Of a stretch of DNA of 64,000 nucleotides, positions 1 to 64,000 are shown piece by piece. The notes under the pieces were generated by a model. It did no database searches. It saw only the letters and a program-made list of their open reading frames with translations, and had not been told where the DNA came from. The position numbers and the translations under genes were made by a program. The DNA comes from Clostridia bacterium. GTDB lineage: Bacteria; Bacillota; Clostridia; Oscillospirales; Acutalibacteraceae. Positions within the stretch are counted from its first letter, which is position 1. Each line of letters begins with the position of its first letter. Location: assembly GCA_024404115.1 (NCBI GenBank), contig JAKSQM010000005.1:124001-188000 (forward strand), read 5' to 3'.

Positions 1-1149
1 GATTACGGCATTGTGGGATTTTTTGTGGTGAAAGGCAACAAAGCTGAGCATTTTCTTTTTTCGTGCAGAACGCTTGGCATGGGCATCGAGCAATATGTTT
101 ACGCTCTGCTTGGCTCGCCCGAAGTTAATATATGCGGTGAAATCAGCGGAGAGCTGAAAAAAGGCGTCATTCCCCCATGGATAAACCAAAGCGAAATGGG
201 CGACGCTGAAACAGAAAGTGCCGCTGAAATAAGCGAAAAAATTCTCTTTAAAGGGCCGTGCGATTTAGGCAGCATACTCACCTATCTTGCAAACGGCGAT
301 ATGATTAAAACCGAGTTTAACCTTGTAAATGAAAAGACGGGAGTTTATATAAAATCAGCCAACCACACGCTGCACATTCTGCAATCTCAAAGCATGAGTG
401 AAGAAAGAAAAAAAGAGATTATTGACGAGCTTTATTTTTCATCTGACAACTTTTTTGATACAGATATGTTCAGCGGAGATTACAGCATTGTTTTTTACAG
501 CACATTCACCGACCCGATGCTGGGAATTTACAAAAGAAAATCTACAGGCGAGCTGGTGGCATTTGGCGACTGGTGCTATGACCTGACAAATGACAAAAAC
601 AGAGCGGATTATTTAAGTGGTGAGCTTGACAGCGCAAACTGCAAATTCACAGACAAAATAATTGATGATTTCAAGGCGAAATATGAATATCAAGGCAGGC
701 TTTCACCAGATGAAATTGTTGAAAATCTTGTAAAAATCAGAAAGATGCTCAACGAAAAAACTCTGCTTGTGCTGATGCTGGGCTCTGAGCAGGAGCATAT
801 TGGCAACACGCTGAAAGCCTATAAAAACAGGCATTTCTTTGCCACTGAGCTTAACTCAAAAATCAGAACGGCTTTTGAGGGGTACAGCAATGTTGACTAT
901 GTTGCATTTGACGATTATGTAACAAGCCAGCAGGATTACACCGACAGTATCAGCCATTTTTCAAAAATCGTCTATTACAAGGCGGCTCAGAGAGTTATTG
1001 AAATTATTGAAAGCAACACACACAACGAAATTAAGCGCCGTTCCAAATTTTTCCTTTTTGCAACAAAGGTACTGGCAAAGACCAAAAAAAACAAAGTTCT
1101 TTTTAGTTTTATGCTTAAAATCAGGCGTATTATCAAGAAATTTATTTAA
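1..1149 (+). CDS. FkbH-like HAD-IIIC family protein, C-terminal part (5' end outside window)
   Basis: The reading frame is open from base 1 (DYGIVGFFVVKG), so the gene begins before the window; the GTG at 13 is internal. The first 60 residues (FSCRTLGMGIEQYVYALL, then PPWINQ) match the C-terminal part of FkbH-like HAD-superfamily proteins, which load or phosphorylate three-carbon units or act beside acyltransferases and glycosyltransferases. About 300 further residues follow. They contain FKGPCDLGS and a patch around FGDWCYDLTN that I cannot assign; an SGNH-like hydrolase fold is possible but unproven. The last 40 residues are very basic (KRRSKFFLF, KIRRIIKKFI). A 68-residue ORF follows 14 nt downstream, so the two are probably cotranscribed. 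The FkbH assignment is fairly firm; the role of the tail is unknown. Confidence 0.6.
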   Translation, partial: DYGIVGFFVVKGNKAEHFLFSCRTLGMGIEQYVYALLGSPEVNICGEISGELKKGVIPPWINQSEMGDAETESAAEISEKILFKGPCDLGSILTYLANGDMIKTEFNLVNEKTGVYIKSANHTLHILQSQSMSEERKKEIIDELYFSSDNFFDTDMFSGDYSIVFYSTFTDPMLGIYKRKSTGELVAFGDWCYDLTNDKNRADYLSGELDSANCKFTDKIIDDFKAKYEYQGRLSPDEIVENLVKIRKMLNEKTLLVLMLGSEQEHIGNTLKAYKNRHFFATELNSKIRTAFEGYSNVDYVAFDDYVTSQQDYTDSISHFSKIVYYKAAQRVIEIIESNTHNEIKRRSKFFLFATKVLAKTKKNKVLFSFMLKIRRIIKKFI

Positions 1150-1163
1150 TCACAGGAGCATTT

Positions 1164-1370
1164 ATGTCTGATTCAGCAAACCATCTACCACATCTGACAA
1201 AGCAAGAGATTAAGCTTATTATGCTTTTAAGGCTTCAGTCAGAGGAAAAGCAAAAACAAATAATCAAAAAAGCTACAGAAAAATCCGAGAGCGATAAAGC
1301 TATTGAGGATAACGAAAACGAAATATGTGATTGTGCCTACTGGCTCAACACGAAGCATTATAAAAAATAA
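1164..1370 (+). CDS. small hypothetical protein, charged
   Basis: A 68-residue protein starting at ATG 1164 behind CAGGAG. It is rich in Lys, Glu and Gln, has no signal peptide or membrane segment, and its middle (EEKQKQIIKKATEKSESDK) should be helical, perhaps coiled coil. Near the C-terminus ENEICDCAYWL carries a CxC pair. It lies between the FkbH-like gene and the GH28-like gene with almost no spacing, so translation of the three is probably coupled. I do not recognise a family. Confidence 0.45.
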   Translation: MSDSANHLPHLTKQEIKLIMLLRLQSEEKQKQIIKKATEKSESDKAIEDNENEICDCAYWLNTKHYKK

Positions 1371-1385
1371 TTGAGGTGCAAAAAA

Positions 1386-2885
1386 GTGAATGAACTGAAA
1401 GTTTATGTTACGCAGCCACCTTTTAACGCAAAGGCTGACGGAAAGACAAACGACCGTGAAGCAATTCAGAATGCCATTGACTTTGTATATTCACAAGGCG
1501 GCGGAACTGTAATTCTTGACAGCGGAAAGACATTTTTATCATCGGGAATTGTAATTCGCAGCAATGTTACGCTTCTTTTTGGTGATGACACTGTTGTGAT
1601 TCAAAGCAACTGCAAGGATGATTATGTAAAGCCGACCGCTGACGGCGGATATGAGCCTTATGAGGTGATTTTTGGTCATAACTATGACGAAAAAATAAAG
1701 TGGAGCCATGTGTGGTATAAAAATTATCCCTTTATTTTTGCACAGGAGGGCGCACACGATTTTGCCGTTAAGGGCAACGGCACGCTGATTATGGCACAGG
1801 GTAATGACACAAACAAAATCGTTAAAACCTGCCCTGTTGGATTTTACAGAGTCAGCGATTTTGAAATAGCAGATATTACAATCAAAAACTATCACGGCTA
1901 CGCTATGATGCCATTCACCTGCAAAAGAGGAATTTTCAGAAATCTTAAAATTTCTGAATGGAGCTTCGGCAACGGCGACGGAATTTGCATGATGAACTGT
2001 CAGGATATGCGTGTTACGGGGTGCAAAATGTTCACAGGCGACGATTCTGTTTACATATTTTCATCATACAAAGACCCGAGAGCCAGCGAATGGTGGTCAT
2101 CTGCCGAGCCGCAGCCGTCAATCAACATTGAGATTGACCACAACGATCTGAAATCCAACCACTGCAAGGCATTCGGTATGATTCTTTGGGGAATTGACTG
2201 CCCCGACCTTGAAAAGGTTGAGGTAAGAAATGTTTATGTTCACGATAATCATTTTGAAACAATGGGCAACTGGAACTTTAACCCTTACACAACAAAGGTT
2301 GCGCCCCACCCTGTTACAAATGTGAGATTCGAGAACAACACAATTGACGGCATCGAAGAAAACTTTTTTGAAACGGTTATCACCGATATGAACTATTACC
2401 GCTCATCCCGCCATTTCTGCAACAGAGAGTTTAATGACGGCAAGGTTTTCTGGTCTTACAAAGCCAACAAAAACGAAAGCTCCGCCATTATAGAAAAGGG
2501 CGAAGAGTTTAACTGCTTCTGCATTTCTCATTTTGACGAGGGTGATGCGAGCGTTTATCAGGGATTATTCATTGAGGCAGGTGTCCCCTGCGCTGTTAAA
2601 ATGGAGGTTTTATCAAGCGGAGTTAAGGGCAGGATGTTTGTAAAAGACCTTGACACAGGTGAAATTGTTAATTCGCAGGAATTTGACAACACAGAGTGGG
2701 AAGAAATCACAATGCCTGTGAATGTCAGGAAAAGCGGAAATTATCACATTGGAATTGAAAACGCAGAGAGCAAAGACGGATTTTGCAAAATCAAAAATGC
2801 TTTGCTTCTTGGCAACCGTGAAAATGCCTTTGGCTACAATGATGTTATTTTTGACAGGGGCAAAATAATATATAAATTTTATTAA
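1386..2885 (+). CDS. GH28 / pectate-lyase-like parallel beta-helix protein
   Basis: The start is placed at GTG 1386, seven bases after GAGGTG; a TTG at 1371 in the same frame has no ribosome site. The N-terminus (FNAKADGKTNDREAIQNAID, then GGGTVILDSGKTF) is the classic opening of polygalacturonase-type right-handed beta-helices. The centre shows GNGDGICMMNCQDM and FTGDDSVYIFSS, corresponding to the Asp-bearing GDD region of GH28. A beta-sandwich-like tail of about 130 residues follows. There is no signal peptide, so it is cytoplasmic unless exported otherwise. Likely a glycosidase acting on uronic-acid or rhamnose-containing oligosaccharides; the substrate is not readable. The GNAT gene follows within 11 nt. 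Confidence 0.7.
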   Translation: MNELKVYVTQPPFNAKADGKTNDREAIQNAIDFVYSQGGGTVILDSGKTFLSSGIVIRSNVTLLFGDDTVVIQSNCKDDYVKPTADGGYEPYEVIFGHNYDEKIKWSHVWYKNYPFIFAQEGAHDFAVKGNGTLIMAQGNDTNKIVKTCPVGFYRVSDFEIADITIKNYHGYAMMPFTCKRGIFRNLKISEWSFGNGDGICMMNCQDMRVTGCKMFTGDDSVYIFSSYKDPRASEWWSSAEPQPSINIEIDHNDLKSNHCKAFGMILWGIDCPDLEKVEVRNVYVHDNHFETMGNWNFNPYTTKVAPHPVTNVRFENNTIDGIEENFFETVITDMNYYRSSRHFCNREFNDGKVFWSYKANKNESSAIIEKGEEFNCFCISHFDEGDASVYQGLFIEAGVPCAVKMEVLSSGVKGRMFVKDLDTGEIVNSQEFDNTEWEEITMPVNVRKSGNYHIGIENAESKDGFCKIKNALLLGNRENAFGYNDVIFDRGKIIYKFY

Positions 2886-2896
2886 GGATGGTAAAT

Positions 2897-3487
2897 ATGG
2901 CACAGCTTAAAATGTATTGGTTCACAAGCAACGAACTTGAGGAGCTTACTCTCCCGGAGGGATATTCATTCTCTCATTTCAGCGAAAAGAACAGAGATGT
3001 TGACATTCACGATTGGAACGAGTGCATCAGAACTTGGGAAGAATCTGACGAAACTGACGAAGAGCGTTTCAAACAGGAAATCTATGATTTTAAAGATATT
3101 GTACCCGAAGAGGATGTTTGGTTCCTTGACTACAACGGCGAGCATATCGGCACATCAACATCATTTATTATGAGCGAAAACGGACACGGCGATATGCACT
3201 GGGTTGGCATCAAAAAGGAATTCAGAGGCAAGGGTCTTTCAAAATATCTGACAAATATTATTATGAAAACTCTCAAAGAGCGTGGGGCAGATTTTGTTTC
3301 GTTGACAACTGGCGAGGGCAGACCTGCCGCTGTTAAGGCATATCTCACCGCAGGATTTTTGCCCGTTGAATATGACGAGGGCATGGTTGAACGCTGGGAA
3401 AAGGTGCTGAAAACATACAATATTGACAAAATTCAGATGCTCAATGAGGACGGCACACCCTTTAAAGTAATTTATAAAGCTGAATGA
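2897..3487 (+). CDS. GNAT family N-acetyltransferase
   Basis: The ATG at 2897 has AAGGA 8 nt upstream; the ATG at 2888 lies inside that site. The protein of 196 residues has the acetyl-CoA binding core of GNAT enzymes: MHWVGIKKEFRGKGLSKYL carries the R/Q-x-x-G-x-G/A loop, followed by GADFVSLTTGEGRPAAVKAYLTAGF, the usual strand 5-helix 4 region. The N-terminal 80 residues are acidic and without a known domain. The substrate cannot be predicted. It sits between two beta-helix genes with 11 and 10 nt spacing, so it is part of that operon. Confidence 0.75.
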   Translation: MAQLKMYWFTSNELEELTLPEGYSFSHFSEKNRDVDIHDWNECIRTWEESDETDEERFKQEIYDFKDIVPEEDVWFLDYNGEHIGTSTSFIMSENGHGDMHWVGIKKEFRGKGLSKYLTNIIMKTLKERGADFVSLTTGEGRPAAVKAYLTAGFLPVEYDEGMVERWEKVLKTYNIDKIQMLNEDGTPFKVIYKAE

Positions 3488-3497
3488 GGAAAAATAT

Positions 3498-5579
3498 ATG
3501 AATTTTATTAGATTTATTGTTTCACTTTTTATGGCAATAATCATCCCCTTTTCCAATCTTTTTGCTATGATGAAAAAGCCTGCTGACGCTGTTTTCACAG
3601 AGCTTGAGGAGGTTAAAAAGACGGAAAGAGTTTATGAGGAATACGAAGCGAAAAGCAACGATATAATTCTTTCTGACGGCATTGGTCTTGAAGAAGCTAT
3701 TGAAGAGGCAAAAAATGCAGGCGGTGAAGAGATAACCATATGGCTTCACGAGGGCATTTACAACCTTAGCGGAACGGTTACACTTGACGGATGCAGAAAT
3801 ATTTCTTTCAAGGCTTTCCCCAGTGAAAAGGTTGAAATCACAGCGGTGAAAGAGATTGGCGGATTCACCGAAACAACAGTTAACGGCGTTAAAGCGTGGG
3901 TTACTGATGTTGAAAGCGGTGAAAAATTCGGCACACTTTTTAACGGCGACCAGAAGCTTTCTGTAACACGCTACCCCGAAAGCGGATATTTCTTTGTTAA
4001 AGAGGCTGACAGAAGTGTTGCCCTTTTCACAAAAGAAAACTCACCGTGGGAATACACCTACGGCGACACTGCGTTTTATTCAAAAAGCGATATTGGGCTT
4101 GACAGCTTTTATAATATTGAGGATGTGCAGTACAAGCTGATGCACTATTGGTATTGCGAACATTCAACACTCACCGACTATAAAGACGGCAGAGTTGCAT
4201 TTAAACAGCCATGCTCAATGAGAATCGAAGAAAATGACAGATTCTTTTTTGAAAATGTGTTTGAGGCACTGAACACCGCTGGCGAATGGTATCACGATAC
4301 GGCAAAAAACAAGGTTTATTATATTCCGCAGGATGGCGACGACATCAGCACAACGGTGCTCACCGCCCCCATTCTCAATATGATTTTTGACATCAAAAAT
4401 TGCGAAAACATCACTTTCAGCGGAATTAAATTTAAAAATACCGATTGGTGCTTCTCCACGCCCGACCCGTCAAACGGCTGGCTTTCTGAATATGGATTGG
4501 TTTTCCCTCAGGGCAATCTTGAGTGCAACGGCGCAATGGAGATTCAGAAATCACAGGGCATCAACTTCAAAAACTGCGATTTTCTTAACATCGGCAACAC
4601 GGGCATAAGATTCAACAATGAGGATAAAAATTGCAGTGTTGTTTCGTGCACATTCAAAGAAATCGGCTGCAACGGCATTTTTATCAACGGACTTTACACA
4701 TTTGACGAAAATCTCACAACAGAGAATTTTGAAATTGTCGATAATCTGATTGAAAGCTACGGCAGAAACTTCTCTGCAGGCATTGGCATTTTGCTCACAA
4801 GAGCCAAAAATTGCAAGCTTTCGCACAACGAAATCCATGATGGATATTACACCGCTATTTCTTGCGGTTGGATGTGGGGATATGCCGACAGCGCAACGGA
4901 TGCAATTGAAATCAGCGACAATCTGATTTATGACATCGGTCAGGGTTGGCTCTCTGACATGGGCGGAATTTATACGCTGGGCATTCAGCCTAACACAGTG
5001 CTGACCCACAATAAGATTTACAATGTTGCCGCCGACCCCAACGAAGGAGGTTATGGCGGATGGGGCATTTACCTTGACGAGGGTTCGTCATACATCACCG
5101 TTAAGCAAAATCTTGTATACGGCTGCGGTTCAGACAGCTTTCACCAGCATTACGGCGAAAACAACGATGTTACAAACAACATTTTTGCACTGAGTAATGA
5201 CGGGCAGATTCGATGCACCAGAAAAGAGGATCATAACGAGTTAAATCTGACAAAGAATATCATTCTCACCAACAAACAGCCTGCGTATAGTCAGACTGTC
5301 AAGGGCAAATTTAAGGATGACGGCAACATTTATTGGGACCTTGCCAACGGCAAGCATATGATGAGTGTTGCTGGCACAGGCACCAAGTGGAAACAGCGAA
5401 TTTACAAGGCGGAAATGAAGAATATGGGTTATTACAATAACGCAGTTTATGCCGACCCGCTTTTCAGAGATGCCGAGAATTTTGACTTCACCCTTGCGGA
5501 CAACTCCCCCGCTCTTTCAGAGATTGGCTTTGAAACATGGAATTATAACACCGCTGGCACGCTGACAAATTACAGATAA
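3498..5579 (+). CDS. exported right-handed beta-helix protein (pectate-lyase-like fold)
   Basis: A protein of 693 residues starting behind GAGGAAAAAT. Residues 1-25 (FIRFIVSLFMAIIIPFSNLF) form a signal anchor without a clear cleavage site. After DGIGLEEAIEEAKNAGG, which resembles the opening of pectate-lyase-type helices, there is a long run of parallel beta-helix rungs, many with Asn ladders (ENITFSGIKFKN, CSVVSCTFKEIGCNGIFI, NLIYDIGQGWLSDMGGIY). This fold is shared by polysaccharide lyases, epimerases and some glycosidases. I see no decisive catalytic set. It would act on the cell surface or outside. It is the last gene of the operon and a strong terminator follows. Confidence 0.65.
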   Translation: MNFIRFIVSLFMAIIIPFSNLFAMMKKPADAVFTELEEVKKTERVYEEYEAKSNDIILSDGIGLEEAIEEAKNAGGEEITIWLHEGIYNLSGTVTLDGCRNISFKAFPSEKVEITAVKEIGGFTETTVNGVKAWVTDVESGEKFGTLFNGDQKLSVTRYPESGYFFVKEADRSVALFTKENSPWEYTYGDTAFYSKSDIGLDSFYNIEDVQYKLMHYWYCEHSTLTDYKDGRVAFKQPCSMRIEENDRFFFENVFEALNTAGEWYHDTAKNKVYYIPQDGDDISTTVLTAPILNMIFDIKNCENITFSGIKFKNTDWCFSTPDPSNGWLSEYGLVFPQGNLECNGAMEIQKSQGINFKNCDFLNIGNTGIRFNNEDKNCSVVSCTFKEIGCNGIFINGLYTFDENLTTENFEIVDNLIESYGRNFSAGIGILLTRAKNCKLSHNEIHDGYYTAISCGWMWGYADSATDAIEISDNLIYDIGQGWLSDMGGIYTLGIQPNTVLTHNKIYNVAADPNEGGYGGWGIYLDEGSSYITVKQNLVYGCGSDSFHQHYGENNDVTNNIFALSNDGQIRCTRKEDHNELNLTKNIILTNKQPAYSQTVKGKFKDDGNIYWDLANGKHMMSVAGTGTKWKQRIYKAEMKNMGYYNNAVYADPLFRDAENFDFTLADNSPALSEIGFETWNYNTAGTLTNYR

Positions 5580-5583
5580 AATT

Positions 5584-5616
5584 AAATCCGCTCTCAATTG
5601 AGGGCGGATTTTTTTA
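5584..5616 (+). terminator. rho-independent terminator after the beta-helix gene
   Basis: The stem AAATCCGCTC pairs with GAGGGCGGATT around a short loop and is followed by seven T residues, immediately after the stop codon at 5579. Confidence 0.85.
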
Positions 5617-5617
5617 G

Positions 5618-6550
5618 GATGTGGCGAAGCTCGCAATGCTTATTGCTTCAAGCTCTACCCCTCTGTCATCTGCGATGACATCTCCCCTGTCAAGGGGCGA
5701 CGAAAAACTCAGTGCTATTGTTTAAGTAGCTTACCAATTTTTAGCAATTTGCTTTCTTGGCTCCCTCTGACGAGGGAGCTGGATTTCGCACAGCGAAAGA
5801 CTGAGGGAGAGATTTTAGCCGTATGTGAGTTTCGTTCACCTCGGTGGCACGGGGATGAACCCAGTGCTGGCGATCGGTGCGTGGGCGCAGATGTTGCCTT
5901 GGGTTGTCTGATTTTTAGTCGGCAACATCTGCCCTCATTGTGTAAAGGAGGGTGGCGAACATAGTGAGTCGGGAGGATTGTTCGTTTAAGAATTAGCCAA
6001 TATTTGAATTTCAACGGACAATCCCTCAGTCAGCTTCGCTGCCAGCTCCCTTTACACAAGGGAGCCATTTTGTTGTGCAATTTAAGTATTTTTGTGCAAT
6101 ATTTAATGTAATTTGTCAAATTGATGCGGGGGCAGCAAGCTACTCCCCTACGGCGGGTGGTGTTCCGCCGTCAACCATTGTTGCAATACAAAGCTGGCGA
6201 ACGAAGTTCGCCCCTACAATGAGCTGTACTGTTTATGCCACAAAATAAGCGAATTTGTGCAAAATTTTAAGAATGGATTGCCACACCTCCTGCGGAGGTT
6301 CGCAATGACGATGCCGACAAAATTTCGCACGAATTTTTCTTTGTGCTGACATTCAGAACGGGATGTCGAGGACGCCATCCCCTACGGTGTATCATTTCAA
6401 CTATTATCTATTATGTGTTATCTATTATCTTTTATCTACTTTCTATAGTTCTACCCCTCTGTCAAAGGGCGACGGAAAAACTCGGTGCGGATTTGCGAAA
6501 AAATTCTAATTTCTTTTTGTGAGTAGCAAGCTACTCTACGGTGTTGCGCC
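5618..6550. repeat. intergenic repeat island 1 (modular palindromic repeats)
   Basis: A gene-free stretch of about 1 kb built from modules that recur in eight other gaps. A (about 5651-5715 and 6451-6492) contains TGTCATctgcgATGACA and CCCCTgtcAAGGGG. G (5755-5822, 6018-6070) contains CTCCCTytrACxAGGGAG. D (6125-6180, 6519-6550) contains AGCAAGCTACTC. C (6191-6225) contains GGCGAACgaAGTTCGCC. E (6271-6315) is the GATTGCCAC...GCAATGAC type. B (6351-6390) contains GGGATGtcgaggacgcCATCCC. H (6391-6450) is an AT-rich linker. A private 12-bp inverted repeat (5887-5898 with 5921-5932, GCAGATGTTGCC) is also present. Open frames here are accidental. Confidence 0.8.
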
Positions 6551-6562
6551 TACAACTGCATA

Positions 6563-6598
6563 AAAAAACGCAGACAGATTGACTGTCTGCGTCATTTT
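6563..6598 (-). terminator. terminator of the pgi / P-loop transcription unit
   Basis: The stem ACGCAGACA pairs with TGTCTGCGT and is flanked by A-runs and T-runs on both sides, so it can work in both directions. It lies directly downstream of the minus-strand gene that ends at 6614. Confidence 0.75.
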
Positions 6599-6613
6599 TT
6601 GTTAACTCAACGA

Positions 6614-7036
6614 TTAAAGAACCTGGCAGAACTCGAAGATTTCTTCGGGAAGCTCTTCTTTATCAGCAGAAACTGTGAAAACAAGGTTCTTCTCTGCAAC
6701 GTGATTCTTGCTGAGAGCGTCAACTTTCTTGAGGAAAGCTGCAAGCTCTGCGAAATCACGAGAACCGATTCTGAGAGTTGCATCAACGAAAATATCTGTG
6801 ATGTCATGATCTCCTGCGCATACGCCGCAAAGGAAACCGTAGAAAGCATCAAAACCGCTTACGCCGTAATGGTCAGTGTCCATAAGACGAGCACGATAAT
6901 TTACATCATAAGTAAGCTTGGGCTGCTTCTCTATACATATAACATTGCCTTTTGAAGCCTCAACAGCCTCGTTGACTTTTTCAATGAGTAATTTTGTTTT
7001 GCCTGCGCCTTTATGGCCTAAAATAAGTGTAATCAT
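6614..7036 (-). CDS. small P-loop NTPase-like protein
   Basis: A protein of 140 residues starting behind AGGAGG. The N-terminus ITLILGHKGAGKTKLL is a clean Walker A motif; a hydrophobic strand ending in Asp (DITDIFVDATL) may serve as Walker B. The protein is only about half the size of ordinary nucleotide kinases and has no other recognised domain. It is 58 nt downstream of pgi on the same strand and shares its terminator. A similar short ATP-binding protein is, to my knowledge, common in Clostridia without a known role. ATP binding is likely; the function is unknown. Confidence 0.6.
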   Translation of the reverse strand: MITLILGHKGAGKTKLLIEKVNEAVEASKGNVICIEKQPKLTYDVNYRARLMDTDHYGVSGFDAFYGFLCGVCAGDHDITDIFVDATLRIGSRDFAELAAFLKKVDALSKNHVAEKNLVFTVSADKEELPEEIFEFCQVL

Positions 7037-7094
7037 ATAATTAGTCCTCCTAAGTATATTTAAAATCCGTGGTTTGCACGAAGATTAAACTGTT

Positions 7095-8432
7095 TTATCT
7101 GCCAAGTCTTTTTTCAAGCTCAGCCTTCTGCTCTTCATAACCGGGTTTGCCGAGGAGTGCGAACATATTCTTTTTATAGCTCTCAACACCAGGCTGGTTA
7201 AAGGGATTCACTTCAAGAACATAGCCGCTGATTGCGCATGCCTTTTCAAGGAAGTAAATGAGCATTCCCAAATCGTATTCGTTCATTTCGTCAAGCTCAA
7301 TAACAACATTGGGAACTTCGCCGTCTGTATGAGCAAGAACGGTGCCCTCAAATGCTTTTTCGTTAACGAATGAAAGATTTTTGCCTGCAAGGAAGTTAAG
7401 ACCGTCAACATTGTCTTTATCCTCACCGATAAGAACCTCGCTCTGAGAATTCTTAAAGAAAACAACAGTTTCAAAGAGATGTCTTTCGCCCTGCTGAATA
7501 TACTGACCCATTGAATGAAGGTCGGTTGAGAAAACTGCGGATGTTGGGAAAATTCCCTTTCCGTCTTTGCCCTCGCTCTCGCCATAAAGCTGCTTGAACC
7601 ATTCATTCATCATTGTGTATGAGGGTTCGTAGCTTACCATCATTTCAATCTTTTTGCCCTTGCGGTAAAGGATATTTCTGATTGCGGCATATTTGTAGCA
7701 ATCATTTGCCATATCGCAATCTGCATATTTAACCATAGCATCCTTTGCGCCAAGCATAAGAGCGTCAATATCAATACCTGCAACAGCGATTGGAAGAAGA
7801 CCAACAGCTGTGAGAACTGAATATCTGCCACCTACGTTATCGGGAACAACGAATGTCTGCCATCCTTCAGAATCGGCAAACTTTTTAAGTGTGCCTTTTG
7901 CTTTATCGGTTGTGGCAAAAATTCTTTCTTTTGCGCCCTCTTTGCCGTATTTCTCTTCAAGCATACCCTTGAAGATTCTGAATGCAACGGCAGGCTCAGT
8001 TGTTGTGCCAGATTTTGAAATAACGTTCACGCTGAAATCACGGTCGCCAATAACGGCTTTAAGCTCGTTAAGTGAACGGGAGCTGATTGTGTTGCCCGCA
8101 AAATAAATGTCGGGTGTTGTTTTCGGCATAGCGTTGTAATTCTGTGATTTAATAAACTCGATTGCTGCTCTTGCGCCAAGATATGAACCGCCAATACCGA
8201 TAACGATAAGAACCTGTGAGTTATTCTGAATTTTTTCTGCTGCTTTCTTGATTGCTTCAAATTCAGCCTTATCATAATCCTCAGGTAATGTGAGCCAGCC
8301 TAAAAAGTCGCTGCCCTCACCTTTGCCGCTTAAAAGCAAATCGTGAGCCTTTTTGATTTCGGGCTGAATTGCTTCAAGCTCTGCCTCTGAAACGAAGCTG
8401 TTAAGATAATTTGTGTTAAGACCTAACGGCAT
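7095..8432 (-). CDS. pgi: glucose-6-phosphate isomerase
   Basis: Interconverts glucose 6-phosphate and fructose 6-phosphate in the cytoplasm, the second step of glycolysis. The length of 445 residues matches the short Firmicutes form. Seen in order: [11 protein letters not shown] (sugar-phosphate site), [13 protein letters not shown] (SIS phosphate-binding loop), [14 protein letters not shown] (signature), [11 protein letters not shown] with the conserved acidic residue, and the C-terminal [17 protein letters not shown] with the catalytic lysine region. The start codon lies behind GGAGG and there is a strong promoter at 8469-8497. The P-loop gene downstream is probably cotranscribed. Confidence 0.97.
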
Positions 8433-8468
8433 CCAAATGCCTCCAATTTGTTTTTTATTTATGGTTTT

Positions 8469-8497
8469 ATTATAACCTTAAAATAGAGTTTTTGCAA
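8469..8497 (-). promoter_or_regulatory. promoter of pgi
   Basis: On the minus strand TTGCAA is separated by 17 nt from a perfect TATAAT, about 36 nt before the pgi start codon. No obvious operator is seen. Confidence 0.75.
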
Positions 8498-8531
8498 GTA
8501 CTATTTAACAAAATTTAGAAGAATTTACAGT

Positions 8532-9689
8532 TTATTTTGAAAAAGTCGCCAAGATTTCTTTCAAAACCGATAAAAAAGTGGTCTTTTCCACATAGTGGGG
8601 AGCGGTCAGGTCATATGAACAAAGCAATTTGCCGTCAAGACTCAGGTCAATTTTGCCAAGCTTCTGCCCTGATTCAACAGGTGCTTCAACGCTTGCGGCA
8701 AGTGAAATATCCTGCGTAATATCTGCCTCTCTCCCCTTTGGGATGAGCACGGTAAAAGATGCGGGAAGCTGAGGTGTGATTTTACGCTCCTTGCCCATGG
8801 CGATATTCACATCTGCCAAAGATTCGGGAGCAACCTGCGGACTTACAGTTGACCAGTTGGCGAAGCCGTAATTGAGCATTGCTTTTGCGCCCTCAAAGCG
8901 GTCTGTGCTGTTATCACTGCCGAGGACAACGGCAATAAGCGAGGTGCCGTCCCTTGTGGCTGTTGCGCAAAGACAACACCCTGCCTTTGAGGTTGTGCCA
9001 GTTTTGAGCCCTGTGCATCCAGAATAAAATCGCACTAACTTATTTGTATTCACAAGCTGAGTTTCGCCGCCACGGAGGGAGTCCATCCAAATCGTTGTAT
9101 ATTTTGTGATAAATTCGTGGGTCATCAGCTCCCTTGCCATTAAAGCGATGTCATATGCGGTGGTTTTGTGGTTATGGGTGGTATCATCAAGACCTGTGCA
9201 GTTTTCAAAATGGGTATTTTTCATGCCAAGCTTTGCCGCACGCTCATTCATCATAACGATAAACGCATCTTCACTGCCAGCCACCAACTCCGCAAGGGCG
9301 GTGCAGGCATCGTTTGCGCTGTAAACCGCCATGGCTTTGAAAAGCTCATCAACTGTCATAGTTTCGCCCTCTTTGAGCCAAATCTGCGAACCGCCTTTCT
9401 TAACAGCGTTTGCGCTTGCGGTAACTTTATCGTCAAAAGAGATTTTTTCGTTGTCGATGGCTTCGCTCACAAGGAGCATTGTCATAATTTTTGTTACGGA
9501 TGCAGGGTACAGTTTTTCGTTCATATTATTGCTCATAAGCACTTTGCCAGAGTCAGCATCCATCAGCACAGCCGCCTTTGCCTTGACGGTAACGGGCATT
9601 GCCTGCTCTTTTGATGCCGCACGGACAGGAAAAGACGCTGACAGCACCAAAATCATACACAATATAAAAATACTAACGGTTTTTTTCAT
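8532..9689 (-). CDS. D-alanyl-D-alanine carboxypeptidase (S11, DacF/PBP5 type)
   Basis: Removes the terminal D-alanine from peptidoglycan pentapeptides outside the membrane. The start is set at 9689 behind GGAGGTG, giving 385 residues with a signal peptide (FILCMILVLSASFPVRA). All three serine-DD-peptidase motifs are present: SVTK (in YPASVTKIMTML), SAN (in YSANDACTAL) and KTG (in GLKTGTTSKAGC). The C-terminal beta domain follows and the protein ends with a short amphipathic helix (TFLSVLKEILATFSK) like the membrane anchor of PBP5. It is divergent from the alpha/beta hydrolase at 9812. Confidence 0.93.
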   Translation of the reverse strand: MKKTVSIFILCMILVLSASFPVRAASKEQAMPVTVKAKAAVLMDADSGKVLMSNNMNEKLYPASVTKIMTMLLVSEAIDNEKISFDDKVTASANAVKKGGSQIWLKEGETMTVDELFKAMAVYSANDACTALAELVAGSEDAFIVMMNERAAKLGMKNTHFENCTGLDDTTHNHKTTAYDIALMARELMTHEFITKYTTIWMDSLRGGETQLVNTNKLVRFYSGCTGLKTGTTSKAGCCLCATATRDGTSLIAVVLGSDNSTDRFEGAKAMLNYGFANWSTVSPQVAPESLADVNIAMGKERKITPQLPASFTVLIPKGREADITQDISLAASVEAPVESGQKLGKIDLSLDGKLLCSYDLTAPHYVEKTTFLSVLKEILATFSK

Positions 9690-9811
9690 AAAAAACACCT
9701 CCACATTATATGTATTCTTAAAAGATTAAAAAATATGTGGAAATTTTACAGAAAATAGTGTAGAATATAAGCGGTCGGTATTTTTCGACAAAATTTGACG
9801 GGAGTGATGAT

Positions 9812-10753
9812 ATGAAAAAGTCAACACCTTTAAAAATTCTTGCGGCAGGTGCAGCATATGCGACTGTGAGCTACCTTGTCTTTTTTGAAATTATGGATAA
9901 AAGAGCCACTCTTCCCACAAAAGCATTTCAGTTAAGCATTAAAGGCGTTGAACCTGGCATCAAGGATGATGATGAAAGGCTTGTATGGTTCAATAATCAG
10001 AGCTTTGAAGATTTTGAAATCACAAACAACAGCGGCAACAAGCTAAAAGCACATATGCTCAAAGCTGATGAGCCGTCTGACAAATTCATTCTCTGCTCTC
10101 ACGGTTACAGATGCGACGGCAAAAGAGAATTCAGATTTGTAACAAAATATCTGCATGACAGCGGATACAATGTGCTTCTTATTGACCACCGTGCTTCTGG
10201 CGACAGCGAGGGCAAATACATAACATTCGGCTATAAAGAGGCTGAGGACGCACTTCTTTGGCTCAATTTCCTTAACGAGAAATACGGCAAGGATATTAAA
10301 ATCGGTCTTTACGGCATTTCAATGGGATGCGCCACAATCACAACCCTTTGCGGCAACGAAAATCTGCCAGACAGTGTTAAATTTGCCGTTGCAGATTGCG
10401 GATATACCAGCGCAAAGGACGAGTTTTCGTATAATCTTCAGAAAGCCCACATCCCCGATTTTGTTATTATGAACGCTGTTGATTTCTATAATCAGAAGCT
10501 TTCGGGTTGTTCGCTTGACGAAATGAATCCCCTTGAAGCTGTTAAGAAATCAAAGGTTCCCACACTTTTCATTCACGGTGAAAAGGACGACTTTGTACCC
10601 ACAAAAATGGTTTACACTCTCTATGACGCATGCCCTGCACCAAAAGAAATATTTATTGCAAAGGGTGCCAGCCATGCAGAGAGTTATCAGAGATGCTCTG
10701 AGGAATACGAAAAGAATTTCACTCAGTTTGCAGACAAATATATGAAGGAGTAA
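9812..10753 (+). CDS. membrane-anchored alpha/beta hydrolase
   Basis: A protein of 313 residues behind GGGAGTGATGAT. Residues 8-25 (LAAGAAYATVSYLVFFEI) are a membrane anchor. The catalytic triad can be read: nucleophile Ser in LYGISMGCATI, Asp in HGEKDDFVP, His in KGASHAESY. The layout, with the CSHGYRCDGKREF oxyanion strand before the nucleophile, is that of the YqkD/Bem46-like hydrolases common in Firmicutes. Substrate unknown. It is followed 4 nt later by the isomerase gene, so the two form an operon. Confidence 0.82.
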   Translation: MKKSTPLKILAAGAAYATVSYLVFFEIMDKRATLPTKAFQLSIKGVEPGIKDDDERLVWFNNQSFEDFEITNNSGNKLKAHMLKADEPSDKFILCSHGYRCDGKREFRFVTKYLHDSGYNVLLIDHRASGDSEGKYITFGYKEAEDALLWLNFLNEKYGKDIKIGLYGISMGCATITTLCGNENLPDSVKFAVADCGYTSAKDEFSYNLQKAHIPDFVIMNAVDFYNQKLSGCSLDEMNPLEAVKKSKVPTLFIHGEKDDFVPTKMVYTLYDACPAPKEIFIAKGASHAESYQRCSEEYEKNFTQFADKYMKE

Positions 10754-10757
10754 TATT

Positions 10758-11537
10758 ATGCGATTTGGAGTATGCACAGGTATTGATAATTTTGAAGGCG
10801 TTGAGAATGCAGTTAAAGCAGGCTTTGACTATGTTGAGAGCAGATTTGCTTTTTTTGCAGAATCAACAGATGAAGAATTTGAAGATGCAAAAAATAATTT
10901 AAAAAAGCTTGGCATTAAGTGCGAAGCTTCCAACTGCTTTATCCCCCGTGAGTTCCCTATTTCTGACAGCAACTGCGACAGACAGGGACTGGCAGAATAT
11001 ATTGAAAAGGGAATGAAAAAGGGCGTTGAGGTTGGACTCAAGACAATCGTTCTCGGCTCTGGCGGAGCAAGAAGAATCCCCGAAAATGTAAGCTACAGAG
11101 AGGCATTCTGCAACATCAGCAACATTCTTAACGAGGTTATCGCCCCTGTTGCAGAGAAATATGACATCACAATTGTTATTGAGCCATTAAGACGAGCTGA
11201 ATGCAACATTATCAACACTGTTAAAGAGGGCGTTGCGCTGGCATCATCAAGCGGTGAATACAATATTCAGGGTCTTGGCGACCTTTTCCACATGATGAAA
11301 GAGGGCGACACTTTTGATGACATCAAGGATTTAAAAGGAAGCATTAAGCACGCTCACCTCGCCTGCCCCGAAACAAGATTGTATCCCAAAAATCTTGACG
11401 AGTTTGACTACAAGGGATTCATTGATGCGCTGAACTTTGCAGGCTGTGAAAGATGCTCAATCGAAGCATCAACAGACGATTATAACAGCGATGTGTTCAT
11501 TGCAGGCAAGGTTGTTGACGAATTGAGAAAAGTTTGA
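10758..11537 (+). CDS. sugar phosphate isomerase/epimerase-like TIM-barrel protein
   Basis: A protein of 259 residues of the xylose-isomerase-like (AP endonuclease 2) superfamily. Metal-binding and catalytic positions of the fold are visible: VIEPLRRAECN with the central Glu, LGDLFHMMKEGD with Asp and His, KHAHLACPE, and the late Glu in RCSIEAS. Such proteins isomerise or epimerise keto-sugars and inositols using a divalent metal. Cytoplasmic, no signal peptide. It is coupled to the upstream hydrolase gene. The substrate cannot be predicted. Confidence 0.8.
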   Translation: MRFGVCTGIDNFEGVENAVKAGFDYVESRFAFFAESTDEEFEDAKNNLKKLGIKCEASNCFIPREFPISDSNCDRQGLAEYIEKGMKKGVEVGLKTIVLGSGGARRIPENVSYREAFCNISNILNEVIAPVAEKYDITIVIEPLRRAECNIINTVKEGVALASSSGEYNIQGLGDLFHMMKEGDTFDDIKDLKGSIKHAHLACPETRLYPKNLDEFDYKGFIDALNFAGCERCSIEASTDDYNSDVFIAGKVVDELRKV

Positions 11538-11542
11538 TAAAT

Positions 11543-11580
11543 GGAAAGAGTATGGCACGAAAATGTCATACTCTTTTTTG
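11543..11580 (+). terminator. terminator after the isomerase gene
   Basis: The stem AAGAGTATG pairs with CATACTCTT and is followed by TTTTTTG, just after the stop codon at 11537. Confidence 0.85.
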
Positions 11581-11589
11581 TGTTGACGA

Positions 11590-12030
11590 TGTGAATTTTG
11601 TTCACCTTGTTTTGCGTGAGGTGGCGGTCGGCTTGGGCGTGGTGCGTTGAAACCTATTCACCATTCACTACAACTTATTACTTCAAATCGGGTGCAGGTG
11701 TCCCGCCCGAAATTATTCATTATTCAATATTCAATATTCATTAAAATTGTGGATTGCCACACTTCGCTCGCAATGACGATACCGACAAGATTTCGCACGA
11801 ATTTACATTTGTGCTGACATTCAGAGCGGGATGTCGAGGACGCCATCCCCTACAATTATAACTCAAAGCTCATTGCTAATTCGGGAGGACAAGCCCTTCC
11901 CCTACGGTGTGTGGTGAAGCTTCTTCACTATTCATTATAACTTATTACTTCAAGTTCTACCCCTCTGTCATCTGCGATGACATCTCCCCTGTCAAGGGGC
12001 GACGGAAAGACTCGGTGCGAAGTTGCGAAA
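11590..12030. repeat. intergenic repeat island 2
   Basis: Modules in order: an AT-rich H linker near 11656, D-type at 11690, E at 11747-11790, B at 11817-11853 (GGGATGtcgaggacgcCATCCC), D at 11881-11915, H at 11925-11952 and a full A module at 11953-12020. The block B...H-A repeats the order seen in islands 1, 4 and 8. No coding frame here is convincing. Confidence 0.8.
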
Positions 12031-12043
12031 TTAAGAGAAAAGC

Positions 12044-12074
12044 TGCCGCAGGTTTGACACCTGCGACAGCTTTT
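12044..12074 (-). terminator. terminator of the GH78 gene
   Basis: The stem AGCTGTCGCAGG pairs with CCTGCGGCAGCT (minus strand) and is followed by TTTTCT; on the plus strand seven T follow the same hairpin, so it may be bidirectional. Confidence 0.8.
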
Positions 12075-12075
12075 T

Positions 12076-14193
12076 TTATTCTTTTATAATTTTTCCGTCA
12101 AAGATTATTTTTGCGGTTACTCCATCGGGGATTTTTACTTTACAGATGTTTTCTTTCGGGTCGGCTGAAACGGAAATCACGCCTTTATCGGTGGTGATAT
12201 GACCTGAAACTGCACCTGTGATTTTGTTGCATTTTGGCTCAATGACAATATTATCAAAGCCGCTCTCCCCTGCTCGTCTGATGCCGAGGATATAATAGAA
12301 TATATATATCACGGGACTGCCAAACATTGGGTGGGACATTGAGCGTGGGTTATCCCACTCCTCCCACAGGGTGGTCGCTCCGTTATTGAGCATATAGCCG
12401 AATGAGGGGTACTCCTCTCTTGAAAGGAACTCGGTGGCTTCGTCAAAATATCCGTTTTTGAAAAGGGTTTTCACAACAACCTCTGTGCCGAAAATGCCTG
12501 TATCAAGGGGGTTTGTGCGGATTGCTTCAACAAAATTCTGCATTGTTCTTTCATCGCCTAAGCCGAGGTCAAGGGCAAATGCGTTTGCGCTATTGAGATT
12601 TTCGGCAAAATCGCCTGTTTTTTCGTTGAAATAATTATTTACAAGTACATCCGCTTTCTCTTTTCGCAGGGCGGTGAGCTTTTCTTTATCCTCGCCCCTG
12701 CCGATAAGCTCGCACATTTCAATCATTCTGTCGATGGTGCGGACATAGAAATAGCCGTTTACAAATGGTTTGGGGATTTCGGGCTTCATACCGTGCTTTT
12801 CATGTGGTGAACACCAATCGCCAAGACACCACACACCAGGCTGGTCAGAGGTAATAAGTCCGTTTTCGCTGTGCGCTTCAAGATAATCGAAGTAGCGGAG
12901 CATCTGCGGATAATATTTTTTAAACGGCTCAATGTCTGAATACATCTTATAAAAAGTATAAGGCACTTCAGCAATTGCACAACCCCATCCGCCAGGTCCG
13001 CCGCCGCTTGGGATATACGGTGCGGTGTACTGCACATGACCCGAATGAATATCCTGACAATCAGAAATATCCTCCATCCATTTAAGATAAAAATCTTTTG
13101 CATCAAGGGTCAGCATAGCATCCTGACACACAAGCTGACCGTCGCCTGTGTAGCCTCGCCTTTCAATATGGGGGCAATCGGAGGGAATGCCCATGTGCAT
13201 ATTGCAAAGCTGAGTTCTGATATACATATTGTAAATCTCGTTAAGCACTCTGTTTTCGCACTTAAAAGATGATGTATTTTGAATATCTGAATGGATAACA
13301 TCAACTCGCAGAAGCTCTGCGCCCTTTGAAATTCTCACATAACGGAAGCCTTGCCATGTGAAAAGCAGATGATATTCTCTGTCTGTGCCGTCGCAGATAA
13401 ATTCCGCTGTCTGATAATGAATCCATTTTTCGTGGAGGTCGCCCGTTTCTGTCTTTTCTTCGCTGACGGCAACGGTGATTTTTTTATTCTTTTCGGGGCA
13501 TTTGAAAACAAACCAGCCTGTGATATTTTCACCTGCATCAAAGACGGTGTATTCATCATTTTCATAGAGCTTTTTGCACTGTGCGGAGCGGATAATTTTA
13601 TCGTTGGGGCAATTCTGAATGTAATACTCTGTTTCGGGTATTTCGGCTTCCACGGTATTTTTCCATAAATTTTCGTCTGTGGGGATGCCGTTAATATCAA
13701 AATCTGACTTAGTGTAATCCTGCTTTTCGCCACAAGTGAAATTGAAATATGTAACGGGACTATGGCACCATTTAACATTTTGATCACTATAAAAAATGCT
13801 TTCGCCACACTGAATTTTGTAGCAGAGAGTGCAATATGGAGCGTAAACCTTATACCAAGAGGGTCCAACAGCAACGGTTATTGTGTTTTTGCCAGCCTCA
13901 ATATAATCTGTGATGTCGTATTCCATTGCGTAAATGCGGCTTTTCATCTCTTCTCCAAACTTCACGGTACATTCGCAGTTATCGTATTTATGATAAAAGC
14001 TGGTGGCAGGGGCGAAAACATCATCACTTACCTTTTTGCCGTTGATAAAAAATCTGAAAGTGCCAAGACCGCAGATTGTGATTTTGCAGTTATCTGTTTT
14101 TTCTATAAAAAATTCGCTTTTAAAAACAGGTGCAACGCAATCTTCATTGGGTTTCACAAATATTGCATTGCCGAAAATTTCTTTTTTTAACAT
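12076..14193 (-). CDS. alpha-L-rhamnosidase, glycoside hydrolase family 78
   Basis: Releases terminal alpha-L-rhamnose from glycans or glycosides. The start is at ATG 14193 with AGGTGAG upstream; the GTG nine bases earlier lies inside that site. The protein of 705 residues has no signal peptide and so is cytoplasmic. The N-terminal beta-sandwich region includes the GLGTFRFFINGKKV and FAPATSFYHKYD pattern of family 78. The (alpha/alpha)6 barrel carries the signature SDCPHIERRGYTGDGQLVCQ, with the Asp and Glu residues that hold the sugar and general acid, and GATTLWEEWDNPRSMSHPMFG, also typical. It has its own terminator. Confidence 0.9.
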   Translation of the reverse strand: MLKKEIFGNAIFVKPNEDCVAPVFKSEFFIEKTDNCKITICGLGTFRFFINGKKVSDDVFAPATSFYHKYDNCECTVKFGEEMKSRIYAMEYDITDYIEAGKNTITVAVGPSWYKVYAPYCTLCYKIQCGESIFYSDQNVKWCHSPVTYFNFTCGEKQDYTKSDFDINGIPTDENLWKNTVEAEIPETEYYIQNCPNDKIIRSAQCKKLYENDEYTVFDAGENITGWFVFKCPEKNKKITVAVSEEKTETGDLHEKWIHYQTAEFICDGTDREYHLLFTWQGFRYVRISKGAELLRVDVIHSDIQNTSSFKCENRVLNEIYNMYIRTQLCNMHMGIPSDCPHIERRGYTGDGQLVCQDAMLTLDAKDFYLKWMEDISDCQDIHSGHVQYTAPYIPSGGGPGGWGCAIAEVPYTFYKMYSDIEPFKKYYPQMLRYFDYLEAHSENGLITSDQPGVWCLGDWCSPHEKHGMKPEIPKPFVNGYFYVRTIDRMIEMCELIGRGEDKEKLTALRKEKADVLVNNYFNEKTGDFAENLNSANAFALDLGLGDERTMQNFVEAIRTNPLDTGIFGTEVVVKTLFKNGYFDEATEFLSREEYPSFGYMLNNGATTLWEEWDNPRSMSHPMFGSPVIYIFYYILGIRRAGESGFDNIVIEPKCNKITGAVSGHITTDKGVISVSADPKENICKVKIPDGVTAKIIFDGKIIKE

Positions 14194-14212
14194 AATACTC
14201 ACCTATAAACAA

Positions 14213-14245
14213 TCTGCGTAAAGGCACAAACCTTTACGCAGAAAT
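14213..14245 (-). terminator. terminator of the ceramidase-like gene
   Basis: On the minus strand TCTGCGTAAAGG pairs with CCTTTACGCAGA and is followed by TTGTTTA, 15 nt after the stop codon at 14260. Confidence 0.8.
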
Positions 14246-14259
14246 TTTTATTTAAAAAT

Positions 14260-16020
14260 TTATTTGATACTATTCATTATATCAGCATAACCATTCATAA
14301 GTGCTGAAGCTGTGTTTTTGCCGATTGAAACTGTAAGACACCATGCATCATCATAAAGGTCGTGATTGATGGGGTCGTATCTGTAGCTGAGAACTGCATA
14401 TGTTTCATCGGGGCAAACATAACCTGCGGCATCATTCATAAGGTCAAAGAGGATAACATCCTCGCCATAGCTTTCACGAAGTGATTTAATAGCTGACTGC
14501 TCAAGACCATAGCCGCCAACATAAAGCTCACTGTAAAGCTCGCCGGGTGAAAGGAATGCCTTAACAACATTGCCAAGCTCAAGGTAACCAACCTCTGTTT
14601 CGGTGTAATACTTGCCGTTTGACTTGTTGTAGTTAATCATATTTGAAGCAAGACCCAGCTTTAAAAGTACAACAGAAGTTGTGTTTTCAATTTCAAGCTT
14701 AACCTGCTTGTGCTGAATATTCATAACTGCATTAACAGGCTGTGCCTCGAATGTATCAAGGTTATCATACCAGTTAGTGTATCTTTCTGTTGAGCCGTAT
14801 TCTTTAATGCCGAGCTTATCGCCAAGCTGGTCATTAAGAGCCATACGCTCCTCTTTATTCATGCTTGCGCCAAGGCAGATATAAGCCATTTCGTAGCCGT
14901 AACGCATTGCTCTTTCGTGCTTTTCAAGTGATAAGCCGTCATCAGATTTGCTTGTGCCAACGCTGTTTGTGCCAACATTGCCCTGAATATACATAAAGTT
15001 GTTGCCTGATTTATTAACGAGCTTTTCCATGAAATAAACAAAGTCAGATGTAAGTCTGCCGTCAAACTCATGACCGTAGCTTGTAAGCTCGGGATGTGCG
15101 CCGAATGAAGCAACGAGTGTTCCTCTGCTGCCGTCATCGGGTGTGAACATCAGCTTATGTATATCGTCATCACATTCTCTTGAAACAGTTCTTGCGCCCA
15201 TATAGCCGTCAACATCAATGTTGGTGTATTCAAGCTTACCTGCTTTAAGGTCTTTGAAAGCGTCTTTAATAGAAACTGCTGTGCTGTCGATAATCTTGTT
15301 GAGATAATCTTTGTTTACACCGCTTCTTGTTTCTGTTAAGCCGAGCTTTGAAAGGAGGTTAATTCCAACTGTTGTGAGAGGTGCGTTCCAAACGCCCTGT
15401 GAATCAATTGCCATATGAGAATGGATAGCAGAAATTTCAACAGCTACAATGTTGTTTGCCTTTGCAAAATCTGCAATGCCAGCTCTGATTTTTTTACAGT
15501 CAACATTTGAAATGCCGATGCAGTCAACAGAGCAGATTGCAATAAGTCCTCTGCCTGTGCAATCGTCAAGGAGGATGGTACGAACCATCATCTTTTCATC
15601 GTTGCCGTCTTCATCTGTATAATAGCCTGTTGAATAACCCCATGGGCAATAGCTGCCACGGGCATATTTGAAAGGAACACCGAAATCTTCGGGGATGATT
15701 GACTGCTCGCTGTAGCCAAGCTTCCAAGTGTAATCATCTGTGTTGGGGTCCATGTAGGTGTTGCCCTCATAGAAATTATCGGTGTGGAATTTGTCGCTGT
15801 CTTCACCAACAAAATCAAGGTTTGGGATGATTTTTGCGATTGTGCCAAGGAGGAAATCGCCAACGAGCCAGCTTAAAAATTTAGTCTTGACTCTGCCCTC
15901 TGCTTCAATCTGCTCAACTGTTTTGTCTGAATAGTCTTTTGCAGATGCACCGATTGTTACAGGTGCTAAAAGCAATGTGAAGCAAAGCACAACTGCAAGT
16001 ATTTTTTTGAATGCTTTCAT
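14260..16020 (-). CDS. secreted neutral/alkaline ceramidase-like protein
   Basis: A protein of 586 residues behind AAGGAGAATTTTT, with a signal peptide (ILAVVLCFTLLLAPVTIGASA). The central part follows the N-terminal domain of neutral ceramidases: VRTILLDDCTGRGLIAICSVDCIG, then the zinc-ligand region ISAIHSHMAIDSQGVW, then ASFGAHPELTS with a further His. The nucleophile motif, usually GDVSPN, reads GNVGTNSVG here, keeping the Ser but losing the Asp and Pro. It would act outside the cell, on ceramide-like lipids or another amide or ester. The enzyme class is probable, the substrate uncertain. About 110 nt separate it from the esterase gene upstream. Confidence 0.7.
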   Translation of the reverse strand: MKAFKKILAVVLCFTLLLAPVTIGASAKDYSDKTVEQIEAEGRVKTKFLSWLVGDFLLGTIAKIIPNLDFVGEDSDKFHTDNFYEGNTYMDPNTDDYTWKLGYSEQSIIPEDFGVPFKYARGSYCPWGYSTGYYTDEDGNDEKMMVRTILLDDCTGRGLIAICSVDCIGISNVDCKKIRAGIADFAKANNIVAVEISAIHSHMAIDSQGVWNAPLTTVGINLLSKLGLTETRSGVNKDYLNKIIDSTAVSIKDAFKDLKAGKLEYTNIDVDGYMGARTVSRECDDDIHKLMFTPDDGSRGTLVASFGAHPELTSYGHEFDGRLTSDFVYFMEKLVNKSGNNFMYIQGNVGTNSVGTSKSDDGLSLEKHERAMRYGYEMAYICLGASMNKEERMALNDQLGDKLGIKEYGSTERYTNWYDNLDTFEAQPVNAVMNIQHKQVKLEIENTTSVVLLKLGLASNMINYNKSNGKYYTETEVGYLELGNVVKAFLSPGELYSELYVGGYGLEQSAIKSLRESYGEDVILFDLMNDAAGYVCPDETYAVLSYRYDPINHDLYDDAWCLTVSIGKNTASALMNGYADIMNSIK

Positions 16021-16130
16021 AAAAATTCTCCTTTAAATTAACAGAATTGTCTGTAATTTAATTTTAATGTATTTTCTCCCAAAATTCAATAGTTTTTTTA
16101 AATAAGAAAAAAGGGTTCTTATTGGGCATT

Positions 16131-16997
16131 TTAATATTTATTAAGAAATGCAAGCATTTTCTGGGTGGTTTCAACGCTTTCTTCCTTATCGGGTTCAAGA
16201 ACGCTGAATGCGTGGGGAAGCGTTTCATCATCCCAGTTAAGAAGCTCTGCGTCAACACCCTTGGCTTTCAGCACATCATATGCGCCAACAGTCTGCCTTA
16301 CTGCCATATAGTCCCCTTTGCTTGTTACAAGGAACATTGGGGGGAATGTGGTTTTTTCAAAAAGCTGTTCCATTGTGAGGTAATTCACATAGGGCAGATT
16401 TTTGTAATCCTTACCTAAAAGCCGTCTGAAATAAACATTCTTAAAGTCAAATGGAGTTAAGTAAAGATTGGGTGAAACAAGACCGAGAGCATTGGCTTTG
16501 AACGATGTTTTTTCAATATCAAAGAGCTTCAAAAGCTCATCGCTCTGATTTATGGCGCAGGTGAAAGCCGCTAACTGACCGCCTGCGGAATCGCCTGTTA
16601 GATACACCCTGCTTTTATCGCAGGGGTAATCCTCAAGGTGGTCATAGATGAAGCCGAGAGCCACTGCAACATCATTCATCTGCTGAGCAAATGTGCAATC
16701 GGGCATAAGGCGGTAGTTGATATTAAAAACTGTGTAGCCTTTTTGTGCCAACTTCATGCAATAAATCTTGTTGACCTCTTTTGTGCCATAGACCCAGCCA
16801 CCGCCGTGCACATCAATGAGCACGGGCAGTGGTGAGGTTGTGTTTTCGGGGTAATAAACATCAAAGAGATGATATTTATTGTTATCGTCAACATAAGGAA
16901 TATCGAGGATTTTTGTTATTCCTTCAGGCTCACGCTGACGGGAAAGACGCTCCCTGTCATTTTCCTCTGCAACTTTCCAGATAAGTGAATAATCCAA
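16131..16997 (-). CDS. acetyl-esterase-like alpha/beta hydrolase (HSL family)
   Basis: A protein of 288 residues that starts with TTG at 16997; AAGGAG lies 10 nt upstream, just before the stop codon of the mannosidase gene, so translation is coupled. HSL-family motifs: oxyanion loop DVHGGGWVYGT, nucleophile Ser in TGDSAGGQLAAF, Asp in VTSKGDYMA and His in TLPHAFSV. Cytoplasmic. In an operon with GH38 and a glycyl radical enzyme, a likely job is removing acetyl groups from imported sugars; this is inference. Confidence 0.85.
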   Translation of the reverse strand: MDYSLIWKVAEENDRERLSRQREPEGITKILDIPYVDDNNKYHLFDVYYPENTTSPLPVLIDVHGGGWVYGTKEVNKIYCMKLAQKGYTVFNINYRLMPDCTFAQQMNDVAVALGFIYDHLEDYPCDKSRVYLTGDSAGGQLAAFTCAINQSDELLKLFDIEKTSFKANALGLVSPNLYLTPFDFKNVYFRRLLGKDYKNLPYVNYLTMEQLFEKTTFPPMFLVTSKGDYMAVRQTVGAYDVLKAKGVDAELLNWDDETLPHAFSVLEPDKEESVETTQKMLAFLNKY

Positions 16998-17001
16998 ATC
17001 A

Positions 17002-20000
17002 TCACTCCTTGATAAGTCTGAATGTCTTTACCTCGTGAGGTTTCATTGAGAAGCTGAACTCCTTACCGTTGCAGGGAACTTCCTGCTCTTCAACTTCCAT
17101 AAGGTTACACTCAACAACTTTATTGTAGTCAAAGTCGAAGCAAGCCTTTGCTGTGCAGTGGCGTGTTTCTGCCTCGTACATTCTGACGATTATGCCGTTG
17201 CCGTCCTGTGCAGGCTTAACAGCATCAAGAACAACATTTTTAAGGTCGATTGAGCAAAGTGATTTTTCACTGTCTGAACCGCCGTTGCCTTTGATGAATG
17301 TTGCTGTAAGGGGGTTATTCTCAACGAAGCCCAGCTTAACTGTGTCTGCATCTCTCCAGTTGCCCTCATGAGGATAAAGTGAGTAACGGAATGAGTTAAT
17401 ACCGATGTCGCCCATCGGGTCGGGAACGATAGGTCCTCTCATGAGAGTGATTTTCATAATGTTATCGTGAACATTATAGCCATACTTGCAATCGTTAAGA
17501 ATACTTACACCGTAGCCACCCTCTGAAAGGTCTGCCCACTTATGAGCGCAGAATTCAAACTTTGCTTTATCGTATGAAGTGTTGTAATGTGTGGGATATT
17601 CAGCAGAGCCGTGTGCGATTTCGCAGCTGACATTTCTGTTTCTGATATTAACAGGGAATGCGGCTTTGAGAACTTTTTCTCTTTCATGCCAGTCAACTGT
17701 TGTTTCAAAATCAAGTGCAGGCTTGCCTTTTTCAAGGATATAATCCTGTGTGATTGTGGATTCGTTGAACTTGCGAACAACACGGATTACGCCACGAACT
17801 GGGGAACTCTCAACAACTTCGATTGATTCTGCATCAATAAGCTCCCAGAATTTTTTCTGATAGTCAAATTCAAGGTTCCATGCGCTTTCGTGAACAGGCT
17901 TATCAAATGAGATTGTGAGAAGGTTGCCCTTGTCTGTGAGAATCTGTCTGTTTGCTTTTTTATCAATAACCTCTGTGAGAAGTCCGTTATCGTCAATAAC
18001 GATTTTGAGGAACTCGTTTTCAAGGAGGTTTTTCTCTGCTGTTACGCAATCAAAGTCTTTGCTTTCTTTTGTGAGGGCAAATACTTTATAGCCAACGGGA
18101 GGAACATTCTCTGCAACGAATGAAATGTAGCCGTCCTTAACGGTGCAGGGAAGAGCTTTGCCGTTAAGGTCGCTGACACCTGTGAAGCCATCTGCCTTAA
18201 CCTTAACAAGGCTTGACACGCTCCAGTTAAGGAGGTTTCTGACAACAACGCTGTCATCCTTGGGATTAACGCAAGCATTGAGCTGTGCGTTAAGTTTTGC
18301 GTCAACGCCATCAAGCTCGGACATAATGAATTTATACTCTTCACGGGTATTTTCCATAGCTTCGTGGATTGAAGTACCGGGGAGAATATCGTGGAACTGA
18401 TTCTGTAAGAACAGCTTCCAGATTTCTTCAAGCTTGTCTTTATTATCCTGACCTGTGATTACGCTGAGAAGCTCTGCGTTACGAAGTCTGAACTCACCAC
18501 GGCGGTTATTCTTTTTGATGAATGCCTGACTTGTGAAAGTACCACGGTGGTTTTCGTAATACATTTCGCCATCCCATACAGGAAGCTCGTCAAACTTGCC
18601 TTCAATTCTCTTAAAGAAGCTGGCAATTGTATCGTTTGTGATTTTTGGGATACCCGGTGTTTTTGAAAGGCTCTTCTGACGCTCAATCATATTGAATGTG
18701 CATCCGCCGCCGCCATCGCCATAACCGAACATACCAAGTGATGCGTCAACAATGTTGTTCTGACTGTTGTCATGGCGAACTGTACGGATATATTCGGGGT
18801 TGCAATCGCTCTGATAAGCCTCTTTAAGAAGATATGCCAGTATCTCGTCGCCGCTGTGTGATTTCCAGCGGAATGTGCTTACTGGGAATTCATTTGTATC
18901 GTTATAGAAAAGCTTTGAAGTGTAGAAATACTTCATGCCAGAACGCTTGATAATCTGGGGAAGTGCCCATGTGAAGCCGAAGCAATCGGGAAGTGAATAT
19001 ACCTCTGACTCAACACCGAATTCTTTTAAGAAGAACTCTCTGCCGTAAAGGAGCTGACGGATAAGCGACTCACCGCTTGCAATGTTTGTGTCAGCCTCAA
19101 CCCATGCGTTGCCGATAATTTCCCACTGACCTGCCTTAACCTTTTCTTTGATTTTCTCAAAAATGTCGGGATAATACTTCTTCATGAAATCATAAAGAGC
19201 CGCCTGACTCTGTGAGAATTTGAAATCGGGGTAAGCGTCCATAAGTGAAAGGTTGTTTGAGAATGTTCTTGCGGTCTTTCTGATAACCTCTTTAACTGTC
19301 CAGAGCCATGCAACATCGATATGGCTGTGACCTGCCATAACAATTTCACCAGGTGTGGCGTATTCGATTTTTGAAAGTCTTTCTTCAAGAACTTCAGCGG
19401 CTTTTGGTACGCTTGCAAGGAATTTTTCTTTGCCCATATCAAAATCAAGCTCGTGAAGTGAATCGTCCGCCGCAATAAAAAGACGGGATTTCACATATTC
19501 GTCATCTGTTGTTTCATATACGCCGAAAGCAGCGTTAAGGTCAAACCAGTATCTCTCTGCAACAGGATCAACTGCCTCAAGCTCGGCTTTAACCATTTTG
19601 TATTCCATAAATTTGCCGCCTGCCATAGCAGTGTTGCAGAAAGCAGCAGTGTCAACTGTGCCCTCAACCTGTATGTTAAGCTTCTCTCCGCCCTCGAAAG
19701 GCTTATGGAAAAGGATTTCTGTTCTGTGAACCCAGCCAGAATTTGCTCTTGAAGAAACGGCACCGACAATTTTGCCGTTGATTCTTACAAGTGCTTCACC
19801 GCCGAAATCAATTGAAAGATAAACTTTTTTGCCTGCGAGGTAATCGGGAACAACGATATCTGCTTCAAAATAACGGGTTTCGTCATAGCCGACTTTCCAC
19901 CAATCGCCTAATTTCATAGTGGTGTGGGGGTTATTATCAAGAACGATATTGTTGGGAGTTTCGTGAATACCAGTGTATGAATCCCATTCACCAATCACAA

Positions 20001-20073
20001 AAGTATCTGTGGTGATGTAAGGCTCCATGCGGCTTATCTGATATTTGAGTACTTTAGGATTTATAGTCTGCAT
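17002..20073 (-). CDS. alpha-mannosidase, glycoside hydrolase family 38
   Basis: Hydrolyses alpha-mannosidic bonds with retention. At 1023 residues it has the full bacterial GH38 length. Zinc-site motif GHSHIDVAWLWTVKE near residue 250; nucleophile Asp in WVEADTNIASGESLIRQ; SLPDCFGFTWALPQI; and QFHDILPGTSIHEAM. No signal peptide, so it works in the cytoplasm on imported mannosides. Its start lies 10 nt after the glycyl radical enzyme stop and the esterase follows 4 nt after its own stop. Together with GH92 at 28.3 kb it suggests degradation of mannose-rich glycans. Confidence 0.96.
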   Translation of the reverse strand: MQTINPKVLKYQISRMEPYITTDTFVIGEWDSYTGIHETPNNIVLDNNPHTTMKLGDWWKVGYDETRYFEADIVVPDYLAGKKVYLSIDFGGEALVRINGKIVGAVSSRANSGWVHRTEILFHKPFEGGEKLNIQVEGTVDTAAFCNTAMAGGKFMEYKMVKAELEAVDPVAERYWFDLNAAFGVYETTDDEYVKSRLFIAADDSLHELDFDMGKEKFLASVPKAAEVLEERLSKIEYATPGEIVMAGHSHIDVAWLWTVKEVIRKTARTFSNNLSLMDAYPDFKFSQSQAALYDFMKKYYPDIFEKIKEKVKAGQWEIIGNAWVEADTNIASGESLIRQLLYGREFFLKEFGVESEVYSLPDCFGFTWALPQIIKRSGMKYFYTSKLFYNDTNEFPVSTFRWKSHSGDEILAYLLKEAYQSDCNPEYIRTVRHDNSQNNIVDASLGMFGYGDGGGGCTFNMIERQKSLSKTPGIPKITNDTIASFFKRIEGKFDELPVWDGEMYYENHRGTFTSQAFIKKNNRRGEFRLRNAELLSVITGQDNKDKLEEIWKLFLQNQFHDILPGTSIHEAMENTREEYKFIMSELDGVDAKLNAQLNACVNPKDDSVVVRNLLNWSVSSLVKVKADGFTGVSDLNGKALPCTVKDGYISFVAENVPPVGYKVFALTKESKDFDCVTAEKNLLENEFLKIVIDDNGLLTEVIDKKANRQILTDKGNLLTISFDKPVHESAWNLEFDYQKKFWELIDAESIEVVESSPVRGVIRVVRKFNESTITQDYILEKGKPALDFETTVDWHEREKVLKAAFPVNIRNRNVSCEIAHGSAEYPTHYNTSYDKAKFEFCAHKWADLSEGGYGVSILNDCKYGYNVHDNIMKITLMRGPIVPDPMGDIGINSFRYSLYPHEGNWRDADTVKLGFVENNPLTATFIKGNGGSDSEKSLCSIDLKNVVLDAVKPAQDGNGIIVRMYEAETRHCTAKACFDFDYNKVVECNLMEVEEQEVPCNGKEFSFSMKPHEVKTFRLIKE

Positions 20074-20083
20074 AAAATTCTCC

Positions 20084-22411
20084 TTACGCTAATTTTGTTG
20101 AGTTGGGGTCAAGTCGCTTTATAATATCCTGCTGGATTGCAGGTGAAAGGTCAAGGAAATTAACGAATGTGCCGTGGATTCGCATAATGTAAACTCCGCT
20201 TGGAGCGTATTTCTGCGGATTTGCAAGAACCTTGCGAAGAATTTCGGCTGTTGTTACATTAACATAGAGATAGAAAGGTGATACACCCTCTTTAAGAGGA
20301 TTGAAGAAAAGAGGATTAACAATCTTATCTCTGAATTCAACGCCCTTGCCCTCAAGAGATTCACTCTTGAAATATTTGGGGTCAACACCAAGGTGTGAAG
20401 CGTAACCGCCGTTGAACTTTTCAAATGGCATCTTCATATTTGAAAGCATACGGAAGCCGAGACCGTTCTCTGCACTGCCGTAAAGAGGGTCAACACCGTA
20501 GTTAATCATATCTCTTGCACTTCTGCCGTCTGGTGTTGCACCAACCCAGTAGCCATAAAGAAGATGTGTTGAGGGGCTGCTGAAATCGGGGCGGAAAGGA
20601 TTGCCAAGATAGTTTTTCTGATTTGCTACAATATCTGCAACCTTTGAAGCGATCTCCCCTGCTTCGTCATCAACTGCGGGGATGTTGTTGCCGAATTTAT
20701 CTGCACTCTTTAAGAAGTCACGGAGGTCTTCGTAACCCTCAAAGTTTTTCATAAGTGCGTCAACAAGCTTGTCTGCATCCTCGGGACGCTCTGCAAGGAG
20801 CTTGTCAATAGCGGCAAAGCTATCTGCAATAACGCTTGAGCCGTGGATAAGGCATCCGCTTCCGTTATATTTTGAGCATTGACGGGATGTATCTCTTGCA
20901 TCTATGCCGTTTTCCATACCGCCCATAAAGCATGAAAGGAAAGGTACTCTCAAAGCTGAAAGTGCTGTTGATGCACCGTTGGCGGCAAATGCCATCTGCT
21001 CTGCGAAGTATTCAACATTCTTATAGAACTCTTCACGGATATTTTTAAGGTCAGCCTTTTTAACATCGGCAAGTTTTTCACCTGTTACAGTTGAGATACC
21101 GCCTGTAAGGGTCATTTCAAGAACCTTGGGGAGGTTGAGCCAGCTGTTTGTGGTGTTGCCTGTGTCTTTACCCATAATAAGAGGCTCCTGACAGCCTGCA
21201 ATTGAAATATCCTGAAGGTCGTCAATATCTGTACCCTTTGCACCGAGAGTTTCAAAAAGAGCATCGTCATTAAACATTGAGGGTGTAAGAACACCAGGTG
21301 AGAAGAAGAATCTGCCAAGCTCTTCATAAAGGCGCTGTGGTGTGTTTTTATGGAGCTTCACTGAAAGGATAGGCTGTGGCAGGTTCATATCAAAGTATGC
21401 ATCAAGCATAGCGTATGTTGTGAAGTTTGTAAGGTCATTGCCGTCTTTATCACGGCCGCTGATGATAATATTCTGTGAAATTGCCCAGCTTCTGTCTGCA
21501 ACATTGAAGAATACAAGGAAATGCTTGAAAAGAGATGCAACCTCATCACGGTCAAGGTCATTTCTGTATGGTTCAAAGATTCTGTCTGCATTACCAACAG
21601 AGAATGCGAATGGGTTGGGGGTCTGCTCAAGGCACATTACCTGCCACAGAAGAATGAAGCTCTGCATTGCCTCATACATATTTTCACAGGGAAGATAGGG
21701 AACTTTTTTAAGTGTATCTGCCATTAAAGTGAACTGTGCTTTCTTTTCGCCATCTGCGTTTTCTGCTTTTTCTCTTGCGATTTTTTCGTATCTTTCAGCA
21801 AGGAGACAAACACCCTCAAGAGCGATTATAAATGCCTTGTAGCCGTCGCCCTCTTTGCCTTTCATATTCTCAATCATCTGCGCAACGCCGTGGCGAAGTG
21901 CATAACGGAAATCGGGAATAAGATGACCTGTTACCTGCTCAACAAAATAGATAACCTCTTTTGTGTGGTCAACGCAGCCCTCATAAACCTTGCCCAGCTT
22001 TTCAGCGTATTCAGTTTTCATAAACTTCTCTTTGGTGGCAAGGATTCTTTCCTCTGTGAACTCCTCGTTGGGGTCAATATCGCCGAAAACAGCCGCAGGG
22101 TCGCAATAGCCTGCAAACTCCTCAACCTTAAAAGATGGGTTGATAAGAGCGTAGCTTCTTGCAAAAGCATCATCCTGTGTGCCTGCAAAAATCTGATTAT
22201 CGTCAATATCAAGGGGGATTGTGGCAATAACATCCTTTAAGAGCATTGCCTTTTTAATTTCTTCGTTGATGCCTGCGTATTCAGGTTCTTTTTCCATTTC
22301 TTTTTCTTTGGCAAGGAACCAGCCGTCAAGGCGCATTTTTGCTCTTTCGTGCTTAAAAAGAGCCTTTGCCTTTTCGGTTACGACATCTGGTGAATAAATA
22401 TCAAATATCAT
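20084..22411 (-). CDS. glycyl radical enzyme, PFL-like / C-x-E eliminase type
   Basis: Strictly anaerobic radical enzyme. The start is at ATG 22411 behind GAGGAG; the GTG at 22420 overlaps that site. The product has 775 residues. The active-site loop reads SIAGCQEP, with Cys about residue 407 and Glu about 409. It lacks the adjacent CC pair of pyruvate formate-lyase and matches the C-x-E arrangement of the diol dehydratase, choline lyase and hydroxyproline dehydratase branch, where the middle residue is usually Val. The radical site reads MRIHGTFVNF with Gly about residue 747, differing from the common RVxGY. No microcompartment genes are nearby. Substrate unknown; a sugar-derived alcohol or amine is possible. 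Confidence 0.85.
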   Translation of the reverse strand: MIFDIYSPDVVTEKAKALFKHERAKMRLDGWFLAKEKEMEKEPEYAGINEEIKKAMLLKDVIATIPLDIDDNQIFAGTQDDAFARSYALINPSFKVEEFAGYCDPAAVFGDIDPNEEFTEERILATKEKFMKTEYAEKLGKVYEGCVDHTKEVIYFVEQVTGHLIPDFRYALRHGVAQMIENMKGKEGDGYKAFIIALEGVCLLAERYEKIAREKAENADGEKKAQFTLMADTLKKVPYLPCENMYEAMQSFILLWQVMCLEQTPNPFAFSVGNADRIFEPYRNDLDRDEVASLFKHFLVFFNVADRSWAISQNIIISGRDKDGNDLTNFTTYAMLDAYFDMNLPQPILSVKLHKNTPQRLYEELGRFFFSPGVLTPSMFNDDALFETLGAKGTDIDDLQDISIAGCQEPLIMGKDTGNTTNSWLNLPKVLEMTLTGGISTVTGEKLADVKKADLKNIREEFYKNVEYFAEQMAFAANGASTALSALRVPFLSCFMGGMENGIDARDTSRQCSKYNGSGCLIHGSSVIADSFAAIDKLLAERPEDADKLVDALMKNFEGYEDLRDFLKSADKFGNNIPAVDDEAGEIASKVADIVANQKNYLGNPFRPDFSSPSTHLLYGYWVGATPDGRSARDMINYGVDPLYGSAENGLGFRMLSNMKMPFEKFNGGYASHLGVDPKYFKSESLEGKGVEFRDKIVNPLFFNPLKEGVSPFYLYVNVTTAEILRKVLANPQKYAPSGVYIMRIHGTFVNFLDLSPAIQQDIIKRLDPNSTKLA

Positions 22412-22433
22412 ATTAAACACTCCTCTGTGTTAT

Positions 22434-23138
22434 TTAAGTTGTTACAAGCGTTACGCCTGCACTTTTAAGGGCGGTTATGAAGTTTTTGAGGGTTTCTTCG
22501 CTAACAAAGCCGTCTGTGATTTCGTATTCCTCCGTCCACTTACACTTGCCGTATTCGTGGTAAGGAAGAATTTCAACAACGGTGTTTGTCATATCCACCG
22601 AAGTGAAAAGCTCAATAAACGGCTTCGGGTCTGTGTTGACTCCGTTTATAAGCGGAATCCTCACATGGAGCTGATTTCTCTCTTTGGTGAGAGCCTTGAA
22701 GTTTTCAACAGTCTGACGGCTTGAATGTGCCACAAACTTTCTGTGAATTTCATCGTCTGGCTCTTTCACATCCATAATAAGATAATCAACAAGCTGTGAA
22801 ATTTCGGGAAGTCGAGGGCTTGAACCGTTTGTTTCAATTGCAGTGTGAACTCCCTGCTCTTTCACTTTTTTTAGAATTTCAATCAATTCATCTGCCTGCA
22901 AGGTTGGCTCGCCGCCTGTGAATGTTACACCGCCACCGTCAAAAAACATCATTCGGCTGCGCATAATTTCATCAACTAAAAAATCGGTGGAATACTCTTT
23001 TGCGCCCGTATAATCTGCTTTCATACTTTCGGGGTTGGAACACCACTTGCAACGAAAATTGCACCCCTGCAAATGATAGACAAGCCTGTTGCCAGGGCCG
23101 TCCTGTGAATAATTAAATCCCTTTTGCAAAACTTTCAT
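22434..23138 (-). CDS. glycyl radical enzyme activase (radical SAM)
   Basis: Installs the glycyl radical on its partner using S-adenosylmethionine and a 4Fe-4S cluster. The protein of 234 residues carries the CxxxCxxC motif in QGCNFRCKWCSNPE and GGEP in GVTFTGGEPTLQ. It lacks the two extra ferredoxin-type clusters found in most activases of the eliminase branch, so it resembles the short PflA form. It is the first gene of the operon, 22 nt before its enzyme, with a promoter at 23169-23197. Confidence 0.92.
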   Translation of the reverse strand: MKVLQKGFNYSQDGPGNRLVYHLQGCNFRCKWCSNPESMKADYTGAKEYSTDFLVDEIMRSRMMFFDGGGVTFTGGEPTLQADELIEILKKVKEQGVHTAIETNGSSPRLPEISQLVDYLIMDVKEPDDEIHRKFVAHSSRQTVENFKALTKERNQLHVRIPLINGVNTDPKPFIELFTSVDMTNTVVEILPYHEYGKCKWTEEYEITDGFVSEETLKNFITALKSAGVTLVTT

Positions 23139-23168
23139 AAAACTACCTCTGTAAAAATATACAAGGTT

Positions 23169-23197
23169 ATTCTATCATAAAGAAATTTTTCTTTCAA
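23169..23197 (-). promoter_or_regulatory. promoter of the glycyl radical / mannosidase operon
   Basis: On the minus strand TTGAAA, 17 nt, TAGAAT, about 25 nt before the activase start. It is divergent from the promoter of the short peptides. Confidence 0.6.
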
Positions 23198-23268
23198 CTG
23201 AATTTGCAAATAAAAATTCTTTTAAGCGGTTTATTCAAAGCTTTGTTATAATTAAGCAATCGTTTGTA

Positions 23269-23296
23269 TTGCAAATTTCTCAAATTATGATACAAT
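23269..23296 (+). promoter_or_regulatory. probable promoter of the two short peptides
   Basis: TTGCAA, 16 nt, TACAAT on the plus strand. The predicted leader of about 85 nt before the first peptide contains no clear structure. Confidence 0.5.
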
Positions 23297-23387
23297 TGTT
23301 AAAAGAAAAAACTTTTTAAATAATTGTAGCCACTTTTAATTCTGCATCGTATAAATAGATGTAAAACTAAATCAAAGGAGGATTTAA

Positions 23388-23576
23388 ATGGATGACAAAA
23401 TAATGCTCAACGATGAAGAACTTGACAAAGTAAACAGTGGAGTAGGCTTTACAGATGTTCCCGACCCTGAAAGCGTTCAGACAGAGGCTGAAGCAATAAG
23501 AATTGTCGAAATGCTCGGAGATGGCAAAGATATGGGAACATGGAAAACAATGTCTGGCGAAAAATATATACAATAG
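23388..23576 (+). CDS. short peptide with double-glycine-like leader
   Basis: A peptide of 62 residues behind a strong AAAGGAGG. The N-terminal part IMLNDEELDKVNSGVGF has the helical, acidic shape and the S/G-G-like end of leader peptides cleaved by peptidase-containing ABC transporters (the LxxEELxxVxGG pattern); the usual GG reads SGVG. The rest is acidic and contains no Cys. It is followed 43 nt later by a second peptide with a clearer GG site. A secreted or processed peptide is suspected; no transporter or modifying enzyme is adjacent apart from the glycyl radical activase on the other strand, which belongs to its own enzyme. Confidence 0.55.
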   Translation: MDDKIMLNDEELDKVNSGVGFTDVPDPESVQTEAEAIRIVEMLGDGKDMGTWKTMSGEKYIQ

Positions 23577-23619
23577 TGGCAAAATGTTCACTCAAAATAA
23601 CTAAAAAGGAGAAATTGAT

Positions 23620-23829
23620 ATGAATAATAAGAAAAAGGTCTTAAACGAAGAAAGTACCAACCTTGAGCTTCTTGATGATGTTCTTGACAAAATTGTCGGC
23701 GGTACGGCTGACGGTGCAACAGAATCAATATCTATCCACTGTCCCAATTGCGGTAAATCTGACAGGGGCATTATGGATATACGAACAGGAATAAAGACCT
23801 GCTTTGTTTGCGGTTATTCCTTTAGTTGA
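23620..23829 (+). CDS. short peptide: double-glycine leader plus zinc-ribbon core
   Basis: A peptide of 69 residues behind AAAAGGAG. Residues about 14-30 (NLELLDDVLDKIVGGT) are a good match to a double-glycine leader, with cleavage expected after GG near residue 29. The core carries two CxxC knuckles (HCPNCGK and CFVCGY) spaced like a zinc ribbon. It could be a bacteriocin-like or signalling peptide held by a metal, or a small DNA/RNA-binding protein that only resembles a precursor. The terminator at 23845 ends the unit. Confidence 0.6.
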   Translation: MNNKKKVLNEESTNLELLDDVLDKIVGGTADGATESISIHCPNCGKSDRGIMDIRTGIKTCFVCGYSFS

Positions 23830-23844
23830 CCCTCCGTTAAATAC

Positions 23845-23896
23845 AAAAAAGATGATTTAATCAGCTGTTTGGCTTTTTAAATCATCTTTTGCTTTT
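23845..23896 (+). terminator. terminator after the short peptides
   Basis: The stem AAAGATGATTTAA pairs with TTAAATCATCTTT around a 16-nt loop and is followed by a T-rich run. It can also end the cupin gene on the minus strand. Confidence 0.8.
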
Positions 23897-23921
23897 TATT
23901 TAATTGATGTCAGAATAATAA

Positions 23922-24263
23922 TTATAAATCCATATATTCAGAGTTTTCTCTTACTGTATCGCTGTTTTCTGCAATAAGCACAGAAGCATCTGCACTGCAT
24001 TCAATATTGTGCCATGTGCCAGCGGTTACATTATAGATTTTGCAAGGCTCCATTTTAACAGGCTCTCTGTTTTCGCCAATGTAAAGTGTAGCTTCGCCTT
24101 TGAGCAGAACAAAAACCTCGTCTGTTTCCATATGACGCTCAATATATGTGTTGTGGGTGTATTCATCATCCTGTGTGAGGAAAGCAACACACCATGTTTT
24201 GAATACATGAGTGCGGTCATAACCTCTGCCGTTAAATTCTTTAATTTCAAGTCCTTTTGCCAT
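23922..24263 (-). CDS. single-domain cupin protein
   Basis: A protein of 113 residues; ATG 24263 is chosen because the GTG at 24272 lies inside AAGGAGTG. The beta-barrel motifs of cupins are present: YIERHMETDEVFVLLKGEATLYIG for motif 1 (one His of the usual HxH has been replaced) and YNVTAGTWHNIECS for motif 2. Small cupins act as sugar isomerases, dioxygenases or binding modules. Its position between sugar genes suggests a carbohydrate role, without direct proof. Confidence 0.75.
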   Translation of the reverse strand: MAKGLEIKEFNGRGYDRTHVFKTWCVAFLTQDDEYTHNTYIERHMETDEVFVLLKGEATLYIGENREPVKMEPCKIYNVTAGTWHNIECSADASVLIAENSDTVRENSEYMDL

Positions 24264-24283
24264 TTTTATCACTCCTTTTCTTT

Positions 24284-24312
24284 ATTCTATCACATACAAA
24301 GATGTTTTTCAA
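24284..24312 (-). promoter_or_regulatory. promoter of the cupin gene
   Basis: On the minus strand TTGAAA, 17 nt, TAGAAT with a TG just upstream (TGTGATAGAAT), about 20 nt before the start codon. Confidence 0.6.
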
Positions 24313-24418
24313 CAGATTATTTGTGATTTGTTTTTTATAAAAAATGCTCAATTTTGTATTGTAAAATCCCTTTTAATTTGGTAAAGTATAGTTAATCTTA
24401 ATTTTGGAGGTACCAATT

Positions 24419-25213
24419 ATGATGAAGCTTGGTATTATAAACAATCGCCCCACAAAGGAATCTCTTAATTATGTTAAGAGCCTTGGGCTTTCTTTTATTG
24501 AAATGTGCAACAACAACAATGAGGAATCTATCCTTTGCACAGAGAATATGGCACAGTATATCGCTGATGTTAAAGATGCCGGTCTTTATATCGGTTCACT
24601 TGGCAGATGGAACGCTGAAATGAACAAAGGCGGCAAAGTAAACGAAGATGAATTTGCTATCGTTGCAAAGAATCTTGATGACGCTATCAGCTGCGGCTGC
24701 CCCACATTCGTTTGCGGATGCAACTATGATGACAGCGTTTCACTTTATAAAAACTACACTGCCGCTATTGAGATTTTTGGCAGAATGCTTGACAAGGCAA
24801 AGGGCACTGGCACTAACATTGCCGTTTATAACTGCGACTGGAACAACTTTATTAACAATATGAACGCTTGGGAGGTTGTTCTTGGTGAGCTGCCAGACCT
24901 TAAAATTAAATTTGACGCTTCTCACAGCTACAACGCAGACAGAAACTATATGCGTGAAATCTCTGACTGGGGCGACAAATTCGCTCACGTTCACATTAAG
25001 GGCACAGTTCGCACAGGCGGTGAGCACGTTGATGACCCGCCAGCAGGTATGGACGATCTTAAATGGGGTTCAATCTTTGCGGCTCTTTATTCAAAGGGCT
25101 ATGACGGATGCCTTTCAATTGAGCCTCACTCAAGAGCATGGCGTTTTGACACTGACCTTGGCAAGGCTGGCGTTAAATACACAGTTGACTACATAAGCAA
25201 GTTTATTCTTTAA
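24419..25213 (+). CDS. sugar phosphate isomerase/epimerase-like TIM-barrel protein
   Basis: A protein of about 264 residues; GGAGG at 24405 places the start at ATG 24419 (or the next ATG at 24422). Metal and substrate positions of the xylose-isomerase-like fold: IKFDASHSYNADRNY, FAHVHIKGTV and LSIEPHSRAW. Cytoplasmic. It opens the plus-strand unit that continues with the GH106-like and GH92 genes (15 and 12 nt gaps), so it most likely handles a sugar released by these enzymes. Confidence 0.8.
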   Translation: MMKLGIINNRPTKESLNYVKSLGLSFIEMCNNNNEESILCTENMAQYIADVKDAGLYIGSLGRWNAEMNKGGKVNEDEFAIVAKNLDDAISCGCPTFVCGCNYDDSVSLYKNYTAAIEIFGRMLDKAKGTGTNIAVYNCDWNNFINNMNAWEVVLGELPDLKIKFDASHSYNADRNYMREISDWGDKFAHVHIKGTVRTGGEHVDDPPAGMDDLKWGSIFAALYSKGYDGCLSIEPHSRAWRFDTDLGKAGVKYTVDYISKFIL

Positions 25214-25228
25214 TTTCGGAGGGAATTT

Positions 25229-28200
25229 ATGTTATACAAAAAGAACAGTGAAAAGTCCCTTTCCAAAGAGCTTTTTCAGAACCCCACAAGTGAATACAGA
25301 GGAACTCCCTTCTGGGCATGGAACAATTATCTTACAAAAGAAGAGCTTGAAAGACAGATAGATATATTTAAAGAAATGGGTCTTGGCGGATTCCATATGC
25401 ACGTTAGAACAGGTCTTAAAAATCAGTACCTCAGCGACAGCTATATGGAGCTTGTTGACGATTGCGTTAAAAAAGCTAAAAAAGAAGAAATGCTCGCTTG
25501 GCTTTATGACGAGGACAGGTGGCCCTCTGGTGCCGCTGGAGGACTTGTTACCTGCGATGAAAAATACAGAGCAAGAAGCCTACTTTTCACACCGTTCAGA
25601 TACGGTGAGGGCTATGACTCAGAGGATGCAAGCGCACAGGCAACAAGAAGCGGAAAAGGCTCACTCCTCGCCTGCTATGACATTGTGCTTGATGATAACG
25701 GCTTCCTTAAAAGCTATCGCCGTATAAACGAGGACGACGAGGCAGAGGGCAAGAAGTGGTATGCGCTTCTTGAAATCAGCACCAACAACAACTGGTATAA
25801 CGGTCAGGCATATGCGGACACACTTTCAAAAGAAGCAATTGACCGCTTTATTGAGGTTACTCACGAGAAATACAAAGAAAAGGTTGGCTATGAATTTGAC
25901 GGCACTGTGCCTGCAATTTTCACAGACGAGCCACAGTTCACACGCAAGCAGGTGCTTAACAATTCATTTGATGAAATGGATATTTCACTGCCTTGGACAG
26001 ACAAAGTGCCTGAGCTTTATAAAGAGGCTTACGGTGCAGATATTTATGACACACTGCCAGAGCTTTTCTGGGATTTACCTGCATCAGAAGCGTCAATCCA
26101 CCGCTATCGCTATCACGATTTTATTGCGGAGCTTTTTGCAAAATCTTTTGCAGATAATGTTGGCTCATGGTGCCGTGAAAACAAAATTGCACTTACAGGT
26201 CATATGATGGAAGAGCCGACTTTAAGAAGTCAGTGCGCCGCCCTCGGTGAAGCAATGCGTTCATACAGAGGTTTTGACATCCCCGGTATTGATATGCTTT
26301 GCAACCGTGCAGAGTTCACAACTGCAAAGCAGGCACAGTCTGCTGTTCACCAGTTTGGCTATGAGGGAATGCTTTCTGAGCTTTACGGTGTAACTGGCTG
26401 GGATTGCGATTTCAGAACATACAAATATCAGGGCGACTGGCAGGCGGCTCTTGGTGTTACAGTGCGTGTACCTCACCTTTCATGGTATGCAATGGGCGGT
26501 GAAGCCAAGAGAGACTACCCTGCTTCAATTCACTATCAGTCCCCTTGGTATAAGAAATATCCCCTTATTGAAAATCACTTTGCAAGAGTGAACACTGCAC
26601 TTACAAGAGGTAAGCCTGTTATTAAGGTTGCAGTTGTTCATCCTATTGAAAGCTTCTGGCTTCACTGGGGTCCCAATGATAAATCTGCACTTCTGCGTGA
26701 AAGCCTTGACGAAAGATTTGAAAATCTTACAAACTGGCTTCTTACAGGCAGTGTTGACTTTAACTTTATTTCAGAGTCCCTTCTCCCCGACCTTTGCGAA
26801 AAAGGCTCTGCTCCACTTAAAGTGGGCAAGATGGAATATGACGCTGTTATTGTTCCTGGCTGCGAAACACTTCGCTCCACAACAATTGAAAGGCTCGCTG
26901 ACTTTAAGGCTGACGGCGGTAAGCTGATATTTATGGGCGACGCACCTTATCTTTGCGACGCTCTGCCCTCTGATAAATGCAAAAAGCTCTATGACGAGAG
27001 CATAAAGACAGACTTCTCAAGAGCGGCTATTCTTAATGCACTTGAGGATAACAGAACAGTTACACTTCGCTTTGCAAACGGCAGACTTTCTGACGATTTG
27101 CTTTATCAGCTCCGTCAGGATGATGATTGCAAATGGCTCTTTGTATGCCACACAGAGGAGCCAGACAACAAAGATGTTCACCGTGGCGACTATGTGAGAA
27201 TCACTGTTGAGGGTGAATACATTGCAGAGCTTTATGACACATTTGACGGCACAATTAAGCCTATGCCTGCAACATACAGAAACGGCAAAACTATGATTGA
27301 CAGACAGGTTTATGCTTATGATTCACTGCTCATTAAGCTGACAGACGGCAAGGCAGAGAACGGCAAGGCAAAGGAATGGTGCGAAGTTCCCGAGGGCAAG
27401 CAGGTTGAAAGTGTTGTCCCCTACGCTCTTTCTGAAAAGAACATTCTTTTGCTTGACATTGCTGAATTTAAGCTGGGCGGTGAAACAGAGTTTTCACCCG
27501 AAGAAGAGGTACTTCGACTTGACAATGTTTGCCGTGAGCGACTTGGCATTGTTAAGCGTGGCGGCTCAATTGTTCAGCCTTGGGTAACTGGCGAAGTTCC
27601 GACAGTTGACAAGCTGACACTTCGCTTCACATTTGACAGTGAGATTGACTACAGCGGTGCAGAATTTGCATTTGAAGAAGCTGACAAGGTTGAAAAGATT
27701 ATTTTCAACGGCAAGGAAGTTGAGAAAAACATCCTCGGCAATTATGTTGATATTTCAATTTTCAAAATTGCACTTCCGCAGATTGTTAAGGGCAAAAACA
27801 CGCTTGAAATTACATACCTTTATGGCGAAAAGGTTGATATTGAAAATATGTTCATCCTTGGCGATTTCGGTGTTAAATTCAACGGAAACAAGAAAACTGT
27901 TATCGCTCTGCCCGAAAAGGTTGGATTTGGCGACCTTGTTCCGCAGGGATTCCCATTCTACAGCGGAAACATCACATACAAATTTAAGGGCAAGGCAACA
28001 AACGGCAAGATGAATATCCGTGCCACATGGTACAGAGGTGCGGCAATTTCTGTTAAGGTTGACGGCGAAGAAAAGGGCGATATTATTTATCCGCCATACA
28101 TTCTCACTGTTGACGGACTTGCAGATGGTGAACACGAGGTTGAAATGACACTTTACATTCACAGATACAATTCATTTGGCCCCGTTCACCTTGTTGACGA

Positions 28201-28315
28201 AAAAGAAAGCTGGCACGGCCCGGGAGCATGGAGAAGCACAGGCAGATGCTGGACATATGAATATGTGCTCAGACGAACAGGCATCCTTGCTGCGCCTGCA
28301 ATTATTGAAGAATAA
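25229..28315 (+). CDS. large GH106-like glycoside hydrolase
   Basis: A protein of 1028 residues behind GGAGG with no signal peptide. The N-terminal barrel begins with TPFWAWNNYLTKEELERQI, then GGFHMHVRTGL, LAWLYDEDRWPSGAAGG, and FTDEPQFTR, which carries acidic residues placed like catalytic ones. Later SELYGVTGWDCDFR, a Rossmann-like middle section (AVIVPGCETLRS), and two beta-sandwich domains at the C-terminus with LADGEHEVEMTLYIHRYNSFGPVH. I know this arrangement from large clostridial proteins related to alpha-L-rhamnosidase family GH106; the exact family and substrate need checking. Cotranscribed with the isomerase and GH92. Confidence 0.7.
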   Translation: MLYKKNSEKSLSKELFQNPTSEYRGTPFWAWNNYLTKEELERQIDIFKEMGLGGFHMHVRTGLKNQYLSDSYMELVDDCVKKAKKEEMLAWLYDEDRWPSGAAGGLVTCDEKYRARSLLFTPFRYGEGYDSEDASAQATRSGKGSLLACYDIVLDDNGFLKSYRRINEDDEAEGKKWYALLEISTNNNWYNGQAYADTLSKEAIDRFIEVTHEKYKEKVGYEFDGTVPAIFTDEPQFTRKQVLNNSFDEMDISLPWTDKVPELYKEAYGADIYDTLPELFWDLPASEASIHRYRYHDFIAELFAKSFADNVGSWCRENKIALTGHMMEEPTLRSQCAALGEAMRSYRGFDIPGIDMLCNRAEFTTAKQAQSAVHQFGYEGMLSELYGVTGWDCDFRTYKYQGDWQAALGVTVRVPHLSWYAMGGEAKRDYPASIHYQSPWYKKYPLIENHFARVNTALTRGKPVIKVAVVHPIESFWLHWGPNDKSALLRESLDERFENLTNWLLTGSVDFNFISESLLPDLCEKGSAPLKVGKMEYDAVIVPGCETLRSTTIERLADFKADGGKLIFMGDAPYLCDALPSDKCKKLYDESIKTDFSRAAILNALEDNRTVTLRFANGRLSDDLLYQLRQDDDCKWLFVCHTEEPDNKDVHRGDYVRITVEGEYIAELYDTFDGTIKPMPATYRNGKTMIDRQVYAYDSLLIKLTDGKAENGKAKEWCEVPEGKQVESVVPYALSEKNILLLDIAEFKLGGETEFSPEEEVLRLDNVCRERLGIVKRGGSIVQPWVTGEVPTVDKLTLRFTFDSEIDYSGAEFAFEEADKVEKIIFNGKEVEKNILGNYVDISIFKIALPQIVKGKNTLEITYLYGEKVDIENMFILGDFGVKFNGNKKTVIALPEKVGFGDLVPQGFPFYSGNITYKFKGKATNGKMNIRATWYRGAAISVKVDGEEKGDIIYPPYILTVDGLADGEHEVEMTLYIHRYNSFGPVHLVDEKESWHGPGAWRSTGRCWTYEYVLRRTGILAAPAIIEE

Positions 28316-28327
28316 GAGTTGATTTTT

Positions 28328-30358
28328 ATGGATTTATGTAAATATGTTAATGTTTTTCAGGGATGTGGCGAGGTTGACATCCCGAAGCGTGAGGGTATTG
28401 CCGCAAAGTGGTTTTTTATTAAGGCTGGCTGCGGCAACACCAGCCCTGCGGCAATGGTGCCATACGGTGCAATGAGTGCCGCTCCATACTCGGGCGGATA
28501 CCCCACAGGATATGGCAACCACATTATCAACACCCACTCTCACCCAAAAAAATTTGAGGGCGGTGAGAAGCTCCGTGGCTTTGCACACATTCAGCAAAGC
28601 GGAACAGGCACAATGGGTTATTATTATAACTACGCTCTCACAACTCCGTTTTATAAAGGCTCTGACGAGCGTCGCTTGCCAAAAGACGAAAAGGCTGAGG
28701 CTGGATATTACACCTGCACACTTGACGATATAAAATGTGAGCTGACAGCCAGCAACAGAGTTGCACTTCACAGATATACATTCGGTGAAGCCAACGGATT
28801 TGTTAAGGTTGATTTCAAAAATAACGGCATCAACATCCCCGATTATGAAATTCGCAAGGTTTATGACCTTTCTATCGAAAAAATTGACAGTAACACCGCT
28901 ATTGCAAAGGCAAAGATTGAGGGCATTGACATTTTCTTTGCAGTTAAGGGCAACAGCGAATTTGAAATCAAAGACGGCTGTGCAATTTTTAGCTTAAATG
29001 AGCAGAAAGTGGCTGAAATTTCTGTTTCAATTTCTCTTAGAAGCTGCGAAAAAGCGTTGAAAAATATAGCTTTATCGAAAAATTTCGATGAAACAAAGGC
29101 TGACGCAAACGCACTTTGGAACAAATCTTTTTCAACGATAAAAATCGATGCAAGCGATGAAATAAAAGAGATTTTTTATTCAAATTTTTATCATTCACTT
29201 GTTAAGCCTGCGGACTGGTCTGGCGAAAGCTTCATTTATGATGGCGACGGTCCGTTCATTGCGGATTTCAGCACCCTTTGGGATATGTATAAAACACAGC
29301 TTCCGCTTATCTTTATGACGGATAAGGAAATGAGCGAAAAAATTGTTGAAACACTTCTTAAAGTTGGCGAGGAGTTAGGGCATATTCCAAATTCATTCGG
29401 TCTGACAGACAAGTATCTGCTTCACAATTCACAGGCAAGAATGCTCGGTGTATATGCGCTTATAACCGCTTACCGCTACGGCATAGATGTTGACCCCGAC
29501 AGGATGCTGAAAGTGATTGATGCAGATGTTTTTTCCGATAACAAAACTGATTTCACTGTTGACGGCAAGTGCGAATCGCACACTTGGATGCTTGACATGG
29601 CGGACGGCTGTGCTTTGGCGGCACAGATTGCACTTGAAAGAGGAAACACCGAAATTTACAACAGGCTCTATCCCCTTTCGCTTCAATGGAAAGGTGTTTA
29701 TGACCCCGAAACAGGACTTCTCAACGAGGATTCTTCATATTATGAGGGCACTTTATACAACTATTCTTTCCGTCAGATGGTGAAAATGGACGAAAGAATT
29801 GAGCTTGCAGGCGGTAAAGAGAATTTTGTAAAGCTTCTTGATAAATTCTTTGGCTACGGTCAGCCTGACACAGTTCTTGCCACTGACCCCGATAATTATG
29901 AGCATATAAGAGAGGGCATCAAGCTTGGCAGATTTGAGGGATTCAACAATGAATCTGACACTGAAGCACCGTTTTCATATATTTATGCAGGCAGGCACGA
30001 CAGGGTTTGCGAAATCATCCGTGGCGGTCTTAAATATATGTTCTCAACGGGCAAGGGCGGACTTCCAGGCAACAACGATTCTGGCGCACTTTCATCATAT
30101 TATGTGATGACGGCAATCGGTCTTTTCCCCGTTGCAGGTCAGGATTTATTCCTTATAGGCTCACCTGTGGTTGACAGTGCGGAGGTTACACTTTCAAGCG
30201 GCAACAAGCTGAGCATTAAGGTGATTGACAACTCTGACGAAAATATTTATGTTAAGAGCGTTACATTCAATGGCAAAGAAATTGAAAGCAAAATGCTTTC
30301 TGCAAAAGAAATTATGAGCGGTGGAGAAATGGTATTCACCATGAGCGATAGGGCATAA
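28328..30358 (+). CDS. exo-alpha-mannosidase, glycoside hydrolase family 92
   Basis: Removes alpha-linked mannose with inversion in a calcium-dependent way. The start is ATG 28328; the TTG nine bases earlier is less likely. The 676 residues begin with the family pattern AGCGNTSPAAMVPYG and GGYPTGYG. Further motifs are FSTLWDMYKTQLPL, SYYEGTLYNYSFRQMV, FSYIYAGRHDRV and GGLPGNNDSGALSSYYVMTAIGLFPV. The last usually reads GNDD with QMSAW, so this member is divergent around the base region. There is no signal peptide, unlike the exported enzymes of Bacteroides. Last gene of the unit. Confidence 0.9.
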   Translation: MDLCKYVNVFQGCGEVDIPKREGIAAKWFFIKAGCGNTSPAAMVPYGAMSAAPYSGGYPTGYGNHIINTHSHPKKFEGGEKLRGFAHIQQSGTGTMGYYYNYALTTPFYKGSDERRLPKDEKAEAGYYTCTLDDIKCELTASNRVALHRYTFGEANGFVKVDFKNNGINIPDYEIRKVYDLSIEKIDSNTAIAKAKIEGIDIFFAVKGNSEFEIKDGCAIFSLNEQKVAEISVSISLRSCEKALKNIALSKNFDETKADANALWNKSFSTIKIDASDEIKEIFYSNFYHSLVKPADWSGESFIYDGDGPFIADFSTLWDMYKTQLPLIFMTDKEMSEKIVETLLKVGEELGHIPNSFGLTDKYLLHNSQARMLGVYALITAYRYGIDVDPDRMLKVIDADVFSDNKTDFTVDGKCESHTWMLDMADGCALAAQIALERGNTEIYNRLYPLSLQWKGVYDPETGLLNEDSSYYEGTLYNYSFRQMVKMDERIELAGGKENFVKLLDKFFGYGQPDTVLATDPDNYEHIREGIKLGRFEGFNNESDTEAPFSYIYAGRHDRVCEIIRGGLKYMFSTGKGGLPGNNDSGALSSYYVMTAIGLFPVAGQDLFLIGSPVVDSAEVTLSSGNKLSIKVIDNSDENIYVKSVTFNGKEIESKMLSAKEIMSGGEMVFTMSDRA

Positions 30359-30377
30359 ATTAGAATTTATCAATATA

Positions 30378-30600
30378 AAGCCTCCCTTGGGGGAGGTGGC
30401 AAAATCTTTGATTTTGACGGTGGGGGTAACCCCCTCAGTCTGCTCCGCAGACAGCTCCCCAAAGGGGCGCCTTTGTTTCCACGAATCAGAACTGTTAATG
30501 CGTAATTTTGGCGTAGATCGTTTTGGCTCGGTGCAAATCAATTCGGGAACAGCAAGCTCCCCCCCTACGGTGTGCGATGCCATTATTTATTCGTGCCAAA
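30378..30600. repeat. intergenic repeat island 3
   Basis: Module F (30379-30425) in the reverse orientation: GGGGGAGGTGGC with CAAAATCtttGATTTTG. Module G-like (30426-30475) with CAGTCTGctccgCAGAC. Module D (30540-30575) with AGCAAGCTCC and CCCCTACGGTG. Located between the converging GH92 and SGNH genes; no coding frame supported. Confidence 0.75.
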
Positions 30601-30625
30601 CACGATAAACCACTATTTGTCAAAT

Positions 30626-30674
30626 AAAAAAATACCCGCTGAAAAGGAATGGTTTCCTTCTCGGCGGGTTTTCT
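30626..30674 (-). terminator. bidirectional terminator between GH92 and SGNH genes
   Basis: The stem ACCCGCTGAaaAGGAA pairs with TTCCTTcTCGGCGGGT; T-rich or A-rich runs flank both sides. It most likely ends the minus-strand SGNH gene (stop at 30708). Confidence 0.8.
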
Positions 30675-30707
30675 TATGTATAAAATATGCGATTTTGCCC
30701 TTAAATT

Positions 30708-31556
30708 TTATTTACCCATAAATGACTTCACATATGAAAGAACCATGCTGACGGCTTTTCTTACTATATACTTGATAAATTCAAAGGTGAAGAAATCGTT
30801 CTGATTGATGCCTGCGTGCTTAATAACAAGCTCTGTTTTGTCGGTAAGCTTCAGCTCGTTGAGCTTTGCAAGAACAAGCTTTGCGATAACCACATTGCCC
30901 TCTGCGTTGGGGTGAATGTAATCGGGTGCGATATATTCGCTATGACCTGCAAACGCCTTTGCAACATCAATCAGCTCATATGCGCCTACGTTTTCAGCGA
31001 TATACTGTCTGTAGCGAGCGTTAAGTCTGTCTGCACCCTGCTGGTATGCTTCTTTAACAAAATCGTTGCCGGGGTTATAAAGAGTCTGAACAATTATTGT
31101 TGCGTTGGGGTTAAGTTCTTTGATTTTTGCAATTATTTTGCAGAAATTCTCATAAAATTCTGCGGTAATTTCATCAAAGCGGGTGTAATTGCCGTTCTTT
31201 GCCTCGCTGATAAGGCTTGACATATCGCCACGGAGGAAATCGTTACCGCCGATTGAGATGCTGATAATGTCAGCCACTTTAACATCTGCGCTGATTTTTT
31301 CTTTTTCAAGGTGCTTAATAAGGTCTGATGTGCGGTAGCCGTTGATGGCATCATTGGTGAAGTCAAAGCCAGTTGTGTCTGCAACAATTCTGCCGAAGCA
31401 GGCTTCGTCGCTATTAAGCACGCCTGCGCCATAGCCGATTGAATCGCCGAGAACAAGGTATTTCAGTGTTTTCTCCCCTGCAAATGCTGTGGTTGCGATG
31501 CCGAACATCATAATAAGCGCCAGAACAATTGATAAAATTTTTCGTGAAAGTTTCAT
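30708..31556 (-). CDS. secreted SGNH/GDSL hydrolase
   Basis: The start is ATG 31556 behind AAGGAGGA; 282 residues. Signal peptide ILSIVLALIMMFGIATTAFA. Block I nucleophile in VLGDSIGYGAG, oxyanion Gly and Asn in ISIGGNDFLRG and the catalytic Asp-His in DYIHPNAEG. It would deacylate sugars or lipids outside the cell. The C-terminus (KYIVRKAVSMVLSYVKSFMGK) is an amphipathic basic tail, similar in character to the tails of three other exported proteins in the window. Confidence 0.88.
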   Translation of the reverse strand: MKLSRKILSIVLALIMMFGIATTAFAGEKTLKYLVLGDSIGYGAGVLNSDEACFGRIVADTTGFDFTNDAINGYRTSDLIKHLEKEKISADVKVADIISISIGGNDFLRGDMSSLISEAKNGNYTRFDEITAEFYENFCKIIAKIKELNPNATIIVQTLYNPGNDFVKEAYQQGADRLNARYRQYIAENVGAYELIDVAKAFAGHSEYIAPDYIHPNAEGNVVIAKLVLAKLNELKLTDKTELVIKHAGINQNDFFTFEFIKYIVRKAVSMVLSYVKSFMGK

Positions 31557-31578
31557 AGAACTTCCTCCTTTCAGGGTA

Positions 31579-31607
31579 ATTTTAACATTAAAAAAGAATT
31601 TTAGCAA
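31579..31607 (-). promoter_or_regulatory. promoter of the SGNH hydrolase gene
   Basis: TTGCTA, 17 nt, TAAAAT on the minus strand; the leader before the start codon is about 20 nt. Confidence 0.6.
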
Positions 31608-31654
31608 GAGTTTTTTTCTGAAAAGGCAAAATCAAGCTTTTTACAATGCTCCAA

Positions 31655-31915
31655 ATTGTCTCTGCGAAGCCTCGCAATGATGGTACCGACAGTTTTTTGC
31701 TCGAATTTATTTTTGCGCTGACATTCAGAACGGGATGTCGAGGACGCCATCCCCTACATTATGCCACTTTTTCAAAATTATCTACTTTCTATAGTTCTAC
31801 CCCTCTGCATCTGCGATGACATCTCCCCTGTCAAGGGGCGACAGGAAAGTTCTGTGCGTACCTTGAGGAATGGATTGCCACGGTTGCAAGCAACCTCGCA
31901 ATGACAGGGTTTTAG
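31655..31915. repeat. intergenic repeat island 4
   Basis: Modules in order: E-type at 31660-31690, B at 31719-31757, AT-rich H at 31767-31797, A at 31798-31860 (a one-base-shortened copy, CTCTGCATCTGCGATGACA), E at 31863-31912. The B-H-A order is the same as in islands 1 and 8. Confidence 0.8.
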
Positions 31916-31940
31916 CAAAAGCATTACGATTGACACAGAA

Positions 31941-31974
31941 TAAGCCGCCGATTTAAAATCGACGGCTTAATTTT
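31941..31974. terminator. hairpin at the end of the candidate small RNA
   Basis: A 13-bp stem, AAGCCGcCGATTT against AAATCGaCGGCTT on the plus strand, perfect with one G-U pair on the minus strand. TTAATTTT follows on the plus side and TTATTCT on the minus side. Confidence 0.5.
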
Positions 31975-32134
31975 GGGATTTTGGAATGTATCTATTTCAT
32001 CGTAACCATAACCTTTAATTTAATACAGCTTTGATAAAATTATTTCATGGGAACCACGCTTTCGTATATTATTCTGAATGATGTTTACGGTTCACTGGAA
32101 CCATCCCCTTCTTTGTATCTCTCTTTCTTTTCAC
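31941..32134 (-). ncRNA. candidate small RNA with its own promoter
   Basis: The minus strand has a near-consensus promoter at 32139-32167 with no credible gene behind it. The expected RNA of about 190 nt starts near 32133 and would end at a long hairpin at 31941-31968 (AAGCCGUCGAUUU pairing with AAAUCGGCGGCUU, complete when G-U pairs are allowed on this strand). Within it, UGGUUCC occurs twice and GUGAACC between them can pair with either copy, giving two alternative structures. The T-run after the end hairpin is weak. The only frame at its 5' end is 17 codons and would begin before the predicted transcript start. A structured RNA of unknown family is suspected. Confidence 0.35.
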
Positions 32135-32138
32135 CCAT

Positions 32139-32167
32139 ATAATATCACTAATTTTGTTAAATGTCAA
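32139..32167 (-). promoter_or_regulatory. strong promoter reading into the candidate small RNA
   Basis: TTGACA, exactly 17 nt, TATTAT on the minus strand. It is back to back with the promoter of the DUF1292 gene. Confidence 0.7.
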
Positions 32168-32211
32168 TAGTTTTTTTGCACATTTTTATTTTTATTTTAA
32201 TGTTTTTTTGC

Positions 32212-32240
32212 TTGACTATTTGTTAAAATAAAGTTAAAAT
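32212..32240 (+). promoter_or_regulatory. promoter of the DUF1292 gene
   Basis: TTGACT, 17 nt, TAAAAT, about 33 nt before the start codon; a TATAGTAAT lies just downstream as a possible second -10. Confidence 0.65.
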
Positions 32241-32272
32241 ATTATAGTAATATTAAAGCACGGAGGACCATT

Positions 32273-32572
32273 ATGGCTGAAGAATATAATCCCGATATCG
32301 TTAGTGTTATTGACGAAAACGGCGTTGAACATACTTTTGAAGAACTTGACAGAATCGAAACTGATAATGGCAGATTTGTTGCTCTGCTCCCCGTTTATGA
32401 TGACGCAGAGGACATAATTGATGATGACGGTGAAATAATAATTTTAAAGGTTGACGAGGAAGAGGACGGCGAAACCTTCCTTTGCCCCATTGAGGATGAG
32501 AAAATCTTTGACGAAGTGGGCAAAATCTTTGAAGAAAGACTTCAGAATCTTTTCTTTGAAGATGAAGAATAA
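32273..32572 (+). CDS. DUF1292 family acidic protein (YrzB-like)
   Basis: A protein of 99 residues behind CGGAGG. It matches the DUF1292 pattern: DIVSVIDENGVEHTFEELDRIE, then ALLPVYDDAED and EIIILKVDEEEDGETFLCPIEDE. It is very acidic, soluble, and of unknown role; in Bacillales a relative lies beside yrrK. The probable 6S RNA begins within a few bases of its stop codon. Confidence 0.85.
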   Translation: MAEEYNPDIVSVIDENGVEHTFEELDRIETDNGRFVALLPVYDDAEDIIDDDGEIIILKVDEEEDGETFLCPIEDEKIFDEVGKIFEERLQNLFFEDEE

Positions 32573-32575
32573 GCA

Positions 32576-32766
32576 ACTCCCTGCTATGCACGATAACTGC
32601 TGTCTATATTAACCCAACACATTTTAAAAAGGGAGCCTATTCTCTGTTGCTGGGCATGCAGACCTCCCGATATTTCGGACGTTGGGAGCACAAAAACAAC
32701 AGGAGGCAACCCACCTGCTTTTAACCGCAGGTTACTATCGGCAGCTCCCGGCACAGCGGGGTTTGT
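32576..32766 (+). ncRNA. ssrS: probable 6S RNA
   Basis: A non-coding stretch with the layout I associate with clostridial 6S RNA, which binds RNA polymerase by imitating an open promoter. The ends pair (CCCUGCU at 32579-32585 with AGCGGGG at 32755-32761). The middle carries GCAUGCAGACCUCCCG, a CUCCCgauauuucggacguuGGGAG hairpin region, ACAACAGGAGGCAACCCACCUGC and CCGCAGGUUACUAUCGG. A covariance search would settle it. It lies between the DUF1292 gene and the beta-propeller gene. The antisense frame that covers it is taken to be spurious. Confidence 0.6.
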
Positions 32767-32788
32767 TAAGCTGAAAGGACGATTGAAT

Positions 32789-33478
32789 ATGATCAAGATA
32801 CTGTCTGCGGACATTTTAGATATAATCCCACTTGAAATAGGTTTTATTATTGCGGCAAGGGAAACTGCACCAACAGGCGAAGCAACTGTTGCCACCTCTG
32901 TTTATGATCAGGAGGGCGACAGAATTCTGCCCATAAAGATTGGTACATATCTCGAAGCAAAATACGGCGCAGAATACAGAACTATCGCTTCAACTCTTGG
33001 CGATTATCTCACCTGCTCTGCGGCTATCCTTAAAAGTGGCGGTGTTGTTACACTTTATCCCTCAGGCGAATTGAGCCTTTTTGATGTTGACGGCTCTGTT
33101 GCGTGGGACGGCAAGCTCCTTTATCAGGAAAAGACAACAAGAGATATCGCTCTTGACGGCTCTTGTTTCTGGAGTGCTGTGCCTGGTATCAATGCAATTA
33201 TCCGCTACTCCCCTGTTGAAAAGAGAGTTTTGCTTCGTATTGGCGGCGGCTCTTCAACAGCTTTCAACAGACCTGTTGCCATTTCAAAATATGACGACAA
33301 GCTTTACATTTGCAATGAGGGCAATAATAAAATCCGCACAATCCGCCTTGAGGATTATGCAGTTAAGGATTATGCAGTATTCAACGAGCCTGTATATAAA
33401 TATTTCAGAGTTGGCGCAAAAGAGTATGTGCTTCTTGGTTCGGGCATCTATCGCATCAACGACGATTCAGAGAAATAA
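32789..33478 (+). CDS. hypothetical protein, beta-propeller-like
   Basis: Start at ATG 32789 with GAAAGGA upstream; the TTG at 32783 is a less likely alternative. The 229 residues show repeated short strands such as DGKLLYQEKTTRDIALDGSCFWSAVPG and NRPVAISKYDDKLYICNEGNNKIRTIRLED, which look like NHL-type propeller blades, perhaps four of them. There is no signal peptide. I do not recognise a family. It directly follows the 6S RNA. Confidence 0.6.
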   Translation: MIKILSADILDIIPLEIGFIIAARETAPTGEATVATSVYDQEGDRILPIKIGTYLEAKYGAEYRTIASTLGDYLTCSAAILKSGGVVTLYPSGELSLFDVDGSVAWDGKLLYQEKTTRDIALDGSCFWSAVPGINAIIRYSPVEKRVLLRIGGGSSTAFNRPVAISKYDDKLYICNEGNNKIRTIRLEDYAVKDYAVFNEPVYKYFRVGAKEYVLLGSGIYRINDDSEK

Positions 33479-33486
33479 GTAAAAAT

Positions 33487-33520
33487 AATCCCCGCAGTTA
33501 TGACTGTGGGGATGTTTTTT
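33487..33520 (+). terminator. terminator after the beta-propeller gene
   Basis: ATCCCCGCAGT pairs with ACTGTGGGGAT and is followed by GTTTTTTTAT. Confidence 0.85.
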
Positions 33521-33558
33521 TATTTTTCGGTCTGCGCTAAATGCGACACCCATTTTGG

Positions 33559-34245
33559 TTATTTAAGTATATTAGTAATTTCATTGAGGTTGCTGATTTC
33601 GTAGTCGATACGGAGGTTTTTATCATTAACCGCACCGTTGGGGTTATACCAACAACAGGGCAGGTCGGCGTTATTTGCGCCCTTAATATCGCTTGTAAGT
33701 GAATCGCCGATAACGAGCATTTCGTCCTTGGCGTAGTCCCCGATTTCGCTGAAAACAGCATCAAAAAATTTAATTGACGGCTTCTCAAAGCCAACCTTAT
33801 CTGAAATAAACACACCGTCAAAAATTTCGTTGAGTCCCGAACGGCGAAGTTTATTTTCCTGTGCGGTGATTGTGCCGTTGGTGATGGCATACTGCTTATA
33901 TTTGCCCTGCAAAGATTTGAGCAATTGGAAAGAATCATCGTTAAAAAAGATTTTGTCGCCAAGGGACACCTGATACATTTTGTTAAGCTCGTCATACTGA
34001 GTGAACTCTATGCCCTCCAGCTGAAAAAGCTCTTCAAATCTGCCACGCTGAACCTGCGGTTTGGTGATCTCGCCACGCTCCAGCATCTGCCAGTATTTTG
34101 TGTTGATTTTTGAATAACGCTCAACCATTGCGTCATCACAATTATTTATTCCAAAGGCGGCAAAGCATTTTTTGATTGCATAGTTCTCTGACTTCAAAAA
34201 ATTCATTATTGTGCCGTCAAGATCCCATAAAAGTACTTTTATCAT
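33559..34245 (-). CDS. HAD-superfamily phosphatase (YjjG-like)
   Basis: The start at 34245 is selected by AGGAGA; 228 residues. Motif I LLWDLDGTIMNF, motif II in YAITNGTI, motif III Lys in KVGFEKPSIKFFD and motif IV in VIGDSLTSDIKGA. The order fits the subfamily I with an alpha-helical cap, like YjjG house-cleaning nucleotidases. Cytoplasmic. Its promoter is back to back with that of the YhcH gene. Confidence 0.88.
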   Translation of the reverse strand: MIKVLLWDLDGTIMNFLKSENYAIKKCFAAFGINNCDDAMVERYSKINTKYWQMLERGEITKPQVQRGRFEELFQLEGIEFTQYDELNKMYQVSLGDKIFFNDDSFQLLKSLQGKYKQYAITNGTITAQENKLRRSGLNEIFDGVFISDKVGFEKPSIKFFDAVFSEIGDYAKDEMLVIGDSLTSDIKGANNADLPCCWYNPNGAVNDKNLRIDYEISNLNEITNILK

Positions 34246-34272
34246 TGTAAATCTCCTAATTTTTTTGTGAAT

Positions 34273-34301
34273 ATTATACATCTTTTTAATAATAAGGTCA
34301 A
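34273..34301 (-). promoter_or_regulatory. promoter of the HAD phosphatase
   Basis: TTGACC, 17 nt, TATAAT on the minus strand, just before the ribosome site. Confidence 0.7.
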
Positions 34302-34308
34302 TTATCTC

Positions 34309-34337
34309 TTGTAAATATTTTCAAAATAGTATATAAT
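34309..34337 (+). promoter_or_regulatory. promoter of the YhcH gene
   Basis: TTGTAA, 17 nt, TATAAT on the plus strand, 18 nt before the start codon. Confidence 0.7.
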
Positions 34338-34355
34338 GGCATTGAGGTGATAACA

Positions 34356-34817
34356 ATGATTATTGACAAAATTGACAATTACGAAGAATATCTTGCAGAA
34401 CACCCTGAATTTAAAGCAATCTATGACTTTATAAAAGAGGATGCCGCAGAGCAGAAGGCTGACGGCAGCTATGAGCTTGACGGCAGAAAGCTTTTCTGCA
34501 ACATTGCTACATACAGAACTGAGCTTGACAAAGAGGTTAAGTTTGAGGCTCACAAAAAGTATGCTGATTTGCAGTACATTGTTTCTGGTATTGAAAAAAT
34601 CGGCTGGTCTCCCCTCCCCGATATTGAGGAAAATCTCATCAGCGAGGAATATTCAAAGGGCGGCGACATTGCTTTTTATGACGGCAAGAGCAAGTTTGAT
34701 TTTGTGCTGACAAAAGGCACTTTCCTTTATCTTGCACCTGAGGATGCACACGCTCCCTGCCAGTGCGCTGATAAAGAAATGAATGTGAGAAAAATGGTTT
34801 TCAAAATCATGTTATAA
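34356..34817 (+). CDS. YhcH/YjgK/YiaL family protein
   Basis: The start at ATG 34356 follows GAGGTG; 153 residues. The family pattern is clear: LDGRKLFCNIATYRTE, FEAHKKYADLQYIVSG and IEKIGWSPLP, with FYLYLAPEDAHAPC-type metal-site residues near the end (LAPEDAHAPCQCAD). Members are beta-sandwich proteins tied to sialic acid or other sugar catabolism; YhcH was proposed as a sialate epimerase, and EbgC belongs here. It is not adjacent to sialic acid genes, so the substrate is open. The secreted-protein gene follows 26 nt later. Confidence 0.85.
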   Translation: MIIDKIDNYEEYLAEHPEFKAIYDFIKEDAAEQKADGSYELDGRKLFCNIATYRTELDKEVKFEAHKKYADLQYIVSGIEKIGWSPLPDIEENLISEEYSKGGDIAFYDGKSKFDFVLTKGTFLYLAPEDAHAPCQCADKEMNVRKMVFKIML

Positions 34818-34843
34818 TCGCAAATAACCACGGAGGCACTGAT

Positions 34844-35374
34844 ATGATTAAAAAAATATTATCCTTTACCCTTGCGGCTATTATAATTTTTTGTATGTTT
34901 TCTATGAACGCAGGTGCGGTGTCTGCAATCAAGCGAATTGATGTTGATTTCAACACCGAAATTGCAGGAATGACAGCATACGATTATCAAAAAATCTACA
35001 CCATAAACACAAAAAATGTTGGCTATCTTGATTATTTTGAGGGCGACAACGGCATTTATGTTTATGAGGGCAGTAAATACATCGGCTATGCCACACTTGA
35101 AAGCGGCAAAAGCTACAACTTCAAAATCAATATGAGATCTTATGCTGACATTGACAAGAATGTTGAAATTTATATCAACGGCAAGAAAATAGACAGCAAC
35201 AATGTTAGCATCACCAAAAGTGTTGACCCAAAGGGCGATAAATGCACCGTTATTCAGGCGAACTACCTTGGTGTTAAGGTAACTGACAGCGGTAATTTCT
35301 TCACAAGAATTTTTAAGGCTATTGCGAATTTCTTTGGTGGAATCGGCAATTTCTTTAAATCAATTTTTGGTTGA
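34844..35374 (+). CDS. small secreted protein with aromatic amphipathic tail
   Basis: A protein of 176 residues behind CGGAGG with a signal peptide (ILSFTLAAIIIFCMFSMNAGA). The mature part looks all-beta (GIYVYEGSKYIGYATLES, KNVEIYINGKKI), like a small Ig-like or carbohydrate-binding module. It ends in FFTRIFKAIANFFGGIGNFF and a further KSIFG, an amphipathic helix rich in Phe and Lys, nearly the same in style as the tails of the two large riboswitch-operon proteins. I suggest the tail attaches the protein to the membrane. Function unknown. Confidence 0.65.
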   Translation: MIKKILSFTLAAIIIFCMFSMNAGAVSAIKRIDVDFNTEIAGMTAYDYQKIYTINTKNVGYLDYFEGDNGIYVYEGSKYIGYATLESGKSYNFKINMRSYADIDKNVEIYINGKKIDSNNVSITKSVDPKGDKCTVIQANYLGVKVTDSGNFFTRIFKAIANFFGGIGNFFKSIFG

Positions 35375-35387
35375 GTAAGGTAAAAAT

Positions 35388-35424
35388 GAAGCAATCTTAA
35401 TTGGATTCCAGTTAAGATTGCTTT
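35388..35424 (+). terminator. terminator after the small secreted protein
   Basis: AAGCAATCTTAA pairs with TTAAGATTGCTT and is followed by TTTTG; it also faces the GNAT gene on the other strand. Confidence 0.85.
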
Positions 35425-35432
35425 TTTGTTGC

Positions 35433-35969
35433 CTATTTTTTTGTAAAAGGATTTTCAAGACCCATCACATGAAGTGTAAAATATTCGTCGGTGATGCTCC
35501 AATAGAAATTTTCGATTGTGCGGTCATAGGTAAATCCACATTTTTCCATAACCCGTTTGGATTTTTCGTTGCCGTCAAAATAATCTGACCACATCTTTTG
35601 AAGCTTCAAATCGTTGAAGCCGTGGCGAATAAGTTCCCTCACCGCTTCGGGAATAAGTCCCCTGCCCCAAAACGGAACGCCAATCCAGTAGCCGATTTCG
35701 CCTTCATTTTCGGGCAGCTTCAAGGCACTGACATCGCCAACCATAATGCCAACAGAGCCAATGGGGATGTTGTTTTCTTTAAGGCAGACCGCATATGTTT
35801 CGGGTGCGGAGAGAACATTTTTTATAATCTGACGGCTGTTTTCAACGCTTGTGTGTGGCTGCCAGCCTGCTGGAACGCCCACACGCTCATCCTTTGCATA
35901 AAAATAAAGGCTCTCTGCGTCAGACTCCTCCCACGGGCGAAGGATAAGTCTGTCTGTTTCAAGTGTCAT
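35433..35969 (-). CDS. GNAT acetyltransferase, RimJ/RimL type
   Basis: A protein of 178 residues behind GGGAGGGATATT. LETDRLILRPWEESDAESLY is the hallmark opening of the RimJ/RimL group; the acetyl-CoA loop region is IGYWIGVPFWGRGLIPEAV and the later GNEKSKRVMEKCGFTYD is typical. Members acetylate ribosomal proteins, antibiotics or amino acids; the substrate here is unknown. Confidence 0.88.
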   Translation of the reverse strand: MTLETDRLILRPWEESDAESLYFYAKDERVGVPAGWQPHTSVENSRQIIKNVLSAPETYAVCLKENNIPIGSVGIMVGDVSALKLPENEGEIGYWIGVPFWGRGLIPEAVRELIRHGFNDLKLQKMWSDYFDGNEKSKRVMEKCGFTYDRTIENFYWSITDEYFTLHVMGLENPFTKK

Positions 35970-35989
35970 AATATCCCTCCCTGCGGTTG

Positions 35990-36018
35990 ATTATAGAGAA
36001 TTTGATTGGTTTTGTCAA
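35990..36018 (-). promoter_or_regulatory. promoter of the RimJ/RimL-like gene
   Basis: TTGACA, 17 nt, TATAAT on the minus strand, right after the last gene of the riboswitch operon. Confidence 0.75.
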
Positions 36019-36024
36019 CAAATT

Positions 36025-36729
36025 TTAGGCTATTGCGCCCAGATCTTCGCCCATATCGCAGGTGTAGCACAGGCTGATTTTGTCGCCGTTTTTCACTTTA
36101 TACTGACTGCTTCCGTAGTTTGGAAACTCTCCGTTAACGCAGTACATCCAGCCCGACTGCGTGCCGCAATCCTTTTCATAAAGCTGGTGGATGCCACGGA
36201 TATAGTTGCTGTCATAGCCAGGGGTATAGACAAAATCAAGGTGGATACCGTCCTTTTTGCAGAAGTTACAGTTATCGGTGCAGGTGCTTTCACTGCACCC
36301 TTTTTTTATCACATCAAATGCCGTGCTGCCCTCAGGAACAGACACCTTTTTTGCCTTTAAAATGTATCCGTTTTTTGGAACAAACGGCAGTTTATTCTCG
36401 TTGAGATTTTCTATATTTTTCAGAATATTTTCGCATGAAATCTCAAGAGTGCAAGTGATAGTTTTTTTAGCGGTTGTCTTTTTTTCTGTAGGCTTTGATG
36501 TTGAGTTTTCAGATTTTTCTGTTGTTTCTGCTTTTGCAGTTTTTGAAGTTTTTGTTGTGGTGGTTGTTGTTTCTTTTTGTTTTTCAGTAGTAAAAATTGT
36601 TGTGGATTTTGTTGTGGTTGTGGCAGAATTTTGCGTGGAAGTATTGTCCGTTTCTGTTACAGTTAATCCACAGGAACTAAGAAGAAAAACAAAAGAAAAA
36701 ATCAAAAAAATTGAGAAGAATTTTTTCAT
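36025..36729 (-). CDS. DUF4430 lipoprotein, third gene of the cobalamin-riboswitch operon
   Basis: A protein of 234 residues. The signal peptide ends in a lipobox (FLLSSCGL), so it is anchored to the outer face of the membrane. A Thr-rich linker (about residues 30-90) leads to a DUF4430 domain: SVPEGSTAFDVIKKG, HLDFVYTPGYDSNYIRGI, CGTQSGWMYCVNGEFPNY, and a closing YKVKNGDKISLCYT. DUF4430 resembles the C-terminal domain of the vitamin B12 carriers transcobalamin and intrinsic factor. Eight Cys residues, mostly in pairs (CTDNCNFC), are unusual. The start is 17 nt after the preceding gene. A role in capturing corrinoids is inferred from the fold and the riboswitch. Confidence 0.8.
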   Translation of the reverse strand: MKKFFSIFLIFSFVFLLSSCGLTVTETDNTSTQNSATTTTKSTTIFTTEKQKETTTTTTKTSKTAKAETTEKSENSTSKPTEKKTTAKKTITCTLEISCENILKNIENLNENKLPFVPKNGYILKAKKVSVPEGSTAFDVIKKGCSESTCTDNCNFCKKDGIHLDFVYTPGYDSNYIRGIHQLYEKDCGTQSGWMYCVNGEFPNYGSSQYKVKNGDKISLCYTCDMGEDLGAIA

Positions 36730-36746
36730 ATTTTTACCTCAAAAAT

Positions 36747-38072
36747 TTATTTAAAAAGATTCCTAAAAAAGTTGATAATTGCACTGAAAAATTTCTTAAT
36801 TCCGCTTTCACTTTTTCTGTTTTTATTGGCAATGGCAAAGATGTAACCAGAGTCATTTTTATAAAAAAGTGTGCCGTCATTATCACAGACAATTGTGCTG
36901 ACGGAGTAATTGGCTTTGTCCCCCTCTGGATTGAAAAGCTCTGCTTTCTGCGCCTTTGTCTGACCCACGGAATCAGTATAAACGCTGATGCCGCCAGGGA
37001 GCGCATTGTATGTTGTGTAAACATAAACCTTGCCAGAATCCTTTAAATTTTTATCGCAGACGAGGACATTGTTTTGCGGATAACCGTTGGCAGGAGCAGA
37101 ATAAATCACAGTCATTTTGGAGGGGTCAGTCACCTTGATGCTGCCCTCTTTCATAGACTTCCCCTGCACACCAACATAGAGCCTGCCGTTGCAGATAACA
37201 GGCGTGGATGTGGAAGCTCCGCCGAGGTTGAGCTTTTTGAGGGAAGCGGAATCGAACTTGCCGTTATTCACTTTCACGCTGTAAAGATAGCCTGCTTTTG
37301 TAACGAAATAAACGGTGTTGCCGTTGATGGTTATACTGGAGCGTTGATCGCCTGTAATTGAGAGAGAATCGGTAAGTTTGCCTGTGTTTTTGTTCAAACT
37401 GAGGATTTTTGATGGTTTATTGGCATAAAGTGTGCCGTCATCGGTGCCGACAATCACATTTTCACCGCTGAAATCACAGCCTGCCCAGTAAAATCCCCCA
37501 AGACTTTTATAAGCCCACTTAGCATTTTTCGCTTCTTTCTGATCTTTTTTATTTTCGTCCTTTACATCAATGCAGACAAAATTTGCATATGCGTCCTCGT
37601 TATTCCAAAAGCCAGTGAAGATGCATCCGTCAGAATAATTTATGGGGCTGAGGGACTGACCGCCCAGCTTGTCTTTATAAATCCACATTGATTTAAGGCT
37701 CTTGAAATTGAACGCCTGAATGGTGCCGTTATCAAGCGGACAATAAACAACACCGTCCGCATAAAACGGAGCAGTGTAGTTGTAACTTGGTGCCTCCGCC
37801 ATCTCTGCCTGCTTCAGAATTTTGCCGTTTTTCACATTCAGTTTATAAAGAGTTTTGCCGCTCATAACGAGCAATGAATCATCAACCACCGCCATGGTGC
37901 TTGGCGCATTTTTATATGATGTGCCGAATTGTTTGCACCAAAGAAGCTCGGCTTCGTCTGCGCTGACAGGCGTATTCGCTGATGTTACATTCACCGCAAA
38001 GCACTGAAAAGTGCAGGCAAAAATCATCAGAATTGCAACGAAAAATGTTATTGATTTTTTTAAAAATTTCAT
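36747..38072 (-). CDS. exported PQQ-like beta-propeller protein, second gene of the riboswitch operon
   Basis: The start is ATG 38072 behind AGGGGTGA, five bases after the first gene; 441 residues. Signal peptide FFVAILMIFACTFQCFAV. Seven to eight propeller blades with the PQQ/WD-like pattern: VVDDSLLVMSGKTLYKLNVKNGKILKQ-type strands, GVVYCPLDNGTIQAFNFKSLK, NTVYFVTKAGYLYSVKVNNG, and GRLYVGVQGKSMKEG. The C-terminus IKKFFSAIINFFRNLFK is the aromatic amphipathic tail. It may be a binding scaffold that works with the two DUF4430 proteins. Confidence 0.75.
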   Translation of the reverse strand: MKFLKKSITFFVAILMIFACTFQCFAVNVTSANTPVSADEAELLWCKQFGTSYKNAPSTMAVVDDSLLVMSGKTLYKLNVKNGKILKQAEMAEAPSYNYTAPFYADGVVYCPLDNGTIQAFNFKSLKSMWIYKDKLGGQSLSPINYSDGCIFTGFWNNEDAYANFVCIDVKDENKKDQKEAKNAKWAYKSLGGFYWAGCDFSGENVIVGTDDGTLYANKPSKILSLNKNTGKLTDSLSITGDQRSSITINGNTVYFVTKAGYLYSVKVNNGKFDSASLKKLNLGGASTSTPVICNGRLYVGVQGKSMKEGSIKVTDPSKMTVIYSAPANGYPQNNVLVCDKNLKDSGKVYVYTTYNALPGGISVYTDSVGQTKAQKAELFNPEGDKANYSVSTIVCDNDGTLFYKNDSGYIFAIANKNRKSESGIKKFFSAIINFFRNLFK

Positions 38073-38077
38073 ACAAA

Positions 38078-40294
38078 TCACCCCTTAAAAATTGATACAA
38101 AAAACTCACCGATTTTTTTGAAAAAGCTGACAATTTTTTGCCAGATAAATTGAAGCCATCCGCAAAAAGTTGTTGGCTTTTTGTTATCATTTTGAGTAAC
38201 AGTTACGGTGGCAAAATTGGTGATAACAGGTGTGCCGTCTGCGGTTTCGCCCGACACAAAAATTGTGTATTCTCCCTCTTCAGAGAATTTTATTTTTGCG
38301 TTGCCTTTTTTATCTGTCTTACCGAGCGATACATTTTCGCCATTGATAACTGCAAAAATTTCAACACCATTCAAAGCGGTTGCGTACTTATTTTTTATAT
38401 CGTCAAGTGTGTTAATTCCGTGCTCCATTACACCATAGCCTGTGAGATTTATTGTGAATTTTTCGCCAGCATTTGCGGTGTAATTTTGTGCATCAAACAA
38501 GGGGTACAAATCCTCAAAATAGCGTGAATCTTTATACATAAAAAGTGAAACAAAATCGCCGTCATTGACCCTCGCAGTGTCGCAGGCATAGCCTGTTGCG
38601 CCGCCAAAATCGGGGTTGAAAATGCCGTCATTGGGCATAACATCATTGACGGTGAATCCCCACGCAGAGGAGCTTTGATTAAATGCACGGGTGATAAAGC
38701 TGCCGCTCATCACAAGATATTTTTCGGGATTTTTTGTGAAATCGTCGCCATAAATTTCACGATGCACAGCGGAGATAACATCAAAAACTGTTACGTTCTC
38801 CACAGACTTTCCGTTATGGTCGGTAGTGGCTGTTTCGTAGCCGAGGTTTTCAGCATCAAGGGAGCTGACAGTGATTTCTTTCTTAGGAACGCTGACCTCC
38901 CCGCCGCTGAGCGAGAAAGAAACAGTTGCAAAAGCTTGCTTTCGGGGAGCGATAACAGTTACCTTGCAACTTTTGCCTGCACCTGAGGCGGTTTTTGCGG
39001 TGATGAATGCAGTGCCCACAGCGTTGGCGGTGATTTTGCCGTTTTCGTCCACGGAAGCAACGGAATCATCAGAAGAAGCGAAGTTGATTTTTTCGCCATT
39101 TGAAGCGGTGGCGGTGAGCTGTGCGGTTTTGCCCTTTTCAAGCTCTATTTCATCAGCTGAAAGAGTGATTTCAACATCATTTGCTGATGAAGTGATGTTA
39201 AAATAATAAATCAGCGGTTCACATTCTCCATTTTGAACAATCACACGAACAATTCCTTTTTCGGGCACAGAATCAAAATGGCGGGAAGTGCCACGGGTAT
39301 TATTGATATAAACATTGCTCTCGGTTTCAACCGACAAATCGAAGGAGCTGTTTGCGGTGATTTCGTATGTAAATTTGTCGCTTTCGAGGGGGATTTTTTC
39401 GCCGTCAACGGTGATGCAATCGGGAACTTCTGTTGTGGCAATTTTTTCGCCCTCGGGAGTAACTGAAAGAGCGGAAATTTCTGTTGATTTTTCGCCAAAA
39501 ATTCCACCGTTAATGAATGTGGCGGTCTGAACTTTTACAAATTTTATCCAATCAAGTGAAACGGGTGCGCCGTTTTCGTCCACCGCCCACGAAATATCAA
39601 ACTGACCGTCTGCGCCGTTTTTCTGCGGATTTTCTCCGTAGGGATTCACAAGGCTTGCCGACTTCGGGAGCGTGTCAACATAGCCAAAAGATGTTGTGAT
39701 GCCGTTGTTGGTCGAGGGGGTGGTGAGCTTTCTTAAAAGTATGCCAGTGAGGGTCAGAGAATCTTCCTCAAAAGTGGCTTTCGGGTAGTTTTCTTTCAGC
39801 GGATACTGACCGTTGACGGTGCCATTTTCGCCAAGAGAATCGGAAAAGCTGCACTTATTCCCCTCGCCTTTTGTGTATGTGAGGGAGTAATTCCACTGGG
39901 TTTCGTCCTCAAAATGCTCGCTGCCTGCAAGGGCGAACCAGTTTTCGCCATCCTGCGACACCCACACCTGCCCCGGCTCCTGCGTGGTGGCGGCACCGTT
40001 GAAGCTGTTGCCTGCGATTGTGAAATCTATGCCGTAGGGGTGATTCTGCGAATTTTGCACAGGATTCAGAAATTCATAGACAGCAAAGCCGCCAAAATTG
40101 CCGAGGGAAGTGATTGTGCCGTTGAGCGTGGCATCGATATTGATGCCGAAATTTGCGTTGTTGGTGTACTGGCTGGGTGCGTTGAGATACTGGCGGACAG
40201 ATGCCACAGGCTCCGCACCGCAAGCTATGAGGGGTGTGAGGGTATTCAGCAGAAGCACAGCCAGCAAAATGCTGAGAATTTTTTTGATTTTCAT
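38078..40294 (-). CDS. exported Ig-like/DUF4430 protein, first gene of the riboswitch operon
   Basis: The start is ATG 40294 behind AAAGGATG; 738 residues. Signal peptide ILSILLAVLLLNTLTPLIACG. An N-terminal beta-sandwich with GQVWVSQDGENWFALAG (about 1-250), an Ig-like bacterial BIG2 domain with LSADEIELEKGKTAQLTATA and VASVDENGKITANAVG (about 370-440), then a DUF4430-like region with ENVTVFDVISAVHREIYG, SSSAWGFTVNDVMPN and VNDGDFVSLFMYKDS, and a last beta domain ending in GEYTIFVSGETADG. The tail WQKIVSFFKKIGEFFVSIFK is amphipathic. It would be displayed at the cell surface. Corrinoid binding is inferred, not shown. Confidence 0.78.
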   Translation of the reverse strand: MKIKKILSILLAVLLLNTLTPLIACGAEPVASVRQYLNAPSQYTNNANFGINIDATLNGTITSLGNFGGFAVYEFLNPVQNSQNHPYGIDFTIAGNSFNGAATTQEPGQVWVSQDGENWFALAGSEHFEDETQWNYSLTYTKGEGNKCSFSDSLGENGTVNGQYPLKENYPKATFEEDSLTLTGILLRKLTTPSTNNGITTSFGYVDTLPKSASLVNPYGENPQKNGADGQFDISWAVDENGAPVSLDWIKFVKVQTATFINGGIFGEKSTEISALSVTPEGEKIATTEVPDCITVDGEKIPLESDKFTYEITANSSFDLSVETESNVYINNTRGTSRHFDSVPEKGIVRVIVQNGECEPLIYYFNITSSANDVEITLSADEIELEKGKTAQLTATASNGEKINFASSDDSVASVDENGKITANAVGTAFITAKTASGAGKSCKVTVIAPRKQAFATVSFSLSGGEVSVPKKEITVSSLDAENLGYETATTDHNGKSVENVTVFDVISAVHREIYGDDFTKNPEKYLVMSGSFITRAFNQSSSAWGFTVNDVMPNDGIFNPDFGGATGYACDTARVNDGDFVSLFMYKDSRYFEDLYPLFDAQNYTANAGEKFTINLTGYGVMEHGINTLDDIKNKYATALNGVEIFAVINGENVSLGKTDKKGNAKIKFSEEGEYTIFVSGETADGTPVITNFATVTVTQNDNKKPTTFCGWLQFIWQKIVSFFKKIGEFFVSIFKG

Positions 40295-40321
40295 AGAAAC
40301 ATCCTTTCTTTTTGGGCAAAA

Positions 40322-40348
40322 CAAAAACGCCCCCGATAACGAGGGCGC
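40322..40348 (-). terminator. attenuator of the cobalamin riboswitch
   Basis: On the minus strand GCGCCCTCG, loop TTAT, CGGGGGCG, then TTTTTGTTTT, lying between the aptamer and the first gene of the operon. It would stop transcription when the ligand is bound. Confidence 0.75.
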
Positions 40349-40415
40349 AAAGATGCAGACTATTCCACAGCGGAAACAGACGATTGACCTTCTTGCCCAA
40401 AGTTTTCGTTAAAAA

Positions 40416-40503
40416 TGAGCTATCAGGTCTTCCGGCTTTGTGAAAAATCACTCACGGTAATGGCTGTTGCGACGGAATTTCACCGAACTTCCCACTGATT
40501 GAC
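40416..40503 (-). promoter_or_regulatory. cobalamin riboswitch (aptamer)
   Basis: The minus strand reads GGGAAGUUCGGUGAAAUUCC, then CGCAACAGCCAUUACCGUGA, and AGCCGGAAGACCUGAUA, which are the conserved core and the B12 box of cobalamin riboswitches. Its RNA starts from a consensus promoter (40513-40541) and runs through an attenuator at 40322-40348 into the three-gene exported-protein operon. Binding of cobalamin should lower expression. The absence of a full-length peripheral domain suggests a compact subclass. Confidence 0.88.
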
Positions 40504-40512
40504 TTCAAGGGA

Positions 40513-40541
40513 ATTTTACTCTTTTTTAGGGAGAATGTCAA
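40513..40541 (-). promoter_or_regulatory. promoter of the riboswitch operon
   Basis: TTGACA, 17 nt, TAAAAT on the minus strand, placing the transcript start about 10 nt before the aptamer. Confidence 0.8.
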
Positions 40542-40584
40542 GGGTGGGAGGATATATTAAATTTGCGATACATATTACTTTTCT

Positions 40585-40735
40585 ACCCCTCTGTCATTTT
40601 TCAAATGACATCTCCCCTGTCAAGGGGCGACAAGAAGCGGAGTGCTATTGTTTGAATACTTTGACAACTTTTAACACTATGTTTTCTTGGCTCCCTCTGA
40701 CGAGGGAGCCTTTTTATTTCCCCCAAGGGAAGCTC
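40585..40735. repeat. intergenic repeat island 5
   Basis: A module at 40586-40645 with the loop changed to TGTCATttttcaaATGACA, keeping the stem; G module at 40685-40715 (TCCCTCTGACGAGGGAG). The compensated loop of the first hairpin shows that pairing, not the exact loop, is kept. Confidence 0.75.
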
Positions 40736-40754
40736 TTACTTTTTCTGCGAAGCA

Positions 40755-40791
40755 TAAAAAAGCTCTCTTGTCAATGACAAGAGAGCTTTTT
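40755..40791 (-). terminator. terminator of the tRNA-Leu gene
   Basis: AAGCTCTCTTGTC pairs with GACAAGAGAGCTT and has T-runs on both sides, directly after the tRNA 3' end. Confidence 0.88.
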
Positions 40792-40878
40792 TGGTGCCGG
40801 TGGCGGGGGTCGAACCCGCACGGTGTCGCCACCGCGGGATTTTGAGTCCCGTACGTCTGCCAATTCCATCACACCGGC
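40792..40878 (-). tRNA. tRNA-Leu (anticodon CAA), CCA encoded
   Basis: On the minus strand the acceptor arms GCCGGTG and CACCGGC pair, followed by A73 and an encoded CCA. The anticodon stem-loop is GGGACTCAAAATCCC with anticodon CAA. The long variable arm (GCGGTGGCGACACCGT) is the class II type expected for leucine, and the T arm is GCGGGTTCGACCCCCGC. Length with CCA is 87 nt. Confidence 0.95.
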
Positions 40879-40891
40879 ACATAGCTTTATT

Positions 40892-40920
40892 ATTATAGAA
40901 TGAATCTGCAAAAAAATCAA
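40892..40920 (-). promoter_or_regulatory. promoter of tRNA-Leu
   Basis: TTGATT, 17 nt, TATAAT on the minus strand, ending 14 nt before the mature tRNA. Confidence 0.75.
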
Positions 40921-40928
40921 TAGTTATT

Positions 40929-41594
40929 TTAACTTTTTTTAAGATTTTCATAAATTGCCTGCGCTAAAGCCGCCGCATATCTATCTATATTCTTGTCAAA
41001 ATTCTCGTTATCCTTTTCATTTGTGATAAATCCCACCTCGGCAAGGCACGAGGGCATTTTTGTGTTGCCATTCACATAATAATTTTTGCCCGATTTATTT
41101 CTATAGCCACGCTTCACTCCTCTTTCGGTCATCCCAGACGAGCTGACAAGCGCATTCAGAACATCCTCGGCAAGCTGTGTTTCTGCCTTTGATGGCTTAT
41201 CCTTTATCCACACCTCCATACCTGTGCCATCATCTGAGCTGTTGCGGTGGACAGACACAAACAAATCCGCCTTTTTATTATTGGCAATGACGCACCGCTC
41301 TTTAAGCGAAACGGTGGTATCGTCCTCCCTTGTCATTATCACCTGCACATCCCGCTTTTCAAGCTCGGATTTCACCTTTAAAGAAAGGGCAAGGTTATCG
41401 TCCTGCTCACGGCGTTTTTTATCCTTTGATAACGCACCCTGCTCCTCGCCACCGTGCCCCGGGTCAATGCACACAACATACTGATGGGTGAATATCACTG
41501 TTGTTACGCTGCTCAACGCTTTGACCGCAATTATAAAGCAAAGCATCACCGCTGTGAATGCAATTATCAGCTCTTTTTTATCTTTGAGATTCAC
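40929..41594 (-). CDS. N-acetylmuramoyl-L-alanine amidase (Amidase_3), membrane anchored
   Basis: Cleaves the bond between muramic acid and L-alanine in peptidoglycan using zinc. The 221 residues start with GTG at 41594 after GGGGGTGATG. An N-terminal membrane anchor (ELIIAFTAVMLCFIIAV) is followed by the catalytic domain: IDPGHGGEEQGA, zinc ligand Glu in QDDNLAL region, SVHRNSSDD with the second His, and CLAEVGFITNEKDN with the catalytic Glu. CwlD-like in size and layout, so a role in spore cortex or cell-wall growth is possible. Confidence 0.92.
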   Translation of the reverse strand: MNLKDKKELIIAFTAVMLCFIIAVKALSSVTTVIFTHQYVVCIDPGHGGEEQGALSKDKKRREQDDNLALSLKVKSELEKRDVQVIMTREDDTTVSLKERCVIANNKKADLFVSVHRNSSDDGTGMEVWIKDKPSKAETQLAEDVLNALVSSSGMTERGVKRGYRNKSGKNYYVNGNTKMPSCLAEVGFITNEKDNENFDKNIDRYAAALAQAIYENLKKS

Positions 41595-41645
41595 ACCATC
41601 ACCCCCTGCACCTTTAAATTCTATGCCGTGTCAAGCCGAAATATG

Positions 41646-41674
41646 TTGACAACATTTTTCGCTGATAGTATAAT
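41646..41674 (+). promoter_or_regulatory. consensus promoter of the metallophosphoesterase operon
   Basis: TTGACA, exactly 17 nt, TATAAT, 29 nt before the start codon. It is the only fully consensus promoter I see in the window. Confidence 0.85.
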
Positions 41675-41703
41675 TATTTTAATAAAAGAAAGGGTGTATT
41701 TTT

Positions 41704-42930
41704 ATGCAGAATGAGAAATTTGAGCCAATTATCCGCTTTGCGGTAATGAGCGACTTACATATTAAAGACGAGCATCGTTATGAGCATGACAGATTCAAAA
41801 AAGGTATTCAAGACGCATACAAAATTGCGGAGAGCCACGAAACATACAAGTGCCTTGATGCGCTGATTCTTAACGGCGACTTTGCCGACAACGGCACTGA
41901 AATTCAGTTCCAGACAGTTAAGAATATCTGCGACGAAAACCTTAAAGAAGGCACGGAGCTGATTGCTTCTGTTGCAAGCCACGAATACAACACAAGAGCT
42001 TTTGCAATGGAGCCTGCGTGGGAAAAGCTCCGCAGAATTTTTGGCATGGAGCCTGATGTTCACAAGGTTATCAAGGGTTTTCATTTCGTTTCAACTTCGC
42101 CATCAAGAGGATGCAATTTTAACGATGAAAAGAAAGCAATTGCATACAATAACCTTAAAGAGGCAAGCAAAGACGACCCGAAAAAGCCCATATTCACTTT
42201 CCAGCATCCTCATATGTCGGGCAGTGTTTATGGCAGTATCCTTTGGGGCGAGGACGATTTATATGAAAGCTATATGGATTTTCCGCAGATTGTGGATTTC
42301 TCGGGTCATTCACACGCTCCCATTAACGACCCACGCTCTGTTTATCAGGAGCATTTCACCTGCTTCGGCACAGGCACGCTGAGCTATTTTGAGCTTGACG
42401 AGTTTGACAAAGAGGGCGGAACAATTCCAGCCAACAAGACAGAAGCGGCACAGATGCTGATTGTTGAGGCTGACAAGGACAACAGAGTAAGAGTTTATCC
42501 CTATGACATTCTCACAGGCAACTTCTTCCCATTTGTTTGGAAGGTTGATGTTCCGTCTGACCCCGAAACATTCCTTTACACAGATTACAAGAGATATTCA
42601 GAGGCGAAAAAGCCGTATTTCAAGGATGATGCAAAAGCAGAGACAAAGGCTACAGACAGCAGTGCAGTTATTGAATTTTCGCAGGCTGTGGCTGACGATA
42701 TGCCATATGTAAACAACTACGATATTATTTTAAGGCGCAAGGCTGACGGCGTTATCGTGAGCCAGAAGAGCATTTGGTCTGACTATTACCTTTATAATAT
42801 GCCTGCCACAAGGAGCGTTGAATTTAAAAATCTTGAAAGCGGAACAGAATACACCGCAAAAATCACAGCGGAGGGATTCTTTAAAAATCGTTCAACCAAC
42901 AGCTTGACTGTTGAATTTAAAACACTTTAA
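41704..42930 (+). CDS. calcineurin-like metallophosphoesterase with C-terminal Ig-like domain
   Basis: A protein of 408 residues with a two-metal phosphoesterase domain: AVMSDLHIKDEHRY, LDALILNGDFADNG, SVASHEYN (where GNHD is usual), FQHPHMSGS and DFSGHSHAPIND. The C-terminal 90 residues (SSAVIEFSQAVADD onward, ending SGTEYTAKITAEGFF) look like a fibronectin-III-type sandwich. There is no signal peptide. The GNHE/D loop is altered to SHEYN, which still supplies His. Substrate unknown. First gene of a four-gene unit with 18, 11 and 0 nt gaps. Confidence 0.85.
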   Translation: MQNEKFEPIIRFAVMSDLHIKDEHRYEHDRFKKGIQDAYKIAESHETYKCLDALILNGDFADNGTEIQFQTVKNICDENLKEGTELIASVASHEYNTRAFAMEPAWEKLRRIFGMEPDVHKVIKGFHFVSTSPSRGCNFNDEKKAIAYNNLKEASKDDPKKPIFTFQHPHMSGSVYGSILWGEDDLYESYMDFPQIVDFSGHSHAPINDPRSVYQEHFTCFGTGTLSYFELDEFDKEGGTIPANKTEAAQMLIVEADKDNRVRVYPYDILTGNFFPFVWKVDVPSDPETFLYTDYKRYSEAKKPYFKDDAKAETKATDSSAVIEFSQAVADDMPYVNNYDIILRRKADGVIVSQKSIWSDYYLYNMPATRSVEFKNLESGTEYTAKITAEGFFKNRSTNSLTVEFKTL

Positions 42931-42948
42931 CATAATAAGGAGAATGAA

Positions 42949-44016
42949 ATGAGCAAAAACAGTTTCAAGGAATTTTTAAAAAGAAAAGATATTGAATTTT
43001 CAGCGAAGCGTTATTTTATTGACGCTCTTGGTGCAATGGCGCAGGGATTGTTTGCGTCGCTTCTTATCGGCACGATTATTGCGACTATTGGCGACAAGGC
43101 AGGGATTGAGTTTCTCTCGACCATTGGCGGATTTGCAAAACAATGCTCGGGTGCGGCAATGGCAGTGGCGATTGGCTATGCGCTGAAAGCACCGCCCCTT
43201 GTGCTGTTTTCGCTGGTAACTGTCGGCTACTCTGCCAACGATGCAGGCGGCGCAGGTGGTCCTTTGGCAGTGCTTCTTATAGCGATTATTGCGGCAGAGC
43301 TTGGCAAGGCTGTGAGCAAAGAAACAAAAATTGACATTCTTGTTACTCCCCTTGTGGTTATTTTATCGGGCTGCGGACTTTCGATTTTGTGTGCACCGTA
43401 CATTGGTCAGGCGGCAAGCGCAGTTGGCAAAGCAATTATGTGGGCAACTGTTCAGCAGCCACTTGTAATGGGCATTGTTGTTTCGGTTGTTGTGGGCATT
43501 GCGCTGACGCTTCCCATAAGCAGTGCAGCAATTTGCGCCGCCCTCAGCTTAACAGGTCTTGCAGGCGGTGCGGCTGTGGCAGGATGCTGTGCGCAGATGG
43601 TCGGCTTTGCTGTTATGAGCTTTAAAGAGAACAAGTGGGGCGGACTTATTGCACAGGGCGTTGGCACAAGTATGCTTCAGATGGGCAACATTGTGAGAAA
43701 TCCGAGAATTTGGATTCCCCCAACGCTGGCATCTGCTATCACAGGTCCACTTGCAACCTGCGTATTTAAAATGGAAATGAACGGTGCGGCAATTTCATCT
43801 GGTATGGGCACTTGCGGATTTGTTGGTCAGATTGGTGTTTACACTGGCTGGCTCAACGATATTGCAAACGGCACAAAGGAAGCTATCACCGCATTTGATG
43901 TTGTAGGCATGGTGCTTATCTGCTTCGTTCTCCCTGCTGTTTTGAGCGTTGTTTTTGCAGAGATTCTGCGTAAAATAAACTGGATAAAAGTAAATGATTT
44001 GAAATTAGATTTATAA
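42949..44016 (+). CDS. PfoR-type PTS EIIC family membrane protein
   Basis: A very hydrophobic protein of 355 residues with about nine membrane segments, Gly-, Ala- and Cys-rich, matching the PTS_EIIC_2/PfoR family (COG3641 type): YFIDALGAMAQGLFASLLIGTI, KAPPLVLFSLVTVGYSANDAGGAGGPL, and NIVRNPRIWIPPTLASAITGPL. Family members lack phosphorylation domains; PfoR of Clostridium perfringens influences toxin expression. No EIIA or EIIB is nearby, so a true sugar PTS role is doubtful. Confidence 0.85.
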   Translation: MSKNSFKEFLKRKDIEFSAKRYFIDALGAMAQGLFASLLIGTIIATIGDKAGIEFLSTIGGFAKQCSGAAMAVAIGYALKAPPLVLFSLVTVGYSANDAGGAGGPLAVLLIAIIAAELGKAVSKETKIDILVTPLVVILSGCGLSILCAPYIGQAASAVGKAIMWATVQQPLVMGIVVSVVVGIALTLPISSAAICAALSLTGLAGGAAVAGCCAQMVGFAVMSFKENKWGGLIAQGVGTSMLQMGNIVRNPRIWIPPTLASAITGPLATCVFKMEMNGAAISSGMGTCGFVGQIGVYTGWLNDIANGTKEAITAFDVVGMVLICFVLPAVLSVVFAEILRKINWIKVNDLKLDL

Positions 44017-44027
44017 GGAGAATTTTT

Positions 44028-44717
44028 ATGAATTACAAAATTGTTGGCGAGCCTTTAAGTGCTGTTATCTGCGAGGTACAGCCGGGCGAAACTCTTATTA
44101 CTGAAAAAGGCTCAATGAGCTGGATGTCCCCCAACATGAAGATGGAAACATCTACAAACGGCGGTATCGGCAAGGCTCTTGGCAGAATGTTCTCTGGTGA
44201 AGCAATGTTTCAGAACAAATACACTGCAACAGGTGGAGTTGGTCAGATTACTTTTGCATCAAGCTTCCCCGGTTCTATCAGAGCATTTGAGATTACCCCC
44301 GACAGACCCATTATCGTTCAGAAAAGTGGATTTCTTGCCGCAGAAAGTGGCGTAAATCTTTCAACATTCTTCCAGAAGAAGTTTGCATCGGGCATTTTTG
44401 GCGGTGAAGGCTTCATTATGCAGAAAATCTCTGGCAACGGCACTGCATTCATTGAAATTGACGGCTATGCCTGCGAGTATGAGCTTGCACCAGGTCAGCA
44501 GATTATTGTTGACACAGGCTACCTTGCTGTTATGGACGCAACCTGCAAAATGGATATTCAGACTGTACCAGGTCTTAAAAACAAGCTTTTTGGCGGTGAG
44601 GGACTTTTCAACACAGTTATCACTGGCCCCGGTCGAGTAATTCTTCAGACAATGCCAATCAGCGCAATTGCAGGCACATTAAGACCGTTTTTCCCTGTAA
44701 GCGGAGGTAACAACTGA
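44028..44717 (+). CDS. AIM24 / TIGR00266 family protein
   Basis: A protein of 229 residues forming the beta-helical AIM24 fold: PLSAVICEVQPGETLITEKGSM at the start, SWMSPNMKMETS, IFGGEGFIMQKISGNG and GYLAVMDATCKMDIQTV, followed by GPGRVILQTMPIS. Soluble, role unknown in bacteria. Its stop codon overlaps the nitroreductase start, so translation is coupled. Confidence 0.9.
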   Translation: MNYKIVGEPLSAVICEVQPGETLITEKGSMSWMSPNMKMETSTNGGIGKALGRMFSGEAMFQNKYTATGGVGQITFASSFPGSIRAFEITPDRPIIVQKSGFLAAESGVNLSTFFQKKFASGIFGGEGFIMQKISGNGTAFIEIDGYACEYELAPGQQIIVDTGYLAVMDATCKMDIQTVPGLKNKLFGGEGLFNTVITGPGRVILQTMPISAIAGTLRPFFPVSGGNN

Positions 44718-45241
44718 TGAACAGTGAAATTTTAAACGGCATCAAAGAAAGACGAAGCATCAGAAAATACAAAGCGGAGCAGATTAAAGATTGTGAGCTT
44801 GACGCAGTGCTTGAGGCGGCAACATATGCGCCCACAGGCAGAAATTTGCAGGCACCTAAAATGGTTGTTGTGCAGGACAAGGAAACAATCGAAGTGATGA
44901 GAAAAATCAACGCAGAGGTTATGGGAAGCCCCGACATTGACCCGTTTTATGGAGCGCCCACCGTTGTGGTTGTTTTCACAGATAAAAATGTAAGCACTCA
45001 CCTTGAGGACGGCTCACTTGTGCTTGGCGCAATGATGCTGGCGGCTCACGCTGTTGGTCTTGGCTCTTGCTGGATTCACAGGGCAAGAGAGACCTTTGAA
45101 ACAGAAACAGGCAAAGAGCTTATGAAAAAATGGGGCATCGGCGAAAATTATGTTGGTGTTGGCAACTGTATTCTTGGATATGCAGATTGTGAAATGCCCG
45201 AAGCACGACCAAGAAAAAGCGATTATATTTTAAAAGTATAA
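44717..45241 (+). CDS. nitroreductase family protein (FMN)
   Basis: A protein of 174 residues. The opening GIKERRSIRKYKAEQI binds FMN phosphate, TYAPTGRNLQAPKMVVV is the conserved helix-loop, and GLGSCWIHRARETFETETG and GYADCEMPEARPRK close the flavin site. It uses NAD(P)H to reduce nitro compounds, quinones or related substrates. ATGA overlap with the AIM24 gene. A terminator follows. Confidence 0.9.
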   Translation: MNSEILNGIKERRSIRKYKAEQIKDCELDAVLEAATYAPTGRNLQAPKMVVVQDKETIEVMRKINAEVMGSPDIDPFYGAPTVVVVFTDKNVSTHLEDGSLVLGAMMLAAHAVGLGSCWIHRARETFETETGKELMKKWGIGENYVGVGNCILGYADCEMPEARPRKSDYILKV

Positions 45242-45248
45242 AAACGAA

Positions 45249-45277
45249 GGCATCAGGTTTTAAAATCTGATGCTTTT
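45249..45277 (+). terminator. terminator after the nitroreductase gene
   Basis: GCATCAGGTTTT pairs with AAAATCTGATGC and is followed by TTTTTGC. The next gene starts only 17 nt later, so that gene depends on read-through or its own weak promoter. Confidence 0.8.
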
Positions 45278-45293
45278 TGCAAAGGAGTTTAAA

Positions 45294-45623
45294 ATGGCAA
45301 CGCACAAATTTGGAATAATGGAAAAGGCTCCACTTTCGGGTGAAGAATTTAACGAATATGAGCCGAAAAAATACAAAGCCATTTCGGTTGATGATGATTT
45401 TATCGAGCCGCTGCTTGAAAAGTTTAACAATATAGATTGCTGTTGGCACTGCATTGACCGAATGGAGAAGAACCTCGCCTACACGGGGATTTCGCTCATT
45501 CCGCCCACATCCATGAACGCTTTTCTTTCAGCGTTGGAGGGAAGCGACGGCACAGACGAGCTGCGAAAGCTCTTTATAAAGGCACGGGATGAGGAGAAGT
45601 TTGTGATTCATTTTGGGATATGA
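45294..45623 (+). CDS. hypothetical protein
   Basis: A protein of 109 residues; AAAGGAG selects ATG 45294 over 45270. It is acidic and soluble with no Gly-rich loop or membrane segment. The centre CCWHCIDRMEKNLAYTGISLIPP has a CCxxC group, and it ends FIKARDEEKFVIHFGI. I do not recognise a family; clostridial genomes carry similar small proteins of about 110 residues with a short ISLIPP-like core, but I cannot name one. It sits just upstream of repeat island 6. Confidence 0.55.
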   Translation: MATHKFGIMEKAPLSGEEFNEYEPKKYKAISVDDDFIEPLLEKFNNIDCCWHCIDRMEKNLAYTGISLIPPTSMNAFLSALEGSDGTDELRKLFIKARDEEKFVIHFGI

Positions 45624-45634
45624 GGTTGGTGCAA

Positions 45635-46050
45635 AGCAATTCGGGTGCGGGTTTCCCGCCCGAAATTATTTAATTGTTGTGATGCAAAGCAGGCGAACGC
45701 AGTTCGCCCCTACGGTGAGCGGTAATGTTTATGCTACAAAATAAGCGAATTTGTGCGATATTTAAGAATGAATTGCCACGTTCGCAATGACAGAACAACA
45801 AAATTCTGCGGAATTTAAAGATAACCCCTATCGTCAAAATCAAAGATTTTGCCACTTCCCCCAAGGGAAGCTTTTTTGATTTTGTGCTGACATTCAGAGG
45901 ACAATCCCTCAGTCTTTTTGCACGGCAAAAATCCAGCTCCCTTTACACAAGGGAGCCATTTTTATTGTGCGTTTTAAGTGGATTGGTACAATATTTTCTT
46001 AAATTCTTTCAATTTATTTCGGGAGGAGCCCCTCCCCTACGGTGTTATCG
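45635..46050. repeat. intergenic repeat island 6
   Basis: Modules in order: D-type (45645-45680, CGGGtgcgggtttCCCG), C (45687-45722), E (45770-45795, a short form), F (45823-45876), G (45896-45965) and D (46019-46050). It ends in front of the potABCD terminator. No convincing coding frame. Confidence 0.8.
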
Positions 46051-46087
46051 CATCTTTTTATACAAATCGAATAAATATGTTTAAAAT

Positions 46088-46128
46088 TAAAAAAGCCGCC
46101 GAAAGAGGTTATCTTTCAGCGGTATTTT
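46088..46128 (-). terminator. terminator of the pot operon
   Basis: GCCGCTGAAAGAT region pairs with TCTTTCGGCGGC on the minus strand and is followed by TTTTTTAATTTT; it abuts the potD stop codon. Confidence 0.8.
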
Positions 46129-47322
46129 TTAATCGTAATATGACGCTCTGCGTTTTTTTCTTACGGTGGTGAAAATCACGAGGACTGCCACAATCACAAC
46201 AAATGAGATTAAGCCGATATACACACCTGTGATCTGGTTGCCGTCAATTTTCAGATTATCCCACAAAGATGTCATAATAAACTGAGTATCGGGGTCGAGG
46301 TTATGGAAATACTCCGTTATCAGCTCGTCCTGATTTGCTGGGTAGAGAATTTCTTCATCACGAAGCGAATAATCCTCATTCTCAAGCACCTTTTTATTAG
46401 GCGAAGCATAGCAAAGATACTCTGCATTGGCAAGGGCAATATCTTCACGGGCAAGGAAGTTTATATAAAGCTCTGCCGCTTCCTTATTCTGTGAGCTGGT
46501 GGGAATACAAACGGAATCCACAAAAATATTCATGCCCTCTTTGGGGTAATAAAATGCAAGGTCAGGGTTATTATCGTGCATTGTGAGGAAATCGCCTGCG
46601 TAGTACGACACAATTGCCGCCTCTCCGCTTTCCATTTTATTGAAAACCTCGTCCATAACATATGACTGAACAAGTGGTTTCTGCTTTTTCAGCTCCTCGT
46701 ATGCACGCTCCCACTGGTTGGCATCAGTTGTGTTGATGCTGATACCAAGCTTGAACTGCGCAACTGCAAAGGCATCACGGGGGTTATTGAAATTCATTAT
46801 CTGCCCCGAATATTTTTCGTTCCACATTAAATCCCAGCTGTCGGGATTGCCCTCAACAATTTTGGTGTTATAGATAATGCCAACCATACCAACATTATAT
46901 GGCACAGAATATTCGTTGTTGGGGTCAAAATAGAGATTCTTGTATTTATCCATAATATTCGCATAGTTTGGAATATTGGAAAAATCGATTTTCTGCACAA
47001 GTCCCTCTTCAATAAGGCGGGCAATCATATAGTCTGACGGAATAACAATGTCATAGTTTGCGCCGCCGCCCTTGAGCTTGTTATACATATTTTCGTTGGA
47101 ATCGAATGTATTATAGTTGACCTTGATGCCTGTTTCTTTTTCAAACTGGGCATTTACATCCAGCGCACCGTCGGAGCCGTCTGAAATATACTCACCCCAG
47201 TTATACACATTGATTTCTGTGCCACGGAGGTGGTCATAATTTTTGCTTTCAACGGCAAAGGCAGGCATTGCAGAAAGGGCAATAAGCAGAACGGAAAAAA
47301 CAACACAAAAAAACTTTTTCAT
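46129..47322 (-). CDS. potD: spermidine/putrescine-binding protein with C-terminal membrane anchor
   Basis: Captures polyamines for the PotABC importer. The start is ATG 47322, sharing a base with the potC stop codon. The signal peptide is VVFSVLLIALSAMPAFAVES. PotD-family motifs are LRGTEINVYNWGEYISDG, VNYNTFDSNENMYNKLKGGG, DIVIPSDYMIARL and VPYNVGMVGIIYN. The protein lacks the usual lipobox Cys and instead ends in a membrane segment with a basic tail (GLISFVVIVAVLVIFTTVRK), so it is probably held by its C-terminus. Last gene of the operon. Confidence 0.92.
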   Translation of the reverse strand: MKKFFCVVFSVLLIALSAMPAFAVESKNYDHLRGTEINVYNWGEYISDGSDGALDVNAQFEKETGIKVNYNTFDSNENMYNKLKGGGANYDIVIPSDYMIARLIEEGLVQKIDFSNIPNYANIMDKYKNLYFDPNNEYSVPYNVGMVGIIYNTKIVEGNPDSWDLMWNEKYSGQIMNFNNPRDAFAVAQFKLGISINTTDANQWERAYEELKKQKPLVQSYVMDEVFNKMESGEAAIVSYYAGDFLTMHDNNPDLAFYYPKEGMNIFVDSVCIPTSSQNKEAAELYINFLAREDIALANAEYLCYASPNKKVLENEDYSLRDEEILYPANQDELITEYFHNLDPDTQFIMTSLWDNLKIDGNQITGVYIGLISFVVIVAVLVIFTTVRKKRRASYYD

Positions 47323-48140
47323 CACTCTGCCCCCTTTTTGCGTTTTTTGCTGTCGCCCTTTAAATCTGAAAGGTTGATGATAATGAGCATCACAAGAATG
47401 ACAACAAAAATGATTGTTGAAAGGGCATACATATCGGGTGTTACCCTCTTTTTGGTCATTGAATAAATGCGGATTGGGAGAGTCTGGAATTTTGGTCCGC
47501 TGACGAAATAGCTGATAATGAAATCGTCAAGAGAAAGTGTGAAGCCCATAATAAAGCCTGAAACAATGCCAGGTTTGATTGCAGGGAGAATAACTTTCCA
47601 GTATGCTTTGGCAGGTGTGCAGCCTAAATCCTGCGCCGCCTCGGCAAGGTGGGGGTCAATCTGCTTCAGCTTTGGCATAATGTTAAGGATAACATATGGC
47701 AAACTGAATGTTACATGGGCGATGAAAAGAGTCCAGAATCCCAAAACGCCGTTAATTTTAAGGAATGCACCGATGAAAACGAAAAGGAGCATCATTGAAA
47801 CACCTGTAACGATTTCGGGGTTCATCATGGGGATGTCCGTAACCGTCATAAGCATTGAACGGCGCCAGCCTTTTTTCATTTTATCAATGCCGATTGCCGC
47901 AAGCGTTCCCAGCACCGTGGCAGTTACGGCAGAGGTTATGGCAAGGATAATTGTGTTGTAGCAGGCATGGAGGGTAACTTTATCTTTGAAAAGCTCCGCA
48001 TACCATTTAACAGAAAGACCTGTCATAACGCCCGTACTGTTTGAAGCGTTGAATGAGTAAACGCAGATTATGAGAATCGGCACATATAAAAATGCGAATA
48101 TGAGAAAAATATAAATCTTAGAGAAGGCACTTTTTTTCAT
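47322..48140 (-). CDS. potC: spermidine/putrescine ABC transporter permease PotC
   Basis: Inner-membrane permease of 272 residues with six predicted segments, including FLIFAFLYVPILIICVYSF. The EAA loop that contacts PotA reads LAEAAQDLGCTPAKAYWKVI. It overlaps potB by four bases (ATGA). Confidence 0.95.
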   Translation of the reverse strand: MKKSAFSKIYIFLIFAFLYVPILIICVYSFNASNSTGVMTGLSVKWYAELFKDKVTLHACYNTIILAITSAVTATVLGTLAAIGIDKMKKGWRRSMLMTVTDIPMMNPEIVTGVSMMLLFVFIGAFLKINGVLGFWTLFIAHVTFSLPYVILNIMPKLKQIDPHLAEAAQDLGCTPAKAYWKVILPAIKPGIVSGFIMGFTLSLDDFIISYFVSGPKFQTLPIRIYSMTKKRVTPDMYALSTIIFVVILVMLIIINLSDLKGDSKKRKKGAE

Positions 48141-48970
48141 ACAACCATTCCTCCTCCCGCATCTTCAGTGTCAGAAAACTTATTCATAAATGCCATGCAG
48201 ATAAGAATGAGAACCATCAGCACAAGGGACAACGCCGCACCGAAGTTGAAGTTGTTGGATACCTGAAACTGCATTTCGATAATATCGCCAATAAGGGCGA
48301 ATGTGCCGCCGCCAAGCTTTTGAGAAATATAGAATGTGCTGACGCTTGGAACGAACACCATGGTAATACCCGAAACGATGCCCGAAACGGACATGGGGAA
48401 AATTACCTTTAAAAATACATTGAATTTGTTTGCGCCTAAATCCTGCGCCGCTTCAACAAGGCTTCTGTCCAGCTTGGTGAGAACGGAATAAATGGGCAGA
48501 ATCATATAGGGCAGGAAGTTATATACCATACCGAGGATAACCGCAGATGGTGTGTTAATCATATGAAGATTGGGAAGATGCAGGAATGAAAGCATCTTAT
48601 TGATAACGCCAGAATCTTCAAGAATATTCATCCACGCATAGGTGCGGATAAGGAAATTCATCCACATGGGTATCATAACAAGCATAATCATGGTTGTCTG
48701 CGCCCTCGCCTTGGACTGCGAGATGAAATAGGCTATGGGGTAAGCCATCACAAGGCAGATAAGTGTGGCGATTATGCCATACCACAACGAGCGGAGAAAT
48801 GTATCGGTATAGTCGGTCAGACGGTAGATATTCTCCATAGTGAAGCTGCCGTTTGCATCTGTGAAAGAATAGTAGGCAACCATCAAAAGCGGAACGATTA
48901 TGAAAATCGCAGACCAGAGAATATGTGGTGAGGCACAGAGCTTCTGATAAAAAGTTGACTTTTTATTCAT
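48137..48970 (-). CDS. potB: spermidine/putrescine ABC transporter permease PotB
   Basis: Permease of 277 residues with six segments. The start is ATG 48970; a GTG at 48976 overlaps the ribosome site. The EAA loop reads LVEAAQDLGANKFNVFLKVI, and the N-terminal IIVPLLMVAYYSFTD is typical of the family. It overlaps potA and potC. Confidence 0.95.
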   Translation of the reverse strand: MNKKSTFYQKLCASPHILWSAIFIIVPLLMVAYYSFTDANGSFTMENIYRLTDYTDTFLRSLWYGIIATLICLVMAYPIAYFISQSKARAQTTMIMLVMIPMWMNFLIRTYAWMNILEDSGVINKMLSFLHLPNLHMINTPSAVILGMVYNFLPYMILPIYSVLTKLDRSLVEAAQDLGANKFNVFLKVIFPMSVSGIVSGITMVFVPSVSTFYISQKLGGGTFALIGDIIEMQFQVSNNFNFGAALSLVLMVLILICMAFMNKFSDTEDAGGGMVV

Positions 48971-48972
48971 TT

Positions 48973-50094
48973 TCACTCCTCCTCAACGATGTCTGAAAGA
49001 TGTTCAATTTCATCACTGAAAGAGCTGTAATCGCCAAACATACCGGAGTATTTTGACTTTTTCATAATATGTATTGCATCAGGCTCAATGAAAAGACCGA
49101 TTTTGTTGCCAACAGCCTCATAATCGGTTGTCTGAATCATCCATTTAAAGCCGCCGATGTCAACAATAATTTCAAAATGAACGCCCTTGAAGGTTACGGA
49201 GGTAACAACGCCTGTGAGCATACCTTTTTCAACAGGTACAATGTCAACATCCTCGGGGCGGACAACAACATCAACAGCCTCGCCAGTTGCAAAGCCTTTA
49301 TCAAGGCATTCAAACTGTGCGCCAGAAAATTCGCACTTGAAATCGGCAAGCATTGTGCCGTCAAGAATATTACTTTCGCCAATGAAATCTGCAACAAATG
49401 CGTTCTTTGGCTCGTTATAAATATCCTCGGGTGTGCCAATCTGCTGAATGTCGCCGCCGTCCATAACAACAACGGTATCTGACATGGAAAGTGCCTCTTC
49501 CTGGTCGTGGGTAACATAGATAAATGTTATGCCAAGACGCTGTTGAATATTTTTAAGCTCCACCTGCATATCTTTGCGAAGTTTAAGGTCAAGTGCGCCA
49601 AGAGGCTCATCAAGCAAAAGCACCTTGGGGTCAACCGCCAACGCTCTTGCAATGGCAACACGCTGCTGCTGACCGCCCGAAAGTGAGTCAACGGCACGGC
49701 GTTCAAAGCCTTTAAGGTTAACAAGAGCCAGCATTTCTTTGACCTTATCACGAATGTCGCTGTCTTTCATCTTTTTAAGACGAAGCCCGAATGCGATATT
49801 TTCATAAACATTCAGATTTGGAAACAGTGCATAACGCTGAAAAACGGTGTTCACCTGTCTCTTATGAGGCGGTACACCGTTCACTTTTTTTCCGCTAAAG
49901 AGAACATCACCGCTATCGGGTTCAAGAAAGCCCGCAATTACCCTCAAGGTTGTGGTTTTTCCGCAACCCGAAGGACCAAGCAGAGTTATAAACTCTTTAT
50001 CACGAATATACAGATTGAGATTGTTTAAAATTTGGTTATCTCCAAAGCTGACGGAGATATTTTTTAAATCGATTACAACAGGATTGTTTTTCAA
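48973..50094 (-). CDS. potA: spermidine/putrescine ABC transporter ATPase PotA
   Basis: ATP-binding subunit of 373 residues. It starts with TTG at 50094. Walker [11 protein letters not shown]-loop [13 protein letters not shown] signature [17 protein letters not shown], Walker [15 protein letters not shown], and the H-loop VTHDQEEAL. The C-terminal TOBE-like domain ([16 protein letters not shown]) is present. First gene of potABCD; the promoter is at 50155-50183. Confidence 0.96.
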
Positions 50095-50154
50095 TTATGC
50101 AGCCCCTCTCTTTGCCATATAAGGCTAAAAAAATTAAAAAAATTTATCAACTTG

Positions 50155-50183
50155 ATAGTATAATAAAATACTGAAAAAGTCAA
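50155..50183 (-). promoter_or_regulatory. promoter of the pot operon
   Basis: TTGACT, 17 nt, TACTAT on the minus strand, about 60 nt before potA. Confidence 0.65.
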
Positions 50184-50220
50184 TAAATTTTTAAAAATTA
50201 TGTCGTTTTTTATAATCAAT

Positions 50221-50628
50221 TCAGTGAATTTTATCTAAAAGAATTGAATATGCACTTTCAAAATCGCTGGCAGATTTTACCGCACTTTCCATAGGGCAGA
50301 TGCCTGTGCCAAGTCGGTTGATTATTTTCTCTGTGAGGGTGTCATATGAATAGGCTATGCCGTATTTTTTCAGTACACTCTCCCCTGCCACGCTCAAAAC
50401 ATCGGCATAAACAGCGGTTACACCCATCTTTGCATAAAGGAAAGCCGCCGCCTTGCCAACAATTTTATCTGCCGCAGAAAATCCGCAAAAAGAAGCTTCA
50501 CTTTTGCACAGATTCATAAGCGGTTTAATGCCGCTTTCTGTGCTGGTGATAACTTCATCTCCCCTGCACATAACGCAGGAATATCCGCCGTCAGAATATA
50601 TATTTTTTGCTTTTTCAATATCAGTCAT
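50221..50628 (-). CDS. DUF1893 family protein
   Basis: A protein of 135 residues, start ATG 50628, which lies within the end of the aldo-keto reductase gene (overlap of eight bases). DUF1893 pattern: GYSCVMCRGDEVITSTESGIKPL, AADKIVGKAAAFLYAKMGV, VYADVLSVAGESVLKKYGI and a closing CPMESAVKSASDFESAY. Soluble with conserved Cys residues; a role has not been established. Cotranscribed with the reductase. Confidence 0.88.
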   Translation of the reverse strand: MTDIEKAKNIYSDGGYSCVMCRGDEVITSTESGIKPLMNLCKSEASFCGFSAADKIVGKAAAFLYAKMGVTAVYADVLSVAGESVLKKYGIAYSYDTLTEKIINRLGTGICPMESAVKSASDFESAYSILLDKIH

Positions 50629-51733
50629 TGTCAAATACCTGTGATGCCTTTTCTAACACATCTCTGATTTCAATATGCTGAGGGCATTCTGCTTCACAGC
50701 AGCCGCATTTAAGGCAATCCTTTGCCTTGCCCTTATTGGCTGTTGCGTTGCCGTAATACCAGCCACTTTCCCAGTTTTTGTGTAAAAGATGTGAATTATA
50801 GCAGGCAATTATTTCTGGAATTGAAATTTCCGCAGGGCAATTATCCACACAATAGCGGCAGGCGGTGCAGGGAATTTCATTCTGCTTTTTAAGTATCTGC
50901 TGAACCTTACTCACAGCTTCGGACTCTGCCTTTGAAAGCGGAACGAAATCTTTCATATAGCTGATGTTATCATTTACCATCGCTAAATCTTCCATACCAG
51001 AAAGCACCATAAAGATGTTATCGAATGATGCACAATATCTTATGGCGAAGCTGGCATAGCTGCCGTCAAATTCGTCAAAGACAGCCTTTGCTTCGTCGGG
51101 AAGCCTTACAAGCTTACCGCCACGGACAGGCTCCATAACAATAACTGGCTTGCCGTGCTTGACGCAAACTTCGTAACATTCACGGCTCTCAACCACGGGA
51201 GAATCGTAATCAAGATAATTAAACTGAAGCTGAACAACCTCAATCTGTGGCTGTTCGGTGAGAATTTTATCAAGCACACGGGCATTATCGTGGAAAGACA
51301 TACCGATATGCTTAATTTTTCCCTCTTTTTTAAGTTCATCTACAACTGAGAATGCGTTGCAGGCTTTATATTTTTCATAAGAATTGCCGTTGAGGGCGTG
51401 GAAAAGGTAAAAATCGAAGTAGTCAACACCGCAGGCTTCAAGCTGAGAGCTGAAAAGCGGACGAATATCCTCTTCTTTTTCAAAAAATCCGCCCGAAAGC
51501 TTATCGGTCAGGATATACTCACTGCGGTCATAACGCTTTGTAAGGCACTCCCTCACTGCGGTTTCGCTGTTGCCGCTGAGGTAGCCGTGGGCGGTATCAA
51601 AATAATTGAAGCCAGCCTCCATAAAAGCATCTACGCTTTTTTTGAACTCTTCAAGGTCAACAACATCGTTTTCGTTTTTAAGGCGCATACAGCCGAAGCC
51701 GAAATTCTTTTTTATCTCATTAAAAATAGCCAT
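50621..51733 (-). CDS. aldo/keto reductase with C-terminal 4Fe-4S domain
   Basis: A protein of 370 residues. The TIM-barrel reductase shows the catalytic Asp and Tyr in FNYFDTAHGYLSGNSE, Lys in ILTDKLSGG and His in FYLFHALNG. The C-terminal 70 residues hold two ferredoxin-like clusters, CTACRYCVDNCP and CLKCGCCEAECP. This architecture is common in anaerobes and suggests electron transfer from ferredoxin. Substrate unknown. Confidence 0.92.
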   Translation of the reverse strand: MAIFNEIKKNFGFGCMRLKNENDVVDLEEFKKSVDAFMEAGFNYFDTAHGYLSGNSETAVRECLTKRYDRSEYILTDKLSGGFFEKEEDIRPLFSSQLEACGVDYFDFYLFHALNGNSYEKYKACNAFSVVDELKKEGKIKHIGMSFHDNARVLDKILTEQPQIEVVQLQFNYLDYDSPVVESRECYEVCVKHGKPVIVMEPVRGGKLVRLPDEAKAVFDEFDGSYASFAIRYCASFDNIFMVLSGMEDLAMVNDNISYMKDFVPLSKAESEAVSKVQQILKKQNEIPCTACRYCVDNCPAEISIPEIIACYNSHLLHKNWESGWYYGNATANKGKAKDCLKCGCCEAECPQHIEIRDVLEKASQVFDND

Positions 51734-51743
51734 AATTTACCTC

Positions 51744-52283
51744 TTACATATGGTCGTAGCCGTGAAGAAGCTTTTCCATATCGTCATAGGTTTTGTTTAT
51801 ATACATCTTTGTCTGATTCTGCTCAACGCACTTTTCTTCCTTATGGTCGGTGAAATCGTGGGGAAGCTTCTCGGCAAGCATACTGTATGCTGTATATTTG
51901 GATTCATCCTTGAAAAAGCGATAATTCTTTACAGATGAAACCTTGCCGTTTTTGAAATCAACAACGATAAACTGTGTTTCAAATTCATCGCCAAAAAAGG
52001 CAACAATCTTTTTGCCCTTTTCGGTTTTGCCTAGTTTATCAACAAGTGCTTTTTCTTTTCTATTGAGCTTTTTAATTACTTTTGAATAGTCCACAGTTGT
52101 GGCTTTCTCGCCATCCTGTGAAGCTTTATCTGCTGTGTTGTCTTTGCTGTCCTCGCCTTTTTGTGCAGAAACAGTTGTGTTATTTGCACCGCTGTCTTTT
52201 TTATCTGATTTGTCTGCACCTTTGCACGAAGCAAAGCTTAAAAGAAGAGCAACTGAAAGGAAAAATGCTGCAAATTTTTTCAT
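51744..52283 (-). CDS. lipoprotein of unknown function
   Basis: The start is ATG 52283; 179 residues. A signal peptide with lipobox LSFASCKG puts it on the outer membrane face. A Lys/Asp/Ser/Thr-rich linker (DKSDKKDSGANN) is followed by a domain of about 110 residues with VIKKLNRKEKALVDKLGKTEKG, ETQFIVVDFKNGKVSSVKNYRFF and a His-rich end (KLLHGYDHM). I do not recognise a family. It is 11 nt downstream of folD on the same strand. Confidence 0.65.
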   Translation of the reverse strand: MKKFAAFFLSVALLLSFASCKGADKSDKKDSGANNTTVSAQKGEDSKDNTADKASQDGEKATTVDYSKVIKKLNRKEKALVDKLGKTEKGKKIVAFFGDEFETQFIVVDFKNGKVSSVKNYRFFKDESKYTAYSMLAEKLPHDFTDHKEEKCVEQNQTKMYINKTYDDMEKLLHGYDHM

Positions 52284-52293
52284 AAAAATCACC

Positions 52294-53148
52294 TTAAATC
52301 AATCCGTTCTGCATTTTTGCCGCAGTAACGGTATTTTGCATTAAAATCGCTATGGTCATAGGTCCGACACCACCAGGGACAGGGGTAATATATGACGCTT
52401 TCTTTTCAACAGAGTTGAAGTCAACATCACCGCAAAGTGTGCCATCATCAAGCCTGTGGATGCCAACATCCACAACAACGGCGCTGTCCTTAACCATATC
52501 GCCCGTGATGTATCTTGGCTGACGCATAGCAACAACGAGAATGTCTGCGTTTTTGGTGTATTCCTCAAGATTCTGCGTTTTGGAATGGCAGATTGTAACT
52601 GTGCCGTCCTCCGCCATCAGAAGTGCGCCCATTGGCTTGCCCACAATGTTGCTTCTGCCAACAACAACGCATTTTTTGCCACGCACCTGAATGCCTGCAA
52701 AATGGATCATTTCCATAACTCCCGCAGGGGTGCAAGGCTTGAAAGTGCCGTTGCCGATATGAAGCCTGCCAACATTTTCGGGGTGGAAGCAATCAACATC
52801 TTTTTTAGGAGAAATGGCATTGATAACCGTTTCTTCGTTGATATGCTCTGGCAACGGAAGCTGGCAAAGTATGCCGTTGACTTCCATATCATTATTGAGC
52901 TTTTCAATAAGCGTCAGAAGCTCCTGCTCCGTTGTGCTTTCGGGCAAAATATACTGCAAAGATTTAATTCCGCAGACCTCGCAGGCTTTCTTTTTGTTGT
53001 TAACATAAACCGCTGAGGCAGGGTCATCACCAACAAGAATAACCGCAAGGCACACTGAAATGCCTTTTTCATTGAGCGTTTTGACTTCTTTTGCAGCCTC
53101 GCCCTTGACGAAAGCCGAAACCTCTTTGCCACTGATGATTTTTGCCAT
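52294..53148 (-). CDS. folD: bifunctional methylenetetrahydrofolate dehydrogenase/cyclohydrolase
   Basis: Interconverts 5,10-methylene-, methenyl- and formyl-tetrahydrofolate in the cytoplasm. The start at 53148 follows AAGGAGG; 284 residues, the normal size. Catalytic motif SAVYVNNKKKACEVCG with Tyr and Lys, then ILCQLPLPEHINEE, the NADP loop VVGRSNIVGKPMGALLM, and PVPGGVGPMTIAIL. Followed by the lipoprotein gene. Confidence 0.97.
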   Translation of the reverse strand: MAKIISGKEVSAFVKGEAAKEVKTLNEKGISVCLAVILVGDDPASAVYVNNKKKACEVCGIKSLQYILPESTTEQELLTLIEKLNNDMEVNGILCQLPLPEHINEETVINAISPKKDVDCFHPENVGRLHIGNGTFKPCTPAGVMEMIHFAGIQVRGKKCVVVGRSNIVGKPMGALLMAEDGTVTICHSKTQNLEEYTKNADILVVAMRQPRYITGDMVKDSAVVVDVGIHRLDDGTLCGDVDFNSVEKKASYITPVPGGVGPMTIAILMQNTVTAAKMQNGLI

Positions 53149-53172
53149 ATAACCGCCTCCTTGCCGATTCAA

Positions 53173-53200
53173 AATAAGCCGCCGTTAAAGGCGGCTTTTG
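53173..53200 (-). terminator. terminator of the YdjC/ChbG gene
   Basis: AAGCCGCC pairs with GGCGGCTT around TTTAA on the minus strand and is followed by ATTTTG; it separates the deacetylase gene from folD. Confidence 0.75.
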
Positions 53201-53201
53201 A

Positions 53202-54074
53202 TTATTTGGATTTCATTTTAATGAGCTCTCTGTAGCTGATAAGTTCAATGCCGTGAGCATTAAGATGCTGCTCTGTTTTGGGGTCTTTCATCAGCTGATA
53301 TTCCCAAACTCTATCTCTCCAACGAGAGGTGATGAATTTAATTTCATCACTTTCCATTGAGGGATGAACATAAGTTTCGCTGATACCGTTGGGAATTTTA
53401 ACGATATTTTCAAGGAAAATCTCTCTGTATCTTTCATAGCTTGTTCTCATTTCGTCATTCCATTCGGGGAAAATGAGATAATCGGGCATCATAACGCCGT
53501 ATTTTTTGCTGAGCAAACCGCAAACACGGCAAGCAGCTGCATAGAGAAGATAAGGTGTTCCCTCGGGGCACTGTGATTTAAGGGGCTTTGTGCACATTCT
53601 GAAAGCGTAGCCAAAATCACGGCAAACTTTAAGAGTTGTGGGGAGGAGCTTGAGATTGCCCTCAAGACCGTAAAGTGAACCCATGTGGTTATCAACATGA
53701 GAGGGTTTCATGCCCATATCAAGAGCTGTCTGAATCTGCTTGATGATTTCAAGGCGAGTTTCTTCAAGGTCAGCGTGCTGAGCAAAGTCATCACTTTCGG
53801 GCCACATAAAGCCTTTTTCGTTTTTAAGGCTCTTACCATCTGTCATGGGTCCCCAGTTGTATCTGCCCCACTCACTTGTCATTGTGAGGTGAATACCGAT
53901 AGCATACTGCGGGTTGTCGATAGAAAACTTAACAGCGTCAGCGGCATATTTGCAGGGCATCATGATAGTTGAGGATTTAATTCCACCACTTTTGAAAAGA
54001 TCCATAACTGCATCGTTTGCCGACTGGCACATTCCGAAATCGTCTGCATTGATAATTAAATACTTATCTGCCAA
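53202..54074 (-). CDS. ChbG/HpnK (YdjC-like) carbohydrate deacetylase
   Basis: Removes acetyl groups from sugars such as diacetylchitobiose. It probably starts with TTG at 54074, eight bases after AAAGGTG, giving 290 residues. Family motifs: LIINADDFGMCQSAN with the metal Asp pair, GIHLTMTSEWG, and HVDNHMGSLYG with the ligand His; the C-terminal VHPSMESDE is also typical. Cytoplasmic. The promoter lies at 54111-54139. Confidence 0.85.
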   Translation of the reverse strand: MADKYLIINADDFGMCQSANDAVMDLFKSGGIKSSTIMMPCKYAADAVKFSIDNPQYAIGIHLTMTSEWGRYNWGPMTDGKSLKNEKGFMWPESDDFAQHADLEETRLEIIKQIQTALDMGMKPSHVDNHMGSLYGLEGNLKLLPTTLKVCRDFGYAFRMCTKPLKSQCPEGTPYLLYAAACRVCGLLSKKYGVMMPDYLIFPEWNDEMRTSYERYREIFLENIVKIPNGISETYVHPSMESDEIKFITSRWRDRVWEYQLMKDPKTEQHLNAHGIELISYRELIKMKSK

Positions 54075-54110
54075 ATTTATCACCTTTATGTATAATTTTT
54101 TTGCGTTTTC

Positions 54111-54139
54111 ATTCTACCACACATTGTGCAAAATTGCAA
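54111..54139 (-). promoter_or_regulatory. promoter of the YdjC/ChbG gene
   Basis: TTGCAA, 17 nt, TAGAAT on the minus strand, about 37 nt before the TTG start. Confidence 0.65.
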
Positions 54140-54239
54140 CAAAATTAAGTAACAATAAAGTAGAATTCATATTATTTTTACAAAATCGAGCCGTGGATAG
54201 GGCGAATTTGGAATAAATCGAGGTGGTGGTGTACAGTTT

Positions 54240-54715
54240 TTCGCTCAGATTTTTATTTGTGCTGAAATTCAGAGCGGGATGTCGGGGACGCCATTGCCTA
54301 CGGGGTACCGCTTTCACTTCTTCACTATTCGTTATAACTTATTACTTAAAGACAACCCCTATCGTCAAAATCAAAGATTTTGCCACTTCCCCGAGGGGAA
54401 GCCTTTTTGATTGTAATTCAAAGCACAGTGCAAATTTTGAACTTTCTGCAAACAGTTAGAGGACAATCCCTCAGTCAGCTCCCCAGTGGGGCGCCTGATT
54501 AACGGGAGTAGCGAGCTACTCTCCTACGGGGTGATGCTATAAATTCTTCATTTAAGTGTTTTAATACAAAGCTGGCGAACACAGTTCGCCCCTACGGTGT
54601 TATCGTGCGATTTATGCAGATTTGTACGATATTTAAATTTCAATTCGGGAAGAGCAAGCCCTTTCCCTACGGCTATTCCCTCTGTCAAGGGGCGACGGAA
54701 AAGCTCGGTGCAACC
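54240..54715. repeat. intergenic repeat island 7
   Basis: Modules in order: B (54266-54303, with two point changes), H (54308-54350), F (54352-54425), G (54459-54500), D (54502-54535), C (54568-54602), D (54646-54672) and a shortened A (54676-54715) that lacks the first hairpin. All seven lettered families except E are represented. Confidence 0.8.
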
Positions 54716-54734
54716 TTTTGGTTTGATGAAAAAC

Positions 54735-54785
54735 TCTAAAAAAGCAAAAGACGGCTATGTTTCCATAACCGCCTTAATAGATTTA
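54735..54785 (-). terminator. terminator of the secreted hydrolase gene
   Basis: On the minus strand AAGGCGGTTATG pairs with CATAGCCGTCTT with G-U pairs allowed, then TTTGCTTTTTT. Confidence 0.75.
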
Positions 54786-54799
54786 TTTTGCTTTAAAGA

Positions 54800-56725
54800 T
54801 TAAAGAGTCTTTGCCCAATCGAAGTATCCTCTTGGTCCAAAGATGAACATTGCAACTGCTGTGAGTGCATCACCGATACCTGCAAGGATGCCGTCTGCTG
54901 TTGTGGGTGTGTTATCCTCTTCAAGACCAAGGTCAACAAGAATGCCACGGAACTGGTCAATAAGAGCGTTGTCCTTTTCAAAGTCATTAACTCTGCTTGC
55001 TTTCATAGCCATAGCATCATCATAAATCTTCTGCTGATCTGCTGTGAGAGTGTAACCCTCTGACTTGCAGTAATTATCAAGCTTCTCAACATAGCCGTTA
55101 AACTTTTTGAGGTTTCTTGCGCCGTTGAACTGAGGATAATAGAATGCATCCTCGTCTGCATTATCGCAATCTGCAACTGTCTTGATTCTGCCGAGAGCAA
55201 GCTCAATTGCAAGTGAAATTGCTGTGTTGTTGTATTCAAGCTCATGCTTCTGCTTATAGAAGAACCATGTTGAATCCTTATAATATGTGTTAGCAATATC
55301 AATGCTTCCGTCGGGTGAGAGAATTCTGCCGTCTGTTGAAGCGAATGTTTCGCCGGGAGCAACATACTCTGTGCCAGGTGCAGTTGAGTTGATGTTGATA
55401 ACCTCGTCGCTGTTTGTCTTGGGAGCGCTGTTCATGAAGCCGAAGCCCATGTAGTCGCCTGTCTGCTCACCAAATGCAAGACCATAACCTGAAATGAATG
55501 AGAACTTAATGCCCTCTTCTTTATCGAGCTTCTCAAAACGCTCTTTGATTGTGCTCTGTGCCTTGTGATAAATCTCTGTTTCTTTCTTAACTGATTCAAC
55601 CTTAATGAGGTCTTTCAGCTCGTCATAATCATATGAGGGAATAAGAACTGTAAGAGATGAAGCACCGAGGAGCATCTTCTGACCGAAAATACCAAGTGCC
55701 TGATCAAGGAACATTCTTATATCTGCCTTTGGAAGAAGTCGAAGAATAAGGATGATAACATCACCGAGAGGCTCCATATTAAGGAAGCTGTTGAAAACTT
55801 CGCTCATAAGTCCACCGTAGAACTCTTCGGGAGAATTGTCAACATAATGAAGTCTGAGAAGGTCAGAAACAACATCACTGCCGTTCCAGCAACCAACGAT
55901 GCTGACAACACGAAGAACGTGGTTATCGGCTCTTGAGGGATATGTAGCAAGGTACTGGCTTACAACAGAAGCACCCATGCTCATGGGAACAAGAACAACC
56001 TCGTCTGCACCAAGCTTATTCTCTTTAAGGATTGTTTCGATGAACTCGTGAAGAGCTGCAACATTCTTCTGAATGAATGAGAATGTGGGGAAGTTGAAGC
56101 AATAGATATGGTCTTCAAAATCATCGCCGAATTTCTCTTTTGCGATTTCTTCACAGGGAATTGATGAATAGAAACGAGCCTTTGCTTCGCTGAAGAAAGT
56201 GCCGTCCTCTTCTGTGATACCAGGATACTCTGAAACGGGCATTGGGTATCTGGGAGTTACAACATTTGCAGGGAGGTTGCCCTCTTCATCACAAATATTG
56301 TATTTGAAGATACTTGAAACGACAGCGCCGATTGTTCTGTCAGAGATAATTCTGATGCCAGTAACACGATAGAATATCATCTCTGCAAGGAGAACAACGA
56401 TGCTTACAACTGCTTTAGCATCAAATGATGGCTCAAAAAGATTCCAACGGTCAAGGAAATCACCGTTAGCAATAAGGGGAGCATAGTTTTCATAATCCTG
56501 AAGAGTGCCCTTTTCAAATGCGCCCTCTTTTGTGTATTTCTCATCAAAAGAGTATGAACGGGACTGACCGATACCAGTTACGAAAACGATAAGGCTGTCT
56601 TTGCCTTCTGCGAATACGGATTCCATTGTGCCAGACTTAACATCAGTTTTAGCAGCAAAAGAAGGGATTGCTACAACTGAAACAAGCATAGCGATACAAA
56701 GAATTACCGAGATAATTTTTTTCAT
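54800..56725 (-). CDS. secreted alpha/beta-hydrolase-like protein
   Basis: The start is ATG 56725 behind AGGAGGTAG; the longer frame reaching 57034 has no ribosome site. The 641 residues begin with a signal peptide (ISVILCIAMLVSVVAIPSFAA). DSLIVFVTGIGQSRSYSF is the first strand of a hydrolase fold. The nucleophile elbow reads VLVPMSMGASVVSQYL, with Pro in place of the usual first Gly of GxSxG. A large insert (about 70-200) and a C-terminal region with EYVAPGETFASTDGRILSPDG and a final hydrophobic segment (LTAVAMFIFGPRG) follow. It resembles secreted lipase-like proteins; activity is uncertain. Confidence 0.65.
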   Translation of the reverse strand: MKKIISVILCIAMLVSVVAIPSFAAKTDVKSGTMESVFAEGKDSLIVFVTGIGQSRSYSFDEKYTKEGAFEKGTLQDYENYAPLIANGDFLDRWNLFEPSFDAKAVVSIVVLLAEMIFYRVTGIRIISDRTIGAVVSSIFKYNICDEEGNLPANVVTPRYPMPVSEYPGITEEDGTFFSEAKARFYSSIPCEEIAKEKFGDDFEDHIYCFNFPTFSFIQKNVAALHEFIETILKENKLGADEVVLVPMSMGASVVSQYLATYPSRADNHVLRVVSIVGCWNGSDVVSDLLRLHYVDNSPEEFYGGLMSEVFNSFLNMEPLGDVIILILRLLPKADIRMFLDQALGIFGQKMLLGASSLTVLIPSYDYDELKDLIKVESVKKETEIYHKAQSTIKERFEKLDKEEGIKFSFISGYGLAFGEQTGDYMGFGFMNSAPKTNSDEVININSTAPGTEYVAPGETFASTDGRILSPDGSIDIANTYYKDSTWFFYKQKHELEYNNTAISLAIELALGRIKTVADCDNADEDAFYYPQFNGARNLKKFNGYVEKLDNYCKSEGYTLTADQQKIYDDAMAMKASRVNDFEKDNALIDQFRGILVDLGLEEDNTPTTADGILAGIGDALTAVAMFIFGPRGYFDWAKTL

Positions 56726-56753
56726 GATTCTACCTCCTATCATGGTTAGTAAT

Positions 56754-56782
56754 ATAATACCATAAAGGAAAGAAAAAAACAA
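56754..56782 (-). promoter_or_regulatory. promoter of the secreted hydrolase gene
   Basis: TTGTTT, 17 nt, TATTAT on the minus strand, 28 nt before the start codon. Confidence 0.6.
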
Positions 56783-56878
56783 TACCGAAAACATAGGATT
56801 TGAGGCAAATAATTTGTATAAAATGATAAATCGGGGGCGAAAAAGTTTTGGTTTGTATGGAATGTTGGAAAAATGTGT

Positions 56879-56886
56879 GATATAAT
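56879..56886 (+). promoter_or_regulatory. extended -10 promoter of the TIR-MORN gene
   Basis: TGATATAAT on the plus strand, a perfect -10 with the TG extension; the -35 region is poor. The start codon lies 34 nt downstream. It is divergent from the hydrolase promoter. Confidence 0.6.
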
Positions 56887-56920
56887 GGTAGTTGGAATTT
56901 TTGCGGTCGGAGTGAAAATT

Positions 56921-57892
56921 ATGGGATATGCGTTTATAAGTTATAGTAGTAAGGATAGAATTAAAGCAGATGAACTGCGTAATCTTTTGATAAGTGAAAA
57001 TATTGATTGCAGAATGGCACCGTATGATATTCATTCGGGGAGCAACTGGGCAGAAAGGCTGACACAGGCAATAAAAGATTGTGCCTGTGTTGTACTTTTG
57101 CTGTCTGATGCTGCACAGAAGTCAAAAAATGTGAATAAGGAAATTAACCTTGCAACTACAAAATTTGAAAAAGATGTTATTTCTATTAAGTTAGAAGCAA
57201 TTGAGCTTAACGATGCGTTTACATACTATCTTTCTGATTGCCATGTTGAGCCTGTGAAAAGCATTGACAAAACAGACAGCGGAATGGTAAAGGTGCTTGA
57301 TGCGGTTAAGAAGCATACTGGAGTTACGGAAGTTACAGAAGCTGTTAAAGCTGAACCAGTGAAAAAGGAAAACAAGTTACTTTCAATGGCTGAAAAATAT
57401 GATGTTATAATCACTGATGAAAATGGGTACAAATATGAGGGCAGAATGAAAGACGGCAAGTACCATGGTAAAGGCACTTTGTACCGCCCTGACGGGTCAA
57501 AGCTGTATGATGGTAATTGGGTTGATGGTAAAAAACACGGAAAATTTAATATATATAACGATGACGGGTCATTAAGATATGAAGCAGAGTTTGATAATGA
57601 TATTGCAACTGTGGTTGATAAATATGGTTATAAATATGTGGGTCAGATGAAAGATGGAAAGTATCACGGAGAAGGAACTTGGTACCGCCCTGGCGGGTGG
57701 GAGATGTATAAGGGTAACTGGGTTGACGGCAAAAGGCACGGAAAAGGGATTGAGTATCATTATTTCGGTTCAATATTGTATGATGGTGATTGGGTTAATG
57801 GCAAAAGGCACGGAAAAGGGACTTGGTATAGCTATGACAGGTCAATAATTCATAAAGGTGAGTTTGAGAATGGCAAGCCGAAAAAGAAGTAA
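56921..57892 (+). CDS. TIR domain fused to MORN repeats
   Basis: ATG 56921 with GGAGTG upstream starts directly at the TIR domain (MGYAFISYSSKDRIKADELR); 323 residues. The TIR fold (1-140) shows FISYSSKD, CRMAPYDIHSGSNWAE (BB-loop region) and CVVLLLSDAAQKSKNVNKEI, where Glu 74 sits at the position of the catalytic Glu of NAD-cleaving TIR domains. From about residue 175 there are about six MORN repeats in two groups, each like YEGRMKDGKYHGKGTLYRP and YDGNWVDGKKHGKF. MORN repeats bind lipids or proteins. It stands alone, without the usual partner genes of TIR defence systems. A role in phage defence or host interaction is inferred only. Confidence 0.85.
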   Translation: MGYAFISYSSKDRIKADELRNLLISENIDCRMAPYDIHSGSNWAERLTQAIKDCACVVLLLSDAAQKSKNVNKEINLATTKFEKDVISIKLEAIELNDAFTYYLSDCHVEPVKSIDKTDSGMVKVLDAVKKHTGVTEVTEAVKAEPVKKENKLLSMAEKYDVIITDENGYKYEGRMKDGKYHGKGTLYRPDGSKLYDGNWVDGKKHGKFNIYNDDGSLRYEAEFDNDIATVVDKYGYKYVGQMKDGKYHGEGTWYRPGGWEMYKGNWVDGKRHGKGIEYHYFGSILYDGDWVNGKRHGKGTWYSYDRSIIHKGEFENGKPKKK

Positions 57893-57899
57893 TATATGA

Positions 57900-57935
57900 T
57901 TTTCACGGGTGGCGGTGCTGCCCGTGATTTTTTTG
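57900..57935 (+). terminator. terminator after the TIR-MORN gene
   Basis: TCACGGGtggcggtgctgCCCGTGA followed by seven T residues, a few bases after the stop codon. Confidence 0.85.
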
Positions 57936-57964
57936 TGTGGGGTGCTATGGCTTGTTTTGTGGGT

Positions 57965-58600
57965 ATTGTAAGAGCGGATTGCCGTGGCTTCGCCTCGCAA
58001 TGACATTGTCAACAAATTTCGTTCAGATTTATCTTTGTGCTTACATTCAGACGGGATGTCGAGGACGCCATCCTCTACAGTGCCACTTTTTCACTATTCA
58101 CTACAACTTATTACTTCAAGTTCTACCCCTCTGTCATCTGCGATGACATCTCCCCTGTCAAGGGGCGACGGAAAGGCTCGGTGCGAAGTTGCAAAAATAT
58201 GAGATTTTTTTCGGGAAGAGCAAGCCCTTCCCCTACGGTGTTATCGTGCCGTTCAACGCTATATAGCAGATGAATTTTTCTGACATTCAGACGGGATGTC
58301 GAGGACGCCATCCCCTACAGTGCCACTTTTTTCACTATTCACTACAACTTATTACTTCAAGTTACCCCTATCGTCAAAATCGGAGATTTTGCCACTTCCC
58401 CCAAGGGGAAGCTTTTTTGATTGTAATTCAAAGCATATTGCAAATTTTGAGCTTCCTGCAAACAGTTAGAGGACAATCCCTCAGTCAGCTTCGCTCTCTT
58501 TACACAAGGGAGCCGTTTTTATTGTGCGTTTTCAGTGGATTTGTACGATATTTTTGTTTTTTTCGGGAGCAGCAAGCTACTCCCCTACGGGGTGCGGGGT
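57965..58600. repeat. intergenic repeat island 8
   Basis: Modules in order: E (57972-58005), B (58043-58080), H (58085-58120), A (58121-58190), D (58209-58245), B (58282-58320), H (58325-58360), F (58361-58435), G (58468-58520) and D (58562-58595). B-H-A and B-H-F occur side by side, showing that the third module is exchanged while B-H is kept. Frames here are accidental. Confidence 0.85.
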
Positions 58601-58621
58601 GCAAAAACGGGGTGATGACAT

Positions 58622-58655
58622 AAAAAAAGCACGGGGGTGTCCGTGCTTTTGTGCT
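58622..58655 (-). terminator. terminator of the amidohydrolase gene
   Basis: AAGCACGG pairs with CCGTGCTT on the minus strand and is followed by TTTTTTA. Confidence 0.8.
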
Positions 58656-58660
58656 TTTTG

Positions 58661-59452
58661 TTATTTCAAAAACAATTTTTCTGCGTTGAGGGCGAAGATT
58701 TTTTCTTTTTCGCTCTGCGTTAAATCAAGAGAATTTAATCTGTTAATTTCGTCCAGCGGATTCCACATAGGATAATCCGAGCCAAAAAGCACTCTGTCTG
58801 CGCCGTAGCGGTGGATGATTTCCACGATTTTTTCATCGCTCAAAGCAAAGAACGAAGATGAGCAATCAACATAAAAATTCTTTTTATCCCACAAAAGCTG
58901 TGAGGCTTCATCCCATATTGACCAGCCGCCAAAATGTGCGCCGATAATTGTGAGATTTTCGTAAATATCAAGAATTGGCATAAGCCTGTTGGGGTTGGAA
59001 TAATCATATCGGCTGTCGCCTGTATGAATAAGTATTGGAAGTCCCTTTTTTTCGCACAGCTCATAGATTTTAAGGCATCTGTAATCATCTAATTTAAACG
59101 CCTGTATATCGGGGTGGAGCTTCACACCGTGCAAACCAAGCTCGATTATATGCTCAACATCACCTGCGAGGTCAGCGCTGTCGGGGTGAAGCGTTCCAAG
59201 TCCGTGCATTTTGTCGGGGTATGCGTCAACGGTGCGCTTGATAAAATCATTGATTGATTTAACCTGCGCAGGGGTTGTGGCTACGGATTGAATTATAAAT
59301 TCGTCCACGCCTGCCCTCTCGCCCACCTCAAGGAGGGTTGACACTGTGCCGTCATAATTCATTGGAATTGAATAAAATCTGCCTGTTGCCTGTGATGCCT
59401 TGACGGCTATTTTATCGGGGTAAACATGGCAGTGAGCATCAATAATCTTCAT
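58661..59452 (-). CDS. amidohydrolase family (Amidohydro_2) protein
   Basis: A protein of 263 residues behind AGGAGA. TIM-barrel metallohydrolase motifs: IIDAHCHVYPDK, GVKLHPDIQAF, LPILIHTGDSRYD, TIIGAHFGG and VLFGSDYPMWNP with the closing Asp. Related proteins are decarboxylases or lactonases of aromatic or sugar acids; the substrate is not readable here. Cytoplasmic. It is downstream of rex, but a hairpin at 59480-59522 separates them. Confidence 0.85.
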   Translation of the reverse strand: MKIIDAHCHVYPDKIAVKASQATGRFYSIPMNYDGTVSTLLEVGERAGVDEFIIQSVATTPAQVKSINDFIKRTVDAYPDKMHGLGTLHPDSADLAGDVEHIIELGLHGVKLHPDIQAFKLDDYRCLKIYELCEKKGLPILIHTGDSRYDYSNPNRLMPILDIYENLTIIGAHFGGWSIWDEASQLLWDKKNFYVDCSSSFFALSDEKIVEIIHRYGADRVLFGSDYPMWNPLDEINRLNSLDLTQSEKEKIFALNAEKLFLK

Positions 59453-59479
59453 AGTTTTCTCCTGATTTCTTTATTAAAA

Positions 59480-59522
59480 CAAAATGGATTTCGGCTGAAT
59501 CACGGTCGAAATCCATTGATTT
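59480..59522 (-). terminator. terminator of the acn-icd-rex operon
   Basis: ATGGATTTCG pairs with CGAAATCCAT on the minus strand and is followed by TTTTGTTTT. Confidence 0.8.
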
Positions 59523-59527
59523 ACAGC

Positions 59528-60163
59528 TTAATCGTCTTTATGGGTTATCTGATAATTCAGAGTCATAAGGCTGTCGCTAAGATGAACATTTTCACACACG
59601 GCTTCGGGGTAATTCGCCACAATGTCATAATGGCTGAAGTTCCAGAAATTGGTAACTCCGCATTTAACAAGTGTTGAAACGATGCCTGCGGCTGATTCCT
59701 CAGGCACGCAGATAATTGCTACCTGAGGTTTATTTTCTTCGCAGAATTCCGCAAGATTTGCAGAGTTAAGTATTGCCTTTCCGTTGACTTTTACGCCAAC
59801 TTTCTGACAATCAAAAAGTCCTATAATATCAAAACCGCCACTGGCAAACTGCATATGTGTTGCAATTGCCTTACCAAGATTGCCCATGCCGATTATGATT
59901 GTAGGATGTGCATTATTCACACCAAGAATTGTGCCGATTTCTTTATAAAGCTGGCTGACATTATAACCGTATCCCTGCTGACCAAAACCGCCGAAGCAGT
60001 TTAAATCCTGCCTTATCTGTGAAGCGGTTAAGCCCATTCTTGCAGAAAGCTCTTTTGAAGAAATTCTGTCGATTCCGTTCTTTTTGAGATTCCCTAAAAA
60101 TCTGTAATATCTCGGCAGTCTTTTGATAACTGACATTGAAATATTGTTATCGTTTTTCGGCAT
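59528..60163 (-). CDS. rex: redox-sensing transcriptional repressor Rex
   Basis: Senses the NADH/NAD ratio and represses fermentative and redox genes. The start at ATG 60163 follows AGGTGG and is 10 nt after the icd stop. The 211 residues show an N-terminal winged helix (SVIKRLPRYYRFLGNL and SARMGLTASQIRQDLNCFGGFG) and a Rossmann NAD domain (TIIIGMGNLGKAIATHM), with a C-terminal domain-swap helix. Putative autoregulation through a site at 63308-63326. Confidence 0.96.
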   Translation of the reverse strand: MPKNDNNISMSVIKRLPRYYRFLGNLKKNGIDRISSKELSARMGLTASQIRQDLNCFGGFGQQGYGYNVSQLYKEIGTILGVNNAHPTIIIGMGNLGKAIATHMQFASGGFDIIGLFDCQKVGVKVNGKAILNSANLAEFCEENKPQVAIICVPEESAAGIVSTLVKCGVTNFWNFSHYDIVANYPEAVCENVHLSDSLMTLNYQITHKDD

Positions 60164-60173
60164 AGCAACCACC

Positions 60174-61343
60174 TTATTCACACATTGCACGAACAGTGTC
60201 CATTACATAATCGCCAAACTCGCTGCAGGTGCAACCTGTATCTCTACCTGTAATCTGATATTTTTTCTCTTCATAAAGGCACTTATCAAGTGCTTTTTCA
60301 AGGAGGTCTGCCTTCTCCTGCTCACCGATGTGAGAAAGAAGCATAACAGATGCACGCAGCATTGAGCATGGGTCTGCATACTGACCTCTGCCCTCTTTAA
60401 TCATTCTGGGAGCTGAGCCGTGGATAGCCTCAAACATAGCGTATTTCTTGCCGATGTTTGCGCTGCCTGCTGTGCCTACGCCGCCCATAAATTCAGCAGC
60501 TTCGTCTGTGATGATGTCGCCATAAAGGTTGGGAAGAATGAACACTTTGAAATCCTTACGGCGCTTGGGGTCGATAAGCTTTGCTGTTGTGATGTCGATA
60601 TACCACTCGTCTGTTGTGATTTCGGGGTAATCCTTGCCGATATTTTTGCAAAGGTTAAGGAATTTACCATCTGTTGTTTTGATGATATTTGCCTTTGTGA
60701 TGATAGAAACTCTTTCTTTCTTATTCTTCTTTGCATATTCATAAGCAAGTTTTGCGATTCTTTCACTGCCCTCTGTTGTGGTAACAACGAAGTCCATAGC
60801 AAGGTCATCTGTTACATTAACGCCCTTTGAGCCAACTGCATATGCGCCCTCTGTGTTTTCACGGAAGAATGTCCAGTCAATGCCGTCCTCAGGAATTTTA
60901 ACGGGGCGAACATTTGCGAAAAGGTCAAGTGCCTTTCTCATTGCAACATTTGCGCTCTCAATGTTGGGCCATGGGTCGCCAGCCTGTGGAGTTGTTGTGG
61001 GTCCCTTAAGGATAACATGGCAAGCCTTGAGCTCTTCCATAACGTCATCGGGGATAGCTTTATTTGCGGCAACACGGTTTTCGATTGTAAGACCGTCAAT
61101 TACTTTAAATTCAACTTTGCCCTCTTTAACTTTATCAGCGAGCATATATTCAAGAACTCTTGCGCTCTCTTTTGTGATGATGGGTCCAATGCCGTCACCA
61201 CCGCATACGCCGATGATGATTTTATCAAGCTTTTCATAATCAACAAAATCGCCCTGTGCCTTGATTCTGTCTGAACGCTCGTTCTGCTCTCTTACAAGAG
61301 CTTCAAATTTTTCGATTGCATTTTTAATCTGTGCTTCTGTCAT
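60174..61343 (-). CDS. isocitrate dehydrogenase (NAD-type, IDH/IMDH family)
   Basis: Oxidatively decarboxylates isocitrate to 2-oxoglutarate; cytoplasmic. The 389 residues show GVCGGDGIGPIITKES, VILKGPTTTPQAGDPWPNIESAN with the substrate-phosphate-type loop, DLFANVRPVKIP, FFRENTEGAYAVGSKGV and VFILPNLYGDIITDEAAEFMGG. It overlaps none of its neighbours: aconitase is 12 nt upstream and rex 10 nt downstream. NAD use is likely but the exact cofactor choice needs testing. Confidence 0.92.
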   Translation of the reverse strand: MTEAQIKNAIEKFEALVREQNERSDRIKAQGDFVDYEKLDKIIIGVCGGDGIGPIITKESARVLEYMLADKVKEGKVEFKVIDGLTIENRVAANKAIPDDVMEELKACHVILKGPTTTPQAGDPWPNIESANVAMRKALDLFANVRPVKIPEDGIDWTFFRENTEGAYAVGSKGVNVTDDLAMDFVVTTTEGSERIAKLAYEYAKKNKKERVSIITKANIIKTTDGKFLNLCKNIGKDYPEITTDEWYIDITTAKLIDPKRRKDFKVFILPNLYGDIITDEAAEFMGGVGTAGSANIGKKYAMFEAIHGSAPRMIKEGRGQYADPCSMLRASVMLLSHIGEQEKADLLEKALDKCLYEEKKYQITGRDTGCTCSEFGDYVMDTVRAMCE

Positions 61344-61355
61344 TATAATCTCTCC

Positions 61356-63287
61356 TTATGAATTTTCTCTTGTATAGTCAAGCAGACCGCCTGCAAGAAG
61401 AACATCAACCTGACGCTGTGAAAGCTGATAATCAAGTGCATATTCTTCGCCTGTTGTGATATTTTTAAGAATTGCATCCTTGCCGTTTGCAATTACATCT
61501 CTGATTTCGGGGAGCTGAAGTTCATCGTTCACGCTGATTTTGTCATAATCCTCTGCATTTTTGAATGTGAACGGAATGATGCCAGCGTTAACAAGGTTTG
61601 CACAATGGATTCTTGCGAAAGACTTTGTGATAACAGCCTTGATTCCAAGATAAAGAGGAACGAGAGCCGCATGCTCACGGGATGAACCCTGACCGTAGTT
61701 AGCACCGCCAATGATGATGCCCTTGCCAGCCTCTTTGCAATGCTCTGCAAATTTTTCATCGCACTGCTTGAAGCAGAAGTTTGAAAGATAGGGGATATTT
61801 GAACGGTAGGGAAGAATTTTTGCGCCAGCGGGCATAATGTGGTCGGTTGTGATGTTATCGCCAACTTTAAGCACTGCCTTTGCAGTAATCTCTTCGGGGA
61901 GAGGCTGTGTTTTGGGGAAAGGTTTGATGTTGGGGCCATAGAGAACCTCAACATCGTCTGCCTCGTCAAGTGAAGCAGGCATAACAATCATATTATCGTT
62001 GATGATAAATTCATCGGGCATTTCAATTTCGGGAGCTTCGCCAAGCTTTCTTGGGTCTGTGAATACACCTGTGAGAGCTGAAGCGGCAGCTGTTTCGGGG
62101 CTAACAAGGTAAATGCCAGCGTCTGCTGTGCCAGATCTGCCCTCAAAGTTTCTGTTGAATGTTCTTAAAGATACACCCTTTGAGTTGGGAGACTGACCCA
62201 TACCGATGCAGGGGCCGCAAGCTGATTCAAGCACACGCGCGCCAGCGTCAATAATATCTGCAAGTGCGCCACAGCGTGAAAGCATATTAAGAACCTGCTT
62301 TGAGCCAGGAGCGATTGAAAGGCTTACGCCCGGATGAACTGTTTTGCCTTTAAGGATTGCGGCAACCTTGAGCATATCAAGAAGTGAAGAGTTTGTGCAT
62401 GAACCGATGCAAACCTGATCAACCTTGATTTCGCCGATTTCTTCAACGCTCTTAACGTTATCGGGCATATGAGGCATTGCGGCAAGGGGCTTGAGGTTGT
62501 TAAGGTCAATGTCGATAACCTCGTCATAAACTGCGTCCTCGTCTGCTTTAAGCTCAACCCAGTCTTTTTCTCTGCCCTGTGCTTTAAGGAATGCCTTTGT
62601 AATATCATCTGAGGGGAAAACAGATGTTGTTGCGCCAAGCTCTGCGCCCATGTTGGTGATTGTTGCTCTTTCGGGAACAGAGAGAGTTTTAACGCCCTCG
62701 CCGCCGTACTCAACAATTTTGCCAACACCGCCCTTAACGGACATAATGCGGAGAACTTCAAGAATAATATCCTTTGCGGCAACCCATGGCTGTAATTTGC
62801 CAGTGAGGTTTACCCTAACCATTTTGGGCATTGTGATGTAGTATGCGCCGCCACCCATAGCAACAGCAACATCAAGACCGCCTGCGCCCATTGCAAGCAT
62901 ACCGATACCGCCACCTGTGGGGGTATGGCTGTCTGAACCAATAAGAGTTTTTCCGGGGATGCCGAAACGCTCAAGATGAACCTGATGGCAGATACCGTTG
63001 CCGGGGCGGGAGAAACGAAGTCCCCTCTTCTTTGCAACACTGCCGATAAAGCGGTGGTCATCTGCGTTTTCAAAACCTGTCTGCAAAGTGTTGTGGTCGA
63101 TATAAGCAACTGAAAGTTCAGTTTTAACTCTCTTTACGCCCATAGCCTCAAACTCAAGATATGCCATTGTGCCAGTAGCGTCCTGTGTGAGAGTCTGGTC
63201 AATTCTGAGACCAATCTCACTGCCAACGGTCATATCGCCAGAGAGCAAATGGTTTTTGATAATTTTTTGTGCAATTGTGTAACCCAT
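61356..63287 (-). CDS. aconitate hydratase
   Basis: Isomerises citrate and isocitrate with a 4Fe-4S cluster. The 643 residues match the short clostridial form. Cluster ligands: Cys in CIGSCTNSSLLDM and the CxxC in SACGPCIGMGQSP. Substrate motifs: GSDSHTPTGGGIGMLAMGAGGLD, NRNFEGRSGT and the swivel domain GGANYGQGSSREHAALVP. First gene of acn-icd-rex, start behind AGGAGG. Confidence 0.96.
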   Translation of the reverse strand: MGYTIAQKIIKNHLLSGDMTVGSEIGLRIDQTLTQDATGTMAYLEFEAMGVKRVKTELSVAYIDHNTLQTGFENADDHRFIGSVAKKRGLRFSRPGNGICHQVHLERFGIPGKTLIGSDSHTPTGGGIGMLAMGAGGLDVAVAMGGGAYYITMPKMVRVNLTGKLQPWVAAKDIILEVLRIMSVKGGVGKIVEYGGEGVKTLSVPERATITNMGAELGATTSVFPSDDITKAFLKAQGREKDWVELKADEDAVYDEVIDIDLNNLKPLAAMPHMPDNVKSVEEIGEIKVDQVCIGSCTNSSLLDMLKVAAILKGKTVHPGVSLSIAPGSKQVLNMLSRCGALADIIDAGARVLESACGPCIGMGQSPNSKGVSLRTFNRNFEGRSGTADAGIYLVSPETAAASALTGVFTDPRKLGEAPEIEMPDEFIINDNMIVMPASLDEADDVEVLYGPNIKPFPKTQPLPEEITAKAVLKVGDNITTDHIMPAGAKILPYRSNIPYLSNFCFKQCDEKFAEHCKEAGKGIIIGGANYGQGSSREHAALVPLYLGIKAVITKSFARIHCANLVNAGIIPFTFKNAEDYDKISVNDELQLPEIRDVIANGKDAILKNITTGEEYALDYQLSQRQVDVLLAGGLLDYTRENS

Positions 63288-63307
63288 TTTATTCCTCCTG
63301 ATTAAAC

Positions 63308-63326
63308 TTGTTCAAAATTTTAACAA
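63308..63326 (-). promoter_or_regulatory. Rex-box-like operator in the aconitase leader
   Basis: On the minus strand the site is TTGTTAAAATTTTGAACAA. It has the two Rex half sites TTGTTAA and TGAACAA, but is one base longer than the standard 18-bp form. It lies directly downstream of the -10 element, around the transcription start, a position that would block RNA polymerase. Because rex is the third gene of the operon, this suggests autoregulation. Confidence 0.5.
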
Positions 63327-63331
63327 TCTTT

Positions 63332-63360
63332 ATTTTATAATGATTATGACTTTTTGTCAA
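63332..63360 (-). promoter_or_regulatory. promoter of acn-icd-rex
   Basis: TTGACA, 17 nt, TAAAAT on the minus strand; the start codon is 45 nt downstream. Confidence 0.75.
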
Positions 63361-63576
63361 TAAATTTTAAAGATAAACACGGGCGGAAATGAATTTTTAC
63401 ATAATAGCTATTTTTTTGCACCATATTGATAAAATTTGAGTAAAAAAGCATATGATTTTACGCATTAAAGCGGTAGTTTGCTAACCTGTTGAAAGATATG
63501 TGAGCGAAAATGGGGCGTTTTTCGATGTTTTGGTGGGTGGGAAAGAGCGAAAAAAGTTGAAATTGTGTATTTTAAA

Positions 63577-63668
63577 AAACCTCTTTACTATTCACTGCGA
63601 CTTAATACTTCAAGTTACCCCTATCGTCAAAATCAAAGATTTTGCCACTTCCCTCAATGGAAGTAAAT
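63577..63668. repeat. intergenic repeat island 9
   Basis: Modules H (63577-63612) and F (63613-63665). F here lacks the last T-run. The preceding 63361-63576 region shows AT-rich sequence without a gene or other feature. Confidence 0.75.
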
Positions 63669-63726
63669 TATTGCTCACAGCAACCAAAAACGGACAAGCC
63701 GAAGCCTGTCCGTTTAGGTTATTTAA

Positions 63727-64000
63727 TTATTTATGATAAAGTTTCTTTGTCTGATACTGGGGTTCGCAGGTGATGTTGATGCCGAACTTTTTGAACACAT
63801 TTTCATCTCTGCTTGTGAGGATTACGGTTGCGTGTGCTTCCATTCCTTTAAGCTTAGGAATCTGCTCAAGGGCACGCTGTGCAAGTGGATTTGTTGCGGC
63901 TGAAACTGAAAGTGCAATAAGAACCTCGTCAACATGAAGTCTTGGGTTGCCGTTGCCCATATATTTAACTTTAAGCTCCTGAACAGGCTCGATAACTGCT
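63727..64000 (-). CDS. DUF1846 family protein, C-terminal part (5' end outside window)
   Basis: The frame is open to the window edge; the ATG at 63960 is internal. The visible last 90 residues (VIEPVQELKVKYMGNGNPRLHVDEVL, AATNPLAQRALEQIPKLKGMEA, TVILTSRDENVFKKFGINITCEP, TKKLYHK) match the C-terminus of the DUF1846 family, about 500 residues in Firmicutes and of unknown role. Confidence 0.85.
   Translation of the reverse strand, partial: AVIEPVQELKVKYMGNGNPRLHVDEVLIALSVSAATNPLAQRALEQIPKLKGMEAHATVILTSRDENVFKKFGINITCEPQYQTKKLYHK

Follow-up and report, generated by a model that had tools for sequence, protein, structure and literature searches.

An operon on the minus strand, running from 40541 to 36025 of the window (the whole 64 000 nt stretch of DNA that was analysed), comprises a promoter, a leader, a hairpin and three genes separated by gaps of 5 and 17 bases (Table 1). 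The N termini of all three products resemble signal peptides, and the three close-packed genes for exported proteins described in an earlier interpretation made from the letters alone (the sequence-only reading) are indeed present, as are the consensus promoter and the attenuator hairpin that it placed before them. As 13 promoter-like sites were found versus 6.9 in shuffled sequence, the promoter site is weak on its own. The hairpin was the first of 19 listed, tied in base pairs with one on the opposite strand.

Table 1. Features of the operon, with positions in the window
Feature	Position	Strand	Basis
Sigma-70 promoter, TTGACA-17-TAAAAT	40541-40513	-	11/12 consensus positions
Compact cobalamin-class riboswitch aptamer (predicted)	40405-40534	-	RF00174, 21.7 bits, and family covariation
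Terminator-like hairpin (attenuator), between aptamer and first gene	40348-40327	-	9-pair GC-rich stem, then TTTTGTTTTG
Large exported protein, 738 aa: signal peptide, BtuH-type domain, Big_2, weak DUF4430-like region, hydrophobic C-terminal tail	38078-40294	-	
BtuH-type domain, residues 28-281 of the large protein	39452-40213	-	
Big_2 Ig-like domain, residues 376-442 of the large protein	38969-39169	-	PF02368, 9.4e-9
Exported PQQ_2/BamB-like beta-propeller, 441 aa	36747-38072	-	PF13360, 1.8e-11
DUF4430 lipoprotein, 234 aa, with Thr/Lys-rich linker	36025-36729	-	PF14478, 5.2e-15
DUF4430 domain, transcobalamin/intrinsic-factor beta-domain fold, residues 88-227 of the lipoprotein	36049-36468	-	

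The leader had been read as a cobalamin riboswitch. In a covariance search of 501 bases with RF00174, the aptamer scores below the cut-off of 31.5 bits (E 0.0016), and in the whole-genome scan, which matched two places at E ≤10, its E value is 0.00185. Neither of these two matches was listed by a scan with stricter filters, and the Rfam scan of the window gave no cobalamin riboswitch above the curated cut-off; the window does contain a 6S RNA (32575-32766, plus strand, 60.5 bits). An RF00174 hit above threshold was thus not obtained, and what stands of the earlier claim is carried by the core, the covarying stems and the relatives. The core pattern recurs in 12 distinct elements, spread over the window and the loci fetched; this genome has two of the 12. 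At one of nine loci scanned, L074, the element exceeds the cut-off of RF01689 (AdoCbl-II), with 39.8 versus 36.5 bits; the genome's second element reaches 31.7 bits with that model. Across 11 aligned elements, 96.3 % of the cells of the consensus structure are paired, and the stem covariation score is 0.153 versus 0.072 when shuffled, with none of 500 shuffles as high and slid controls at most 0.079. Four pairs of the outer stem are changed on both sides, a number that 46 of 500 shuffles reach. Covariance model R1, whose 11 building sequences include that of the window, gives 100.6 bits at 40406-40516, and the family covariance model has matches in 36 of 200 family genomes (E ≤0.001), a count that includes genomes whose elements built it. 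We judge the leader to be real because 12 elements share its core, the L074 element exceeds a cut-off and the stems covary, and on account of the covariation and the relatives' elements the sub-threshold Rfam score was set aside. With a conserved core, covarying stems and a terminator ahead of the first gene, the leader is, on sequence grounds, a genuine cobalamin-class riboswitch, a name used in place of RF00174 member because the window's score is under the cut-off. We place the class, putatively a compact cobalamin riboswitch, between the RF00174 and RF01689 models.

The conserved CTTTGGGC motif has its best partner in the 5' arm of the terminator in six of nine leaders (L006, L071, L072, L073, L079 and L126), across the loop and arms in L075, and behind the terminator in L081 and the window. 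A single antiterminator pairing common to the leaders was not found. The position of the partner in the window, like the low RF00174 score, could point to a decayed, non-functional riboswitch and a constitutive operon, but this is highly improbable: the core resembles the other elements, compensatory changes preserve the stems, and promoter and terminator are both there.

Of the large Ig-like/DUF4430 protein proposed for the first gene, the Ig-like part is borne out by Big_2, but the DUF4430 match scores 13.6 bits against the 23.8 bits of the Pfam cut-off and the BtuH-type domain had been missed. As the B12 domain, the DUF4430 match was rejected because it is under the cut-off and the BtuH-type domain explains more; the main B12 domain is likely to be the BtuH-like one. 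This domain shows homology in both sequence and fold to the B12-binding domain of BtuH2. When the polar B12 contacts of BtuH2 were placed on the alignment, Asn399, on the phosphate side, was kept in 13 of 13 Clostridia rows, and His476, Tyr510, Trp511 and Trp577 were not conserved in these rows; in the BtuG1 H domain, by contrast, His476, Trp511 and Trp577 are conserved. Gln333 of BtuH2 falls outside the aligned part. As the contact residues of BtuH2 largely differ, the domain is filed as a predicted homologue with a remodelled site and not as BtuH. The predicted structure of the large protein is of low confidence (mean pLDDT 67.5).

Similar hydrophobic/basic tails, mostly Phe-rich (for example FFKSIFG and FFRNLFK), close four signal-peptide ORFs among the 47 listed: 30708-31607, 36747-38081 and 38078-40324 on the minus strand and 34844-35374 on the plus strand. 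Such tails also occur in several orthologues of the first and second genes of the operon, and the feature may be a C-terminal membrane tail particular to the clade.

The second protein is a predicted BamB-like propeller, in agreement with the PQQ-like propeller read earlier. It is strongly conserved, with a mean column identity of 74 % over eight orthologues, and the 20 rows of its PDB search include BamB chains and designed propellers and contain no BtuG. The third, as had been said, is a DUF4430 lipoprotein, in which we take LSSC, ending at Cys20, to be a lipobox-like motif. The likeness of DUF4430 to transcobalamin and intrinsic factor also proved sound: PF14478 exceeds the Pfam cut-off, and the predicted lipoprotein has the beta-domain fold, assigned from a structure comparison within Foldseek's 1000 best chains. 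Identity to the vertebrate carriers is 15-20 % over the aligned beta domain, and a PDB sequence search with the domain only matched transcobalamin weakly (0.19 and 0.26). A collagen match that outranked it (3.5e-5) was taken for chance, and a full-length DUF4430 profile matched PDB entries only outside the domain or in low-complexity parts. Identity with DUF4465/BtuJ, a B12 family according to PMC13398666, was discarded, as domain and profile searches gave no DUF4465 match. An insert with four Cys (C145, C150, C154 and C157) shows no variation among five close orthologues of the lipoprotein and is mostly missing from more distant DUF4430 rows.

The sequence-only reading saw no B12 ABC transporter and allowed for an importer elsewhere. 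No BtuC-type permease exceeds the Pfam cut-off in the genome (best FecCD permease, 19.1 versus 26.5 bits), and CbiD was not found in it; the genome is 84 % complete, which makes these absences only suggestive. An importer elsewhere fits the second RF00174 place (G000:C1, about 207.6-211.3 kb), the only other match in the genome at E ≤10, where the switch is followed by a small HNH_repeat gene and by those for EcfT, a fused double ATPase and an S component. The ATPases are over the cut-off, and EcfT scores 24.0 versus 25 bits for PF02361. The best PDB match of the S component is CbrT (6fnp, 1e-14), followed by 5d0y (1.4e-6), the folate S component 5d3m (2.6e-6) and a riboflavin uptake protein (0.001). 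In Pfam it is over the cut-off for the riboflavin family PF07155 (3e-12), and none of the NCBIfam S-component models exceeds its cut-off. This locus is likely to be a B12 importer, the substrate being predicted. A MetH-like enzyme has homocysteine methyltransferase, pterin-binding and both B12-binding domains over the cut-off in the part fetched; it scores 418 bits with the MetH equivalog model, yet is under the cut-off of this full-length model. The host is probably unable to make B12 and would be an auxotroph.

The neighbours of homologous operons were compared, as had been proposed, and the ECF genes were found in one operon with the exported proteins. In these relatives, both halves form a single operon of riboswitch, HNH_repeat, BtuH-type protein, propeller, EcfT, ATPases, S component and DUF4430 lipoprotein. 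It is whole in L071/L124, L072/L121 and L126, and cut off by contig ends in L078/L122, L070/L119, L120 and L079/L123. There are two exceptions, namely L081, where an otherwise similar operon has a first protein without the BtuH part, and L125/L080, from the same genus, where a lone BtuH-domain gene has no ECF gene in the fetched stretch. All parts thus stand in one operon in related species, and here it appears to be split in two. Trees built from the propeller and from EcfT with ATPase both put the genome close to one and the same relative (G008, contig 17), weakly supported in one of the two halves (0.58), and for this reason we prefer the reading that the separate halves would have arisen by a split of one ancestral operon. 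In most of the relatives seen, the riboswitch is followed by the small HNH_repeat gene (PF18780, 1.6e-10; L006 5836-6102 and orthologues); this genome retains it in the ECF half, and the half in the window lacks it. The named relatives are metagenome-assembled genomes of horse-faecal and goat-rumen origin, and assemblies that bear the labels Ruminococcaceae, Oscillospiraceae, Saccharofermentans or Clostridia; going by these relatives, the window's host may be a gut dweller.

We consider it likely that the operon encodes the exported part of a system for B12 (corrinoid) uptake and that its products pass corrinoids to an ECF transporter. Surface capture of corrinoids, already suggested in the sequence-only reading, is the best interpretation because a cobalamin-class riboswitch, a BtuH-type domain, the beta-domain fold of the lipoprotein and the relatives' ECF/CbrT-like operon all point to it, with corrinoid binding itself as a prediction. 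Our confidence is slightly reduced because Pfam assigns the S component to the riboflavin family and because lone BtuH-domain genes exist. When intracellular cobalamin is low, the riboswitch, presumed to act as an OFF switch, would let transcription past the terminator, and what is presumably a single transcript would yield the BtuH-domain/Ig-like surface protein, the beta-propeller and the lipoprotein with its transcobalamin-type beta domain. These exported proteins would bind scarce extracellular corrinoids and may hand them, as its presumed substrate, to the CbrT-like S component of the ECF transporter encoded by the second operon, which itself lies behind a riboswitch of this kind. The logic of such an operon is ordinary and its set of parts is unexpected.

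The proteins might instead serve mainly cobinamide or other cobamides, or act as a surface store, and not load cobalamin into the ECF transporter. The loss of the BtuH2 corrin side-chain contacts with retention of the phosphate-side Asn, which implies a remodelled pocket, and the separate transcripts of capture genes and importer in this genome would suit this, but we think it unlikely, given that relatives carry the same genes in a single operon with ECF genes and that the S component matches CbrT best. Still less probable is another ligand, such as a metal (e.g. cobalt), a glycan or an adhesion partner, for proteins merely co-regulated with B12 status. A Ruminococcus gnavus protein with the lipoprotein's fold, 3u7z, is titled 'putative metal binding protein' in the PDB, adhesins also contain Ig-like domains, and near relatives of the lipoprotein have the four-Cys insert; yet known B12 carriers are the best structural neighbours of two of the three proteins, and there is an association with cobalamin riboswitches.

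Capture of corrinoids for an ECF transporter would be an apparent Gram-positive counterpart of surface capture in Bacteroides, coupled to that transporter instead of BtuB; a TonB system and an outer membrane are not expected in Clostridia. The surface lipoproteins BtuH and BtuG of Bacteroides thetaiotaomicron, as described in PMC8941943 and PMC10404256, share with the window a homologous B12-binding domain accompanied by Ig-like domains, a propeller protein, a cobalamin riboswitch and transporter genes in the locus. Here, however, there is no BtuB partner, the BtuH-type domain is N-terminal, most B12 contacts differ and the propeller matches BamB-type chains. ECF-CbrT, the B12 transporter of Lactobacillus delbrueckii (PMC5997447; 6FNP), likewise has EcfT and ATPase components and the S component that is matched best; unlike it, EcfT and the fused double ATPase here share the S component's operon, and the relatives add exported proteins. 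For EUBSIR_01285 of Eubacterium siraeum, one discussion sentence without analysis (PMC8941943) makes no mention of an adjoining DUF4430 or propeller such as those in the window.

BtuH-type domains were found in 7 of the 394 genomes of the order (E 1e-8), this genome included. In four of the six other carriers (L171, L172, L173 and L175), a protein of 1157-1502 aa combines the domain with DUF4430 stretches, and downstream lie another DUF4430 protein, EcfT and an ATPase-S fusion (with one gene intervening in L175). The fetched stretches of L174 and L176 have no ECF genes. Cobalamin riboswitches over the cut-off precede L172 and L173, and in L176 one lies 2.8 kb upstream with other genes between; none was found before L171, L174 or L175. 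In L176 (7206-8921), from a relative of another family, a stop codon splits the domain.

Among 60 relatives, 35 of 47 RF00174 matches (E ≤0.1) have DUF4430 downstream on the same strand within 9 kb, where random placing in 2.1 Mb genomes would give about 0.16. Three of the other 12 are near contig ends (G008:C52, G016:C113 and G001:C38). DUF4430 was upstream of a riboswitch in two cases, both second switches inside such operons, and never on the other strand. Seen from the domain, 37 of 83 DUF4430 matches are linked to an upstream riboswitch and 46 have none listed. Class-wide (118 genomes), among the matches listed, DUF4430 is downstream of 26 of 149 riboswitches, a set that leaves out three genomes already used, and upstream of four, against 0.44 expected.

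Intrinsic factor consists of an alpha/alpha-toroid and a beta domain, and in a sister group the partner is a comparable protein with toroid and DUF4430 in one chain (L076 4621-6339 and L077 7846-9537, both minus strand). The toroid is recognized by Prenyltrans in L076 (29.4 versus 26.5 bits) and by SQHop_cyclase_C in L077 (28.9 versus 26.1 bits, with Prenyltrans just under the cut-off), and in both operons ECF genes are accompanied by cobalamin riboswitches that exceed the cut-off. A hydrophobic, membrane-like stretch separates toroid and DUF4430 in both. Vertebrate transcobalamin, intrinsic factor and haptocorrin thus resemble these proteins in plan and the window's lipoprotein in beta-domain fold; the latter differs in its 15-20 % identity, in the lack of a toroid in the window and in being bacterial and membrane-anchored.

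More tentatively, and with slightly less than even confidence, we propose that DUF4430 proteins are bacterial 'transcobalamins', B12-binding subunits exported to serve an entire class of ECF transporters, that the L076/L077 proteins from such riboswitch-controlled operons are the bacterial counterpart of the vertebrate toroid plus beta plan, and that BtuH-type domains were exchanged between Bacteroidota and Clostridia. If so, this exchange would have given another importer the same capture layer at the cell surface; we know of no ECF transporter that uses extracellular binding proteins. DUF4430, a widespread domain of unknown function, gains a testable role in B12 uptake, and a further question concerns the relation of the transcobalamin and intrinsic-factor beta domain to the proteins with which bacteria capture B12. 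No paper tying DUF4430 to bacterial B12 uptake was found in the open-licence literature. A label in SEED reads 'additional lipoprotein component of predicted cobalamin ECF transporter', which would mean that the lipoprotein's ECF link was already predicted there. The phrase was not found in papers among the matches listed from the open-licence literature.

Strong RF00174 switches precede a short DUF4430 protein in L087 (1731-2707, 101.1 bits) and L088 (8140-9047, 103.5 bits), together with a 167-aa gene that has a BLAST match to the S component (6e-14 in L087) and no Pfam hit; this is perhaps a second, smaller type of B12 uptake. The genome of the window has a third DUF4430 protein, over the cut-off (G000:C34, 6442-6627; L007 6415-6828), next to a YceG/MltG gene (8.3e-54); no riboswitch match is listed at that locus. 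Relatives of this short DUF4430 type are found behind cobalamin riboswitches, with a small S-component-like gene.
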